This document shows, one piece after another, positions 1 to 49,029 of a stretch of DNA of 49,029 nt. The translations under genes were made by a program, and so were the position numbers. The first letter of the stretch is position 1. The number at the start of each line of letters is the position of its first letter. Below the pieces are notes generated by a model that had not been told where the DNA came from, did not search any database, and saw nothing but the letters and a program-made list of their open reading frames with translations. The stretch is from positions 1-49,029 of the forward strand of contig JAJDIA010000003.1 in NCBI GenBank assembly GCA_030266465.1, written 5' to 3'. The stretch is from Parabacteroides sp. OttesenSCG-928-G21 (lineage in GTDB: Bacteria > Bacteroidota > Bacteroidia > Bacteroidales > Tannerellaceae).

Positions 1-238
1 GTTTTTTCATCATTTTCATCCTGTTTTTGCAAAGTGTGTGTTTCTGTAAAGCGGCTTATTTTGAAAAAATGTCATGAAATAGATCGTTTTTCTATCATTT
101 TGTTTTTTATGATTGTGGGGCAGGTTTTAGACGTGACATCGTTTAGTGGAAATGTAGATTTAATGTTATTTTCCTTCTATTTACGAGGAAATTGCCCTTT
201 TTTCTTTTTCTTTGTACTGAATTATCACATACAGATTT

Positions 239-991
239 ATGGACGACGAACAGGTAATGATGCTCCGTACGGAGGATTTGGTGAAAAAATATCGTAATCG
301 AACGGTGGTGAACCATGTTTCAGTAAATGTGAAGCAGGGCGAAATTGTTGGTTTGTTAGGCCCTAATGGCGCGGGTAAAACGACAACGTTTTATATGGCT
401 GTGGGGCTGGTTACTCCAAATGAGGGAAAGATTTTCCTGGATGATATGGAGATTACCAAATTTCCTGTTTATCAACGGGCACGAAAAGGGATTGGTTATT
501 TGGCGCAGGAGGCCTCTGTTTTTCGTAAAATGTCTGTTGAAGATAATATCCGTGCTGTACTTGAAATGACGGATAAATCATCTGAATATCAGAAAGAAAA
601 ACTGGAAAGCCTGATTGCTGAATTTGGTTTGGAGAAGGTAAGAAAGAATCTGGGAGATCAGTTGTCGGGGGGTGAACGTCGCCGTGCGGAAATTGCCCGT
701 TGTCTGGCTATCGACCCGAAATTTATCATGCTGGACGAACCGTTTGCTGGCGTAGACCCTATTGCTGTACAGGATATTCAGAGTATTGTGGCTCGTCTGA
801 AACATAAAAATATAGGTATCCTTATCACGGACCATAATGTGTATGAAACCCTGAGTATTTGTGATCGTGCCTACCTGCTCTTTGAAGGGAAAGTGCTATT
901 CCAGGGAACGGCTGAGGAATTGGCTGAAAATGAGATCGTACGTGAAAAATATCTGGGGAAAGACTTTATTCTTCGAAAGAAAGATTTTTAG
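239..991 (+). CDS. lptB: LPS export ABC transporter ATPase LptB
   Basis: This is the cytoplasmic ATPase that powers LptFG extraction of lipopolysaccharide from the inner membrane. The 250-residue protein shows Walker [10 protein letters not shown] (about residues 41-49), ABC signature LSGGERR (142-148), Walker B IMLDEP (163-168), a D-loop GVDP and the H-loop ITDHN with His199. The conserved [17 protein letters not shown] stretch after the Q-loop is typical of LptB rather than of generic ABC ATPases. The chosen ATG is the first in frame, and ATGs at 257 and 260 are possible alternatives. The 3' end overlaps the convergent membrane-protease gene by 26 bp. No other lpt gene is visible. The family assignment is secure from motifs; the partner proteins are known only from the family. 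Confidence 0.95.
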
Positions 992-1895
992 TCTCTTTTT
1001 CCTCCCGGTCAAGCCTTTGCCGGAGTTTTTTTACCACCATAACAAATAGGCCGAGAAAGAGAATGGCGACTATCGTATAGGGAATGATCTCCTGTTGCGA
1101 CAGATCTCCCGTCATGTAGTGATTTTCTTTCAATTCCGTGTTGGATAGGGTGATGACAGCCAACGCGTTGTTCATGAAATGGGCAAATATAGGCAGCCAG
1201 ATATTTTTACTCCAATAAACCAAATAACCAAAGAAAGCGCCTAAAAGCATACGGGGAAGAAAGCCGTAAAATTGCAGATGAAATGCGCTGAAAAGAATAG
1301 CCACCGACCATATTATCAGGTGTGGGTTTTTGCTCCATTTTCCGATAATGCGTTGCAGAGCGCCTCTGAAAAACATCTCTTCACCAATAGCTGCCGTAGC
1401 TGCTATAACCAATAAGTTGGCGAGTAATGACAAGAGGTTGTTTTCTGATAGAAATAGTTCGGTAAGTCTTGTCGCCGACTCTTCTTTTTCTTTCATCCAG
1501 GTTTCCACTGGAGCCAGAAAATCCGGTAATATCATTTGCCGGTTGAGTATTTCGGCCAGATTGATAGTGGGCATAATGAGAAACAAGCAGGCGAAAGCTA
1601 ACAGTAATGACAGGAGTCGTGGTGGTTTTTCGAAATAAAGGTATTGTTTCGGCTTCTCGCTGCATAGCCAGGCTATTCCTATGGTAGGCAGTATAAAGGT
1701 GCCTATGGCAGAGATGAATTGAATGAATCGGAGCATATCGATATGTTGGTACATATCGGCGTTAAACCCATATATTAAAAAGAATAATCCTAAGCCGATG
1801 AATGAAGCTAAGAAGGCACCTGTTAGCACGAATAACAATAAAAGAAGCAACTGTGCCCAAGCGGAACGTTCTGAAAAAAGACCTTTAAATCGCAT
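966..1895 (-). CDS. CPBP family intramembrane metalloprotease (CAAX protease-like)
   Basis: This 309-residue protein with several membrane segments belongs to the CPBP (Abi/Rce1-like) family of membrane-embedded metalloproteases. The three family motifs are visible: GEEMFFRG with Glu172, Glu173 and Arg177; the His-containing FSAFH segment (His206); and FAHFMNN (His239, Asn242/243). Hydrophobic stretches lie near residues 14-42, 60-77, 93-112, 154-170, 195-210 and 215-245. The substrate is unknown; such proteins process prenylated proteins, bacteriocins or signalling peptides in other bacteria. It stands alone, downstream of the RRM gene's terminator, and its 3' end overlaps lptB tail-to-tail by 26 bp. 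A -7-like box lies in the loop of that terminator (see findings). Confidence 0.88.
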
Positions 1896-1907
1896 GTTTT
1901 CTAATAT

Positions 1908-1949
1908 AAAAAAAACTCCTGCCCAAAGATAGGCAGAAGTTTTGTTTTT
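1908..1949 (-). terminator. Intrinsic terminator after the RRM gene
   Basis: An inverted repeat pairs CTGCC with GGCAG, extended by A/T-rich arms (AAAACT against AAGTTTT). Read on the minus strand the stem is followed by eight T residues, so it fits as the terminator of the RRM gene whose stop is at 1969. The plus-strand T run is interrupted, so activity in that direction is less certain. Confidence 0.75.
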
Positions 1950-1968
1950 ACTTTACTAAGATGTATAA

Positions 1969-2214
1969 TTACATTCTTGGACGAGCTTCTTTTACGACCA
2001 TTTGACGGCCTTCAAATTCCGCTTCATTTAATTCGTCAATCGCTTTCTTTGCATCAGAATCATCTGGCATTTCAACAAAAGCGAAGCCTTTAGAACGACC
2101 AGTTTCACGGTCTTTTACAATTTTTACGGATTCAACTGCTCCGTACTCTTCCATTACTTGTTTTAAATCATCTTCCCGAACGCGATAGTTCAGGTTACCA
2201 ATGTAAATGTTCAT
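1969..2214 (-). CDS. Small RRM-family RNA-binding protein
   Basis: This 81-residue protein consists of a single RNA recognition motif with RNP2 (IYIGNL, residues 2-7) and RNP1 (KGFAFVEM). Proteins of this kind are abundant in Bacteroidota, where they are regarded as global RNA-binding regulators (RbpA/RbpB type in Bacteroides). I start it at the ATG at 2214 because RNP2 begins there. The open frame extends upstream to 2298, but that extension reads as non-coding, Ile/Phe-rich leader. It is followed by a strong terminator and preceded by a long AT-rich leader, as expected for a monocistronic, highly expressed gene. RNA targets cannot be told from the sequence. Confidence 0.9.
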   Translation of the reverse strand: MNIYIGNLNYRVREDDLKQVMEEYGAVESVKIVKDRETGRSKGFAFVEMPDDSDAKKAIDELNEAEFEGRQMVVKEARPRM

Positions 2215-2361
2215 AAATAAGAAATTAATAATAAAAATGTTTACTTCATGAAAAAAGTAATAAACCGGAATTTCGTAACAGAGAAGAATATTCGACAAGT
2301 AACTGAAGAAAAGAAATCGACAAGTAAATGCAGAATCAAAAAACTATGTTATGAATGTTCT

Positions 2362-2377
2362 AAGGTATATATACCTT
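2362..2377. promoter_or_regulatory. Perfect 16-bp palindrome, possible operator
   Basis: The sequence AAGGTATATATACCTT equals its own reverse complement. It lies about 150 bp upstream of the RRM start codon in the divergent region. A dimeric regulator could bind here, but no function is established and chance in AT-rich DNA is possible. Confidence 0.3.
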
Positions 2378-2543
2378 TATTCATGCTGCAAAGAAAGCCA
2401 AATATTTTCGATAAACAAGATTTTTCAAGAAAAATAACTTAATTCAGAGCTTTTTAGGGCATTTTTTTAAGGTAATTATTGATTTTGATAGAAGTAAGAG
2501 AGTTTTAAAACAGAAAAGGGAATGGTCGTTTATTCTATGATAG

Positions 2544-2575
2544 TTTGTTGTATTACTGAAATGAAAGTATCTTTG
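2544..2575 (+). promoter_or_regulatory. Bacteroidetes-type promoter of the rluA-dsbD-mazG operon
   Basis: TTTG at 2544-2547 is followed after 20 bp by TATCTTTG at 2568-2575. This matches the Bacteroides primary-sigma consensus (TTTG, about 19-21 bp, TAnnTTTG). The start codon is 22 bp downstream of the -7 box. Confidence 0.75.
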
Positions 2576-2597
2576 TACATTATAAAAAGAAAACAAA

Positions 2598-3515
2598 ATG
2601 GGAAGAAATACAGCCGGTAAGGATACGAATCAACATAGGAATCAACGAATGAGAAAGGTGACGGTTCAGACTGCTACGACCTTATTGGCTTTCTTGTTTG
2701 ATTTGTTAAAAGGGCAAAGTAAAAGTTCCGTGAAATCTTTGCTTTCTCATAGGCAGATTTCAGTCAACGGGAAAGTCGCTACACAGTTTGATGCACCATT
2801 AGAACCGAATGATATTGTAGGTATTAGCTACGAACATGGGAAGCCTGAATTTAACCATCCTGAATTGACTATTGTTTGGGAAGATGATGATCTTATTGTG
2901 GTCAATAAAAAGGATGGTTTGTTGTCTGTTGCCAGTCTTAAAGAGAAAGAAAAAAATGCATTTTCTTTACTGAAAGCTTACGTAAAAAAAGCAGATCTGA
3001 GAAATAAAATATTCACTGTTCATCGTTTGGATAGAGGTGTTTCGGGTCTGATGTTGTTTGTGAAAAACAAACATGCACAAGATAAACTACAGCTGCATTG
3101 GAATAAACTGGTTCATAAATATGAATTTGTAGGTGTGGTGGAAGGCCAACCGGAAAAAAATACCGGAATGTTGACCTCCTTGGTTACAGAAGATCCTGAG
3201 GCACGGACGTTCATTACAGTAGAAGGAAAGGGGAGTGAGGTTTTTACCCGATATAAGGTGTTGCGAACGAATGGCAACTATTCTTTACTGGTGTTGTCTA
3301 TTGATTCCGGACGGAAAAACCAAATACGTACATTGCTGGCACAGCAAGGATATCCTATTGCGGGAGATGCAAAAAATAAAGCACAAACCAGTCCAGCCGG
3401 CCGCTTGATGCTGCATTCCGGGAAACTTCATTTTACGCATCCGGTTACCGGGAAGGAAATGCAATTTGAAGTACCGATGCCTTCTTCGTTTAGGACAATA
3501 ACAAAAAAACAATAA
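2598..3515 (+). CDS. RluA family pseudouridine synthase
   Basis: This enzyme isomerises specific uridines in rRNA or tRNA to pseudouridine. The 305-residue protein has a basic N-terminal tail, an S4-like RNA-binding domain (about 28-80) and the catalytic domain (about 88-290). The catalytic motif HRLDRGVSG lies at 142-150 with the nucleophile Asp145, and the later GRKNQIRTLLAQQGYPIAGD motif is also present. The target uridine cannot be told from sequence. It is the first gene of an apparent operon: the next gene starts 10 bp after its stop. Confidence 0.92.
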   Translation: MGRNTAGKDTNQHRNQRMRKVTVQTATTLLAFLFDLLKGQSKSSVKSLLSHRQISVNGKVATQFDAPLEPNDIVGISYEHGKPEFNHPELTIVWEDDDLIVVNKKDGLLSVASLKEKEKNAFSLLKAYVKKADLRNKIFTVHRLDRGVSGLMLFVKNKHAQDKLQLHWNKLVHKYEFVGVVEGQPEKNTGMLTSLVTEDPEARTFITVEGKGSEVFTRYKVLRTNGNYSLLVLSIDSGRKNQIRTLLAQQGYPIAGDAKNKAQTSPAGRLMLHSGKLHFTHPVTGKEMQFEVPMPSSFRTITKKQ

Positions 3516-3525
3516 CAATATCAAG

Positions 3526-5559
3526 ATGAAGAAAACCTTAATTTGTTTGTTTTTAATGCTGTGTTGTATGCAGTTTGCCTATACACAGATATTAACCCCG
3601 GTCAAATGGACAATTGAACTGGAGGATGACGGAAAAGCGGAGAAATTCATTCTCTTTACGGCTGTCTCTGATCGCGGTTGGCATCTTTATGATATGAATT
3701 TGCCGGCGGGAGGCCCGATTTCGACCTCTTTTTCTTTTGAAGTTCTGGAAGGCGTAGAGTTAATCGGTGAACCGGTGGCTTCGAAAAAACCGACAGCGGT
3801 GTATGATGAATTATTTTCCATGGAACTGCGTTGGTATGAAGGAACGGTCTCTTTTCGTCAGAGTTTCCGGGTGACTGATCCGTCGAATGTTAAGATAGAG
3901 GGAGAGTTGGAGTTTATGGCCTGTGATGATGCGACCTGTTTGCCTCCGGAAAGGATTGAGTTCGATTTTGATAAGAGGAATATACGCGTGGATGATGTTT
4001 TAACGGAACAAGTAACGGACAATGAAGGAGCATCGGCCGAACATTCACAGAATACTTCGACAGGTACAATGAGTGAATCTGCTCTGTTAAGTCCTGTTGA
4101 GATTCCTCAGAAATTAACCAATGATGTTTCTCTCTGGACACCTGTCATCGAAGAATTAAAAGCCTTTGGTGATAGTACGGTTTCTGCAGCAGATAGATCC
4201 TGGATCTATATCTTCCTGGCTGGTTTTTTGGGAGGTTTGATAGCTTTGTTAACGCCTTGTGTATGGCCGATGATTCCGATGACGGTTAGCTTTTTCCTGA
4301 AACGAACCAAAAGTCGCCGGAAAGCTATTCGGGATGCGATAATTTATGGTTTGTCCATTGTCGTGATTTATTTGCTGATGGGGTTATTGATTACGGGAAT
4401 CTTTGGCGCCAGTGCATTGAATGATTTGTCGACGAATGCCGTATTCAACTTGTTGTTTTTTGCCTTGCTGATTCTGTTTGCCGTTTCATTCTTTGGCGCA
4501 TTTGAACTAGTATTGCCTGCATCCTGGACAAATAAACTGGATAGTAAAGCCGATTCAACGTCCGGAATTCTGAGTATTTTCTTTATGGCCTTTACATTGG
4601 TATTGGTTTCTTTCTCCTGTACAGGACCGATTATCGGAACGCTCCTTGTGCAAGCAGCTACTATGGGTTCATTGTTTGGACCGGCAATTGGTATGTTTGG
4701 TTTTGCTTTAGCCCTGGCTATCCCGTTTGCCTTTTTTGCGATTTTCCCGAATATGTTGCAGAATATGCCGAAGTCCGGCGGTTGGCTGAATTCGGTTAAG
4801 GTCGTATTAGGTTTTCTGGAATTAGCATTGGCACTGAAATTTTTGTCGGTTGCAGATTTAGCTTATGGCTGGCGTATTCTGGACAGAGAGGTTTTTCTTG
4901 TATTATGGATTGTGATTTTTGCATTATTAGGTCTTTACCTGATTGGAAAAATAAAATTCAAGCATGATAGTGAATTGAAATATGTTTCTGTCTCACGTTT
5001 GTTCATGGCAATTGTATCATTTGCTTTTGCTCTTTATATGGTGCCCGGATTATGGGGAGCGCCATTGAAAGCGATCAGTGCTTTTGCTCCTCCTTTATAT
5101 ACGCAGGATTTCAGCCTTTATGAAGATGAGGTTCATGCACAATTTGATGATTATGAATCCGGTATGGCTTATGCTGCCCGGAATAATAAACCGGTGATAA
5201 TAGACTTCTCGGGTTATGGTTGTGTTAATTGCCGTAAGATGGAGGCTTCGGTGTGGACTGATCCGCAAGTCAAACAAATATTGGAAAATGAGTATGTTCT
5301 GATTACCTTGTTTGTAGATGATAAGACTAAACTTCCGGAGGTAATTGAAATAGAAGAGTATGGGAAAAAGCGCAAATTGAAGACGATAGGTGATAAATGG
5401 AGTTATTTACAACGCAGTAAATTTGGGGCTAACGCGCAACCATTCTATGTGTTGTTGGATAATGAAGGTAAGCCGTTGGCTCCATCCTATGCTTATGATG
5501 AAAATATAGCTAAATATGTGCAGTTTCTGCAAAATGGATTAAGGCGTTATAAACAATAA
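3526..5559 (+). CDS. DsbD-like protein-disulfide reductase (membrane thiol transporter with thioredoxin domain)
   Basis: It transfers reducing equivalents from cytoplasmic thioredoxin across the inner membrane to periplasmic thiol proteins. The 677-residue protein begins with a signal peptide (about 1-20). A DsbD-alpha-like domain with Cys133 and Cys138 (CDDATC) follows, then eight or so membrane segments (about 226-510) with the redox cysteines in LTPCVWP (Cys245) and SFSCTGP (Cys365). The C-terminal thioredoxin-like domain carries CVNC (Cys566, Cys569). This order (alpha, transmembrane, gamma) is that of full-length DsbD. It sits in an operon with rluA-type and mazG genes without an obvious functional link. 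Periplasmic partners are not encoded nearby. Confidence 0.93.
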   Translation: MKKTLICLFLMLCCMQFAYTQILTPVKWTIELEDDGKAEKFILFTAVSDRGWHLYDMNLPAGGPISTSFSFEVLEGVELIGEPVASKKPTAVYDELFSMELRWYEGTVSFRQSFRVTDPSNVKIEGELEFMACDDATCLPPERIEFDFDKRNIRVDDVLTEQVTDNEGASAEHSQNTSTGTMSESALLSPVEIPQKLTNDVSLWTPVIEELKAFGDSTVSAADRSWIYIFLAGFLGGLIALLTPCVWPMIPMTVSFFLKRTKSRRKAIRDAIIYGLSIVVIYLLMGLLITGIFGASALNDLSTNAVFNLLFFALLILFAVSFFGAFELVLPASWTNKLDSKADSTSGILSIFFMAFTLVLVSFSCTGPIIGTLLVQAATMGSLFGPAIGMFGFALALAIPFAFFAIFPNMLQNMPKSGGWLNSVKVVLGFLELALALKFLSVADLAYGWRILDREVFLVLWIVIFALLGLYLIGKIKFKHDSELKYVSVSRLFMAIVSFAFALYMVPGLWGAPLKAISAFAPPLYTQDFSLYEDEVHAQFDDYESGMAYAARNNKPVIIDFSGYGCVNCRKMEASVWTDPQVKQILENEYVLITLFVDDKTKLPEVIEIEEYGKKRKLKTIGDKWSYLQRSKFGANAQPFYVLLDNEGKPLAPSYAYDENIAKYVQFLQNGLRRYKQ

Positions 5560-5560
5560 A

Positions 5561-6358
5561 ATGAATACAAGAGAAGAAAAAATGGAGGCGTTCGGGCGTT
5601 TGCTGGATGTTATGGATGAGTTGCGTGAAAAATGCCCGTGGGATAAAAAACAAACGAATGAGAGTCTGCGATCAAATACGATAGAAGAAACGTATGAATT
5701 GTGTGATGCCATTATCCGGGAAGATAATACCGATATAAAAAAAGAATTAGGGGATCTTTTACTGCACATTGTGTTTTACGCAAAAATAGCGGAAGAGAAA
5801 CAGACATTTGATATAAAAGATGTCTGCGATGCGCTCTGTCAGAAACTTATATTCAGACATCCACATATTTTTGGAGATGAAAAGGCTGAAACTTCCGGAC
5901 AGGTTGAACAAAGCTGGGAACAGATTAAACTGAAAGAAAAAGGGGGCAATAAAACCGTATTGGAGGGTGTTCCTGCCGCTTTGCCTTCCGTCGTAAAAGC
6001 GCATCGTATTCAGGATAAGGCCCGAAATGTCGGTTTTGATTGGGCGCAACGTGAACAGGTGTGGGATAAGGTGAATGAAGAGTTTCATGAACTGAAGAGT
6101 GAGATCGATCATATGGACAACGATAAAATGGAAGCTGAATTTGGCGATCTGTTTTTCAGTATGATTAACGCAGCCCGTTTGTATAAAATTAATCCGGATA
6201 ACGCTTTGGAACGTACTAACCAGAAGTTTATCAGACGTTTTAATTATGTAGAAGCCCAAATTAATGAGCGGGGCGGGTCATTGAAAGAGACCTCATTAGA
6301 AGAGATGGATCGACTTTGGAATGAGGCAAAGGCAAACGAGGTATTAGGCACAAACTAG
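5561..6358 (+). CDS. mazG: Nucleoside triphosphate pyrophosphohydrolase MazG
   Basis: It hydrolyses (d)NTPs to NMP and pyrophosphate, cleansing aberrant nucleotides. The 265-residue protein shows the two-repeat MazG layout. The first repeat contains REKCPWDKKQT, then the metal-binding EE(T)YE at 42-46 and ELGD at 62-65. The second repeat has EFHELKSEI and EFGDLFFSMINAARL. The start is one base after the dsbD-like stop. An alternative ATG lies seven codons in (5582), but the conserved homology appears to begin at the first one. It is the last gene of the operon before a new promoter. Confidence 0.93.
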   Translation: MNTREEKMEAFGRLLDVMDELREKCPWDKKQTNESLRSNTIEETYELCDAIIREDNTDIKKELGDLLLHIVFYAKIAEEKQTFDIKDVCDALCQKLIFRHPHIFGDEKAETSGQVEQSWEQIKLKEKGGNKTVLEGVPAALPSVVKAHRIQDKARNVGFDWAQREQVWDKVNEEFHELKSEIDHMDNDKMEAEFGDLFFSMINAARLYKINPDNALERTNQKFIRRFNYVEAQINERGGSLKETSLEEMDRLWNEAKANEVLGTN

Positions 6359-6417
6359 TTATATGTATAAGATCTTCTATTAAATACGAATGATAATATA
6401 GTGCATAATCTATATCG

Positions 6418-6449
6418 TTTGATTCAGAAAAATAAATTGTTTACATTTA
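6418..6449 (+). promoter_or_regulatory. Bacteroidetes-type promoter of the ECF sigma operon
   Basis: TTTG at 6418-6421 is followed after 20 bp by TACATTTA at 6442-6449, close to the TAnnTTTG consensus. The sigma-factor ATG is 16 bp further on, leaving a very short leader. Confidence 0.6.
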
Positions 6450-6465
6450 CCGCAAAATAGAAAGA

Positions 6466-7017
6466 ATGCAACAATATACGGAAGACGAAATAGTAGCTCA
6501 ATTGCGCGATCCTGCTCAACAACGAGATGCTTTCGCCTTGGTGGTGAGTATTTATGGGGAAAAGTTGTATTGGCAGATTCGGAAGATGGTGTTAAGCCAT
6601 GATGACGCAAATGATTTGTTGCAAAACACCTTCTTAAAAGCATGGATGAATATTGACTATTTCAGGGGTGAGGCAAAACTTTCTACCTGGCTTTATAAAA
6701 TAGCCATAAATGAATGTATTACCTTTCTGAACCGTCAAAGAAGTCAAAATAATATTTCTATAGATGATACGGATGTTTTCCTCCTTGAACGATTGAAAGG
6801 GGATGACTATTTTGATGGGGATGAAGCGCAAGAAAAGTTGCAGAAAGCTATTTTGTTGTTACCCGAGAAGCAGCGTCTGGTATTTAATATGAAGTATTAT
6901 GAAGAAATGAAATATGAGGATATGTCGGAGATCTTAGGAACTTCAGTAGGGGCATTAAAAGCCTCTTATCATCATGCCGTGAAAAAAATTGAAGATTTTT
7001 TATTAAAAGCTAATTAA
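6466..7017 (+). CDS. ECF-type RNA polymerase sigma factor
   Basis: This 183-residue sigma-70 family protein contains only regions 2 and 4, the extracytoplasmic-function layout. Region 2 spans about residues 25-90, with DDANDLLQNTFLKAW and the -10-melting segment FRGEAKLSTWLYKIAINE. Region 4 spans about 125-180 with LLLPEKQRLVFNMKYYEEMKYEDM and a helix-turn-helix SEILGTSVGALKASYHHA. It is followed after 46 bp by a one-TM protein and then by a Spy/CpxP-like periplasmic protein. This suggests a sigma, anti-sigma and periplasmic-sensor module responding to envelope stress. Target promoters are not known. Confidence 0.9.
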   Translation: MQQYTEDEIVAQLRDPAQQRDAFALVVSIYGEKLYWQIRKMVLSHDDANDLLQNTFLKAWMNIDYFRGEAKLSTWLYKIAINECITFLNRQRSQNNISIDDTDVFLLERLKGDDYFDGDEAQEKLQKAILLLPEKQRLVFNMKYYEEMKYEDMSEILGTSVGALKASYHHAVKKIEDFLLKAN

Positions 7018-7063
7018 ACCTTTTAGAGGTCGTTTAGTCATATTATCGTTAAAGAGTGAGCGT

Positions 7064-7459
7064 ATGAAAAAAAAGCAATCACATTTGGATCAACTTAAGA
7101 AAGATAATCCTTTTAAAGTTCCAGACGGATACATGGAAGGGTTGACTCAGCAGATAATGAGTCAGCTCCCTAAAAAAGAGCCGGTGGAAGTGAAACGGAT
7201 TACCATGACTGACCGTATTCGCCCATGGCTGTATCTGGCTGCTGTATTTGCCGGTTTAGGCTTGTTCTTCAAAGCGATTATCGGTATCTCAACAAGTGAT
7301 GGAGCAGGGGCCGCCGCTGATTCTCTTTTGGTGCATAATACGAATATGCCTTATTCTTCATACGTAGAGACGTATAATGAAGATGAAGAGTATCTGGAAT
7401 ATATAGAAACCCAATATGCTAATTATCTATTGGCAGAAGAGTGGGATTTTTATGAATAA
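7064..7459 (+). CDS. One-TM protein of sigma operon, putative anti-sigma factor
   Basis: I do not recognise this 131-residue protein as a named family. It has a cytoplasmic-looking basic N-terminus (about 1-45, with NPFKVPDGYMEGLTQQIMSQLP), one membrane segment (about 52-72, WLYLAAVFAGLGLFFKAI), and an acidic, Tyr/Glu-rich C-terminal tail on the far side. The N-terminal phrase FKVPDGYFE-like is common in small proteins encoded next to Bacteroidota ECF sigma factors. Position directly after the sigma gene and the topology suggest an anti-sigma role, but no zinc-binding or classical anti-sigma motif is visible. Confidence 0.75.
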   Translation: MKKKQSHLDQLKKDNPFKVPDGYMEGLTQQIMSQLPKKEPVEVKRITMTDRIRPWLYLAAVFAGLGLFFKAIIGISTSDGAGAAADSLLVHNTNMPYSSYVETYNEDEEYLEYIETQYANYLLAEEWDFYE

Positions 7460-7508
7460 AATGATAATAAATAACGATATTTAAAACATTTTTGTAATTG
7501 AGGCTTGT

Positions 7509-8012
7509 ATGAATAGAATATTTTTCTTTACATTTGTGACGTTTTTAATGGCATTTTCTACTGAGTCGTTTTCTCAGGAAAATAGGTCGCAAAGACCTCC
7601 GGAGAGAGAACCATTTGATAGAGGGACATTCGAAACGAGAAGAAATGCTTTTATTACAGCAGATATGGGGTTGACCCCGGAGGAAGCTGCAGCATTTATT
7701 CCTTTGGCGGATGAGTTACGCCAAAGAACATTCGAAGCCGGAAATGATTGTCGAAGACTTCAACGGGAAGTTATGAGACGAAAAGACCTGACTGATGCAG
7801 ACTATCTGAAATTGATAAATGAATGTGTAGAAGTCAGTATGAAAGAGGCTCAACTCGAGCGAGAGTATTATGAGCAGTTTAAGAAAATTTTGCCTCCTGG
7901 GAAGTTGATAAAATATAGAGATGCTGAAAATAAATTTGCACGTTTCTTTATGGAAAACAGAGGAGGAGGACAGGGAAGACCTGGTGACAGGGAAGAACCT
8001 AGAAGAAATTGA
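7509..8012 (+). CDS. Spy/CpxP-like periplasmic protein
   Basis: This 167-residue protein has a signal peptide (about 1-22, ending FSTESFSQ). A helical, charged region follows (ADMGLTPEEAAAFIPLADELRQRTFEA, then EREYYEQFKKILPPGKLIKYRDAENKFARFF), and the C-terminus is Gly/Arg-rich. The repeated LTPEEA and LPPGKLIKYRDAE patterns resemble the LTxxQ-type Spy/CpxP and CnrX-type periplasmic stress or metal sensors. Its place after an ECF sigma factor and a one-TM protein suggests it tunes that system, or is itself an envelope chaperone. The family call is from pattern only. Confidence 0.75.
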   Translation: MNRIFFFTFVTFLMAFSTESFSQENRSQRPPEREPFDRGTFETRRNAFITADMGLTPEEAAAFIPLADELRQRTFEAGNDCRRLQREVMRRKDLTDADYLKLINECVEVSMKEAQLEREYYEQFKKILPPGKLIKYRDAENKFARFFMENRGGGQGRPGDREEPRRN

Positions 8013-8081
8013 AATTTGAAATAAGAAATATTATCATTATTTGTGTTTTTTGTTTAGATTTAGTTTTGGCGTTTAAGTTAA

Positions 8082-8125
8082 GGGAGGGGTGGCGACGTGA
8101 TGTCGGTTCCCCTTTATTTTTTTAT
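8082..8125 (+). terminator. Intrinsic terminator after the sigma operon
   Basis: GGGG and CGAC pair with GTCG and CCCC around a GTGAT loop, with a small internal loop. The stem is followed by TTTATTTTTTT on the plus strand. It lies 70 bp past the last sigma-operon stop. Confidence 0.7.
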
Positions 8126-8297
8126 AGATTCTTTGTCTATAATTGATTACTACTATATCATGCTCTTTATAACTGTGATAAAGAACTTCACTATTTTATA
8201 GCTGTTCAGTCTATTCCCCTCAATTTCTCTTTTCCAATGGGATAACAAGAAAGAGAAATAAACAGGAAGTTCCCTTTTCTTTTTTGATGAATCCTTA

Positions 8298-8305
8298 TAT
8301 ATTTG
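8298..8305 (+). promoter_or_regulatory. Possible -7 box for the reductase operon
   Basis: TATATTTG matches the TAnnTTTG consensus. No TTTG sits at the right distance upstream, and the implied leader is about 113 bases, so this is tentative. Confidence 0.35.
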
Positions 8306-8424
8306 CAAATTAAGTGACATAACAAGAGAAAGCCATAATTACAGGATAATTTCGTATGAAAATAAATCCTTATTTCAACAGAATAATCGTAAAGTAAATA
8401 ACCACCCACTAAAATGATGCCATT

Positions 8425-9321
8425 ATGACTAAAATTAACAGACGCAAATTTATCCAGACCGGCGTTGTCGGTGTGGCAGGATTCACCTTGTTAGGTTCAG
8501 GAGTTGTAACAACAGGATGTACTCCAAAAGAGCCGATTATAGGTAAAGTAAAATTAGGAAAGACAGGATTGAATGTTTCTCGTGTTGCTATGGGAACAGG
8601 GACAGTCGGTTATAATAAAGGCTCCAACCAGACTCGTTTAGGGATGGAGAAGTTTGTCGAGATAGCTCAAAGAGCTTACGAGAGGGGAATGCGCTTTTTT
8701 GATTCGGCTGATACCTACGGTTCAGTGCCCTATGTGGCTGAAGCAATGAAATCTTATCCTCGAGAAAATATAACTTTCCTGACTAAACTTTGGACGTATG
8801 AAGATGGCTCCGAACGCAATGAGCCTGTGGATAAAATATTGGATCGTTTGCGTCTGGAAGGCAATACCGACTATTTTGATATTGTCTTGATGCACTGTAT
8901 GCGTAATGGAAACTGGGTAAATGACCGTACACATTATATTGACGGATTAGCAAAGGCTAAGCAGGACGGGATAATTAAAGCCGTAGGAGTCTCTTGCCAC
9001 AGTTGGGATGCGATGGTTGCTGCGGTTGATCACCCTTGGGTAGATGTGATTATGGCCCGGCTTAATCCGTTTGAAGCAAAGATGGATGGAACAACCAACG
9101 ATGTGAACGATTTGCTGGCTAAAGCCCGTGCAAATGGAAAAGGAGTTGTTGGTATGAAAATATTCGGAGAAGGAACAAAGATCACAGAAGAAGAGCGTGA
9201 AAAGTCTATTCGTTATGCATTGAAGGAAAGCAATATGGATAGCATGACGTTGGGATTAGAATCTGTAGAACAATTGGATGATGCGGTTGACCGGATCCTT
9301 CGGATTCAAAAAGAAAAATAA
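8425..9321 (+). CDS. Tat-exported aldo/keto reductase family protein
   Basis: This is a 298-residue AKR-fold oxidoreductase. The N-terminus carries a twin-arginine signal (NRRKFIQTG, residues 5-13) and a hydrophobic stretch ending VVTTGC (Cys32), which could be a lipobox. It is therefore probably exported folded and may be lipid-anchored. The catalytic tetrad of AKRs is visible: Asp93 and Tyr98 in DSADTYGS, Lys121 in FLTKLW and His157 in VLMHCM. Substrate and cofactor source outside the cytoplasm are unknown. It heads a three-gene run (27- and 23-bp gaps) with a Tudor-like protein and a DUF362 ferredoxin-like protein. Confidence 0.88.
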   Translation: MTKINRRKFIQTGVVGVAGFTLLGSGVVTTGCTPKEPIIGKVKLGKTGLNVSRVAMGTGTVGYNKGSNQTRLGMEKFVEIAQRAYERGMRFFDSADTYGSVPYVAEAMKSYPRENITFLTKLWTYEDGSERNEPVDKILDRLRLEGNTDYFDIVLMHCMRNGNWVNDRTHYIDGLAKAKQDGIIKAVGVSCHSWDAMVAAVDHPWVDVIMARLNPFEAKMDGTTNDVNDLLAKARANGKGVVGMKIFGEGTKITEEEREKSIRYALKESNMDSMTLGLESVEQLDDAVDRILRIQKEK

Positions 9322-9348
9322 GAATAACCAATTATAAGTTGATGAAAT

Positions 9349-9882
9349 ATGGAAAATGAAGTTTTAGGCATTGGTTCAAGGGTAGTACATAAAGAATATG
9401 GACCAGGCGTTGTTATTCAGGTAAAATCAAATAGTTATCTGATCACATTTATGGAATATGGAACCAGAGAGATCGCTCGTAGTTATCAGGGGCTGGAGGT
9501 TATTGAAGTATTAGAACCTTCCGATGATTTGGTTAGCCTTGAAATGATCGAACAATCTCTGACCAGAATATTACGAACATTCTCAGATATTCAGGAAATT
9601 GTTCCTATCGCTGATAAGTGGCGTGGAGGAACATTGATTCTAAAACCATCAAATCCGGAGTTGAAGCCATACGAAATGCCTATTGCAAACTTTTTTAATA
9701 AGATAATTCTTATCCGCGACAGGTTAAGAGTGCTGGAACAAAAAGTGAATTCCAGTAATCTGCCGGATGATGAAAAAATAGTTCTTCAGCAATATGTTAC
9801 CCGTTCGTATGGTAGTTTGACCTCATTTAATATCTTATTTAAAAATAAGTCTCAAAGCTTTGTGGGAGAAGGGGGACGATGA
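9349..9882 (+). CDS. Tudor/SH3-like domain protein of unknown function
   Basis: I do not recognise a named family for this 177-residue protein. The N-terminal 60 residues (GIGSRVVHKEYGPGVVIQV, then YLITFMEYGTREIARSY) resemble the small beta-barrel (Tudor-like) found in CarD-type proteins and at the C-terminus of UvrD/PcrA helicases, which contacts nucleic acid or RNA polymerase. The remainder is mostly helical, with a GGTLILKPSNPELKPYEMPIANFFNKII segment. There is no signal peptide. It lies between a Tat-exported reductase and a ferredoxin-like protein. A nucleic-acid or polymerase link is inference from fold resemblance only. Confidence 0.75.
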   Translation: MENEVLGIGSRVVHKEYGPGVVIQVKSNSYLITFMEYGTREIARSYQGLEVIEVLEPSDDLVSLEMIEQSLTRILRTFSDIQEIVPIADKWRGGTLILKPSNPELKPYEMPIANFFNKIILIRDRLRVLEQKVNSSNLPDDEKIVLQQYVTRSYGSLTSFNILFKNKSQSFVGEGGR

Positions 9883-9905
9883 TTTTATATATAATTTAAT
9901 ATAGC

Positions 9906-11027
9906 ATGAATACTTCTAAAGTTTACTTTACAAACCTGCGGACCACACCTTCAGCTAATCTTTTGGATAAGCTTGAACGGTTGGTAAAAAGGGCAGGAAT
10001 CGAATCTGTTGATTTTAAGAATCAGTTTACCGCAATCAAAATACATTTTGGAGAACCAGGTAATCTGGCTTTTATTCGTCCTAATTATGCGGCACGAATA
10101 GCTACTCTTTTGCGTAGCTTAGGCGCGAAACCTTTCCTGACGGATTGCAACACCTTATATTCAGGAAACCGGTCTAATGCTATTGATCATTTGCAAAGTG
10201 CAATGGATAATGGCTTTAATCCTATTTCTGCCAAATGTGATGTTATTATAGCGGATGGTTTGAAGGGGACAGAGTATCGGGAGATTTATATCGACGGTGA
10301 ATACTGCAAGGCTCCTAAGATAGGATCGGCTATTGCTGATGCGGATATTGTTATTTCCATGAACCACTTCAAAGGACATGAACAGGCCGGTTTTGGTGGC
10401 GCTTTGAAGAATCTGGGAATGGGTTGTGCCAGTGTGGGTGGCAAGTTGGAGTTGCATTCAGCATCACAACCTAAAATTATTCTGAAAAACTGTATTGGAT
10501 GTAACATTTGTGTGAAGCATTGCGCGCATGATGCAGTGCATCTGAATGCAGATCGTAAGGCGGAAATCGATTATTCGAAATGTGTGGGTTGTGGACAGTG
10601 TGTGGCCTTATGCCAGTATACGGCAGCTGTATCAAAGGATGATGAAACTTCTGAACGCTTGAATTATAAGATTGCAGAATATACAAAAGCTGTCTTGCTG
10701 AATAAACCGCATTTTCATATCAGCTTTATTATGAATGTTTCACCGGAATGCGATTGCTGGAATCATAACGATGCACCTTTAGTACCTGATTTAGGGATTG
10801 CAGCTTCGTTTGATCCGGTAGCACTGGATCAGGCTTGTGCGGATTTGGTTACCAATGCTCCTGTGCTTCAGAATACAAAACTTACGGATAAGCATACACA
10901 TGAACATACGCATGAGGGTGAAGATAAGTTCTGCTTGGTTCATCCTGATACGAACTGGCAAGCCGGTTTGAAATATGCCGAAAAACTGGGACTGGGGACG
11001 TGCGAATATGAATTGATTACCGTATAA
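9906..11027 (+). CDS. DUF362 domain protein with two 4Fe-4S clusters
   Basis: This 373-residue cytoplasmic protein combines a DUF362 domain (about 1-185 and 245-320; IKIHFGEPGN, MNHFKGHEQAGFGGALKNLGMGC) with a ferredoxin insert. That insert carries CIGCNICVKHC (Cys196, 199, 202, 206) and CVGCGQCVALC (Cys226, 229, 232, 236), two classical 4Fe-4S binding sets. It probably transfers electrons, and the substrate is unknown. A His-rich stretch HTHEHTHEGED (about 330-340) near the C-terminus could bind a transition metal. It is the last gene of its operon and is followed by a perfect hairpin terminator. Confidence 0.88.
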   Translation: MNTSKVYFTNLRTTPSANLLDKLERLVKRAGIESVDFKNQFTAIKIHFGEPGNLAFIRPNYAARIATLLRSLGAKPFLTDCNTLYSGNRSNAIDHLQSAMDNGFNPISAKCDVIIADGLKGTEYREIYIDGEYCKAPKIGSAIADADIVISMNHFKGHEQAGFGGALKNLGMGCASVGGKLELHSASQPKIILKNCIGCNICVKHCAHDAVHLNADRKAEIDYSKCVGCGQCVALCQYTAAVSKDDETSERLNYKIAEYTKAVLLNKPHFHISFIMNVSPECDCWNHNDAPLVPDLGIAASFDPVALDQACADLVTNAPVLQNTKLTDKHTHEHTHEGEDKFCLVHPDTNWQAGLKYAEKLGLGTCEYELITV

Positions 11028-11042
11028 AAAGATAGATAAAGA

Positions 11043-11080
11043 TAAAATGAAGACTTCAAGAAGTCTTCATTTTGTTTTTT
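11043..11080 (+). terminator. Intrinsic terminator after the DUF362 gene
   Basis: AATGAAGACTTC pairs perfectly with GAAGTCTTCATT across a two-base loop. The stem is flanked by A and T runs and followed by TTTTGTTTTTT. Confidence 0.88.
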
Positions 11081-11098
11081 CACCGTATTAATATTGTC

Positions 11099-11106
11099 TA
11101 TATTTG
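11099..11106 (+). promoter_or_regulatory. -7 box upstream of the aquaporin gene
   Basis: TATATTTG matches the Bacteroidetes -7 consensus 26 bp before the ATG at 11133. The nearest upstream TTTG (11071-11074) is slightly too far (24 bp). Confidence 0.5.
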
Positions 11107-11132
11107 CTTATGTAAACCTAAAAATAAACGAA

Positions 11133-11810
11133 ATGAAAAAGTATTTTGCTGAAATGATTGGAACAATGGTTCTGGTTCTTATGGGATGTGGGAGTGCGGT
11201 TTTTTCCGGTGGAATAGCTGATACGGTAGGTGCCGGTACAGGCACTTTGGGTGTAGCTTTCGCTTTTGGTCTTTCTGTGATAGCGATGGCGTATACAATT
11301 GGTAAAATTTCCGGCTGCCATATTAATCCGGCTATTACCTTAGGGGTATGGTTGTCTAATCGAATGTCGGGGAAAGATGCCGGAATGTACATGTTATTTC
11401 AGGTAATCGGTGCAATCCTTGGCTCTACTCTTCTTTATCTGCTGGTTTCAACAGGCAGTCATGCAGGTCCAACTACTACAGGATCGAACAGCTTTTCTGA
11501 AGGTATGATGGCTCAGGCATTTATTGCAGAGGCTTTATTTACATTTATTTTTGTGTTGGTGGTACTGGGTGTGACTTCAAAAGGGGCAGAAAACAATCTG
11601 GCGGGACTGGCCATCGGTCTGACTCTGGTGCTTATTCACATTGTATGTATTCCAATTACAGGTACATCAGTTAATCCGGCTCGCAGTATAGGTCCTGCTT
11701 TATTCCAAGGTGGAGAGGCACTTTCTCAGTTATGGTTGTTTATCGTTGCTCCGCTTCTGGGAGCTGCTATAGCTGCTTTTACCTGGAAGGCTATTGACGA
11801 AAAAAATTAA
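11133..11810 (+). CDS. aqpZ: MIP family aquaporin
   Basis: This is an inner-membrane channel of the aquaporin/glycerol facilitator family, 225 residues, with six membrane spans and two half-helices. Both NPA motifs are present (INPAIT at 65-67; VNPARS at 181-183). His169 and Arg184 match the water-selective AqpZ filter. The insert typical of glycerol facilitators between NPA2 and helix 6 is short. The open frame begins 39 bp earlier, but that part overlaps the promoter; the ATG at 11133 gives the standard N-terminus MKKYFAEMIGT. It is monocistronic, between a terminator and a palindromic repeat array. Confidence 0.92.
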   Translation: MKKYFAEMIGTMVLVLMGCGSAVFSGGIADTVGAGTGTLGVAFAFGLSVIAMAYTIGKISGCHINPAITLGVWLSNRMSGKDAGMYMLFQVIGAILGSTLLYLLVSTGSHAGPTTTGSNSFSEGMMAQAFIAEALFTFIFVLVVLGVTSKGAENNLAGLAIGLTLVLIHIVCIPITGTSVNPARSIGPALFQGGEALSQLWLFIVAPLLGAAIAAFTWKAIDEKN

Positions 11811-12124
11811 CAGTCCCCTTCCTTTTATAACAATACAGAGCGTGCTTTTATGGTGATAAACAGTTGCTTTTATTGCCATGATCTGTATGTCTCTTTGTGA
11901 TGATTTAATCGTTCCACCCGGGTGGAACGGCCGACTCACCCAGGTGGAACGATCGACTCACCCGGGTGGAACGGGCGTCTCACCTAGGTGGAACGATTAA
12001 ATCTCTGTTATGAAGGTATTACTTCATGCACATGTTTGCATAAACAAAAGCAGAAAATTGCGCCTTCTTTCATCGATAAATTTTCTGTGTATTTTGGAAT
12101 CGTTTTTTTTGTAAAATTCTGAAT
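11811..12124. other. Convergent intergenic region containing palindromic array
   Basis: These 314 bases between the convergent aquaporin and FemAB genes hold the four-unit array (11902-12003) and a small perfect hairpin ATGAAG-6-CTTCAT at 12008-12025. I see no open reading frame of interest. Confidence 0.7.
11902..12003. repeat. Four tandem 22-bp palindrome-centred units inside a 17-bp inverted repeat (array A)
   Basis: Four contiguous units of exactly 22 bp occupy 11908-11929, 11930-11951, 11952-11973 and 11974-11995. Each is centred on CACC-NN-GGTG and ends GGTGGAACG. The central dinucleotide is CG, CA, CG and TA in turn. Unit 1 contains an 18-bp perfect palindrome (GTTCCACCCGGGTGGAAC). 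The whole array is bounded by a perfect 17-bp inverted repeat, GATTTAATCGTTCCACC at 11902-11918 and its complement at 11987-12003. There is no spacer between units, so it is not CRISPR-like. Confidence 0.9.
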
Positions 12125-13246
12125 TTAAGGTGAGTAGTATCCCTGCGCTTGCATTTCAGAAGCCTGAAACAGATTGTACTTTTCTTCTATAAAGGGATAG
12201 TCCCAACAGCCAAGATGGTGTAGTAATTCACCTCCAAATCCTGTTTTGAATCGATACAGACCATACATCGGATGAGAAATGTTAGGACCAGGAGAGACGC
12301 CGAACATATCATACTCCGTACAGCCATGTCTTTTTGCCATTTCTATGGCTTTCCATTGTAAGGCATAAGTTGGCATATAGTTTCGTTTATGCGATGCTGA
12401 TGCACCATACAGATAGGTGCCCCTATGCCCTGAAAGTACCAGAAACATAGCTGCAAGAGGTTCCTGATCGGCCTCTGCAATTAATAAAATCACATCGGCA
12501 GGAGAATTTGTGTCTTCAGCTTTTGCATTCAGAACAGAAACGAAATAATCAATGCTGTTGATGTATAACCCATTTCTACGGGCTGTTTCTTTGTATAGTG
12601 AATACCAGACTTCTAATTTATCCAGACCGGCGATTTTTACTTCAACACCTCTCCTTTTTGCTAACATGATATTATAGCGGGTCTTGGGTTTCATTTGCTT
12701 AAGTATTTCTTCTTCAGGAAAAGATAAATCCAGAAATACAGTGGTAGAAGGGAGGATGTCTGAGTTGCTTTTGCGAAGATTCCAGTTAATGGTATTGTAA
12801 TTAAAATGGAATTCCTGAAACTGTTTTTGCGGAGCACCGATCCATTGCCCGTCACTGTCGTAATGGTCTTCATTACACCAATGCGATCGCCAGTTTAAGT
12901 CATAACGAATGCCGATACAATGTTTAGGCAGATAGGAACGAAGGATTTCCGATAACTCTTCCAGGAATGCTCCTTGAAATTCCTCGGAGGGCTCTATTTC
13001 AGGCCCATAAGGAATATAAGCAATGCTATCTTCTGAATTTAAAGGTTGTTGAATAAGCAATAGATCAGCGTTAGTACATGCATATCCTCCGACTTTTGTG
13101 TAAATATCCCGGTTCTTTACTTTAAAATCGAAGGCTTTTGTATTCAGGCCTTGCCTGTTTTTTACTTCCGACCAAAACGCAGTTTGCTGAACAATAGAAG
13201 TGCAATTAATTGCTTGAATCTCTTTTTCAAAAACATCAATTTTCAT
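12125..13246 (-). CDS. FemAB family (FemX-like) aminoacyltransferase
   Basis: This 373-residue protein has the double-GNAT fold signature of the FemABX family, which adds amino acids from aminoacyl-tRNA to peptidoglycan precursors. Visible hallmarks are KPKTRYNIMLAKRRGVEV (about 190-207), YGASASHKRNYMPTYALQWKAIEMAKRHGCTEYDMFGV, and the C-terminal YGLYRFKTGFGGE. No signal peptide or membrane span is visible, as expected for a cytoplasmic enzyme working on lipid-linked precursor. Substrate amino acid is unknown, since many Gram-negative homologues are uncharacterised. It is divergent from mnmE. Confidence 0.9.
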   Translation of the reverse strand: MKIDVFEKEIQAINCTSIVQQTAFWSEVKNRQGLNTKAFDFKVKNRDIYTKVGGYACTNADLLLIQQPLNSEDSIAYIPYGPEIEPSEEFQGAFLEELSEILRSYLPKHCIGIRYDLNWRSHWCNEDHYDSDGQWIGAPQKQFQEFHFNYNTINWNLRKSNSDILPSTTVFLDLSFPEEEILKQMKPKTRYNIMLAKRRGVEVKIAGLDKLEVWYSLYKETARRNGLYINSIDYFVSVLNAKAEDTNSPADVILLIAEADQEPLAAMFLVLSGHRGTYLYGASASHKRNYMPTYALQWKAIEMAKRHGCTEYDMFGVSPGPNISHPMYGLYRFKTGFGGELLHHLGCWDYPFIEEKYNLFQASEMQAQGYYSP

Positions 13247-13265
13247 GATATAAACAAAATGCAGG

Positions 13266-13273
13266 CAAATATA
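13266..13273 (-). promoter_or_regulatory. -7 box of the FemAB gene
   Basis: CAAATATA on the plus strand reads TATATTTG on the minus strand, 19 bp ahead of the FemAB ATG. No clear -33 TTTG is seen. Confidence 0.5.
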
Positions 13274-13380
13274 GCGATAATAAAATAAGATACCTAATGG
13301 GCCGCTCCGGCTTCTTCTGAAAATAAGGTGATTAAATCTTGACAGATCAGATTTTAGTCGTTGATATGTTTATTTTTATC

Positions 13381-13388
13381 TATTTTTG
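13381..13388 (+). promoter_or_regulatory. -7 box of mnmE
   Basis: TATTTTTG lies 21 bp before the mnmE ATG, with a TTG 17 bp upstream at 13361-13363. It overlaps the potential TTG start codon at 13386, which argues for the ATG at 13410 as the true start. Confidence 0.55.
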
Positions 13389-13409
13389 TATTCTTATTCA
13401 ATCATCAAA

Positions 13410-14801
13410 ATGACGGATCAAACTATAATTTGTGCTATTTCAACACCTCCTGGCAGTGGAGGAGTTGCTGTTGTCCGATTATCAGGAAAGGGCTGTATTG
13501 GCCTGGTAGATAAAGTGTTTGTTTCTCCTTCTAAAAAAATATTGGCGGATTGCCGGGCAAATACGATTCATTATGGGGAGATTCGTAAAGAAGATGAGGT
13601 TGTTGATGATGTATTGATTAGTCTTTTCCGGGCACCACATTCGTATACTGGCGAGGATACTGTAGAGATTACTTGTCATGGCTCTACCTATATTCAGCAA
13701 CAAATATTGCAACTGCTTGTCAGCGAGGGATGCCGTTTGGCGCTTCCCGGCGAATTTACACAGCGTGCTTTTCTGAATGGGAAGATGGATCTTAGTCAGG
13801 CTGAAGCGGTAGCCGATCTGATAGCCTCTACTTCTGCCGGAATGCACAAGCTAGCACTTAATCAGATGCGTGGAGGGTTTAGTAATGAGTTGATTAACCT
13901 ACGCGCACAATTACTCGATTTTGTTTCATTGATTGAACTGGAGTTGGATTTCAGCGAGGAGGATGTTGAATTTGCTAATCGTTTACATCTGAAAGAATTG
14001 GCGCAAAATATTGATAGCGCTATTACTCGTTTGGCCGATTCCTTTAGTGTAGGAAATGTGATTAAGAATGGCATTCCCGTAGCAATCATTGGAGAAACTA
14101 ATGCTGGCAAATCAACTTTATTGAATCTTCTTGTCGGTGAGGAACGTGCTATTGTTTCTGATATTCACGGTACAACACGTGATGTGATTGAAGACACGAT
14201 TAATCTGGCAGGGATTACTTTCCGTTTTATTGATACAGCCGGAATACGGGAGACAAGTGATACTATTGAAAATCTTGGTATTGAGCGTACTTACCGTAAA
14301 CTTGAACAAGCAGCTATTATCCTTTGGGTGATCGACCTGACAACGCCGGCTGAACAAATTGAAGCTTTGTCTTTAACTATTTTACCTAAAGCGGTTGATA
14401 AGCGTATCATTCTTGTTTTTAATAAAGCAGATTTACTTTCATCCGATGAACTTACTATGAAACAAAACCTGTTGAACGATGTCCCGGCAGAACGTATTTT
14501 TATTTCTGCTAAAAATCGTTCCAATACTGATATACTACAAGATATATTGCTTAAGGCTGCAGCTTTTCCTGATTACAATCCGAATGATGTTATTGTCAGT
14601 AATGTCCGCCATTTTGAAGCTCTAACCAACGCTCATGCTGCTTTGCAACGTGCTATCCGGGGACTTGATGAAGGTATCTCCGGTGATTTTCTTAGCCAGG
14701 ATATTCGTGAATGTATGCATTACCTTGGAGAAATTACCGGACAGATCAATAATGATGAGATATTGGGGAATATATTTGAGCGGTTTTGTATCGGGAAATG
14801 A
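13410..14801 (+). CDS. mnmE: tRNA uridine-5-carboxymethylaminomethyl(34) synthesis GTPase MnmE
   Basis: With MnmG it modifies the wobble uridine of certain tRNAs. The 463-residue protein has the N-terminal tetrahydrofolate-binding domain (about 1-118, with ISTPPGSGGVAVVRLSG), then a helical domain interrupted by a G domain. The G domain shows GETNAGKS (228-235), switch region GTTRD (254-258), DTAG (275-278) and NKAD. The C-terminus ends with the diagnostic CIGK containing the conserved Cys460. The frame is open from a TTG at 13386, but the ATG at 13410 matches the usual N-terminus MTDQTIICAISTPPG and leaves the promoter free. Confidence 0.97.
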   Translation: MTDQTIICAISTPPGSGGVAVVRLSGKGCIGLVDKVFVSPSKKILADCRANTIHYGEIRKEDEVVDDVLISLFRAPHSYTGEDTVEITCHGSTYIQQQILQLLVSEGCRLALPGEFTQRAFLNGKMDLSQAEAVADLIASTSAGMHKLALNQMRGGFSNELINLRAQLLDFVSLIELELDFSEEDVEFANRLHLKELAQNIDSAITRLADSFSVGNVIKNGIPVAIIGETNAGKSTLLNLLVGEERAIVSDIHGTTRDVIEDTINLAGITFRFIDTAGIRETSDTIENLGIERTYRKLEQAAIILWVIDLTTPAEQIEALSLTILPKAVDKRIILVFNKADLLSSDELTMKQNLLNDVPAERIFISAKNRSNTDILQDILLKAAAFPDYNPNDVIVSNVRHFEALTNAHAALQRAIRGLDEGISGDFLSQDIRECMHYLGEITGQINNDEILGNIFERFCIGK

Positions 14802-14982
14802 AAAAAGAGAGAATCAACTCGTCAACATCATACATCAGATACTCTCCATTATAACTTCACCAAAACAAGAAGTGCAATTTATTCAATCAATTACTAAGCC
14901 AGCAAAAAACACAATAACTATCTTCAAAAGCACCTAAAATCAATGAAATTAGAAACATTTCATTAATAAATCATACAATATC

Positions 14983-15015
14983 ATTCCCATTTTTGGGACA
15001 CTTGTTTTTGGGAAT
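14983..15015. repeat. Small TCCCA/TGGGA palindromic repeat
   Basis: TCCCA-TTTT-TGGGA forms a hairpin. It is followed by CTTGTTTTTGGGAA, so that an outer ATTCCCA/TGGGAAT pair also exists. The same two building blocks recur at 48,973-49,010 in the opposite order. No gene lies in 14802-15060; the rest is plain AT-rich sequence. Confidence 0.5.
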
Positions 15016-15060
15016 AGTATAAAATTTATCTTTTCGTCAGAAGAGAAAAAAGACAGGGAT

Positions 15061-16005
15061 TTATTGATTTAACCATTTGATTTGTTTCAGGAATTTGGGT
15101 GTAGAATCAAATCGTTTGATAAAACAGAGGTTCATTCGACCGGTGTCAAAGTATAAATCCATATCGTTGTTGTGGGATATGTAGATGCGGTTGATTACAA
15201 AATTCACTCCCAGTGACCATTTCTCGGCATTGTAGCCTGCTGAGAATCGTGGTAGAAGACTTGGAGACACTTCTATGTTTTTGAAAAAACCGTTCAGACT
15301 TGCGGCACCCAAACTTATACCTGCTGATAGACCAAATGATACAAAAAAATCACGTTTGATCACAAAAGTATGCGCATAGCCCCCATTTATATTTATCTGG
15401 TAATTTGAATGGCGATTGTCTGTATTGATAACCAAAGAACTGTCGGCGGATAGCCGATTGTAATAAAAACCTCCTCCTACTTGAAAGCTACCGGCTGATT
15501 TCAATTGTCTTTTAGTCTGATAAAAAGCGGCAGGATAGGAGAATTTTTTATGATTAAAAACATAATGCCCTAAAAAACCATATTGCGTTACAGAAATATC
15601 CGGATATAGGTCAACCTGTAAAGGGTCATCCTCTTTAAGAACATAATATCCTTTGTATTGTTGGAAGAAAACGTCGGCTAAAAAACGTTCGCCATAATAA
15701 TGATACTGAAAATCCAGCGAACGGGTTTTCCCTAGGTTTTTATCTCGTAAAAAATCAAAAGCGATACCACCAGTCAGTGAAAACTCCTTATAAGTTATTC
15801 CGAAGCCAATTCCTATAGGCGTATTCGGTTCATAAGTCACTGATTCATTTTTGCTGATTTCGTGCTCTATGGCGGTGAATTTTCGATACACTAAAGCACG
15901 TATAGAAAACTCCTGATCGAAAGCTCTGACATAAGAAGAATCGGATTGACCGGAGACCATCACAGGTAATAACAAGAAAAACAGGATTATAAAAAGACAC
16001 TTCAT
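15061..16005 (-). CDS. Exported beta-barrel-like protein of unknown function
   Basis: This 314-residue protein begins with a signal peptide (about 1-19, MKCLFIILFFLLLPVMVSGQ). The rest is dominated by alternating hydrophobic and aromatic stretches such as FSLTGGIAFDFL, FSYPAAFYQTKRQL, and YAHTFVIKRDFFVSFGLSAGISLG. This looks like an outer-membrane beta-barrel, and the pattern resembles DUF4421-type proteins, though I cannot confirm that. The frame is open upstream to 16155, but the ATG at 16005 gives the signal peptide. The gene is monocistronic and divergent from crcB. Confidence 0.8.
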   Translation of the reverse strand: MKCLFIILFFLLLPVMVSGQSDSSYVRAFDQEFSIRALVYRKFTAIEHEISKNESVTYEPNTPIGIGFGITYKEFSLTGGIAFDFLRDKNLGKTRSLDFQYHYYGERFLADVFFQQYKGYYVLKEDDPLQVDLYPDISVTQYGFLGHYVFNHKKFSYPAAFYQTKRQLKSAGSFQVGGGFYYNRLSADSSLVINTDNRHSNYQININGGYAHTFVIKRDFFVSFGLSAGISLGAASLNGFFKNIEVSPSLLPRFSAGYNAEKWSLGVNFVINRIYISHNNDMDLYFDTGRMNLCFIKRFDSTPKFLKQIKWLNQ

Positions 16006-16090
16006 GAAATACGTATTGACTGCATCTGTTATATAACGCATTAAAAGCAACTTAATTATTTGAACGAATGTTGAAAGTTTTAATATTTTG

Positions 16091-16098
16091 TATATTTG
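16091..16098 (+). promoter_or_regulatory. -7 box of the crcB operon
   Basis: TATATTTG lies 7 bp ahead of the crcB ATG at 16106, with TTG at 16071-16073 (17 bp upstream). If used, the mRNA would be essentially leaderless and would have no room for a fluoride riboswitch. Confidence 0.5.
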
Positions 16099-16105
16099 CT
16101 TTGTT

Positions 16106-16477
16106 ATGATTAAACAGATCTTGTTAGTAGGCTTAGGTGGTGGTGTGGGGAGCATATTTCGTTACCTTACTTCTGTTTGGGTTTTACGGCGTTTTACATA
16201 TGACTTCCCATTAGCTACTTTTATTGTGAATATAGTCGGTTGTTTTTTGATTGGATTACTCATAGGATTTTCTTTTAAACATAATTGGGTAGATGAGAAT
16301 ATAAAACTTCTTCTTATTACAGGTTTCTGTGGTGGATATACTACTTTTTCAGCTTTTGCTTTAGAAAACTGGGGGATGATTGAAACCGGTAATTATGGGG
16401 CTTTTGTTTTTAATGTTTTGGGAAGTGTAGTTTTAGGCATTACAGCAGTTTTTATGGGATTACTGCTAACCAGATAA
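16106..16477 (+). CDS. crcB: Fluoride efflux channel CrcB/FluC
   Basis: This 123-residue four-TM protein is a Fluc-type fluoride channel that works as an antiparallel dimer and protects the cell from fluoride. Family motifs are GGGVGSIFRYL (11-21), the pore Asn in ATFIVNIVGCFLIG (Asn42) and GFCGGYTTFSAFALE (73-87). The frame is open from a TTG at 16088, but that start overlaps the promoter and the ATG at 16106 gives the usual N-terminus. The next gene follows within 6-39 bp, forming an operon. Confidence 0.95.
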   Translation: MIKQILLVGLGGGVGSIFRYLTSVWVLRRFTYDFPLATFIVNIVGCFLIGLLIGFSFKHNWVDENIKLLLITGFCGGYTTFSAFALENWGMIETGNYGAFVFNVLGSVVLGITAVFMGLLLTR

Positions 16478-16516
16478 GTTAATATGAAAAGTAAAGGAAT
16501 GATGATGAGGTGTAAA

Positions 16517-17323
16517 ATGAAGAAAAGTTTTCAATTGATTTTATTTGTGCTTTTGGGTTGTTCATCACTCTATGCGCAATGTCCGAGAGAAAATAATTTT
16601 TTCCGGAGCGGAGAAGAATTAAGCTATGATATGTATTTCAATTATGGTATTATTCGTAGCAAAGCAGGCTCTTCAAGTCTGAAAATAACAGATGCGGATT
16701 ATAATGGAATAAGCGGTTATAAAATGACTATGCTGGCGCAGACCTCCGGATTGGCTAAGAGTCTGTTTTCATTGAAAGATACGATTAGTTGTTATACGAC
16801 AAAGACGATTGTTCCGTTAGCTTATGTCAAGCATGCATTGGAAAGCGGGGATTATACCATTGAGACAGCTGAATATGATTATTCAATGAGCGATAGCGTT
16901 CGTATGCATGTGAAGCGGGAACGGAATGGCGTTCTTCGGTTTGATGAAGTACTTTCGTCAGCGCATTGCATGTATGAGATGATGAGCATTGTTTATTATG
17001 CACGCACATTGGATTATGCGAGTATGAAAAATGGCGATATCCAGACTGTTAGTTTTCTTTCGGGAAGAAATATGATGAATATGGATATAGAATATCGGGG
17101 GACAACCAAAATAAAAGCCAATGATAAACAAGAGTATATCTGCCATATTTTAGTGTTGAATTTGCATGAAGATTCGGCTTTCGAGAATAAAAAAGAGGCG
17201 ATGAAGGTTTACCTGAGTGCCGACAATAATCGAATCCCTGTCCGGATAGATTCACAACTTAAGATAGGAGGGACAAAGGTGGTGCTGAAAGAGGCAAAAG
17301 GTTTATTGAATATAAAGCTTTGA
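16517..17323 (+). CDS. DUF3108 domain-containing exported protein
   Basis: This protein (268 residues from the chosen start) matches the DUF3108 pattern common in Bacteroidota: an N-terminal FFRSGEELSYDMYFNYGIIRSKAGSSSL, then DTISCYTTKTIVPLAY, and a C-terminal YLSADNNRIPVRIDSQLKIGGTKVVL. The function of the family is unknown. The signal sequence MKKSFQLILFVLLGCSSLYAQ fits either lipoprotein cleavage at LLGC or ordinary cleavage after YAQ. I start at the ATG at 16517 because the signal peptide begins there. An upstream in-frame ATG at 16484, 6 bp after crcB, would add 11 residues. Confidence 0.85.
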   Translation: MKKSFQLILFVLLGCSSLYAQCPRENNFFRSGEELSYDMYFNYGIIRSKAGSSSLKITDADYNGISGYKMTMLAQTSGLAKSLFSLKDTISCYTTKTIVPLAYVKHALESGDYTIETAEYDYSMSDSVRMHVKRERNGVLRFDEVLSSAHCMYEMMSIVYYARTLDYASMKNGDIQTVSFLSGRNMMNMDIEYRGTTKIKANDKQEYICHILVLNLHEDSAFENKKEAMKVYLSADNNRIPVRIDSQLKIGGTKVVLKEAKGLLNIKL

Positions 17324-17387
17324 TTCAAAACAATAGCTGACCAATCATTGTTGTAAATATATACTTAAACTTATAAATATAGAAACG

Positions 17388-17726
17388 ATGGGACGAAAAA
17401 AAGGAGTAAAAATGACAGAGGAGCAAAAAGCTGCGATGAGAGCTAAACGCGCCGCCAATAAAGCCAACAAAAAATCAATGGAAAAGGGAGATTCAGTGAA
17501 AGCAATTACAGATGCCTTTAAGCATTTGTACAAAACAATAGAAAAGCATGCTGGAGGAGCAGGTGAAGAGGTGATTGATAATGTCAAGAAACAAGTGGCT
17601 GATTTAACCGGTTTGACGGAACAAAAAATGCAGGATGCCCGTAAAAAAGCAATCGAAGTGGCCGAAGATAATGTCCGGAAAGCACAGGAAAAACTGGAAG
17701 AGCTAAGACAAAAATACGATAAATAA
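17388..17726 (+). CDS. Small highly charged coiled-coil protein
   Basis: I do not recognise this 112-residue protein. Its first 35 residues are very basic and Ala-rich (MGRKKGVKMTEEQKAAMRAKRAANK). The remainder is helical with heptad-like patterns (VIDNVKKQVADLTGLTEQKMQDARKKAIEVAEDNVRKAQEKLEELRQKY), suggesting a coiled coil. There is no signal peptide or membrane segment. The basic N-terminus would suit nucleic-acid binding, but nothing specific supports it. It starts 64 bp after the DUF3108 gene and ends just before a strong terminator, so it probably belongs to the crcB operon. Confidence 0.8.
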   Translation: MGRKKGVKMTEEQKAAMRAKRAANKANKKSMEKGDSVKAITDAFKHLYKTIEKHAGGAGEEVIDNVKKQVADLTGLTEQKMQDARKKAIEVAEDNVRKAQEKLEELRQKYDK

Positions 17727-17746
17727 TCGGTTGATAGTTGTGTATA

Positions 17747-17790
17747 AAAAACTGCCACAAAGCTATAACAGTGCTTTGTGGCAGTTTTTT
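17747..17790. terminator. Bidirectional intrinsic terminator
   Basis: CTGCCACAAAGC pairs perfectly with GCTTTGTGGCAG across a nine-base loop, with an A run before and T6 after. It sits between the convergent small coiled-coil gene and the flavin-reductase-like gene and can serve both. Confidence 0.9.
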
Positions 17791-17806
17791 GTATAAGTTT
17801 TCAGAA

Positions 17807-18481
17807 TTACTTTTTGATCCAAACCTTAGTAACTCCACCGAATACCATTTTGTGGTAATCTTTTGCATCAGCAAAACCTTCCAGAACAAAATCTTTTCCG
17901 GCTTGTGTGTAAAAGTCGTTCGGCGTTACAGATGTTATTTCTGACAAGTCGCATTCAATAATAATTTCAGCTTCTTTATAGCTCATCTGGCCGGTAGGAG
18001 TGGCAACGGCGGTTAGTGTGGATTCCTTCATTTTTTCGGTTCCTTTACCGGTTTTACTTCCCAGGAACAATACCTGATCGGTATATTGCTGAGGAAAATA
18101 AGACATCGTGTACTTTTGTTCTTTCCGGATATACTCCAATGTATATCGGTTTGCTCTTAAAAAACACCAGGTAACCGGCTGACCAAGCATCGTTCCCGGA
18201 CCTCCCCAACCAGCAACCATAGAATTGTAGTCGGATGAATTGCCTGAAGTCAGCACCGTATTTCCACGGCCCACGTATTTGTAGATATAATCCATTATCT
18301 CTGCATCCGGAACGGCCGTAAACAAATCATTGAAGTTTTTGTCTTTCACATCTTCCGTTGTTTCCGTTTTTTGCGGAGCAGTATTGATCTCCTCATTCAC
18401 TTGCTTTTCACTACCGGAGGGCGTGTTGCAGGATATAGCCAATAGGGCTACCATTATAAAAATAAGATAGTTCTTTTTCAT
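17807..18481 (-). CDS. Flavin reductase-like lipoprotein
   Basis: This 224-residue protein starts with a lipoprotein signal (MKKNYLIFIMVALLAISC, lipobox AISC), then a Thr/Glu-rich linker. The domain that follows resembles the FMN-binding split barrel of flavin reductases: NSMVAGWGGPGTMLGQPVTWCFLRANRYTLEYI, then YTMSYFP, and VLFLGSKTGKG. The fold usually binds FMN; export with a lipid anchor is unusual for a flavin reductase but seen in Bacteroidota annotations. The frame is open upstream to 18550, but the ATG at 18481 gives the signal peptide. It is monocistronic. Function beyond the fold is inferred. Confidence 0.82.
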   Translation of the reverse strand: MKKNYLIFIMVALLAISCNTPSGSEKQVNEEINTAPQKTETTEDVKDKNFNDLFTAVPDAEIMDYIYKYVGRGNTVLTSGNSSDYNSMVAGWGGPGTMLGQPVTWCFLRANRYTLEYIRKEQKYTMSYFPQQYTDQVLFLGSKTGKGTEKMKESTLTAVATPTGQMSYKEAEIIIECDLSEITSVTPNDFYTQAGKDFVLEGFADAKDYHKMVFGGVTKVWIKK

Positions 18482-18584
18482 TTTTCTTTGTTTATGAGTT
18501 ACATATGATTGCAAAAGTAGAAATTCATTGTGTTCTTTTTCCATTTTCATCCTTATTATTTCTATTTTTTGTTAGGATGAAATC

Positions 18585-18674
18585 TGTTGCCGACAATTGT
18601 CGGCAATATTGCCGATAACTATCGGCAAGCTTGCTGATAATTATCAACAATTCTGCCGACAATTGTCGGCAACA
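18585..18674. repeat. Four tandem 22-bp palindromic units (array B)
   Basis: Contiguous 22-bp units lie at 18586-18607, 18608-18629, 18630-18651 and 18652-18673. Units 1 and 4 share the perfect palindrome TGCCGACAATTGTCGGCA. Unit 2 reads TTGCCGATA-AC-TATCGGCAA, and unit 3 is TTGCTGATAATTATCAACAA with one mismatch. C-to-T changes on one arm are matched by G-to-A on the other, so pairing is kept. The whole array is bounded by an inverted repeat of about 21 bp. The period and unit number equal those of array A, but the sequence is unrelated. Confidence 0.9.
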
Positions 18675-18750
18675 AAATAGTTGCTTATGAAACGGGGAAA
18701 TGACCGTATAGAAATAACGATTTCATGCTGAAGAAAAACAGGGTTGTTAT

Positions 18751-18799
18751 TGCACTCTCACAGTGCATCTTTATTCCTTTTTTGCACTTTTAGAGTGCA
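18751..18799. repeat. Pair of TGCACT/AGTGCA hairpins
   Basis: Two copies of the same stem occur, TGCACT-CTCAC-AGTGCA at 18751-18767 and TGCACT-TTTAG-AGTGCA at 18783-18799. Their five-base loops differ. A third half-copy (TTAAGTGCA) follows near 18,808-18,816. It may be a degenerate member of the same class of palindromic intergenic elements as array B, 77 bp away. Confidence 0.65.
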
Positions 18800-18935
18800 T
18801 TGTCTGCTTAAGTGCAAGAAATTTATGCGCCTACATATAAGTGATATGCCTGATTGCCTACAAGGTAACTATTCGGTTTTACTGTCTTTAGCCGGAAAAG
18901 GGAAGAATTTCGTTCTGTTTGAATAATATTTTTTG

Positions 18936-18943
18936 TATTTTTG
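18936..18943 (+). promoter_or_regulatory. Possible -7 box of the wecC-wecB operon
   Basis: TATTTTTG matches the consensus. The nearest TTTG (18918-18921) is only 14 bp upstream, so the assignment is tentative. It would give a leader of about 150 bases. Confidence 0.4.
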
Positions 18944-19095
18944 AACTGAATCTTATATGAATAGAATTAACTGAGAAAAACAGTATTGAAAGACAATAAT
19001 CTAACCCGGATAAATCATGAAAAAACCCTTGATGTTTTATCCCTAAGATTATCTTGATGTAGAAAACACGTTTTTCCATAAAAAAGATAATAAGT

Positions 19096-20298
19096 ATGAA
19101 AGCAGTATTTGTAGGATTAGGCTATGTTGGGTTGCCGACGGCTGCGCTTGTTGCAAGTCGCGGTATATCAGTAACTGGCGTGGATGTTAATCCGGAAGTA
19201 GTTGATACCATTAATAATGGTGAAATACATATTGTAGAACCTGAACTTGGCCAATTGGTGAAACGGGTAGTAGCGGAAGGAACTTTAAAAGCCTCCCTGA
19301 AGCCGGAGGAAGCGGATGCTTTCTTTATCGTAGTGCCAACTCCTTTTAAACAGAATCATCGGGCAGATATTTCCTATGTTGAATCGGCGGCTTTGTCGGT
19401 GGTACCTTTTCTTCGTGAAGGGAATCTTTTTGTGATTGAGTCTACTTCGCCGGTCATGACAACAGAACGAATAGCCGAGTTGATTTATAAAAAAAGACCG
19501 GAGCTTAAGGATAAAATTTATATAGCGTATTGTCCGGAGCGTGTATTGCCTGGAAATGCATTATATGAATTAGAGAATAATGACCGCGTAATTGGTGGAA
19601 TTAATCCGGAGTCAGCACAAAAGGCAATGGCGTTTTATAAGCAATTTGTGAACGGGGAATTGCTCCCGACTAACGCGCGTACGGCGGAGATGTGTAAGTT
19701 GACAGAAAACTCATCGCGTGACGTGCAGATTGCTTTTGCGAATGAATTATCTATGATTTGCGACCGGGCGGGGGTGAATGTATGGGACTTGATCGCATTG
19801 GCTAATCATCACCCGCGCGTAAATATTTTGAATCCCGGAAGTGGGGTGGGAGGGCATTGTATCGCTGTTGATCCCTGGTTTATCGTTTCCGAGTTTCCGG
19901 AACAGGCACAGATTATTAAGCGTGCACGGGAAACAAATGATTATAAATCAGACTGGTGTGCGAATAGTATCTTAAAGGCTTGCCGGGAGTTTGAGGAACG
20001 GACCAATCGTGAACCTATAGTTGCCTGTATGGGACTGGCCTTTAAACCGGATATTGATGACTTGCGTGAATCTCCTTCGAAATATATAACTTCGCGTATT
20101 ATCTCCGAGTCGAGAGCTGAAGTGCTGGTTGTAGAGCCGAATGTGGAAACACATAAAAGTTTTAATTTGACAGATTATAAGGAAGCTTACGAAAAGGCAG
20201 ATATTATCGCCTTTTTAGTGGCACATAAAGAATTTAAGGCTCTTGCATATAATAAAGAGAAAAAGATTTTGGATTTTTGTGGTATCTTTAAAAAATAA
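19096..20298 (+). CDS. wecC: UDP-N-acetyl-D-mannosamine dehydrogenase
   Basis: It oxidises UDP-ManNAc to UDP-ManNAcA with two NAD+. The 400-residue protein has the NAD-binding GLGYVGLPT (7-15), ESTSPV, YCPERVLPGN (145-154), the central helix region with KLTENSSRDVQIAFANEL, and the catalytic Cys255 in GSGVGGHCIAVDP. The SSRDVQIAFANE and AYCPERVLPG wording fits the WecC group better than UDP-glucose dehydrogenases. It is followed 20 bp later by wecB, and together they turn UDP-GlcNAc into UDP-ManNAcA for the capsule. It is at the distal end of the capsule locus, on the opposite strand from the main operon. Confidence 0.93.
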   Translation: MKAVFVGLGYVGLPTAALVASRGISVTGVDVNPEVVDTINNGEIHIVEPELGQLVKRVVAEGTLKASLKPEEADAFFIVVPTPFKQNHRADISYVESAALSVVPFLREGNLFVIESTSPVMTTERIAELIYKKRPELKDKIYIAYCPERVLPGNALYELENNDRVIGGINPESAQKAMAFYKQFVNGELLPTNARTAEMCKLTENSSRDVQIAFANELSMICDRAGVNVWDLIALANHHPRVNILNPGSGVGGHCIAVDPWFIVSEFPEQAQIIKRARETNDYKSDWCANSILKACREFEERTNREPIVACMGLAFKPDIDDLRESPSKYITSRIISESRAEVLVVEPNVETHKSFNLTDYKEAYEKADIIAFLVAHKEFKALAYNKEKKILDFCGIFKK

Positions 20299-20318
20299 AT
20301 TCGGAATAAAAACTTGAG

Positions 20319-21473
20319 ATGATGAAGAAAATTATGTTGGTTTTCGGAACCCGGCCGGAAGCGATTAAAATGGCACCACTGGTAAAGGAATTTCAGAAAT
20401 ATCCGGAAAATTATGAGACGGTTGTTTGTGTAACCGGCCAGCATCGTGAGATGTTGGATCAGGTACTGAATTTCTTTGAAATACAACCTGATTATGATTT
20501 GAATATTATGAAACAGGGTCAAGACCTGTATGATATAACGTCACGGATATTAATCGGAATGCGGGATATACTGAAAGAAGCCGCTCCTGATCTGGTATTG
20601 GTGCATGGCGATACAACAACTTCGATGGCGACAGCAATGGCGGCGTTTTACCAGTTGATACCGGTCGGACATGTGGAGGCCGGATTGCGGACACATAATC
20701 TGTATAGTCCATGGCCGGAGGAGATGAATCGTCAGATAACCGATCGTATATCTCTTTATCATTTCGCACCGACATCACTCAGTAAGGAGAATTTGATTCA
20801 AGAAGGTATTGATGGTAAGCATATTGTTATTACCGGAAATACGGTTATTGATGCATTGCACGTGGTGACGGATAAAATACAATCAGACACTCAGGTAGAG
20901 CAAGTGTTGAAAGAGAATATTTTTGATTCGGGATATGATATTAATAGGCTGAATGATGGACGAAGACTGATTTTAATTACCGGACATAGAAGGGAAAATT
21001 TCGGGGAAGGGTTTCTGAATATCTGTCGTGCGATAAAGCGGCTAACCGAATTATATCCGATGGTTGATTTTGTTTATCCGATGCACTTGAATCCAAATGT
21101 CCGCAAACCGATACGGGAGATATTCGGAGACGAAAATATGATTTCAAACATGTTCTTTATAGAACCGTTGGAATATCTGCAGTTTGTCTATTTAATGGGG
21201 AAAAGTTTTGCTATTCTTACGGATAGCGGAGGTATCCAGGAAGAGGCTCCGGGATTAGGCAAGCCTGTTTTGGTGATGCGTGACACAACGGAAAGACCGG
21301 AAGCATTGGAAGCAGGGACGGTAGAATTAGTTGGAACAAATTATGATTTGATTGTTGAGAAAGTTTCCCTGTTATTGGATGATGAATCGTATTATGATTC
21401 GATGAGTAATGCTGTAAATCCTTACGGGGATGGAATGGCAAGTATGCGAATTGTTAAGGCGATAGGGGGTTAG
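20319..21473 (+). CDS. wecB: UDP-N-acetylglucosamine 2-epimerase (non-hydrolysing)
   Basis: It interconverts UDP-GlcNAc and UDP-ManNAc in the cytoplasm. The 384-residue GT-B-fold protein shows FGTRPEAIKMAPL (about 9-21), TGQHREMLDQVL, VHGDTTTSMA, GHVEAGLRT, TGHRRENFGEGF, and DSGGIQEEAPGLGKPVLVMRDTTERPEA. All are hallmarks of WecB. The start could be either of two adjacent ATGs (20319 or 20322). Its stop codon overlaps the stop of the convergent ABC-transporter gene by 4 bp, with no terminator in between. Confidence 0.95.
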   Translation: MMKKIMLVFGTRPEAIKMAPLVKEFQKYPENYETVVCVTGQHREMLDQVLNFFEIQPDYDLNIMKQGQDLYDITSRILIGMRDILKEAAPDLVLVHGDTTTSMATAMAAFYQLIPVGHVEAGLRTHNLYSPWPEEMNRQITDRISLYHFAPTSLSKENLIQEGIDGKHIVITGNTVIDALHVVTDKIQSDTQVEQVLKENIFDSGYDINRLNDGRRLILITGHRRENFGEGFLNICRAIKRLTELYPMVDFVYPMHLNPNVRKPIREIFGDENMISNMFFIEPLEYLQFVYLMGKSFAILTDSGGIQEEAPGLGKPVLVMRDTTERPEALEAGTVELVGTNYDLIVEKVSLLLDDESYYDSMSNAVNPYGDGMASMRIVKAIGG

Positions 21474-23089
21474 TCTACTTCATATACAGCGTCGCACACA
21501 GCTGCTACCTGATGTTTGTGTGTGACGATGATGACTATTCTGTTTTTCAGATGATGTTTGATCGTTTGCAGTATTTCGGTTTCCGTGATCTCATCCAACG
21601 CGGAGGTGACTTCATCTAATAATAAAACCTGTCCGGGTGCTAAAAAAGCGCGCGCGATAGCTAGTCGTTGGATCTGTCCTCCGGAAAGACCTTCTCCTTG
21701 TTCTTTTAGTATAGTATCTAATCCTTCCGGCATCTTGAGGACAAAGTCGGCTGATGTTTGCCGTAAAACCTCTATCAATTGTGCATCTGTCGCTTCCGGG
21801 TTACTGATTTTTAAATTATCACGGATCGTTCCGGAAAAGAGGTGGTTATCTTGTGGTACATAAGAGAAATTGATGCGTGTGTGTTCATTTACAAGATAAC
21901 TGCTAACTCCATCGGATATAGTGATTTCACCTTCCTGCGGATGAATTAGTGCCAATAAAAGCCGTAAAAGAGTTGTTTTTCCACATCCGGTTTTACCTGT
22001 AAGCGCTGTCATTGTACCTTGTTTGAAGTCCATGTTGACCTGTTTCAATACAGGAGATTTCGGCACATATGCGAAAGAGATATTTTTCAAATTTATACGT
22101 TGAATATCCACTAATTGTTGCGTTTTTCTATATGTCTCTTGTGGAATGTTTTCCAATTCGTATAAACGCTCTCCGGCCGTATATACTGAAACGAAGCTTG
22201 GAGCCAGACTTACCAATCCCAATGCAGGACCTTGTATCATATTAACTAATTGCAGAAAGGCGGTGAGTGTCCCGAACGTAATGGCTCCGGCTTGTAATTC
22301 AAATAATCCCCACGAGAAGGTAATCAGGTAGCCGACAGTAAAACCTAATGACAGAATCGTGTTAGAGAATATGGAAAAACGGTTTTGTTCTTTGATTTTT
22401 CGAATATTATCTTGTTGTTTATCATCTAACTGCTTTTCGAATAAAGATTCTAAACGCAATGCCTTAACTATCATGCCATGCTGAATGGATTCCTGAAAGA
22501 ATTGACGAACCTGACTGGATGTTTCCTTTATCTCTTTGGACAATCTACGCATTCGTTTGAAATAAATTTTGCTGAATAAAAGGACAATCGGAACCAATCC
22601 GGCTAATATCAACGCCAAAGTTTTGTTCATGACCAGCATAAAGATGAATGCTCCACAAAGGCGTAAAAGTGTAAGAACAAACTGTGGAATAGTCGTGGAG
22701 AAAAGGTGAACAACATCGCCGATATCCGTATTAATCCGCGTCATAATATCCCCGCTGTGATATTTCTGTATTTGTTGCCATTGAGCCCGTAATGTATGTG
22801 AAAAGAAATGCGCTCTAAGTCTGCTTTCAATAAAAACTCTTAGCCGGACCGTAGTCCATGAAATGGCTATCTTTAATCCGATAGATACAAATAACAAAAT
22901 TGCAAGTAAAAGAATCGTATGGATTAAATTTCCCGGAATAGCATTTGTTGCTACGTCGATCAATTGTTTTGAAAGTGCGATAAGGTATAAAGAGAGGCCA
23001 ACCTCTATAGCACCCAAAATAAGGATGGGGATTAGAGGTATAATGAAACGTTTGGATAAACGAAAAAGATAAATAATCGTTTCTTTCAT
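21470..23089 (-). CDS. ABC exporter, fused permease-ATPase
   Basis: This 539-residue half-transporter has six membrane spans (about 14-300) and a C-terminal ATPase. Walker A is GKTGCGKTT (365-373), the signature LSGGQ (468-472), Walker B VLLLDE (488-493) and the H-loop His524. The sequence matches the MsbA/lantibiotic-exporter type. There is no N-terminal C39 peptidase domain, so it cannot cleave a double-Gly leader itself. It is the last gene of a cassette with PqqD-, HprK-, S26- and nucleotidyltransferase-like genes and starts one base after the nucleotidyltransferase stop. The substrate is unknown: a modified peptide, lipid or glycan are all possible. Confidence 0.9.
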   Translation of the reverse strand: MKETIIYLFRLSKRFIIPLIPILILGAIEVGLSLYLIALSKQLIDVATNAIPGNLIHTILLLAILLFVSIGLKIAISWTTVRLRVFIESRLRAHFFSHTLRAQWQQIQKYHSGDIMTRINTDIGDVVHLFSTTIPQFVLTLLRLCGAFIFMLVMNKTLALILAGLVPIVLLFSKIYFKRMRRLSKEIKETSSQVRQFFQESIQHGMIVKALRLESLFEKQLDDKQQDNIRKIKEQNRFSIFSNTILSLGFTVGYLITFSWGLFELQAGAITFGTLTAFLQLVNMIQGPALGLVSLAPSFVSVYTAGERLYELENIPQETYRKTQQLVDIQRINLKNISFAYVPKSPVLKQVNMDFKQGTMTALTGKTGCGKTTLLRLLLALIHPQEGEITISDGVSSYLVNEHTRINFSYVPQDNHLFSGTIRDNLKISNPEATDAQLIEVLRQTSADFVLKMPEGLDTILKEQGEGLSGGQIQRLAIARAFLAPGQVLLLDEVTSALDEITETEILQTIKHHLKNRIVIIVTHKHQVAAVCDAVYEVD

Positions 23090-23090
23090 C

Positions 23091-24242
23091 TTATTGTTGT
23101 TTCTTACCTTGAATAGGTAGAGGCTCGTTCTTGATTAAACTATTAAAAATAGTATAACTGTTGCGTAATAATTTTCGTCGGGCATAATAAGGAGCCACCG
23201 GAATGAGATCTATAAATCTGGATAAGATCTTTTTGTAAAAAACATATTTTTTGCTCAGGACTTGCATTGAAAAGGGGGATTTATGGATTTCAATACCATA
23301 ATCAATGATCTCATTACCGATGTCGCCGGTGAATAGCATATCGTTATGTAATTTTTTTTCGGCCTTTTGTGTATAAGCTGGCATCCATGGTTGAGCGATT
23401 TTTTTATCTAAACCTAAGTGATGAACAGCTATAGCCGTAAAAGTCGAAATGAAGCGTTCCATCCGGACTTTCTTCAAATAAGACATCACTTTGGGATAAT
23501 CAATATTGGCATGTTCTTTTTCTAAAAAAAGCATCCAGTCACATAAGTGACGAATACCAATTCCCCAGGAAAAAAGATGCTTGAAGGGATGTACAGACAA
23601 AAGAACGGCTGTTGTATTCACATCAATAGTTTCATATACAAAGTCTTTGTCGTGTGCTGATATGGGATAAATATCTTTCCATGTATTCTCTGTATTAGCT
23701 TTTGCCGGTAAATTGATGGCGGAATGGTGTAGTTCTACCGAGACCGAATCAAAACTGAATTTATCGTGCGCATTAGAATGAATTAAAGGTATTCCAAGGC
23801 TGGCAATATAGTCTACAGACTTGTCAAAGTTCTCGGGAACAAAAAAATCGATATCACCTGTCATTCTCAGAGATGGATCAGGATAATATCGGGCAATGGT
23901 AATCCCCTTAATTATTAAAGGAGAAATATGGATAGAATGGAATAGCTCACGAAGCTTGTAATAGGTTTGTTGTAAATGTTGATGGTGCTGAATGATCTGA
24001 TAGGTGCGCTTGTACCAATCTAAATAGAGAGAGCGGGCAGGCATAGATATGGAAGGAAGCTTTTGTACGGCAGGAAAACACACACCGGTAACAGTTTGTT
24101 TTTCAACTAAAGAAAAAAGCTCTTGCCATTCTTTGTCATCAAAATGTTGAAAAAACACAGGATCCGGAGTCTCTTCTCTCAGTCCACAGCGAAGTAATTC
24201 CCAAAATGCATGGATGATTTTGGGATTAAAAATTTTATTCAT
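23091..24242 (-). CDS. Nucleotidyltransferase family 5 (NTP_transf_5-like) protein
   Basis: This 383-residue protein resembles the uncharacterised nucleotidyltransferase family found in lasso-peptide, other RiPP and exopolysaccharide clusters. The core is LIIKGITIARYYPDPSLRMTGDIDFFVPENF (about 109-138), with the metal-binding GDID (129-132) of the polymerase-beta fold. The preceding KG and the later SVELHHSAINLP (the third-carboxylate strand, Glu plus His) are typical. The N-terminal 100 and C-terminal 180 residues are helical. It overlaps the PqqD-like gene by 8 bp, implying co-translation. Substrate and product are unknown. Confidence 0.8.
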   Translation of the reverse strand: MNKIFNPKIIHAFWELLRCGLREETPDPVFFQHFDDKEWQELFSLVEKQTVTGVCFPAVQKLPSISMPARSLYLDWYKRTYQIIQHHQHLQQTYYKLRELFHSIHISPLIIKGITIARYYPDPSLRMTGDIDFFVPENFDKSVDYIASLGIPLIHSNAHDKFSFDSVSVELHHSAINLPAKANTENTWKDIYPISAHDKDFVYETIDVNTTAVLLSVHPFKHLFSWGIGIRHLCDWMLFLEKEHANIDYPKVMSYLKKVRMERFISTFTAIAVHHLGLDKKIAQPWMPAYTQKAEKKLHNDMLFTGDIGNEIIDYGIEIHKSPFSMQVLSKKYVFYKKILSRFIDLIPVAPYYARRKLLRNSYTIFNSLIKNEPLPIQGKKQQ

Positions 24243-24519
24243 TCACATTTAGAATGTTCAATTTTTTAAGAATGTCGATTAACTCATCAACATCCGCTTT
24301 GGCTTGCTCATAATCAACAAAATAATTTTGAAGAAGGATGTCGATTAAATCGTCCGGTAAAGCACACTCTTTTTCAATCAATGCATCAACCAACAAAGCG
24401 GCAGAGTCATTTAAAACTAACATTTTTGAAAAATTTGTACTTTCTTTACCGGCAGCCAATAATACTTTTTCACCAGCCACTTCGCGTATCAAAAAACCAG
24501 ATTTTAATTTTGCATTCAT
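24235..24519 (-). CDS. PqqD-like peptide-binding (RiPP recognition) protein
   Basis: This 94-residue protein has the PqqD/RRE pattern: a beta-rich N-terminus (SGFLIREVAGEKVLLAAGKESTNFSKMLVLNDSAALLVDALIEKE) and a helical C-terminus with VDELIDILKKLNIL. PqqD-type domains bind the leader peptides of ribosomally made, modified peptides and hand them to the enzymes. The LREVAG and MLVLNDSAALLVDAL phrases are the diagnostic parts. It overlaps the nucleotidyltransferase gene by 8 bp. No PqqA-like peptide, radical-SAM enzyme, asparagine synthetase-like cyclase or B2 protease is seen nearby, so its client is unknown. Confidence 0.82.
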   Translation of the reverse strand: MNAKLKSGFLIREVAGEKVLLAAGKESTNFSKMLVLNDSAALLVDALIEKECALPDDLIDILLQNYFVDYEQAKADVDELIDILKKLNILNVNE

Positions 24520-24564
24520 TCTTGAGAATTTAATCTAACGGTATTTTGTATATCTAAAACTTAA

Positions 24565-25434
24565 TTAACGTCCAATACTGCAACTAAATGATAATTCCGC
24601 TGCATCTTTACCCGGAAATGATTTCAACCGGAATGATTTTATCTGTTGTACTAATACAGATAAAGTTCTTGTTATACGATCAAATGTTTGAATATCTTCT
24701 CGCATTAGTGAACAAGAAGATAGTAATTGTTCAAATAATTTTAACGAAGATAAAGGAATAATTTCATTTTGCAAGGCCTGTTCCATAACAAAAATGGTAT
24801 TTAAAGATACTCCGTCATTTTTATAACAGGGTGTTTTCCCACTCCAGGGTGTTCCAAATATATAAGGTTTTCCTTTGAATAAACGGATCGCAGGCTGATC
24901 GTCATTCAATAATTCGGAACCGGGAATATGTTTTAACCAGAGTTGAGAATGAGTACTTTTCCCTATACCGGAAGGTCCCATAAAAGCAACACCTTCTCCT
25001 GACTGTTTTATACATGAGGCATGAATCAGTACTGTATCAAAGTATGCAGAACTGTAAATGAATGCCATCATAATAAAGTTATTCATTACAAAAAAGTCAT
25101 CTGGAGATGAGAATGTAGTGTCAACCTCTATCTCCGACCACTGTTTTTTAGCATGCAGTCTGTACTTCTTCTGATCGGAATTGTTAATCGATAAAATAAT
25201 ATCACAGGTGTCGTTATTCAGGTAAATACTATAACAACAGCCGTCTAATTCAAATTCATAGGAGGGTTTCTCTTGTATTTCCGGAAGATTTCGGATTTTA
25301 AGTGTAAACAAAACGTTTTCATTTTTCTGTTCCGAAATGCGAAAAGGGGAATAATTAGAAAAATAAGGAGAATTCATCTCTTCACTCTCAATACAAATGT
25401 CAAAACCTGCGATGTTGTATAGCATTTTACACAT
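24565..25434 (-). CDS. HPr-kinase-like (HprK-related) P-loop protein
   Basis: This 289-residue protein has an N-terminal domain without clear homology, followed by an HPr-kinase-like core. The core shows LIHASCI (His138), P-loop GPSGIGKST (153-161), the acidic pair in LNDDQPAIR (Asp178-179) and GTPWSGKTPCYKN (194-206). HprK-related proteins with these motifs accompany PqqD-like and nucleotidyltransferase genes in lasso-peptide and polysaccharide clusters; one lasso-cluster group phosphorylates the peptide. Whether this one phosphorylates a peptide or sugar is inference. The first ATG is used; another in-frame ATG lies nine bases on (25425). It sits between the S26-like and PqqD-like genes with 69- and 45-bp gaps. 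Confidence 0.8.
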   Translation of the reverse strand: MCKMLYNIAGFDICIESEEMNSPYFSNYSPFRISEQKNENVLFTLKIRNLPEIQEKPSYEFELDGCCYSIYLNNDTCDIILSINNSDQKKYRLHAKKQWSEIEVDTTFSSPDDFFVMNNFIMMAFIYSSAYFDTVLIHASCIKQSGEGVAFMGPSGIGKSTHSQLWLKHIPGSELLNDDQPAIRLFKGKPYIFGTPWSGKTPCYKNDGVSLNTIFVMEQALQNEIIPLSSLKLFEQLLSSCSLMREDIQTFDRITRTLSVLVQQIKSFRLKSFPGKDAAELSFSCSIGR

Positions 25435-25503
25435 AAATTAAAAGTTGCATAATAGAAACAATTGTTTATAAATAATGTTCCGTATCACGGATTGGTTATA
25501 GCA

Positions 25504-25959
25504 TTATGTTTGTCTTCTCTCACGAAAATGTTTCATAATCGGATATAGCCATAAACGGATCGGTGTAGCTATAATCCAGACTTTGCTTATGATTCGCCAA
25601 AGATAGTTATCACAAGATATCTTTTTCCCATCACGATGGATAATAGAAACATAGCCAATAATATTTTTTTCGGGCACATATTCATACGAAGTGTCTCTTC
25701 GGTTATCTCCACGGATTAAAAACAGATCATTCGTTTTACGGATAATTCGGTGTAGAATATACTTCTCTCCTTGTTGAAAAAAAACAATTCTTCCCGGTCT
25801 TAAATCTTCCGGTCGGGGAGACTTCAGTGTAACCAAATCACGATTGTTGCGCAGAAAAGGATACATACTGCTTCCCTTAACTGGAATAATGGCGGAATGA
25901 CCATTTAAAAGCGTTTCTTTAACTTGCTGGCCTAATATAACGTTATTAATCAATAGCAT
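25504..25959 (-). CDS. S24/S26 family peptidase, Ser-His signal-peptidase type
   Basis: This 151-residue protein carries the signal-peptidase fold motifs: GSSMYPFL with nucleophile Ser31 (29-36), YILHRI with His70 and LIRGDNRRDTS with Asp85. The base is a His, as in archaeal and ER-type SipW enzymes, rather than the Lys of bacterial LepB. A hydrophobic C-terminal stretch (about 122-141) could anchor it in the membrane; no N-terminal anchor is seen. In this cassette it may cleave an exported peptide or protein. It starts 18 bp after the AraC-type gene. Confidence 0.82.
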   Translation of the reverse strand: MLLINNVILGQQVKETLLNGHSAIIPVKGSSMYPFLRNNRDLVTLKSPRPEDLRPGRIVFFQQGEKYILHRIIRKTNDLFLIRGDNRRDTSYEYVPEKNIIGYVSIIHRDGKKISCDNYLWRIISKVWIIATPIRLWLYPIMKHFRERRQT

Positions 25960-25977
25960 TAAACAGGAAGTTCTATT

Positions 25978-26433
25978 TTACGAAGCATGAATCTTCATTT
26001 GGATTAGTTCACTTGGAATGATATTAAGCTCGTTTGGGACGTCGATTTCTGCACTTGTTTTTGTCTTTTCTTCAACGATCATGTTATTTCTACGATAATC
26101 ATTAGGTGAGCATCCCCGGTGATCCTTGAAAATACGATAGAAAGTACTTCTGGAAACAATACCACATTCTTTTGCTATAGCATCAATCGTATAATCAGGA
26201 TGTTCCAGTAGTAAAGAGCAGGCATATTCAATCCGCATATTAAGAATAAAATTCTTTAAACTTAAATTGGTACATGTCTTAACAGCTTTTACTAAATATT
26301 TTTCATTGGTGTTTAGTAAAGAGGCTAATTTAGAGCGGTTCAATCCTTTTTTTGTGAAAGTTTCATTTTTCATTAGACGTTTTCTTAAACGGTTATATAA
26401 CCCTTCAAGATAATCTTTTTCGTTGTCAGGCAT
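25978..26433 (-). CDS. AraC-type helix-turn-helix regulator (DNA-binding domain only)
   Basis: This 151-residue protein contains an AraC-family DNA-binding domain at about residues 28-115. It has two helix-turn-helix units: LNRSKLASLLNTNEKYLVKAVK and YTIDAIAKECGIVSRSTFYRIFKDHRGCSPNDYRR. There is no ligand-binding or receiver domain and no membrane span. A 36-residue tail of unknown role follows. It lies between wzc (96-bp gap) and the S26-like gene (18-bp gap), on the same strand. It could therefore control the peptide-like cassette or the capsule operon. I see no TAnnTTTG box in the 96-bp gap. Confidence 0.85.
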   Translation of the reverse strand: MPDNEKDYLEGLYNRLRKRLMKNETFTKKGLNRSKLASLLNTNEKYLVKAVKTCTNLSLKNFILNMRIEYACSLLLEHPDYTIDAIAKECGIVSRSTFYRIFKDHRGCSPNDYRRNNMIVEEKTKTSAEIDVPNELNIIPSELIQMKIHAS

Positions 26434-26529
26434 AGTGAATAGTTTTTAAGTGAGTTTGTAATTGTTTGTCATAGGTAAAAAACGAAATAATTAAAGAGTC
26501 CGTTTGTGATAAAAACATTTTAAGGGTGT

Positions 26530-28872
26530 TTATGAACGTACAAATGGCCAAATAGCCCAAGGGTGCAATTCGTTGTTTTCATAGATGAAACGGTAGGGCT
26601 CAAATTTAATGCCGTTTAATAAAGTAGCCATATTGTGTGAAGGATTTGCTTGATAGATCTGTTCGATTTTGCTCAATCCACGATTATCAAGTTTTCCATA
26701 GCCGACCACAAATAAGGTTAAATCACTAAAACGACCTATAATTTGGGTATCTGTATATTGGGAGGATACACAATCCAATAAAATATAATCATATTCTGCT
26801 TTTAATAGCTGAATTAGTTGTTCGAGTTTTTCTTCAAATAATAATTCGGTCGATTCAGGAGTTATATTGCCGGTAGATATATGATCCAGTCTCTCGTTGA
26901 TTGGAGAATGGGTGATAATATTACTGGCTTTTTCTTTTCCTTCCAAATAATCGACAAGACCGACTAATGAAGTTTTTGCTCTTTTTTTCTTCCGAAAATC
27001 CAGATCTATCACAATAACCTTTTTTCCTGAAAAAGCAAAGCTGGCTGCCAGATTCTTGGCGATGTATGTTTTACCTTCTTTATCTTGATAAGAGGTGATC
27101 ATGATGGTTTGAATTCGTCCCTTTTCGGATTGTATCAGGTTGAGCTTGGCTCTGACATTTCGTAAAGCCTCTGTCGTACGGTCGTTTTCACCTTGACGGA
27201 TAGCAATAATCTCTTTTTTCGCATCTTGGGAAAAAGGTATATTCCCTAAAAACGGAACAGGTATACTCTCTTCTATTTCTTTTTGACTATATACCTTATT
27301 GCTTAATGCGGTAATTAACCATAAAATGATTCCGGGCAGAAGTAAGCCGAAACTGAAAGCAATTAGCAGGATTAATTGCCGGTTGGGAGAAATAGGCGAC
27401 GAACTACCATAAGCTGTATCTATTACCTTAGCGTTGTTCTCCTGAATAGACTGTGATAGGGCAGCCTCTTCTCTTTTATTCAGCAGATACAGATAAAGTG
27501 ACTCTTTGATTTTCTGCTCACGCTCAACAGAAAGAACATATTTTTGCTGAGTAGGTACCTGCGATATGCGTCGTGATGCTTGTGCTTCTTGTTCACGGGC
27601 ATTTCTGATACGGATCTCCAGGCCTCCGATCAGATTGTCTACAGAAGACACAATGGTTTGCCGAAGGGCATCCAGCGAATTATTTAGATTTAGGACTACC
27701 GGATTCCGGTCACTGGCATCAGCGCTTAATTTGTTACGTTGTAACATCATACTGTTGTATTCCGTTATTTGTCGTTCGATGCCTGCTTCTGATAGCCCTG
27801 TATTCGAGGGTAATAGTTCGTTTTGTTTAGATTGATCGGCCAGATATTCCCGGATAGATTGCGCCAAAGTCAACTGATTCTCTAAATTGACTCCTTGTTG
27901 CTGATATAGGTTTGTTGATTGCAAATAAATGCCGGTTTCCGAACTGATATCTGTCAGTCGGTTCTGTCGTTTATAGACTTCTATGTCGGAATCAACACTG
28001 CCAAGTTCGGCTTCGATTATAGTAAGACGTTCATCGATGAAGTTGGATGTATTAATAGCCACTAAGTCTTTGTCATTGTTTAAATCATCATTATAGACAA
28101 CAATCAATGTATTTAAGATATCTTCAGCCCGTCTGGGAGCAGCATCATTTAATGACAATAGGATAATGGTGCTACTTTGATTTGCTAATGATACACGTAT
28201 ACTATTACTCAAAGCACTGGCCATAGCTGCCATACTGTTTTTTCGAATGGTAATAGGTTCATTGATGTACCTCTCTGTGTAGGATGAAGTTGGCGTGAAA
28301 ACCAATCGACCAAAAGGGGAGTCAATGGTATCATTAAGTAATGCTTTCATTTTCCACAATCCTGTTTCTAATTCTGAAGTGAGCAGGATCTCATTTTGTG
28401 ATAGCGGAGTGGCAGTCAACTCGAAATTCCAGCTTGAAGCCTGTGTCTCGGTTTCATCAGGGAAATGGATCGTTATGGGAGAGTTTTTATATAACTCTGT
28501 TGTTCTTAATCGAATTTTGCTTTTATAAGTGATATCCAACCTTAATCGGCGTACAACCTCTTGCATTAATCGTTTGGATTTGAAAATCAATTGTTCATTT
28601 GCAACATTAGTTATATTGTTAAACATATTTATCTCATCGAAAATGGCAATGTCATTCATTCCTCCCTGAGCCTTATCGTTGATCATAACAGAGATAGTCC
28701 GAGTATATACATTAGGTTGAGTACCAATATATAAATAAGCTGTTGCGCAGAAAATAAGAACAGAGGCTACAAACCAATACCAGTTGTTTAGTACAAATCT
28801 GACTATATCACTAACATGAATCTCATTATTTTTTTCTGCAGATTCTAGCTGGTTAAAATCGTGTGTTGTCAT
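26530..28872 (-). CDS. wzc: Wzc-type polysaccharide co-polymerase with tyrosine-kinase-like domain
   Basis: It controls chain length and export with Wza. The 780-residue protein has TM1 (about 32-49), a long periplasmic Wzz-type domain with coiled-coil stretches (about 50-498), TM2 (499-522), and a cytoplasmic BY-kinase-like domain. The P-loop is SYQDKEGKT (594-602) rather than the usual PGEGK(S/T). Walker A' VIVIDLDFR (619-627) and Walker B YILLD (696-700) follow. The C-terminal tail (YRFIYENNELHPWAIWPFVRS) lacks the usual tyrosine cluster. It is translated 6 bp after wza. Kinase activity is thus uncertain. Confidence 0.9.
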   Translation of the reverse strand: MTTHDFNQLESAEKNNEIHVSDIVRFVLNNWYWFVASVLIFCATAYLYIGTQPNVYTRTISVMINDKAQGGMNDIAIFDEINMFNNITNVANEQLIFKSKRLMQEVVRRLRLDITYKSKIRLRTTELYKNSPITIHFPDETETQASSWNFELTATPLSQNEILLTSELETGLWKMKALLNDTIDSPFGRLVFTPTSSYTERYINEPITIRKNSMAAMASALSNSIRVSLANQSSTIILLSLNDAAPRRAEDILNTLIVVYNDDLNNDKDLVAINTSNFIDERLTIIEAELGSVDSDIEVYKRQNRLTDISSETGIYLQSTNLYQQQGVNLENQLTLAQSIREYLADQSKQNELLPSNTGLSEAGIERQITEYNSMMLQRNKLSADASDRNPVVLNLNNSLDALRQTIVSSVDNLIGGLEIRIRNAREQEAQASRRISQVPTQQKYVLSVEREQKIKESLYLYLLNKREEAALSQSIQENNAKVIDTAYGSSSPISPNRQLILLIAFSFGLLLPGIILWLITALSNKVYSQKEIEESIPVPFLGNIPFSQDAKKEIIAIRQGENDRTTEALRNVRAKLNLIQSEKGRIQTIMITSYQDKEGKTYIAKNLAASFAFSGKKVIVIDLDFRKKKRAKTSLVGLVDYLEGKEKASNIITHSPINERLDHISTGNITPESTELLFEEKLEQLIQLLKAEYDYILLDCVSSQYTDTQIIGRFSDLTLFVVGYGKLDNRGLSKIEQIYQANPSHNMATLLNGIKFEPYRFIYENNELHPWAIWPFVRS

Positions 28873-28878
28873 AATGAA

Positions 28879-29676
28879 TTAATTATTTACCAGGTTCAGA
28901 ACTAAAACAACCATAGATGAAATGAAAGATAATCCGGATATCCAAACGCTGACGGAATTATTCTGATTGATATTGCTCTGCCCTGCCTTTGACTTATTCG
29001 GTTCTACGTAGATAATATCATTTTGCTGTAGATAGTAATAAGGAGAAGTGAAAATATCTGCAGAACGAAGATCGTGATAGCCAATCGTACGTTCATTACC
29101 ATCTTCACGAATTACGACAACACGATCTCTTTTCCCGTAGATAGTGAGATCGCCTGCCATGCTTAATGCATCCAATAGAGTAACCCGTTCACTTGAAATA
29201 TTAAAGCTACCGGGATTGTTGACTTCCCCGATAACAGATACTTTAAAGTTTCGGAATTCAACCGTTACAATAGGATCTTTAATCAGATCTTCACTGATCA
29301 ACTTTTCTTTGATTAATTGAACCAGTTGCCGGCGAGTTAATCCTTCCACATGTAATTTCCCCAGGATAGGGAAATCGATATTTCCATCAGCATCTACCAA
29401 ATAACCCAAAACCCGTTGCTGGGAAACATTACCGCCTGCTGTCCCTAATTGATAGGATACAGTAGGCATATTGAAGGGTAATGCCAATTCAGGATTTTGA
29501 CTGTTGACCATTATAGACAACATGTCGTCACGGTGTACTTTGATTTCATACTCATTTGTGATCACTTCTTGATTATGCGTTTCCAGATCTTGTAAATAGA
29601 CAATGTTTTTACGTGAACCGCAAGAAGAAACAAGTAGTGTCATTAATAAAATTAAGGGAATAATTTTTGTGGCCAT
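28879..29676 (-). CDS. wza: Wza-type polysaccharide export lipoprotein
   Basis: This 265-residue outer-membrane export protein has a lipoprotein signal (lipobox VSSC, Cys19). It also has a poly-export domain (about 40-145, with YEIKVHRDDMLSIMVNSQNPEL and GYLVDADGNIDFPILGKLHVEGLT) and an SLBB domain (about 150-215, VIGEVNNPGSFNI). The C-terminus has a hydrophobic stretch (about 245-262). Bacteroidota Wza homologues are shorter than the E. coli protein and end in such a segment. With Wzc it forms the trans-envelope export path. It follows the aminotransferase gene by 14 bp. Confidence 0.92.
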   Translation of the reverse strand: MATKIIPLILLMTLLVSSCGSRKNIVYLQDLETHNQEVITNEYEIKVHRDDMLSIMVNSQNPELALPFNMPTVSYQLGTAGGNVSQQRVLGYLVDADGNIDFPILGKLHVEGLTRRQLVQLIKEKLISEDLIKDPIVTVEFRNFKVSVIGEVNNPGSFNISSERVTLLDALSMAGDLTIYGKRDRVVVIREDGNERTIGYHDLRSADIFTSPYYYLQQNDIIYVEPNKSKAGQSNINQNNSVSVWISGLSFISSMVVLVLNLVNN

Positions 29677-29690
29677 ATAAGCAAAATTTG

Positions 29691-30836
29691 TTATTTGTTT
29701 GTCATTGTTTTTTCAAAAACGCTCAGTATCCGATCTAGGTCCTTTTCAGTTAAAATGGGACTGGAAGGAAGGCATAACCCTTTTTCAAAGAGTAATTCAG
29801 AAGTCTTTTCTCCATAAAACGGATAATCTTCAAAAACCGGTTGTAGATGTAGAGGCTTCCATAGCGGCCGAACCTCTATATTTGCATCCTCCATGGCTAA
29901 TCTTAGCTTTTCACGATCATACCCGGCTAAGGAAGGATCAATGAGTATACAGGTTAGCCAATAATTGGAGTAAACGGTTTTATCATTATTTTGAAAAACA
30001 GTTATGCCTGGATAATTGGACAAACGCTCTGCATATATTTGATGAATTTCTCTCCTGCGAGCAACATGTTCATTCAAAATACTCATTTGTCCTCTGCCAA
30101 TGCCGGCGCAGATATTGCTCATCCGGTAATTATAGCCAATCCGGCTATGTTGGTAATGAGGAGCCTGGTCCCTGGCTTGAGTGGCATAGAATTTAGCTTC
30201 ATTTGCAGATGCTTCATTTGGGCAGATTAATGCACCACCACCGGACGTTGTTATGATCTTATTACCATTAAAAGATAAGACGGAATAATTTCCCCATGTG
30301 CCACATTTTTGATTCTTATAGACTGAACCTAAAGCCTCTGCGGCATCTTCCAATAGGGGGATGTCGTATTTCTCTGCTATTTGTTTTATTTCATGCATCT
30401 TTGCCGGCATACCATACAGATGGACAACGATTATAGCCTTTGGTTTCCTTCCGGTTTTTTCTATTCGGTCTGTAATCGCTTCTTCCAGATATTTCGATGA
30501 GATATTCCAGGTTTCACCTTCACTATCAACGAAGACTGGCTTGGCTCCTAAATATTTGATTGGATTAGCAGAAGCAGCAAATGTGAAACTTTGACAAATC
30601 ACCTCGTCCCCGGGTTTTACGCCCAATAGGAGCAATCCCAAATGGATCGCAGCTGTACCGGAACTTAGGCTTACTATTTTTTTATCTGTTTGTAAATATT
30701 GTTCCAGATCCTTTTCAAAACCATCTACATTTGGACCTAAAGGAACAACCCAATTCGTATCAAAAGCTTCTTGGATATACTTCTGTTCGTTGCCACTCAT
30801 GTGGGCGAGTGAGAGGTGGATGCGTTCTTTTTTCAT
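29691..30836 (-). CDS. DegT/DnrJ/EryC1 family sugar-nucleotide aminotransferase
   Basis: This 381-residue PLP enzyme has SSGTAAIHL (58-66), ED(A)AEALG (163-170, Asp164 contacts the PLP nitrogen) and SFNGNKIITTSGGG with the Schiff-base Lys193. It probably converts a 4-keto-6-deoxy sugar nucleotide into the 4-amino sugar, as PglE does in bacillosamine synthesis. Its gene overlaps the PglC-like transferase by 4 bp and follows a GNAT acetyltransferase; the 4,6-dehydratase that would make its substrate is the first gene of the operon. The exact sugar is inferred from context. Confidence 0.92.
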   Translation of the reverse strand: MKKERIHLSLAHMSGNEQKYIQEAFDTNWVVPLGPNVDGFEKDLEQYLQTDKKIVSLSSGTAAIHLGLLLLGVKPGDEVICQSFTFAASANPIKYLGAKPVFVDSEGETWNISSKYLEEAITDRIEKTGRKPKAIIVVHLYGMPAKMHEIKQIAEKYDIPLLEDAAEALGSVYKNQKCGTWGNYSVLSFNGNKIITTSGGGALICPNEASANEAKFYATQARDQAPHYQHSRIGYNYRMSNICAGIGRGQMSILNEHVARRREIHQIYAERLSNYPGITVFQNNDKTVYSNYWLTCILIDPSLAGYDREKLRLAMEDANIEVRPLWKPLHLQPVFEDYPFYGEKTSELLFEKGLCLPSSPILTEKDLDRILSVFEKTMTNK

Positions 30837-31435
30837 CTGTATTTATCGGGTAGTTTACTTCCTGTAATAGTCCAGAAAAATATTTGCATATCTAACCAGA
30901 ACGACCATTCGTTGATATATCTCTTATTTATCCTTACTTTATCCGGATATATTACATTGTCGTTATAATGTTGGGGATTTTTTTGTTGAGCTAATATTTC
31001 TTCTTCAGTGATATACTTCAATGTTGCTAATCCTGTTAATCCCGGTCTTACGGATAATATAATCTGATCGTCCTTATTCAATCGATCGGCATAACCGGGA
31101 ACATCTGGGCGAGGACCAATGAAACTCATGTCTCCAATCAGAATATTCCAAAGCTCAGGCAATTCGTCTAATTTTAATTTTCTCAATATGCTTCCTAATG
31201 GTGTAATTCGGCTTTCTCCTTTGACGGAAACAGAAGAACCGGAGTGATTGATAATCATCGTACGGAATTTATACATCGTAAATAATTTTCCGTTTTTCCC
31301 AACTCGGATTTGTTTAAATAAAATGGGACCTGGCATAACCGCTTTAATAAGAATAGAGATGAACAAAAGTACAGGCAATAAAATCAAAAGCCCTATCAGT
31401 GAGACTGTTATGTCAAAACCTCTTTTCAGCAGCAT
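30833..31435 (-). CDS. PglC-like phosphoglycosyl transferase (initiating sugar transferase)
   Basis: This 200-residue monotopic membrane enzyme transfers a phospho-sugar from a UDP-sugar to undecaprenyl phosphate and so starts each repeat unit. It has a single re-entrant hydrophobic helix (about 10-32), the KFRTM motif (56-60), the catalytic DE dyad Asp90-Glu91 in KLDELPELWN, and SFIGPRPDVPGY. Its small size is that of the PglC class, whose members use di-N-acetylbacillosamine. It overlaps its neighbours by 4 and 10 bp, consistent with tight coupling to the aminotransferase and acetyltransferase. Confidence 0.92.
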   Translation of the reverse strand: MLLKRGFDITVSLIGLLILLPVLLFISILIKAVMPGPILFKQIRVGKNGKLFTMYKFRTMIINHSGSSVSVKGESRITPLGSILRKLKLDELPELWNILIGDMSFIGPRPDVPGYADRLNKDDQIILSVRPGLTGLATLKYITEEEILAQQKNPQHYNDNVIYPDKVRINKRYINEWSFWLDMQIFFWTITGSKLPDKYR

Positions 31436-32034
31436 GTGTTGTTTTTCTGAGAATATTCTATATATATATAGTTGTCGGGTAATTCTTTTACCACCTGTAT
31501 CTGATTTACAGCTTTTGATGATGAAATAGATGCGGTATTGTTTTTTGAGATGGTTGCAAATAGCCGAAAATTAGATTTCCAACAAATATCAGATAGTATA
31601 TATCCCATTTTTTTTGCTAAACCTTGTCCTTGATATGCTTTGTCTACGATTTTTCCTCTAAAGGCTTTTCGATTGATAAAGCAGCGTAAAAAAAAGTAGC
31701 CAACAATTTGATTTTCCATATTGAAAACTCCAAACATAAAGAACGAGTGACTTTTGAGAAGTTTCTCTAATGTGTTTTTATCAAAGGAATGAGGTTTAAA
31801 GTAATCAAATGCACTTTTTTCTTGTTGTTGAAAAAAAGTGTATAGTCTATCAATATCTGTTTTTTCTATTGTACGAAAAGAAAATGTACTCTCAGGTATG
31901 CTCTTTAAAACTTTTGATATACTATTTTTGATCCTGCTTTCATAGAACATCATGAATATGATATCATTTATTGTATTACTGATATCCCAGAGAAAAGGAA
32001 TTTTGTGTTTGATGTGTAAGAGATATTTAATCAT
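31426..32034 (-). CDS. GNAT-family N-acetyltransferase
   Basis: This 202-residue protein has a GNAT domain (about 50-195): substrate strand QIVGYFFLRCFINRKAFRGKIV, and the acetyl-CoA pyrophosphate loop YQGQGLAKKMG (134-144), matching the (Q/R)xxGxG/A signature. The following ISKNNTASISSSKA corresponds to motif B. It probably acetylates the 4-amino sugar made by the neighbouring aminotransferase, as WecD or PseH do; classical PglD is a left-handed helix enzyme instead. It overlaps the ATP-grasp gene by 4 bp and the transferase gene by 10 bp. Confidence 0.82.
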   Translation of the reverse strand: MIKYLLHIKHKIPFLWDISNTINDIIFMMFYESRIKNSISKVLKSIPESTFSFRTIEKTDIDRLYTFFQQQEKSAFDYFKPHSFDKNTLEKLLKSHSFFMFGVFNMENQIVGYFFLRCFINRKAFRGKIVDKAYQGQGLAKKMGYILSDICWKSNFRLFATISKNNTASISSSKAVNQIQVVKELPDNYIYIEYSQKNNTCC

Positions 32035-33050
32035 GGATTTTGCAGAAAATCTAATAATTCACTTTTGAGTCCTTTATTAACCGGAAGTTGCCAAAGTAAT
32101 TTACACCAGTTATGATTTCCTTCAATACAATCAATACCTTCTTCTGTTATCGCAATATCCCAACCAACGGACCTGTTTTTCGGGTATAAAAGAGCCATTT
32201 GTTTTACTTTGTCAAGAACTTCGTTCCAATAAGGAATTTGAAAACCTTCAATTGCAATTTGAGTTATTGGATGAAAAGTCTCTTCCTTTTTAGTGATATC
32301 GCTATAAACACCTTTGCCATTGACAATACCGGTGTTTGTGTCAATAGGAGCAGCCATGTTGCCTGCGGCCATATTATCGACATGAGAGTTTACAGAAATA
32401 CGTAGTCTGGAAGCAATAATTATGACATCGTTCTTTTCTGTTATTTGTGTTATGACTCTGACTGTGTTTAATCCACTTGGAGAAAGATTCATCAAATCTT
32501 TATGTTGGATAATATATTCTTCTGCTAAGTCGAAGTTGTTTTGACTCATATATTCAATTAAATTTTCAGCAGTTAATCCTTTGGTCTCTATAACTTCAGT
32601 CTCTTTTCCACATTGTCCTTTAGCATTCTTTAATACAATTTTCCCGGAATGATGAGATAATAATTCAGTGAGCAATGAACGATCTTTTATTAGCATATCA
32701 AGACTAAACCACTTATGGTTAATACTGTTTTTATACTGCTGTAAAAACAAACTTTTGTTTTCAAGAATAGAACGATGTGGTTTAGGGTTCATCATTTTCT
32801 GATATTCATACATAAATCCCGTGCCTGCCCATTTATCTCGTTCGGAAGAATTTTTATTCCAGAAATGAAAACAGAAATAATCCATAAAGGATATGTTAAA
32901 TTTCAAAGATGAATAGAGCATATCCAGCCATAAATGGATTTTTTTTATTTTAAATTCGGTTTTAACATATTTCGTGTACAGACTGATTTTTCCCCAATCA
33001 CTTTCTTTAATGTAATAACCTAAGTAAAGTATTCTGTTAAATAGTTTCAT
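32031..33050 (-). CDS. Sugar-transfer-associated ATP-grasp protein
   Basis: This protein of about 339 residues matches the ATP-grasp group linked to polysaccharide loci. It has GKIVLKNAKGQCGKETEVI (ATP-binding strand and Lys), PSGLNTVRVITQI, HVDNMAAGNMAAPIDTNTG and SVGWDIAITEEGIDCIEGNHNW, with the metal-binding Glu/Asn at the end. ATP-grasp enzymes make amide or similar bonds through acyl-phosphates, so it may attach an amino acid or other acyl group to a capsule sugar. The frame is open from an ATG at 33077, but the ATG at 33050 reduces the overlap with the upstream gene to 14 bp. The acceptor is unknown. Confidence 0.82.
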   Translation of the reverse strand: MKLFNRILYLGYYIKESDWGKISLYTKYVKTEFKIKKIHLWLDMLYSSLKFNISFMDYFCFHFWNKNSSERDKWAGTGFMYEYQKMMNPKPHRSILENKSLFLQQYKNSINHKWFSLDMLIKDRSLLTELLSHHSGKIVLKNAKGQCGKETEVIETKGLTAENLIEYMSQNNFDLAEEYIIQHKDLMNLSPSGLNTVRVITQITEKNDVIIIASRLRISVNSHVDNMAAGNMAAPIDTNTGIVNGKGVYSDITKKEETFHPITQIAIEGFQIPYWNEVLDKVKQMALLYPKNRSVGWDIAITEEGIDCIEGNHNWCKLLWQLPVNKGLKSELLDFLQNP

Positions 33051-34167
33051 AGATAATATCTCCGGCCTGATCCGCATTTACAAATTCAACATCCGGCCAT
33101 TGTTTTACGATTGCTTTTAGTAGTAAGGATAGTCTACTTAATCCCTCTTTTCTATTGTTTTCGTCTAATCCGCCAACAAAATTGACTCGATGAGAACTGA
33201 TAAGAGCCGGTTTTTTACATTTGAAAGCAGCATCAATCAGTTTTAAACAATGACCAACGGAATCAAAATTTAAATCATTTGTGGGTTCAAATACTGCATT
33301 TCTGACCAAAATCTTTTGTCCTAAAGAGTTCCGCTTCCCGGTGTAATTGATAAAAAATTTGTATCGCTCATCCCCTAAATGGCGTTTGATATAAAGTGCC
33401 TCATCCATATACTCGATCCCATTTTCAGCAAGAGTTGGATATAGCTCAGGGCTAATAATATCGCCACCTGCTTTAAATTGCCGTGAACGGAATCCGAATA
33501 TTAATTCGAATTGGTTTAGTCCCCATTCGATATTTCTTGCTAGCTCTTTATTCTCTTCGGATTTTTCTATACAATAAGGTTGCATGATGTTTTTGACAGA
33601 ATAGCCATTTGTGGTGGGAATCCCTACAGATTCGCATTCAAACGCCCACAATGTAGGTAAATATTGTTCTTGTAGCGCATCCATTAGTTTTTTTCTGGAA
33701 ACATGTTCTGTCCCGTGAAACATGGGATAAAATATATTTTTTGAGATACCTTCTTTCCATAATTCAAAAGCATGCTCATATCCTTTTCCGTATTTTTGCA
33801 GTGTTTTTGTGAATGGCTCTGACACAAATGCTGTATAACCGTTTGTTTTTATGGACTCAAAATCTGGATTACATGGATTCATAACTGCGGTAAAACAGGC
33901 GGAATTTCCTTTTGAATCCTTTGTGGAAGAAAGAGTTCCATATAATGTTTCCAAATCTTTTTCATTAGCTAATGTGTCATATTTACAAAATCGACTTTTG
34001 TCTATTTCTATACCTTTCTTTTTTAGATAATCAATCGCGTAGCAGTCTTTTGTTCTTACACTACCCCAGTCGTCAACGTAAAACACCACCAACTTGCGTT
34101 TTGTGGATTTGCCTATCAGATTTTTAAGATAAGCTTTGAAGGGAATATTTCTAATGTTATTACTCAT
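33037..34167 (-). CDS. Polysaccharide deacetylase-like protein, DDWGS type (copy 1)
   Basis: This 376-residue cytoplasmic-looking protein is a distant relative of polysaccharide deacetylases. Near the N-terminus is VVFYVDDWGSVR (Asp32, Asp33), then CKYDTLANEKDLE, FHGTEH (His151, Glu154, His155) and SSHRVNF (His326). The Asp plus His set could bind a metal as in CE4 enzymes, though the standard spacing is absent. It is clearly paralogous to the protein at 37638-38759 in length and motif order. It overlaps the glycosyltransferase gene by 8 bp. No signal peptide is seen, so any action would be on cytoplasmic lipid-linked sugars. Function is inferred. Confidence 0.8.
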   Translation of the reverse strand: MSNNIRNIPFKAYLKNLIGKSTKRKLVVFYVDDWGSVRTKDCYAIDYLKKKGIEIDKSRFCKYDTLANEKDLETLYGTLSSTKDSKGNSACFTAVMNPCNPDFESIKTNGYTAFVSEPFTKTLQKYGKGYEHAFELWKEGISKNIFYPMFHGTEHVSRKKLMDALQEQYLPTLWAFECESVGIPTTNGYSVKNIMQPYCIEKSEENKELARNIEWGLNQFELIFGFRSRQFKAGGDIISPELYPTLAENGIEYMDEALYIKRHLGDERYKFFINYTGKRNSLGQKILVRNAVFEPTNDLNFDSVGHCLKLIDAAFKCKKPALISSHRVNFVGGLDENNRKEGLSRLSLLLKAIVKQWPDVEFVNADQAGDIIYETI

Positions 34168-35308
34168 AATATTTTAATAGAGTTTTAACAAATAACTCAC
34201 TGTTTTGTGGTGTATATTTTGAAGATAAATTTCGAGCATTTTTTTTCATTAAACTTAATTCGTTAGGATTGTTTTTTAAGTAAATTAAGTAAGAAGATAT
34301 TTCTTCTATTTGTTGATCAGAATAATTCTGACCAACATTATATTGTTGTACAATTGATGCTAATTCGGATTCTTTTTTTGCAATACTTAATATAGATGCC
34401 CCTACTGCTAGATAAGAATATAGTTTACTTGGAATAGATAGAGAAGCAGAGGAAGAATCCATTGTTACTAATCCTATGTCTGCAGCTCCCATAGAAAAAG
34501 GTAATACTTCTGCTGTTTGAAAAGGCAAGAAAAGTACATTCTCTAGTCTATACTGTTTTACTAAATCTTTCAGAACATTTTTTTTTGCACCTTCTCCAAT
34601 GAATACAAAACGAAAATAATTATCTTCTTGCAATTGTTGAGCAACCTTAATAATTGTTTCGAGATTATGAGTCATTCCCATATTCCCAGAATATACAATG
34701 GTTAATTTTTCTATCAAGCCATATTTCTCAGCAAAAGGGTTCTTTTTTTTGCTTATAGGCATAAGATGCGTGTTATGTCCCCAATTATATATAACTGTAA
34801 TTTTATCAGTAGTAATGTAGTTTGATAGTACTCGTTGCATATCTTTACTTATTGTAAATACCTGTTTTGCATGAGTAAAAACTTTTTTATTTGTTTTGCT
34901 CCAGTATCTATGTAAGTGGGATTTTTCTTTTATATGATTGTGTGCAACTAACGAGTCAGGATATATATCATAAATTAATAGTGAAAAGTCATTTTGACAA
35001 AATAAAGGTATAAATGTGGTCAAAGGCGGATTGGATACTAGAAAGATATGATAATCTCTATATTTTGTCTTTATGGCAAATAAGACTTGAAAAAAGGCAA
35101 TAAGCCAGGAAAAGGATCTTGATATTAAGGACAAGCGGTTATATGATTTGATTTTTTTTATAATAACTTTTTTGTCCGGAATTGTTGGCCGAATATTTAT
35201 TTCTCCTGCTAATAAAACAACATCGTCATAATGTTTGGTAAATGAATTAACAATGTCTAACATTAGATATCCACTGCACTGATTAACAAAGACAATTTTT
35301 TTATTCAT
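34160..35308 (-). CDS. Glycosyltransferase family 4 (WbuB-like)
   Basis: This 382-residue GT-B glycosyltransferase probably adds one sugar to the lipid-linked capsule unit. The donor-side domain shows LTIVYSGNMGMTHNLETIIKVAQ (about 205-227), FVFIGEGAKKNVLKDLV and ADIGLVTMDSSSASLSIPSKLYSYLAVG (the conserved Ser-Lys region that follows the usual E-x7-E position). The N-terminal wording LVSNPPLTTFIPLF resembles WbuB-type transferases. It overlaps its neighbours on both sides by 8 bp. Donor and acceptor are unknown. Confidence 0.87.
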   Translation of the reverse strand: MNKKIVFVNQCSGYLMLDIVNSFTKHYDDVVLLAGEINIRPTIPDKKVIIKKIKSYNRLSLISRSFSWLIAFFQVLFAIKTKYRDYHIFLVSNPPLTTFIPLFCQNDFSLLIYDIYPDSLVAHNHIKEKSHLHRYWSKTNKKVFTHAKQVFTISKDMQRVLSNYITTDKITVIYNWGHNTHLMPISKKKNPFAEKYGLIEKLTIVYSGNMGMTHNLETIIKVAQQLQEDNYFRFVFIGEGAKKNVLKDLVKQYRLENVLFLPFQTAEVLPFSMGAADIGLVTMDSSSASLSIPSKLYSYLAVGASILSIAKKESELASIVQQYNVGQNYSDQQIEEISSYLIYLKNNPNELSLMKKNARNLSSKYTPQNSELFVKTLLKYYE

Positions 35309-36515
35309 TTATATTGATTTTATGATACAGGTCAATGTATTTTTGAAACTTGTCCTTCATATTGAATTCTTTTTCAGCTCTTTTCCTACAGCTCTCGGAA
35401 TATAAAGCTTTCCCGTCTTTACAAATGTTGATGATAGCATTATATAAGCCCTTTATATCTCCTTTTTCGACAACAATGCCTGTGTTTGTATCGATAGCTT
35501 CAGGACTGCCCCCTGTATTGTATGTGACGACAGGAGTCCCACAAGCCAATGCCTCTATATTGGTAGTAGGGAAATTATCTACCCATGTGGGATTGACAAA
35601 GACATCCGCTAAAGAATAGAATGCGGCTAATTCCTTGATATTCTCGGTTTTATCTATTCCAATTATATTGGTTGGTAATTTCTTTTGTTCTTCTTTTTTT
35701 AATCCCACTAAAAGTATACATTGTTCATTTGATAATAAATTACTTAGTTTTAAAAAGTCATCAAGACCTTTACGCTGACTCCAAACATTTGCTACCCCTA
35801 ATATGATATTTTTAGCATTTATCTTATATTTTGATCGTATTTCACTCTCTTGCTGTGGTGAAAAAACAGACAAGTCAATGCCATTAGGAATAACCTGCAC
35901 TGGATAATCTTTTAAAAAAGATTGTTTTACAATGTCTGCTAACCATTGAGATGGCGTTATGAAAACTATCTCTTTTTTTGAAGTGAACAATTCTTTTTTC
36001 CTATAATAATTCTGTTTCGAACGATCAAAAAATAATGATTTTGGGTAGGCTTTTGTATTTGGACAATAATTGCATTCAGTTTGCCATTTGTGACAATTTA
36101 CAAAATCAAAATGAGCACAATGCCCAGTTAGAGGCCAACAGTCATGCAATGTCCAAACAACAGGGACCTTTTTTTTGTTTAAATACTTAAATAAGATATC
36201 AATGTTCAAATAATACCCGTGAATATTATGCAAGTGTATGATATCTGGTTGTATAGCCTCTATCTCTTGAATGAATTTTTTTGTTGCTGAAATGGAAGAA
36301 AAACCATGATTGTCCATTAGGCGGGTTTGCATAATATGCCTGTAAACATCCTTTTCCCCGCCAATTTTTATGACCTTGTTTTTACTGTTCAAACAGCCCC
36401 TTCCATATCCAATGTAACTATCTATACCGGTAGTTATTGCTTGTAATCCAATCTGTTCTGCGATCCTGCCTGTGCTACCTTTGTTGAGCGATGTATTTAT
36501 TTGTAATAATTTCAT
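35301..36515 (-). CDS. Glycosyltransferase family 4
   Basis: This GT4 enzyme of 404 residues has the N-terminal Gly-rich NTSLNKGSTGRIAEQIG, the long insert with VVWTLHDCWPLTGHCAHFDFVNCHKW (typical of WcaC/Bacteroides capsule GTs) and QVIPNGIDLSVFSP. It ends with the donor motif EALACGTPVVTYNTGGSPEAI. Several cysteines (HCAHF..C...CNYC) suggest a metal or structural site. The frame is open from a TTG at 36524, but the ATG at 36515 leaves a one-base gap after the upstream gene and is preferred. Linkage formed is unknown. Confidence 0.9.
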   Translation of the reverse strand: MKLLQINTSLNKGSTGRIAEQIGLQAITTGIDSYIGYGRGCLNSKNKVIKIGGEKDVYRHIMQTRLMDNHGFSSISATKKFIQEIEAIQPDIIHLHNIHGYYLNIDILFKYLNKKKVPVVWTLHDCWPLTGHCAHFDFVNCHKWQTECNYCPNTKAYPKSLFFDRSKQNYYRKKELFTSKKEIVFITPSQWLADIVKQSFLKDYPVQVIPNGIDLSVFSPQQESEIRSKYKINAKNIILGVANVWSQRKGLDDFLKLSNLLSNEQCILLVGLKKEEQKKLPTNIIGIDKTENIKELAAFYSLADVFVNPTWVDNFPTTNIEALACGTPVVTYNTGGSPEAIDTNTGIVVEKGDIKGLYNAIINICKDGKALYSESCRKRAEKEFNMKDKFQKYIDLYHKININE

Positions 36516-36516
36516 T

Positions 36517-37641
36517 TTATGCAAAAATGTAATCTATTTTTGATAGGACTTCTTTGTCATTAAAGAGAGTTGCCCTCAATTTTGATAATTGGCTATATTT
36601 TTCTCTGGTTGCTTTATTCAAAATCATTTCTTTCATTGCCTTATATAACATTTCGTCATTTTGTTCAACCATAATTCCAAACTGTCCATTATCCACAATC
36701 TCTCTACACCCGCAACAATTTGTTACAATAACAGGTTTTTCTAAAATCATGGCTTCACAAAGGACTGTGGGTAACGCTTCTGATACGGAGGTCATAATAA
36801 AAACATCTGCCTGTTTAATGTAAGGATATGGATTTGATTTGAAGCCTTCCAAAGAGATTGCCTCTGTAATATCCATATCGTTAATCATTTTTACAAATGA
36901 CTTCTGCAGATGGCCTTTCCCTAAAATACTAACATGAAAATTTAGTCCGTCTTCTTTGAGCTTTTTTGATACTCGAAGTAGCCGATCGTATCCTTTCACA
37001 GGTAATAAACTACCGACAGCAATAAATTGGATACTTTGTTTTTGAGAAATCCTCAATGGCTCTTTACTTTTTTGCACCACTTCTGAAGGAGAGATCATAT
37101 TATAAATTACTTCCATTTTATAAGATTGACCATAGATAGATACGAAATCCTCTTTTGCTTCATTAGATACAAAAACAATTGAATCCATCTTTGAATATCG
37201 TTCCATTCTTTTCTGTTTATATCTTCCTTGTGTATATTTATAGAAATTGGAATTAGTAGAATAACTACTATGTATCCAAACGATTTTCTTTTTTATGTTG
37301 TTCTTAAATAATAGTATATCACTCCAGGCAGAATCTAAAAAAGAGACACCGACATCATATCCTTGAGATAGTTTAGATAAAATTCTTCTTTTATAAAAGA
37401 AATTAATTTCTAAATCTCGATATAATAAAGAAATAAAAAGCTTCTCCCATATGCTCCTTTTAAATAGATAGATTACATTATTTACGCCCTTTGGTATTTC
37501 ATTCAAATATTCTCCTTTTTTTACCCCAACACATAAATCAACCTGATATTTATTGAAATCAATTTTTTGTAATAAGTTGATCAACACACGTTCTGCGCCT
37601 CCACCTTTTAGAGAAGGGATTATAAAGAGTATTTTCTTCAT
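36517..37641 (-). CDS. Glycosyltransferase family 4
   Basis: This 374-residue GT-B enzyme starts ILFIIPSLKGGGAERVLINLL, a classic GT4 N-terminus. It continues with IWIHSS, VFVSNEAKEDF, the hinge IQFIAVGSLLPVKGYDRLLRVSKKL, and the donor-binding SEALPTVLCEAMILEKPVIVTNCCGCREIV. It overlaps the second deacetylase-like gene by 4 bp. It is probably one of the repeat-unit assembly enzymes on the inner face of the membrane. The sugar is not predictable. Confidence 0.92.
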   Translation of the reverse strand: MKKILFIIPSLKGGGAERVLINLLQKIDFNKYQVDLCVGVKKGEYLNEIPKGVNNVIYLFKRSIWEKLFISLLYRDLEINFFYKRRILSKLSQGYDVGVSFLDSAWSDILLFKNNIKKKIVWIHSSYSTNSNFYKYTQGRYKQKRMERYSKMDSIVFVSNEAKEDFVSIYGQSYKMEVIYNMISPSEVVQKSKEPLRISQKQSIQFIAVGSLLPVKGYDRLLRVSKKLKEDGLNFHVSILGKGHLQKSFVKMINDMDITEAISLEGFKSNPYPYIKQADVFIMTSVSEALPTVLCEAMILEKPVIVTNCCGCREIVDNGQFGIMVEQNDEMLYKAMKEMILNKATREKYSQLSKLRATLFNDKEVLSKIDYIFA

Positions 37642-38759
37642 TGTTTTGTATTTATGAACAGATCTGCCAGATCATCAGAGGCTAAAAATTCCACATCCGG
37701 CCATTTTTTTATTACTTCTGTTAAGAGCCTTTTTAAAGATTTCAATCCTCTATCTTGATTGTTTTTACATATCGAACCTATAACATTTAAGCGATGCATA
37801 CTTATAATTGCCGGTTTATGCCATTTGAAGGCGATTTCGATGCTTTTTAAGCATCTATCCACATTGTCATATTGGGGATATTGTGATGGTTCAAGATAGC
37901 AGTTTCGGATAAGATATCTTTGTCCGAATTTATTTTTTTGCCCCATAAAATGATAACGCCCTTTTTTGTTTAGAATTTGTCTAGTGTACAATGGAAATGT
38001 TTGATATATTGACCCCTGAATGGCTTCTACCCCTGCTTCATATAATGTTTTTTCAATGAAATCATTCCAGATATAACAATTGGCAATAAATGTTTTAGAA
38101 CGATAATGGAATAATTGCTCAAAAATATTCATACCATCTTTTATAGATTCTTTTATAAAATCTTCTTCTTGTTTGTGTGAGTAATCAAATCCTGCCATAT
38201 AAAAAGGATATCGATATGACGGTATATCAATTTCTCCCCCCCAAGTATTATATGTAAACATATTTAATGTCTCTTTATGGTCTCTTAGCAAGCAATTCAT
38301 CCATAGAGGGACGTTCAAATGTTCTCGTCCGTGAAACTGAGGATGAAAGATGTTTGATTTTATTCCTTGTCGCCATAATTCAAAAGAACGATTATGATTT
38401 GGATATTTTTTTAATGTGTCAATAAATGGCTCATAATAATATTCCTGAAATCCTGAGGCCTTTATTCTATCAAAATTCGGATTGGTAACTACCGTATTCG
38501 CAGTAATAATAGGGTGGTTCCCGTTTTTATCCTTAAAGGAAGTTAGTACTTCAAACAAAGCAGAAAGATCTTCCTCACTGGCTAAAGAGTCATATTTGCA
38601 ATATGGACAATTATCTACTCTTATACCTTTTTTTAATAAACTATAATATACTTCTTTGGAAGGCATTCGGATACTTCCCCAATCATCAGACTCAATAATA
38701 ATAATTCTTCGATTAATACGGTATCCTGGGATATTTATGATGTTTTTTTTGAAGTTCAT
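37638..38759 (-). CDS. Polysaccharide deacetylase-like protein, DDWGS type (copy 2)
   Basis: This 373-residue protein is the paralogue of the one at 33037-34167. The shared features come in the same order: IIIIESDDWGSIR (Asp25, Asp26), CKYDSLASEEDLS, FHGREH (His143, Glu146, His147), an FGQRYLIRNCYLEP region and SMHRLNVIG. Overall identity is moderate, so the two are old duplicates rather than a recent copy. No signal peptide is present. It may remove an acetyl group from, or otherwise modify, an amino sugar of the repeat unit; this is inference. It lies between two glycosyltransferases. Confidence 0.8.
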   Translation of the reverse strand: MNFKKNIINIPGYRINRRIIIIESDDWGSIRMPSKEVYYSLLKKGIRVDNCPYCKYDSLASEEDLSALFEVLTSFKDKNGNHPIITANTVVTNPNFDRIKASGFQEYYYEPFIDTLKKYPNHNRSFELWRQGIKSNIFHPQFHGREHLNVPLWMNCLLRDHKETLNMFTYNTWGGEIDIPSYRYPFYMAGFDYSHKQEEDFIKESIKDGMNIFEQLFHYRSKTFIANCYIWNDFIEKTLYEAGVEAIQGSIYQTFPLYTRQILNKKGRYHFMGQKNKFGQRYLIRNCYLEPSQYPQYDNVDRCLKSIEIAFKWHKPAIISMHRLNVIGSICKNNQDRGLKSLKRLLTEVIKKWPDVEFLASDDLADLFINTKQ

Positions 38760-38768
38760 CCGTCGTTC

Positions 38769-39719
38769 TTAGTCGAGTATTCTTTTTGGGTGAGTGCATT
38801 TGTGAAAAATATAAGCCAATGGGTATGATAAAGCATAAATATATTTGAATTTTTTATTTTTTATGATTTTAAATTGTGAATTGAAAGATTCCCCAATATG
38901 TATTCCTATTATTGTAAATTTTGCAACTTGTGATATATAATAATATGGGTAATAAAAGAGAAATTTGAAATCATTCTCTTCGATAAAATAGTAGCAATTT
39001 ACCATTTCATTGATATATCTGTCTCTATTTTTTTTTGTTCTTAATAAGCTATCGCCTCCATCTAAATAATAAATTCGAAAGATATTGTTTAATAGTCTTG
39101 TTTTGTATTTTCTGCCTATGGAAGACCAGAATATACTTTCACCAAGATATCGTAAGTGTTTTTTTTTCCATGTGTATTTGTTAAAATCAATACATTCTTT
39201 CAATTTTTCAACATTGCATGCTCCGACTAGTTCTCTGAGACATTTGTTTTTTAGCACTAATTCATGCCAGGATGCATCTATATGTAAAATATTAGGGTTC
39301 AGTGAAAAATTCCCATAACCAACTAATTCTCCAGTTTCATAAATAGTAAATCCCTGGACTTGTGCAATAGAATTTTCTAAATTATCTGCTTCAATTTTCT
39401 TCCATGCTTTATCAAGAACCTCTAATGCATTTGGTAATAATATGTCATCACTATCTATAGTAGTGATATACTTTGTAGTAACAATCTCTAAAGCCATTTG
39501 GAAAGCGGTATGCTTTCCTCCATTTTTTTTATAAAAATAGTTGATAGACAATTGAGCTTCTTTTTTCCACTCTTCTGCTAATTCTCTTGTTCCATCATTC
39601 GATCCATCATCAATAATTAGCCAAATGAATTCCTTATATGTTTGCTTTTTTAGAGATTCATATACTCTTGGCAAAGTTTTAATACGATTATATGTAGGGG
39701 TAAATATCGTATGTCTCAT
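38769..39719 (-). CDS. Glycosyltransferase family 2
   Basis: This 316-residue GT-A enzyme has the N-terminal signature IFTPTYNRIKTLPRVYESLKKQTYKEFIWLIIDDGSNDGT, and KNGGKHTAFQMAL. The metal-binding TTIDSDDILLPNAL (DxDD, about 89-102) follows. The C-terminal third is typical of Bacteroides capsule GT2 proteins. It probably adds one sugar to the repeat unit. It is spaced 9 and 12 bp from its neighbours. Confidence 0.92.
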   Translation of the reverse strand: MRHTIFTPTYNRIKTLPRVYESLKKQTYKEFIWLIIDDGSNDGTRELAEEWKKEAQLSINYFYKKNGGKHTAFQMALEIVTTKYITTIDSDDILLPNALEVLDKAWKKIEADNLENSIAQVQGFTIYETGELVGYGNFSLNPNILHIDASWHELVLKNKCLRELVGACNVEKLKECIDFNKYTWKKKHLRYLGESIFWSSIGRKYKTRLLNNIFRIYYLDGGDSLLRTKKNRDRYINEMVNCYYFIEENDFKFLFYYPYYYISQVAKFTIIGIHIGESFNSQFKIIKNKKFKYIYALSYPLAYIFHKCTHPKRILD

Positions 39720-39731
39720 TTTTTTGTATAA

Positions 39732-40841
39732 TTAGCAGAGTTTTAAAAAATCTCTTACGACATTTTTTATATTATATGAACTTATGTTTTTTATTATTAG
39801 TTGATCGTCGTAAATTCCATTTAAAAATTTAATTATTTTTGTTTGATCAAGTTCGTTTGAATATATAGATAATATTGGTCTCCCAGACAATGCATAGTCA
39901 ATTAGTTTGCTTGGGCTTTGAATATTTGTGCCATTTTCTAAGTTAATCAGAAAATCTGCCTGACTCATTGTTTCAATCAGCTCTATTCTAGGGATATACT
40001 CTTTTATTGTAATCTTTTTTTTAAGATTTTTGGATATGTTATCAAAATATTTATTTCCGCCACATTTGGTATAGACAATAAAGTGAAAATCTATTTCTAG
40101 TGTGTCTAGAAAATCAAGTAAAGAATTTGGTTCTCTAATTCCTTTTATAAATCCCCCCGCATAAATGAAAGTCGGAATATTATTATTAGGAGGAGTAGAC
40201 GAAACTTTTATTTCATCAAAGTTAAATCCTTGTGGGATGATTTTTATTTTGGACCAAAATTTATTGTCGTATCCCTTCTTTGCATCAACGAGAGGGATTG
40301 TTATGTAATTAACTTTTCTGAAGCACCATTTCTCGATTAATTTAAAATAAAATGGATATTTGAAATTTTCAGTTTTATTCCCTGTAAAAGGATCTCCGCA
40401 ATCTGCAACCCAAGTGTTACATAATTCTGGTTTTGTCTTTTTATTGATGATCGTAGAACATCCCCAATGGATTTGATGTGGAACGGCTATTGATATTAAT
40501 AAATCATATTTATTCCCTATCTCTTTCTTCAATGCCTTTTTCACCATAAAGACCAATTCTAAATCTGGATATGTGAATAAATAGAGCAGTATTTTGTTTA
40601 TTGCCTTTGATATAATTGACTTTTTTTGATTTTTACCCCATCTTTTATTTCCCAAATTTTTAATTTGCAGATTGCTGGATGATTCAATGGTGAGAGTGTT
40701 GAAGTTAATATTAGATCCGTATAAAACAACATGATTTCCCTGACGGATAAATTCCTTTGTTAATTCAATAATTCGCATAACTCTGGGTGAAGTCATGTCA
40801 TTGATGCTTCCTCCTAGTATTATTATTTTTTTTGATTTCAT
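39732..40841 (-). CDS. Glycosyltransferase family 4-like protein
   Basis: This 369-residue protein has a GT-B-like layout: N-terminal KKIIILGGSINDMTSPRVMRIIELTKEFIRQGNHVVLYG, then VADCGDPFTGNK, the hinge region IPTFIYAGGFIKGIREPNSLLDFLD, and SQADFLINLENGTNIQSPSKLIDYALSGRPIL. The last motif has the Ser-Lys and acidic spacing of GT4 donor sites, but it departs from the standard E-x7-E. The gene is very AT-rich. It is most likely a repeat-unit glycosyltransferase. Confidence 0.8.
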   Translation of the reverse strand: MKSKKIIILGGSINDMTSPRVMRIIELTKEFIRQGNHVVLYGSNINFNTLTIESSSNLQIKNLGNKRWGKNQKKSIISKAINKILLYLFTYPDLELVFMVKKALKKEIGNKYDLLISIAVPHQIHWGCSTIINKKTKPELCNTWVADCGDPFTGNKTENFKYPFYFKLIEKWCFRKVNYITIPLVDAKKGYDNKFWSKIKIIPQGFNFDEIKVSSTPPNNNIPTFIYAGGFIKGIREPNSLLDFLDTLEIDFHFIVYTKCGGNKYFDNISKNLKKKITIKEYIPRIELIETMSQADFLINLENGTNIQSPSKLIDYALSGRPILSIYSNELDQTKIIKFLNGIYDDQLIIKNISSYNIKNVVRDFLKLC

Positions 40842-40847
40842 GATTAG

Positions 40848-42113
40848 TTAAAATGATTGCTTGATATATATCATTATAGGTGTGTTGTCTTCAATGAAAA
40901 ATGTTGTAATAGGATTAAGTATTAGGCTAATACCATAATAGTCACATCCCATTCTCAGATCAAAAAAGATCGGTACTAAAAGAGATAATGATATGATTGT
41001 TAATAAAAATGAGTAGAATATGTTTATTTTTTTTTGCTCATGATAATATGCAAAGAAAAATATAAGAGCAGGAATTGCAAACATATTAGCTATTGCAATA
41101 AACCTTGCTCCAGAAGGAATTAATGACAACATATTTGCGATTCCTAAAAAGAATAAAGAGAAACAAAGCAGATTACAGAGGTATTTATTCGATTGAATAA
41201 TATTCTTTCCTACCGTTGAAATATATACTAATAAAATAGTAGTTCCCCAAGTAGAAATAAATCTTGCTCCTCTTATCAAAAGACTTCCTCCGTCTCTTCC
41301 AGCTATAAATGCTTCGACATAATCCTCGTTTGTATATCCTCTTACTCTAGGCTGTAAGAAATCAGGCAAATAGCTGGATAGTAGAGTGCGAATTTGTTCC
41401 ATATCTATACTGTTAATAAAAAAAGTAATGATAAAGAATAGTAATAGTGGTGTTATTTTTCGGGGGATGAATTTGTATACTAATAAAATAACTAAAGGAG
41501 TAAAAAGAGAAAAATGAACAAATAAAGAGATAAAACACCAAATTAATCTGGAGCGTTTACTTGAATATATATAAGGTAATGCCCCATAAACAAAGACATG
41601 AAGCGCAGTCCACATACGAACGCCATTGATTTGCCAGATAGGGCAAACTAAAAAATAAAAAATAATTAGTATCCAGACGATAAAACGATTTTTTGCGGGA
41701 AGTCGTTCTAACACAAACCACATATTCCGGGAATAAAAGAATCCGAATACTGTTGCAAAAATAGCAAAAAGCCACCGAGGATTATCTGTAAAAATGGAAA
41801 TAATATAGGTTACTAAGGGCTGATAGAGGTCAACTGATCCTCCTTCTACAAATAAAGAAGCAGTAAAATTTTCCCATGTTATAGCCTGATAATGTAAATC
41901 GATTAACCTTTGAGCATATCTTGTCCCATCTGCATCAGAACCTCCAACAGGAAAAATAATATGAATAATTCCTAAAAAGATACAAAACAACCAAAAAATA
42001 TTTTTTGCTTCCGGTTTGCGGAAATGCTTTAGACTGATATACAATGAAAATAATGGTAATATCAGTATGGAAAAATAACTTAATGATTTGGATAAGGGGA
42101 TGTTTCTATTCAT
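40848..42113 (-). CDS. wzy: EpsG-type polysaccharide polymerase (Wzy)
   Basis: This is an integral membrane protein of 421 residues with about ten to twelve hydrophobic spans. The N-terminal region SLKHFRKPEAKNIFWLFCIFLGIIHIIFPVGGSDADGTRYAQRLIDLHYQ resembles the EpsG family, with the charged SDADG..RY loop typical of these polymerases. It would join lipid-linked repeat units in the periplasm. The frame is open from a TTG at 42128, but the ATG at 42113 is preferred. It is the only polymerase candidate in the locus. Confidence 0.85.
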   Translation of the reverse strand: MNRNIPLSKSLSYFSILILPLFSLYISLKHFRKPEAKNIFWLFCIFLGIIHIIFPVGGSDADGTRYAQRLIDLHYQAITWENFTASLFVEGGSVDLYQPLVTYIISIFTDNPRWLFAIFATVFGFFYSRNMWFVLERLPAKNRFIVWILIIFYFLVCPIWQINGVRMWTALHVFVYGALPYIYSSKRSRLIWCFISLFVHFSLFTPLVILLVYKFIPRKITPLLLFFIITFFINSIDMEQIRTLLSSYLPDFLQPRVRGYTNEDYVEAFIAGRDGGSLLIRGARFISTWGTTILLVYISTVGKNIIQSNKYLCNLLCFSLFFLGIANMLSLIPSGARFIAIANMFAIPALIFFFAYYHEQKKINIFYSFLLTIISLSLLVPIFFDLRMGCDYYGISLILNPITTFFIEDNTPIMIYIKQSF

Positions 42114-42155
42114 TAATTTGTGTTGCAATAGAATTTTTTGGATTTGATATTGTTG

Positions 42156-43031
42156 TTAGGGTTTAAATTTAATGATATTTTTTAGTTCGTATTCTTCAAT
42201 CTTGTATTTGTATTTTTGAGTTTTCAAAATATATAATGCTCCAATGATTTTCTCGTAAGTTATTGAAATTGGATTCGCTTTGTCTTTCAAAATAATATGC
42301 ACTTCGGTTATTGTCTCATAAATTATTTTGCATATAGAAATCCAACCGTATTTTTTTGCATTTAATGCTCCGGATACTCTTAGTTTTTTTATAGCATATT
42401 TAGGTAATTTTCTGATTGTGTTTTCTTGCGGATGTTCAACTATTATTTGAGGAATGAATAAGAATCTTAATCCATTTTTAAATGCATCAAATATGAAAAC
42501 AACCTCACTCCCTCCATTTGTGATGGGATTCCCTAATCCAAATCTCTCATCACACAATAACCTTTTTTCTCGAACTCGATCTGCTTTAAAGGATATTTCT
42601 ATGGACATAATACTGTGTTTCCTATTAGTATAGAATATTTCATATGATGTGTCAGGATATTTTTTCTGATAAGGGACTAATGCTTTAAAAACAATAATAT
42701 CAAAATTCGGATTGTCTTGATGTGACTTGATTATAATATCTAAATATTCATTTTTATAAATAACGTCATCATCAGCAAATAGACATATTTTTCCTGTTGA
42801 TAATCTCATGGCATTATTGCGAGATTTGTTCACCCCTTTTCCTGTAATTTGGGAGATTAAGACATCATTTCTCTTTAAAAGACAGCTTGGAATTTTTTTG
42901 AATTTTTTTTCTGTTATTTGATGAGATATGATATATCTTACATCATTTCTTGCTGGAAGAAGTATGTTCGGTATATTATTAATCCCCCCATTTAGAGTTG
43001 AAATTAATATGTCTAAAATAGGGTAAGTCAT
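42156..43031 (-). CDS. Glycosyltransferase family 2-like protein
   Basis: This 291-residue GT-A protein has the N-terminal ILISTLNGGINNIPNILLP, GKGVNKSRNNAMRLSTGKICLFADDDVIYKNEYLD with the metal-binding DDD (about 91-93), and a late HPQENT motif. The family is seen in Bacteroidota capsule loci. It overlaps the flippase gene by 4 bp, so the two are probably co-translated. The sugar is unknown. Confidence 0.87.
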   Translation of the reverse strand: MTYPILDILISTLNGGINNIPNILLPARNDVRYIISHQITEKKFKKIPSCLLKRNDVLISQITGKGVNKSRNNAMRLSTGKICLFADDDVIYKNEYLDIIIKSHQDNPNFDIIVFKALVPYQKKYPDTSYEIFYTNRKHSIMSIEISFKADRVREKRLLCDERFGLGNPITNGGSEVVFIFDAFKNGLRFLFIPQIIVEHPQENTIRKLPKYAIKKLRVSGALNAKKYGWISICKIIYETITEVHIILKDKANPISITYEKIIGALYILKTQKYKYKIEEYELKNIIKFKP

Positions 43032-44485
43032 TGTTTCTTGATTATTTTTGATAGTTCACTTAATATTATTTTTTTAGAATACATGTAAATTTCATGTTTG
43101 GTTTTTTCAAAGATAGTAATAGATAGGAAGAACGCGATGAGGAGTTGGATTAATAGATTGATTCCGTGCCCAAAATTTAAATTTACTCCGATTAAAAATA
43201 TTAATAAAGAAATTAATATTGTTATCCAATTGACTTTGATAATTTGATAAATTTGCTCTCGTATGGATATCTTTATAATTCGTTTTACTTGTATTGAATT
43301 GTAAAAATAAGAACAAATATTTACAATAGAATAGCCCCATACTAAAACTAAAATATTTGTAAATATGCCAATTACAGCAAAAACAATTGTTAATATGCGT
43401 TGAAATACGACAGCTTTTTTGTAAATGTCTGATCGACCAAACACATTGACAAGTTGAATATTTTGTGATTTTATCGGGTAGAAAAAAGCACCAATGGATA
43501 ATATCTTTAGGTAAATTATGGAAGTATTCCATTGCTCCCCTATTGTAAATGGAATGAAATTGTCTGAAATAGCGACAAACATAAAAATACAAAGACAAGA
43601 GAAAAAAGACAATGATGTCATTATTTTTTTAAATACGATTTTTACGGCTTCTTTGTCATTGTTTATTGAACAGAGTGTGGGGAATCCAACTGTATGTGCA
43701 AGCATTTGGATGTTTTTAGTAAAAAGATTAACAAACGTCTCAGCTCTTGTGTATTGTCCTAATGTTGCGGCAGAGTAAAATTTGCCAATGATTAAATAGT
43801 AGAAATTGTCTATTATAGCGATTGCTAAATTGCTTTTTAAAATATTAATACTATAAGAGAAATGTCTTTGAAATATTTTTTTTGAAAAATACCAAATGGG
43901 ACGCCATTCGCTGGTTAGCCAAAATAAAGATGTGACTATTGTTGATCTTAAGATCGTTTGCCCAACAATACTCCATACCCCAAATTCATTATACGCGAGA
44001 ATTATTCCAAAAATTCCTCCGGAGACTGTGCCAACTATTGTAATTTTAGCTTGAATTTTAAAATTTATTTGTTTTGTTCGAATACTAGATTGTACAATTG
44101 ATAATCCGTTTATTATTAAAGATAATCCTAATACTCGAGTGGTTTTTTTTAGTATTGGTTGATCATATATTTGGGCTACAAAGGGAGCTAATCCAAATAA
44201 TATTATATAGGCGACGATGCAAATAACAATATTAAAGAAAAAAATTGTTGAATAGTCTTTTTGAGAAATGTTTCTTGTGCGAATCAAAGATGAACCAAGT
44301 CCACTTGAAACAAAAACATTCAATATCACAATGAGAATATTAGTCATTCCAATTAAACCATAGTCGTTTGGCGTAAGAAGTCTGGCAAGAATAAGTGAAA
44401 TAACGAAACTGACACTAATGTTTAAGAAGCTATCAATCATAGCCCATTTTGTCCCATGTATTGCTTTCTCTTTTAATGTGTTCAT
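43028..44485 (-). CDS. wzx: Wzx-type oligosaccharide flippase
   Basis: This 485-residue MOP-superfamily protein has about 12-14 membrane spans and begins MNTLKEKAIHGTKWAMIDSFLNISVSFVISLILARLLTPNDYGLIGM, the standard start of the RfbX/Wzx family. YSTIFFFNIVICIVAYIILFGLAPFVA and QYTRAETFVNLFTKNI are also family-like. It flips the undecaprenyl-linked repeat unit to the periplasmic face for the Wzy polymerase. It starts 3 bp after the epimerase stop, right at a sharp drop in GC content. Confidence 0.92.
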   Translation of the reverse strand: MNTLKEKAIHGTKWAMIDSFLNISVSFVISLILARLLTPNDYGLIGMTNILIVILNVFVSSGLGSSLIRTRNISQKDYSTIFFFNIVICIVAYIILFGLAPFVAQIYDQPILKKTTRVLGLSLIINGLSIVQSSIRTKQINFKIQAKITIVGTVSGGIFGIILAYNEFGVWSIVGQTILRSTIVTSLFWLTSEWRPIWYFSKKIFQRHFSYSINILKSNLAIAIIDNFYYLIIGKFYSAATLGQYTRAETFVNLFTKNIQMLAHTVGFPTLCSINNDKEAVKIVFKKIMTSLSFFSCLCIFMFVAISDNFIPFTIGEQWNTSIIYLKILSIGAFFYPIKSQNIQLVNVFGRSDIYKKAVVFQRILTIVFAVIGIFTNILVLVWGYSIVNICSYFYNSIQVKRIIKISIREQIYQIIKVNWITILISLLIFLIGVNLNFGHGINLLIQLLIAFFLSITIFEKTKHEIYMYSKKIILSELSKIIKKQ

Positions 44486-44488
44486 GTA

Positions 44489-45475
44489 TTATTTTAACTC
44501 CTCCCAATACCCCCGTATCGCCTCCCTCAGCCCTCCCTTCATCGAATACTTCGGCTCATACCCCAACAAACACTTCGCCTTATCCACATTCGCTAATGAA
44601 TGCGGGATGTCTCCTGAGCGGAAAGGACCATGTTTGATTTCGATGTTTTTGATTGCAGGATCGTATTCCGAAAGAAATTCTTTCAGATAAGCGGTTAGTT
44701 GGTTGAGTGTCGTACGTTCGCCGTAGGCGGTATTGTAGACTTGGTTAATAGCTTCCGGGTTATCAGTGGCTAACGCCAGGAGATTCATTTGAATGACGTT
44801 ATCGATATAGGTGAAATCACGTGAATACTCACCGTCACCATTGATGACAGGGCTTTCGTGATTGATCAGTTGCTTGATGAATAAAGGAATGACGGCAGCG
44901 TATGCACCGTCAGGATCCTGTCGCCTGCCAAATACATTGAAATAGCGCAGACCAATAGTCTCCATTCCATACGTGCGGGAAAAGATATCGGCATACAATT
45001 CATTGACATATTTGGTTATGGCATAAGGAGAGAGTGGTTTTCCAATTTTATCTTCAACTTTGGGTAGAGTAGTAGAGTCGCCATAAGTAGAAGAACTGGC
45101 TGCGTATATAAAGCGTTTTACGCCTTCGTCACACGCAGCGACCAACATATTCAGAAAACCGGAGATGTTCACTTCATTGGTTGTTATAGGGTCTTTAATA
45201 GAACGGGGAACCGAGCCCAAAGCTGCTTCATGCAACACATAGTCTACACCTCTGACAGCCTTTTGACATGTTTCCAAAGAACGGATATCCCCTTCGATAA
45301 GAGTAAATTGTTCATTGGAAAGAAAAGGGGCAATATTGCTTCGTTTTCCGATTGAGAAATTATCCAGACAAACCACCCGGTTATTCAATTCCAGCAATTT
45401 CTCGCACAGATTGGAACCGATAAATCCGGCACCGCCGGTCACAAGGATGGTTTTTTCTGTCATGTTTGTTTTCAT
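44489..45475 (-). CDS. tviC: NAD-dependent UDP-sugar 4-epimerase (TviC/WbpP-like)
   Basis: This extended SDR of about 328 residues interconverts the C4 epimers of UDP-HexNAc or its uronic acid. It has [11 protein letters not shown] near the N-terminus, [26 protein letters not shown], the catalytic Tyr/Lys in [12 protein letters not shown] and [22 protein letters not shown]. The wording fits TviC and WbpP. The frame is open from a GTG at 45535, but this would overlap the upstream gene; the ATG at 45475 leaves a 23-bp gap. The last 130 bp of the gene are strikingly G-rich on the coding strand. Confidence 0.92.
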
Positions 45476-45498
45476 ATAAGCAGAGTCTGTTACCCCAA

Positions 45499-46761
45499 TT
45501 AAAGCCGCCCGTCCACTTTTTCCAGTGGCAGACACCCTTTTACATCATATATAATGCTTTTTCTCTGTAGGAGTTCATCTATATTCAGCGAGAGGAATTG
45601 TTCATGTGCGACCGCCAAAACGATTGCATCATATTTTCCTTCCGGTAAATGGTTTGTTGAGTTTATGTCGTATTCTTTTTTTGTTTCTTCCGGATCAGCC
45701 CAAGGATCGTATATTGTCAGATTTACATCGAATCCATTCAGGTATCGGATAATGTCTATTACTTTAGTGTTTCGTACATCCGGACAATTTTCTTTAAACG
45801 TAAAGCCAAGAATCAGAATGTTTGAATCAATCACCTGTATTCCCTTTTTCAGCATTAATTTAACAACTTCTCCGCCTACATACTCACCCATACCGTCATT
45901 CAATCGACGACCGGCAAGAATAATCTCCGGATGATATCCGTAACGTTGTGCACATTGTGCCAGATAGTAAGGGTCTACACCTATACAGTGTCCGCCTACC
46001 AGTCCCGGTTTAAACGGAATAAAATTCCATTTAGTCGCAGCAGCTTCCAACACATCTTTGGTATCTATCCCTATCCGGCAGAAGATTTTAGCTAACTCAT
46101 TCACAAAGGCAATGTTGATATCCCGTTGCGCATTCTCGATTACCTTGGCGGCTTCCGCTACCTTAATAGAAGGGGCCAGGTGTGTACCGGCAGAAATTAC
46201 AGAGGCATAAACCTTATCAATGATTTGTCCTGCTTCAGGAGTTGAACCAGAGGTTACCTTTTTGATTTTATCTACGGTATGCAGCTTATCGCCCGGATTG
46301 ATACGTTCCGGACTATATCCGGCGAAAAAGTCGGTGTTGAATATTAATCCGGATATTTTTTCAACGATAGGAATGCATTCTTCTTCGGTAGCGCCGGGAT
46401 AAACCGTGGATTCGTACACCACAATGTCTCCTTTAGAAATGACTTTTCCTACTGTTTCACTGGCCTTTTGCAAAGGAATCAGGTTCGGATTGTTATTGCT
46501 GTCCACAGGTGTTGGCACGGTAACGATATAGAAGTTACAATCCCGGATATCCTGCAAATCAGCCGTGCATTTCAACCCGTTTTTTAATGCGGATTGCAAC
46601 AGATCGGAATCTACTTCTAATGTAGAGTCATTCCCGGCATTCAACTCTTCAATACGATCCGGATTAATATCAAATCCTACCGTCGTATATTTAGTTGAAA
46701 AGAGTCGGGCTAAAGGTAGACCAACATATCCTAATCCGATAACTGCTATTTTTATTTCCAT
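45499..46761 (-). CDS. tviB: UDP-HexNAc 6-dehydrogenase (TviB/WbpO-like)
   Basis: This 420-residue UDP-sugar dehydrogenase oxidises UDP-GlcNAc or UDP-GalNAc to the uronic acid. Features are [13 protein letters not shown] (9-21), [23 protein letters not shown] (148-158), [20 protein letters not shown] and the catalytic Cys259 in [16 protein letters not shown]. With the TviC-like epimerase just downstream it makes UDP-GalNAcA, the sugar of Vi antigen. It is distinct from the wecC gene at 19096, so the locus holds two dehydrogenases with different substrates. Confidence 0.93.
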
Positions 46762-46788
46762 AATTTCCCGTTTGAAGCCGCAAGATAT

Positions 46789-48786
46789 TTAATTTCCACT
46801 AAACTCTTCCAGTTTTGGCTTCACATATTTATCATCTGCGAATGGTCGTTCACCATCCAGATGGGTGTAAACAGAGCTTTGACTGATAAATTCCGGTACG
46901 ATCGCTTTCATTTGACGTACTGTTTCAATAATTTCGAGCGATTCCGCCAGTTTACATAAATCTTCGATCTCCGGCAGAAGTGTATGATAATCCTGTTCGG
47001 ATACACGGGCGCGGAAGATCTTCTTGTTGAACGTTGGCAACAGGTTCTCCTGCGACATCAATAATTCCTCATAGAGCTTTTCACCCGGACGAAGACCGGT
47101 ATATTCGATTTTTATGTCTTTATCGGGAATCATTCCCGCCAACTGTATCATTCTATTCGCTAAATCGGCAATCTTCACTGGCTGGCCCATGTCAAAAACA
47201 AAGACCTCATTGCCTTTGCCCATATGTGAGGCTTCTAATACCAAACGACAGGCCTCCGGGATAGTCATGAAATAACGGATAATTTCCGGGTGAGTGACGG
47301 TGATTGGTCCCCCTTTGGCCAATTGTTCCCGGAAACGAGGGATGACCGATCCGTTACTGCCCAATACATTGCCGAACCGGGTTGTGATGAACCGGGTCCG
47401 TCCAATGAGTTTGCCGCTCTGAATGCCTAAACCAAGGCTCTGCACGTACATTTCTGCGATTCGTTTGGAGGCTCCCATGACATTACTTGGATTGACCGCT
47501 TTGTCCGTGGATACCATAATAAATTTAGAGACCCCGTATTTAATCGCCGTATCGGCTACAACGCGTGTTCCCAATACGTTTGTCAAAACAGATTCGCAAG
47601 GATTGTTTTCCATCATCGGTACATGCTTATAAGCCGCCACGTGATAGATCACATGCGGAAGGTAACTTTTGCATATCCGTTCGAAGCGTTTACGGCTCCG
47701 GATATCACCCATAACCATATTAAATTCGATATCCGGAAAACGTTCACTTAGTTCCAACTGGATATTATGCATGGGCGTTTCGGCATTGTCATACATCACT
47801 AATTGCTTCAGACCGAAAGTACACAGTAAACGGCATAATTCACTACCAATCGAACCGGCCGCCCCGGTGACCATGACTACTTTGTTTTTTAGGAATGAAG
47901 CAATCTCTTCTATATTAATGTTGATCTCTTCCCGTTCCAATAGATCCTCAATCCGTACTTCCGGCAGGTTGCGGAAATTAATCCGTCCTTCTTTGATCTC
48001 CTGTACGGAAGGCAGCATAAGCATTTTCACCCGCGCTTTTTCGCAATACTGAACTAAACCGCTCTCTTCTTGCTTCAAAGCGTGTGTGTCCGGGAATAAA
48101 AGTGCCCTGATATGATAATTATGAATGATCCGGTTGAATTCTTCCTGACTGTCTACGCTGTATATCGAGAATCCGTTTGCACGAAGAGCATGCCTGTTGC
48201 CCTGGCGGATAAAACCGGCTATTTCGTAGTTTTGTTCCAGCTCCCGTAACGTGTTGCCCGGTAGATTAATCGCATTATCCGTTGTATCCAGAATTAACAG
48301 CTTCTCTTTGTCGAAATCCGGCTTTGTAACCTGTTTCAGAATAAAACGATAGGAGAATATAAGGATGATACGGATAGAAATAAGCAGGAAGAAGGTGAAG
48401 AAAAAGTCAATGACTCCGGCCAGTAGTAAGAAGTTGATACTAAAGGTGCCGCTAAGCAGGAAAACAGCGGTGATCAGGAGTATTTCCTTGATGAGTGAAG
48501 CAATACCAATGCGCCCGGCATCCATGAAAGAGGAATGTCGGATAACATCTTTATAGGTCTGTATAGTGAAAGAACCGATTGCGCTGGAACCTGCTGATAA
48601 CAGGAATATTTCTATGTACTGCTTGTTGGTTAACGCAAGATTTAAGGCAATCTCAATAAAAAACAGGGCAGCAATAGATGCGCATGCGGAAAAAAACAGA
48701 TCGGAGAAAAAAATAACCCAGTGGTTGAAGTACTTTAGGTTAATGATCCGGTTTTCAAGTTTGGTAAATAAAGTGGTTAAGTTCAA
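46789..48786 (-). CDS. WbpM/PglF/CapD-like UDP-GlcNAc 4,6-dehydratase
   Basis: This 665-residue membrane protein has four or five N-terminal TM segments (about 24-150) and a linker Rossmann domain. The C-terminal SDR dehydratase shows VTGAAGSIGSELCR (306-319), HVAAYKHVPMMENNP, STDKAVNPSNVMGASK (426-441) and the late ELLMSQENLLPTFNKKIFRA. The long form makes UDP-4-keto-6-deoxy-GlcNAc, which would feed the aminotransferase at 29691. The start appears to be TTG (48784-48786): an in-frame TAA lies four codons upstream and no ATG occurs in the first 87 codons. That TTG overlaps the TGA of an 8-codon leader ORF. It is the first gene of the capsule operon. Confidence 0.92.
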   Translation of the reverse strand: MNLTTLFTKLENRIINLKYFNHWVIFFSDLFFSACASIAALFFIEIALNLALTNKQYIEIFLLSAGSSAIGSFTIQTYKDVIRHSSFMDAGRIGIASLIKEILLITAVFLLSGTFSINFLLLAGVIDFFFTFFLLISIRIILIFSYRFILKQVTKPDFDKEKLLILDTTDNAINLPGNTLRELEQNYEIAGFIRQGNRHALRANGFSIYSVDSQEEFNRIIHNYHIRALLFPDTHALKQEESGLVQYCEKARVKMLMLPSVQEIKEGRINFRNLPEVRIEDLLEREEININIEEIASFLKNKVVMVTGAAGSIGSELCRLLCTFGLKQLVMYDNAETPMHNIQLELSERFPDIEFNMVMGDIRSRKRFERICKSYLPHVIYHVAAYKHVPMMENNPCESVLTNVLGTRVVADTAIKYGVSKFIMVSTDKAVNPSNVMGASKRIAEMYVQSLGLGIQSGKLIGRTRFITTRFGNVLGSNGSVIPRFREQLAKGGPITVTHPEIIRYFMTIPEACRLVLEASHMGKGNEVFVFDMGQPVKIADLANRMIQLAGMIPDKDIKIEYTGLRPGEKLYEELLMSQENLLPTFNKKIFRARVSEQDYHTLLPEIEDLCKLAESLEIIETVRQMKAIVPEFISQSSVYTHLDGERPFADDKYVKPKLEEFSGN

Positions 48787-48809
48787 AGAGTTTTGTTAGT
48801 GTAATACAT
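48783..48809 (-). CDS. Possible 8-codon leader ORF overlapping the first capsule gene
   Basis: An ATG at 48809 opens MYYTNKTL and stops at TGA (48783-48785). The stop overlaps the TTG start of the dehydratase gene in the sequence TTGA. This would allow re-initiation by a terminating ribosome. No peptide homology is possible at this length; support is positional only. Confidence 0.35.
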   Translation of the reverse strand: MYYTNKTL

Positions 48810-48820
48810 GGAAAAAGTTC

Positions 48821-48855
48821 GTCACTCCCATATTTATTTCATTGGTAAGAGTGAC
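48821..48855 (-). promoter_or_regulatory. Inverted repeat in the capsule operon leader
   Basis: GTCACTC (48821-48827) is complementary to GAGTGAC (48849-48855), giving a seven-bp stem with a 21-base loop. It lies between the -7 box and the leader ORF, so it would form in the mRNA. It may be a regulator site or RNA hairpin. Confidence 0.45.
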
Positions 48856-48875
48856 ATATTGGTGTTAGTAGCGAA

Positions 48876-48883
48876 CAAATATA
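48876..48883 (-). promoter_or_regulatory. -7 box of the capsule operon promoter
   Basis: CAAATATA on the plus strand reads TATATTTG on the minus strand. The start codon is about 90 bases downstream. No clear TTTG at -33 is seen, which may mean a helper factor is needed. Confidence 0.5.
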
Positions 48884-48971
48884 TATATAAATTTGATCAT
48901 TTTAAAAAGAAAATACTATCTTTTTTTTATTTTTCTGAACAAAATGTTGCAAAGTGACTGATTATCAATTG

Positions 48972-49010
48972 TCTTGTTTTTGGGAAAAATCATATCCCAT
49001 TCTTGGGAAA
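48972..49010. repeat. TCCCA/TGGGA palindromic repeat near window edge
   Basis: CTTGTTTTTGGGAA is followed by the hairpin TCCCA-TTCT-TGGGA. These are the two blocks seen at 14983-15015, in reversed order. More GGGA-type sequence runs to the window end, so the element may continue beyond it. Confidence 0.45.
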
Positions 49011-49029
49011 GAGAAAATGGATGGGAATT

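Follow-up and report, generated by a model that had tools for sequence, protein, structure and literature searches.

The window, i.e., the whole stretch of 49,029 nucleotides that was analyzed, carries a tandem array of four palindromes of 18–20 bp each at positions 18587–18672 (array B). As listed in Table 1, the array lies between a lipoprotein-like ORF and wecC; the identities of wecC and wecB were upheld by NCBIfam profiles. The two genes diverge, and array B is upstream of both: ~105 bp separate its beginning from the likely lipoprotein start (at 18481 on the minus strand) and ~421 bp its end from wecC (at 19096), in agreement with an earlier note on this DNA, which had given distances of about 105 and 420 bp.

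Table 1. Features of the window around arrays A and B
Feature	Positions	Strand	Description
Array A element	11842..12072	+	Four 22-bp units with arms; cores, at about 11905-12003, of CACCCGGGTG type; array B is ~6.7 kb away
Lipoprotein-like ORF	17807..18550	-	Neighboring gene; likely start 18481; no NCBIfam match
Left arm (X)	18516..18583	+	T-rich; conserved in family B; residual 22-bp periodicity; arm HMM E 4.9e-8; from arm alignment
Unit 1	18587..18606	+	TTGCCGACAATTGTCGGCAA; palindrome without mismatch
Unit 2	18609..18628	+	TTGCCGATAACTATCGGCAA; 7/12 swap paired, one change at 9/10 unpaired
Unit 3	18631..18650	+	TTGCTGATAATTATCAACAA; swaps at 4/15 and 7/12 paired, 3/16 unpaired
Unit 4	18653..18672	+	CTGCCGACAATTGTCGGCAA
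Right arm (Y)	18678..18745	+	A-rich; ends ATGCTGAAGAAAA; arm HMM E 9.3e-11; from arm alignment
wecC	19096..20298	+	Neighboring gene; UDP-N-acetyl-D-mannosamine dehydrogenase; NF008286, 542.8 bits

The units of array B start at 18588, 18610, 18632, and 18654, with start-to-start distances of 22, 22, and 22 bp, and a degenerate 20-mer of the array showed four matches compared to 0.04 expected from shuffles. The four palindromic units at 22 bp that the earlier note had described within 18585–18674 were thus confirmed, as was the sequence that it gave for units 1 and 4, TGCCGACAATTGTCGGCA. Units 2 and 3 read TGCCGATAACTATCGGCA and TGCTGATAATTATCAACA, respectively. The paired changes ascribed to these two units were only partly found. 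The C/G-to-T/A swap at 7/12 is paired in both, and unit 3 has an additional T-A swap at 4/15, but its C.A at 3/16 is unpaired, as is the A.C at 9/10 of unit 2. Similarly, the extent of 18585–18674 held for the core only. A dispersed non-coding element of ~220–230 bp has array B as its core, and conserved arms widen the window copy to ~18516–18745.

Alignment showed that the left and right arms of family B, ~66–70 bp each, are common to the copies and weakly inverted relative to each other, and that the element has a direction. At ~230 bp, the element has roughly the length of 3+4+3 units of 22 bp. In the window's own genome, which is in 175 contigs and 54% complete, 21 multi-unit arrays of family B and three single-unit copies were found; the arrays had four units in 15 of the 21 cases, five in 5, and three in 1. 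All arrays were intergenic, and divergent, co-directional, and convergent gaps were all used. The family is therefore a short non-coding element with defined ends in at least 21 multi-unit copies, as in MITEs, and its units are high-copy extragenic palindromes, as in REP/BIME elements.

Dispersed repeats made of palindromes are known from earlier work (REPs, PMC3733652), as are MITEs bearing a minisatellite (BrickBuilt, PMC4596501). In the parts of the source drawn on here, BrickBuilt of Porphyromonas gingivalis is a dispersed, intergenic MITE with ~19 copies, a 23-nt tandem minisatellite core, and leader/tail arms; it forms a single sequence family, reported as P. gingivalis-specific, with IS-related terminal inverted repeats (PMC4596501). 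Family B is likewise a dispersed intergenic Bacteroidales element with a tandem core and arms, whereas its period is 22 rather than 23 and its units are palindromic, a distinction drawn from the description and not from sequence identity (PMC4596501). Palindromic units, regular spacing, and multiple interchangeable families do not appear in the same parts of the BrickBuilt descriptions (PMC4596501). Upon inspection, neither the unit nor the arm consensus of family B contained a GTAG or CGTC tag. REP/BIME elements, which the 22-bp arrays resemble, are suspected of acting at the DNA level. As in enterobacteria, the palindromes are dispersed, extragenic, and present as single units and short arrays; REPs are palindromes of 20–40 bp, most of them tagged GTAG or CGTC (PMC3733652). 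Unlike REP/BIME elements, the arrays consist of direct tandem dyads exactly 22 bp apart, with an untagged consensus, many unrelated families, and regular spacing.

Covariation across family B was strong at 7/12 only. Across 88 units, this pair was Watson-Crick in 74, compared to 43.9 expected (C-G 37, T-A 37); in the four-unit arrays, 52 of 60 were Watson-Crick compared to 34.1 expected, a value reached by 0 of 5000 shuffles. In contrast, double changes were scarcer than expected at 3/16 (0 seen, 2.7 expected) and 4/15 (1 seen, 4.4 expected); at these pairs, changes were one-sided and almost never on both sides. Family B units had ~1.3 mismatches each, and the oriented strand of the 88 units had T.G (53) and C.A (61) in nearly equal numbers. 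This near equality argues for a constraint at the DNA level, since an RNA stem under selection would not produce it. Whole-array foldback formed 198 pairs compared to 221.5 +/- 6 when units were recombined between arrays, with a mean MFE of -48.5 compared to -53.9 +/- 1.2, and the reduction was clearest between units 2 and 3 (76 pairs compared to 95 +/- 4.7). Avoidance of identical adjacent direct repeats was not significant. The selection for hairpin structure proposed in the earlier note was therefore not supported in view of the strand-symmetric mismatches, the avoidance of double changes at 3/16 and 4/15, and foldback below that of recombined units. The family B palindromes are under constraint; however, the variation preserves the dyad at the center of each unit and works against long hairpins, which is the reverse of what had been inferred.

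These results bear on two readings of the palindromes as structures. If the arrays were transcribed as terminators, attenuators, or processing signals, with stems kept by paired changes, the covariation at 7/12 would be accounted for, as would the predicted fold of the window array RNA, a single long stem of very high stability (-57.7 and -64.9 kcal/mol); one 21-bp family of the related genome G075 also looks terminator-like. However, the last stem of array B leads into an A-tract rather than a T-tract, and Rfam gave no match for the array. The U-tract and strand-specific constraint of an intrinsic terminator or RNA element were thus both lacking here. Selection for RNA hairpins was rejected because of the strand symmetry and the foldback avoidance, and we regard this reading as very improbable. 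Alternatively, the tandem palindromes may extrude as cruciforms at regular intervals and serve as supercoil sinks without a sequence-specific protein. Such sinks would explain why palindromy and regular spacing matter while sequence does not, but the ~1.3 mismatches per unit, the avoidance of long foldback, and the fact that extrusion does not need a fixed 22-bp period make them improbable.

An unbiased scan covering 443 kb of the window's genome found 20 palindromic tandem arrays, all at a period of exactly 22 and belonging to at least six unrelated sequence families; shuffled sequence gave none. Without the palindrome filter, 27 sequence windows were found at lag 22, whereas each of the other lags between 13 and 40 gave 0–2. 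The arms of families A and B showed the same phasing, lag 22 being the best of 31 lags (10–40) in 4 of 4 arms. Array A represents a second family of this class with at least 16 copies in the window's genome, and the arm profiles of family A matched family F in its arms and family C in its core, indicating that the A, C, and F arms are related. Related genomes showed the same geometry: G075 had 26 arrays in 400 kb in about nine families, mostly of period 21–22, and G074 and G004 each had families of their own, mostly of period 22. The family B element belongs to a class with unrelated cores and a common geometry.

Several details of other families were also observed. Array A units often combine one consensus half with one variant half, and family C units resemble family A arm motifs. 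Families C to F, all 22-bp, occur in the window's genome at L232:15505, L240:17106, L233:7416, L241:4597, L234:15059, L232:8051, and L245:6879. In G075:C1 (L191-L210), a 21-bp family, AAAGGCCGGCAGCCTTTT, resembles tandem bidirectional terminators and sometimes directly adjoins a 22-bp AAACTACCGGTAGTTT array; arrays of GAACTCATAA with a ~10-bp period were found there as well.

In three genomes, the arrays were evenly spaced along the chromosome. In G074, 20 arrays in 400 kb were separated by gaps of 11–32 kb (mean 19.6 kb, CV 0.277), and 23 sites in G075 had a mean gap of 17.0 kb (CV 0.337). Uniform placement gave a CV of ~0.85 for these genomes, and 0 of 5000 simulations were as even. When sites were drawn from predicted intergenic gaps only, P was <0.0004 for both genomes and ~0.01 for the window's genome, whose 29 arrays had a CV of 0.37 (P 0.0002 compared to uniform placement) and no gap under 4 kb, compared to 4.0 expected. 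With families pooled, mean gaps in the three genomes were ~10–20 kb and CVs 0.28–0.37, compared to 0.63–0.91 in the null models. The pattern in the first two genomes was spotted after the fact. It held in unseen G074 contigs, for which the prediction was fixed beforehand (CV 0.47, P 0.001-0.004); the 14 gaps there (minimum 10.5 kb, mean 21.5 kb) are those among the zero-mismatch matches listed, where some arrays are missing, and the true gaps are shorter. Independent rotation of the families abolished the evenness (P<0.0002 for G075, 0.012 for G074), indicating that families avoid one another.

Convergent gene pairs flanked 5 of 20 B arrays and 4 of 15 A arrays, which speaks against operator arrays at which a cooperative repressor would regulate the neighboring genes, for array B wecC and the lipoprotein gene. 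Palindromic dimer-type sites, two-turn spacing, and the position of array B in a divergent promoter region are consistent with operators; nevertheless, the arrays occur in all gene orientations, the families interchange along the chromosome, and the regular spacing is unrelated to genes, so that we consider this role unlikely. Operators, RNA hairpins, and cruciform sinks are all less likely than regularly placed DNA sites or a mobile superfamily.

The distribution among genomes was analyzed as well. Of 393 genomes sampled from the whole order, 2 contained a two-unit B-type pattern; they belong to the same family as the window's genome, and no sampled genome outside that family had a match. By DNA similarity, the count was 17 of 125 genomes of the family. 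In a sample of about 210 kb from other families (12 genomes), no palindromic array was present. Viral contigs, plasmids, and phage collections gave no match, and a phage or plasmid origin was rejected on this basis. Four orthologous loci of genus g12 species carry arrays in matching positions. In one (L263/L267/L274), the upstream flank is no longer alignable while the array retains four units and their spacing; in another, one unit is lost in one species. Array positions in the more distant pair G074 and G075 agree roughly, often with a different family and with some sites empty; conservation of position is only modest, since 10 of 16 lie within 2.5 kb (P~0.02). Sister species lacked arrays at some loci, indicating that individual sites are not essential.

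Mu/Tn7-type transposon ends carry ~22-bp transposase sites and show target immunity, i.e., self-avoidance over kilobases; the MuA and TnsB sites, also ~22 bp, themselves confer this immunity. The arrays resemble such ends as runs of ~22-bp sites, whose binding by protein is putative here, and in kilobase self-avoidance. The arrays could therefore be a MITE-like mobile superfamily in which a putative transposase binds the 22-bp sites and target immunity causes the even spacing without any host function. Near-identical arrays with matching unit order occur at different, unlinked loci of G075, some copies having one, two, or four units; these common orders indicate that whole arrays spread, and do not by themselves indicate repair of stems, as would occur in the gene-conversion-like copying that the earlier note had raised as an alternative. 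The conserved arms and defined orientation, the empty sites in a sister species, and the low CV that random placement with an exclusion radius also yields at jamming favor mobility further. The copies exclude one another over kilobases, as target-immune transposons do, although such exclusion is predicted by a host-function model as well as by target immunity. However, neither a target-site duplication nor a clean insertion boundary was seen by eye, no transposase or other coding partner was found in a non-systematic search, and the sites differ from those of Mu/Tn7-type ends in being palindromic and occupying the middle of a non-coding element. Immunity would moreover have to act across unrelated core sequences, arrays persist with their unit spacing after species divergence, and mobile collections (phage, plasmid, viral) contained no match. 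We regard a mobile superfamily with target immunity as possible but doubtful, and nearly as likely as the DNA-site reading.

The reading that we tentatively favor from the sequence comparisons, at somewhat less than even confidence, is that array B forms the core of a multi-dyad DNA site, a putative protein target placed regularly along the chromosome. This reading is based on the exact 22-bp dyads, the usual four core units, and the 22-bp phasing into the arms; on the intergenic position without clear preference for gene orientation and the occurrence, as sampled, in only one family of the order; on the self-avoiding, near-regular spacing across sequence families; and on retention at the four orthologous g12 loci. 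DNA rather than RNA is indicated by the strand-symmetric mismatches, the foldback avoidance, the use of all gene orientations, and the lack of an Rfam match. Each array would be a multi-site target on which a putative protein, or one per family, assembles on the two-turn-spaced dyads, and the arrays may serve as regularly placed chromosomal sites such as nucleoid domain anchors or boundaries. Families would spread by copying of whole elements, and copies would then persist or give way to another family close by, since what counts is the site rather than its exact sequence. Against this, spacing was not regular in G071, where arrays are sparse (P 0.43), and showed only a trend in G004 (P 0.06); looser detection in G075 raised the CV to 0.48-0.58 and P up to 0.007, a weaker effect. 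The missing sites in sister species also count against it, and regular spacing would likewise result from a mobile element at saturation if it had target immunity. The DNA-site and mobile-superfamily readings may be stages of one history.

Noc, SlmA, MatP, and ParB sites are dispersed and sequence-specific, with a single short motif per system that is read by one chromosome-organizing protein. Those of Noc and SlmA are described as dispersed chromosomal sites (PMC4726725). The arrays are similarly scattered over the chromosome, but differ in forming four-unit arrays with many sequences per genome. Bacterial dispersed repeats are usually of one sequence and scattered without order, and our search of the open-access literature found no report of many unrelated families that have the same fixed 22-bp geometry and are evenly spaced relative to one another. 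Many sequences with one geometry at a regular mutual distance point to a common machine that reads geometry, for which a chromosome-organizing system in gut bacteria with a little-studied nucleoid, or a mobile superfamily with cross-family immunity, are candidates; both are directly testable in cultivated family members. It is possible, though far from assured, that one Bacteroidales family marks its chromosome every 10–20 kb by geometry (~4 dyads, exactly 22 bp) with many interchangeable sequences. If true, marking by geometry and not by sequence would represent a novel type of chromosome-spacing system in bacteria.

Two minor observations concern wecC. Similar inverted repeats, TGCACTCTCACAGTGCA and TGCACTTTTAGAGTGCA, lie 32 bp apart in the interval between array B and wecC (18751-18767 and 18783-18799) and are possibly an operator. 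The contigs that encode close WecC relatives (L052-L055) carry the labels Spirochaetia, Treponema, or Lutibacter; they may come from Bacteroidales and sit in mislabeled or contaminated bins, or the genes may have been gained horizontally.
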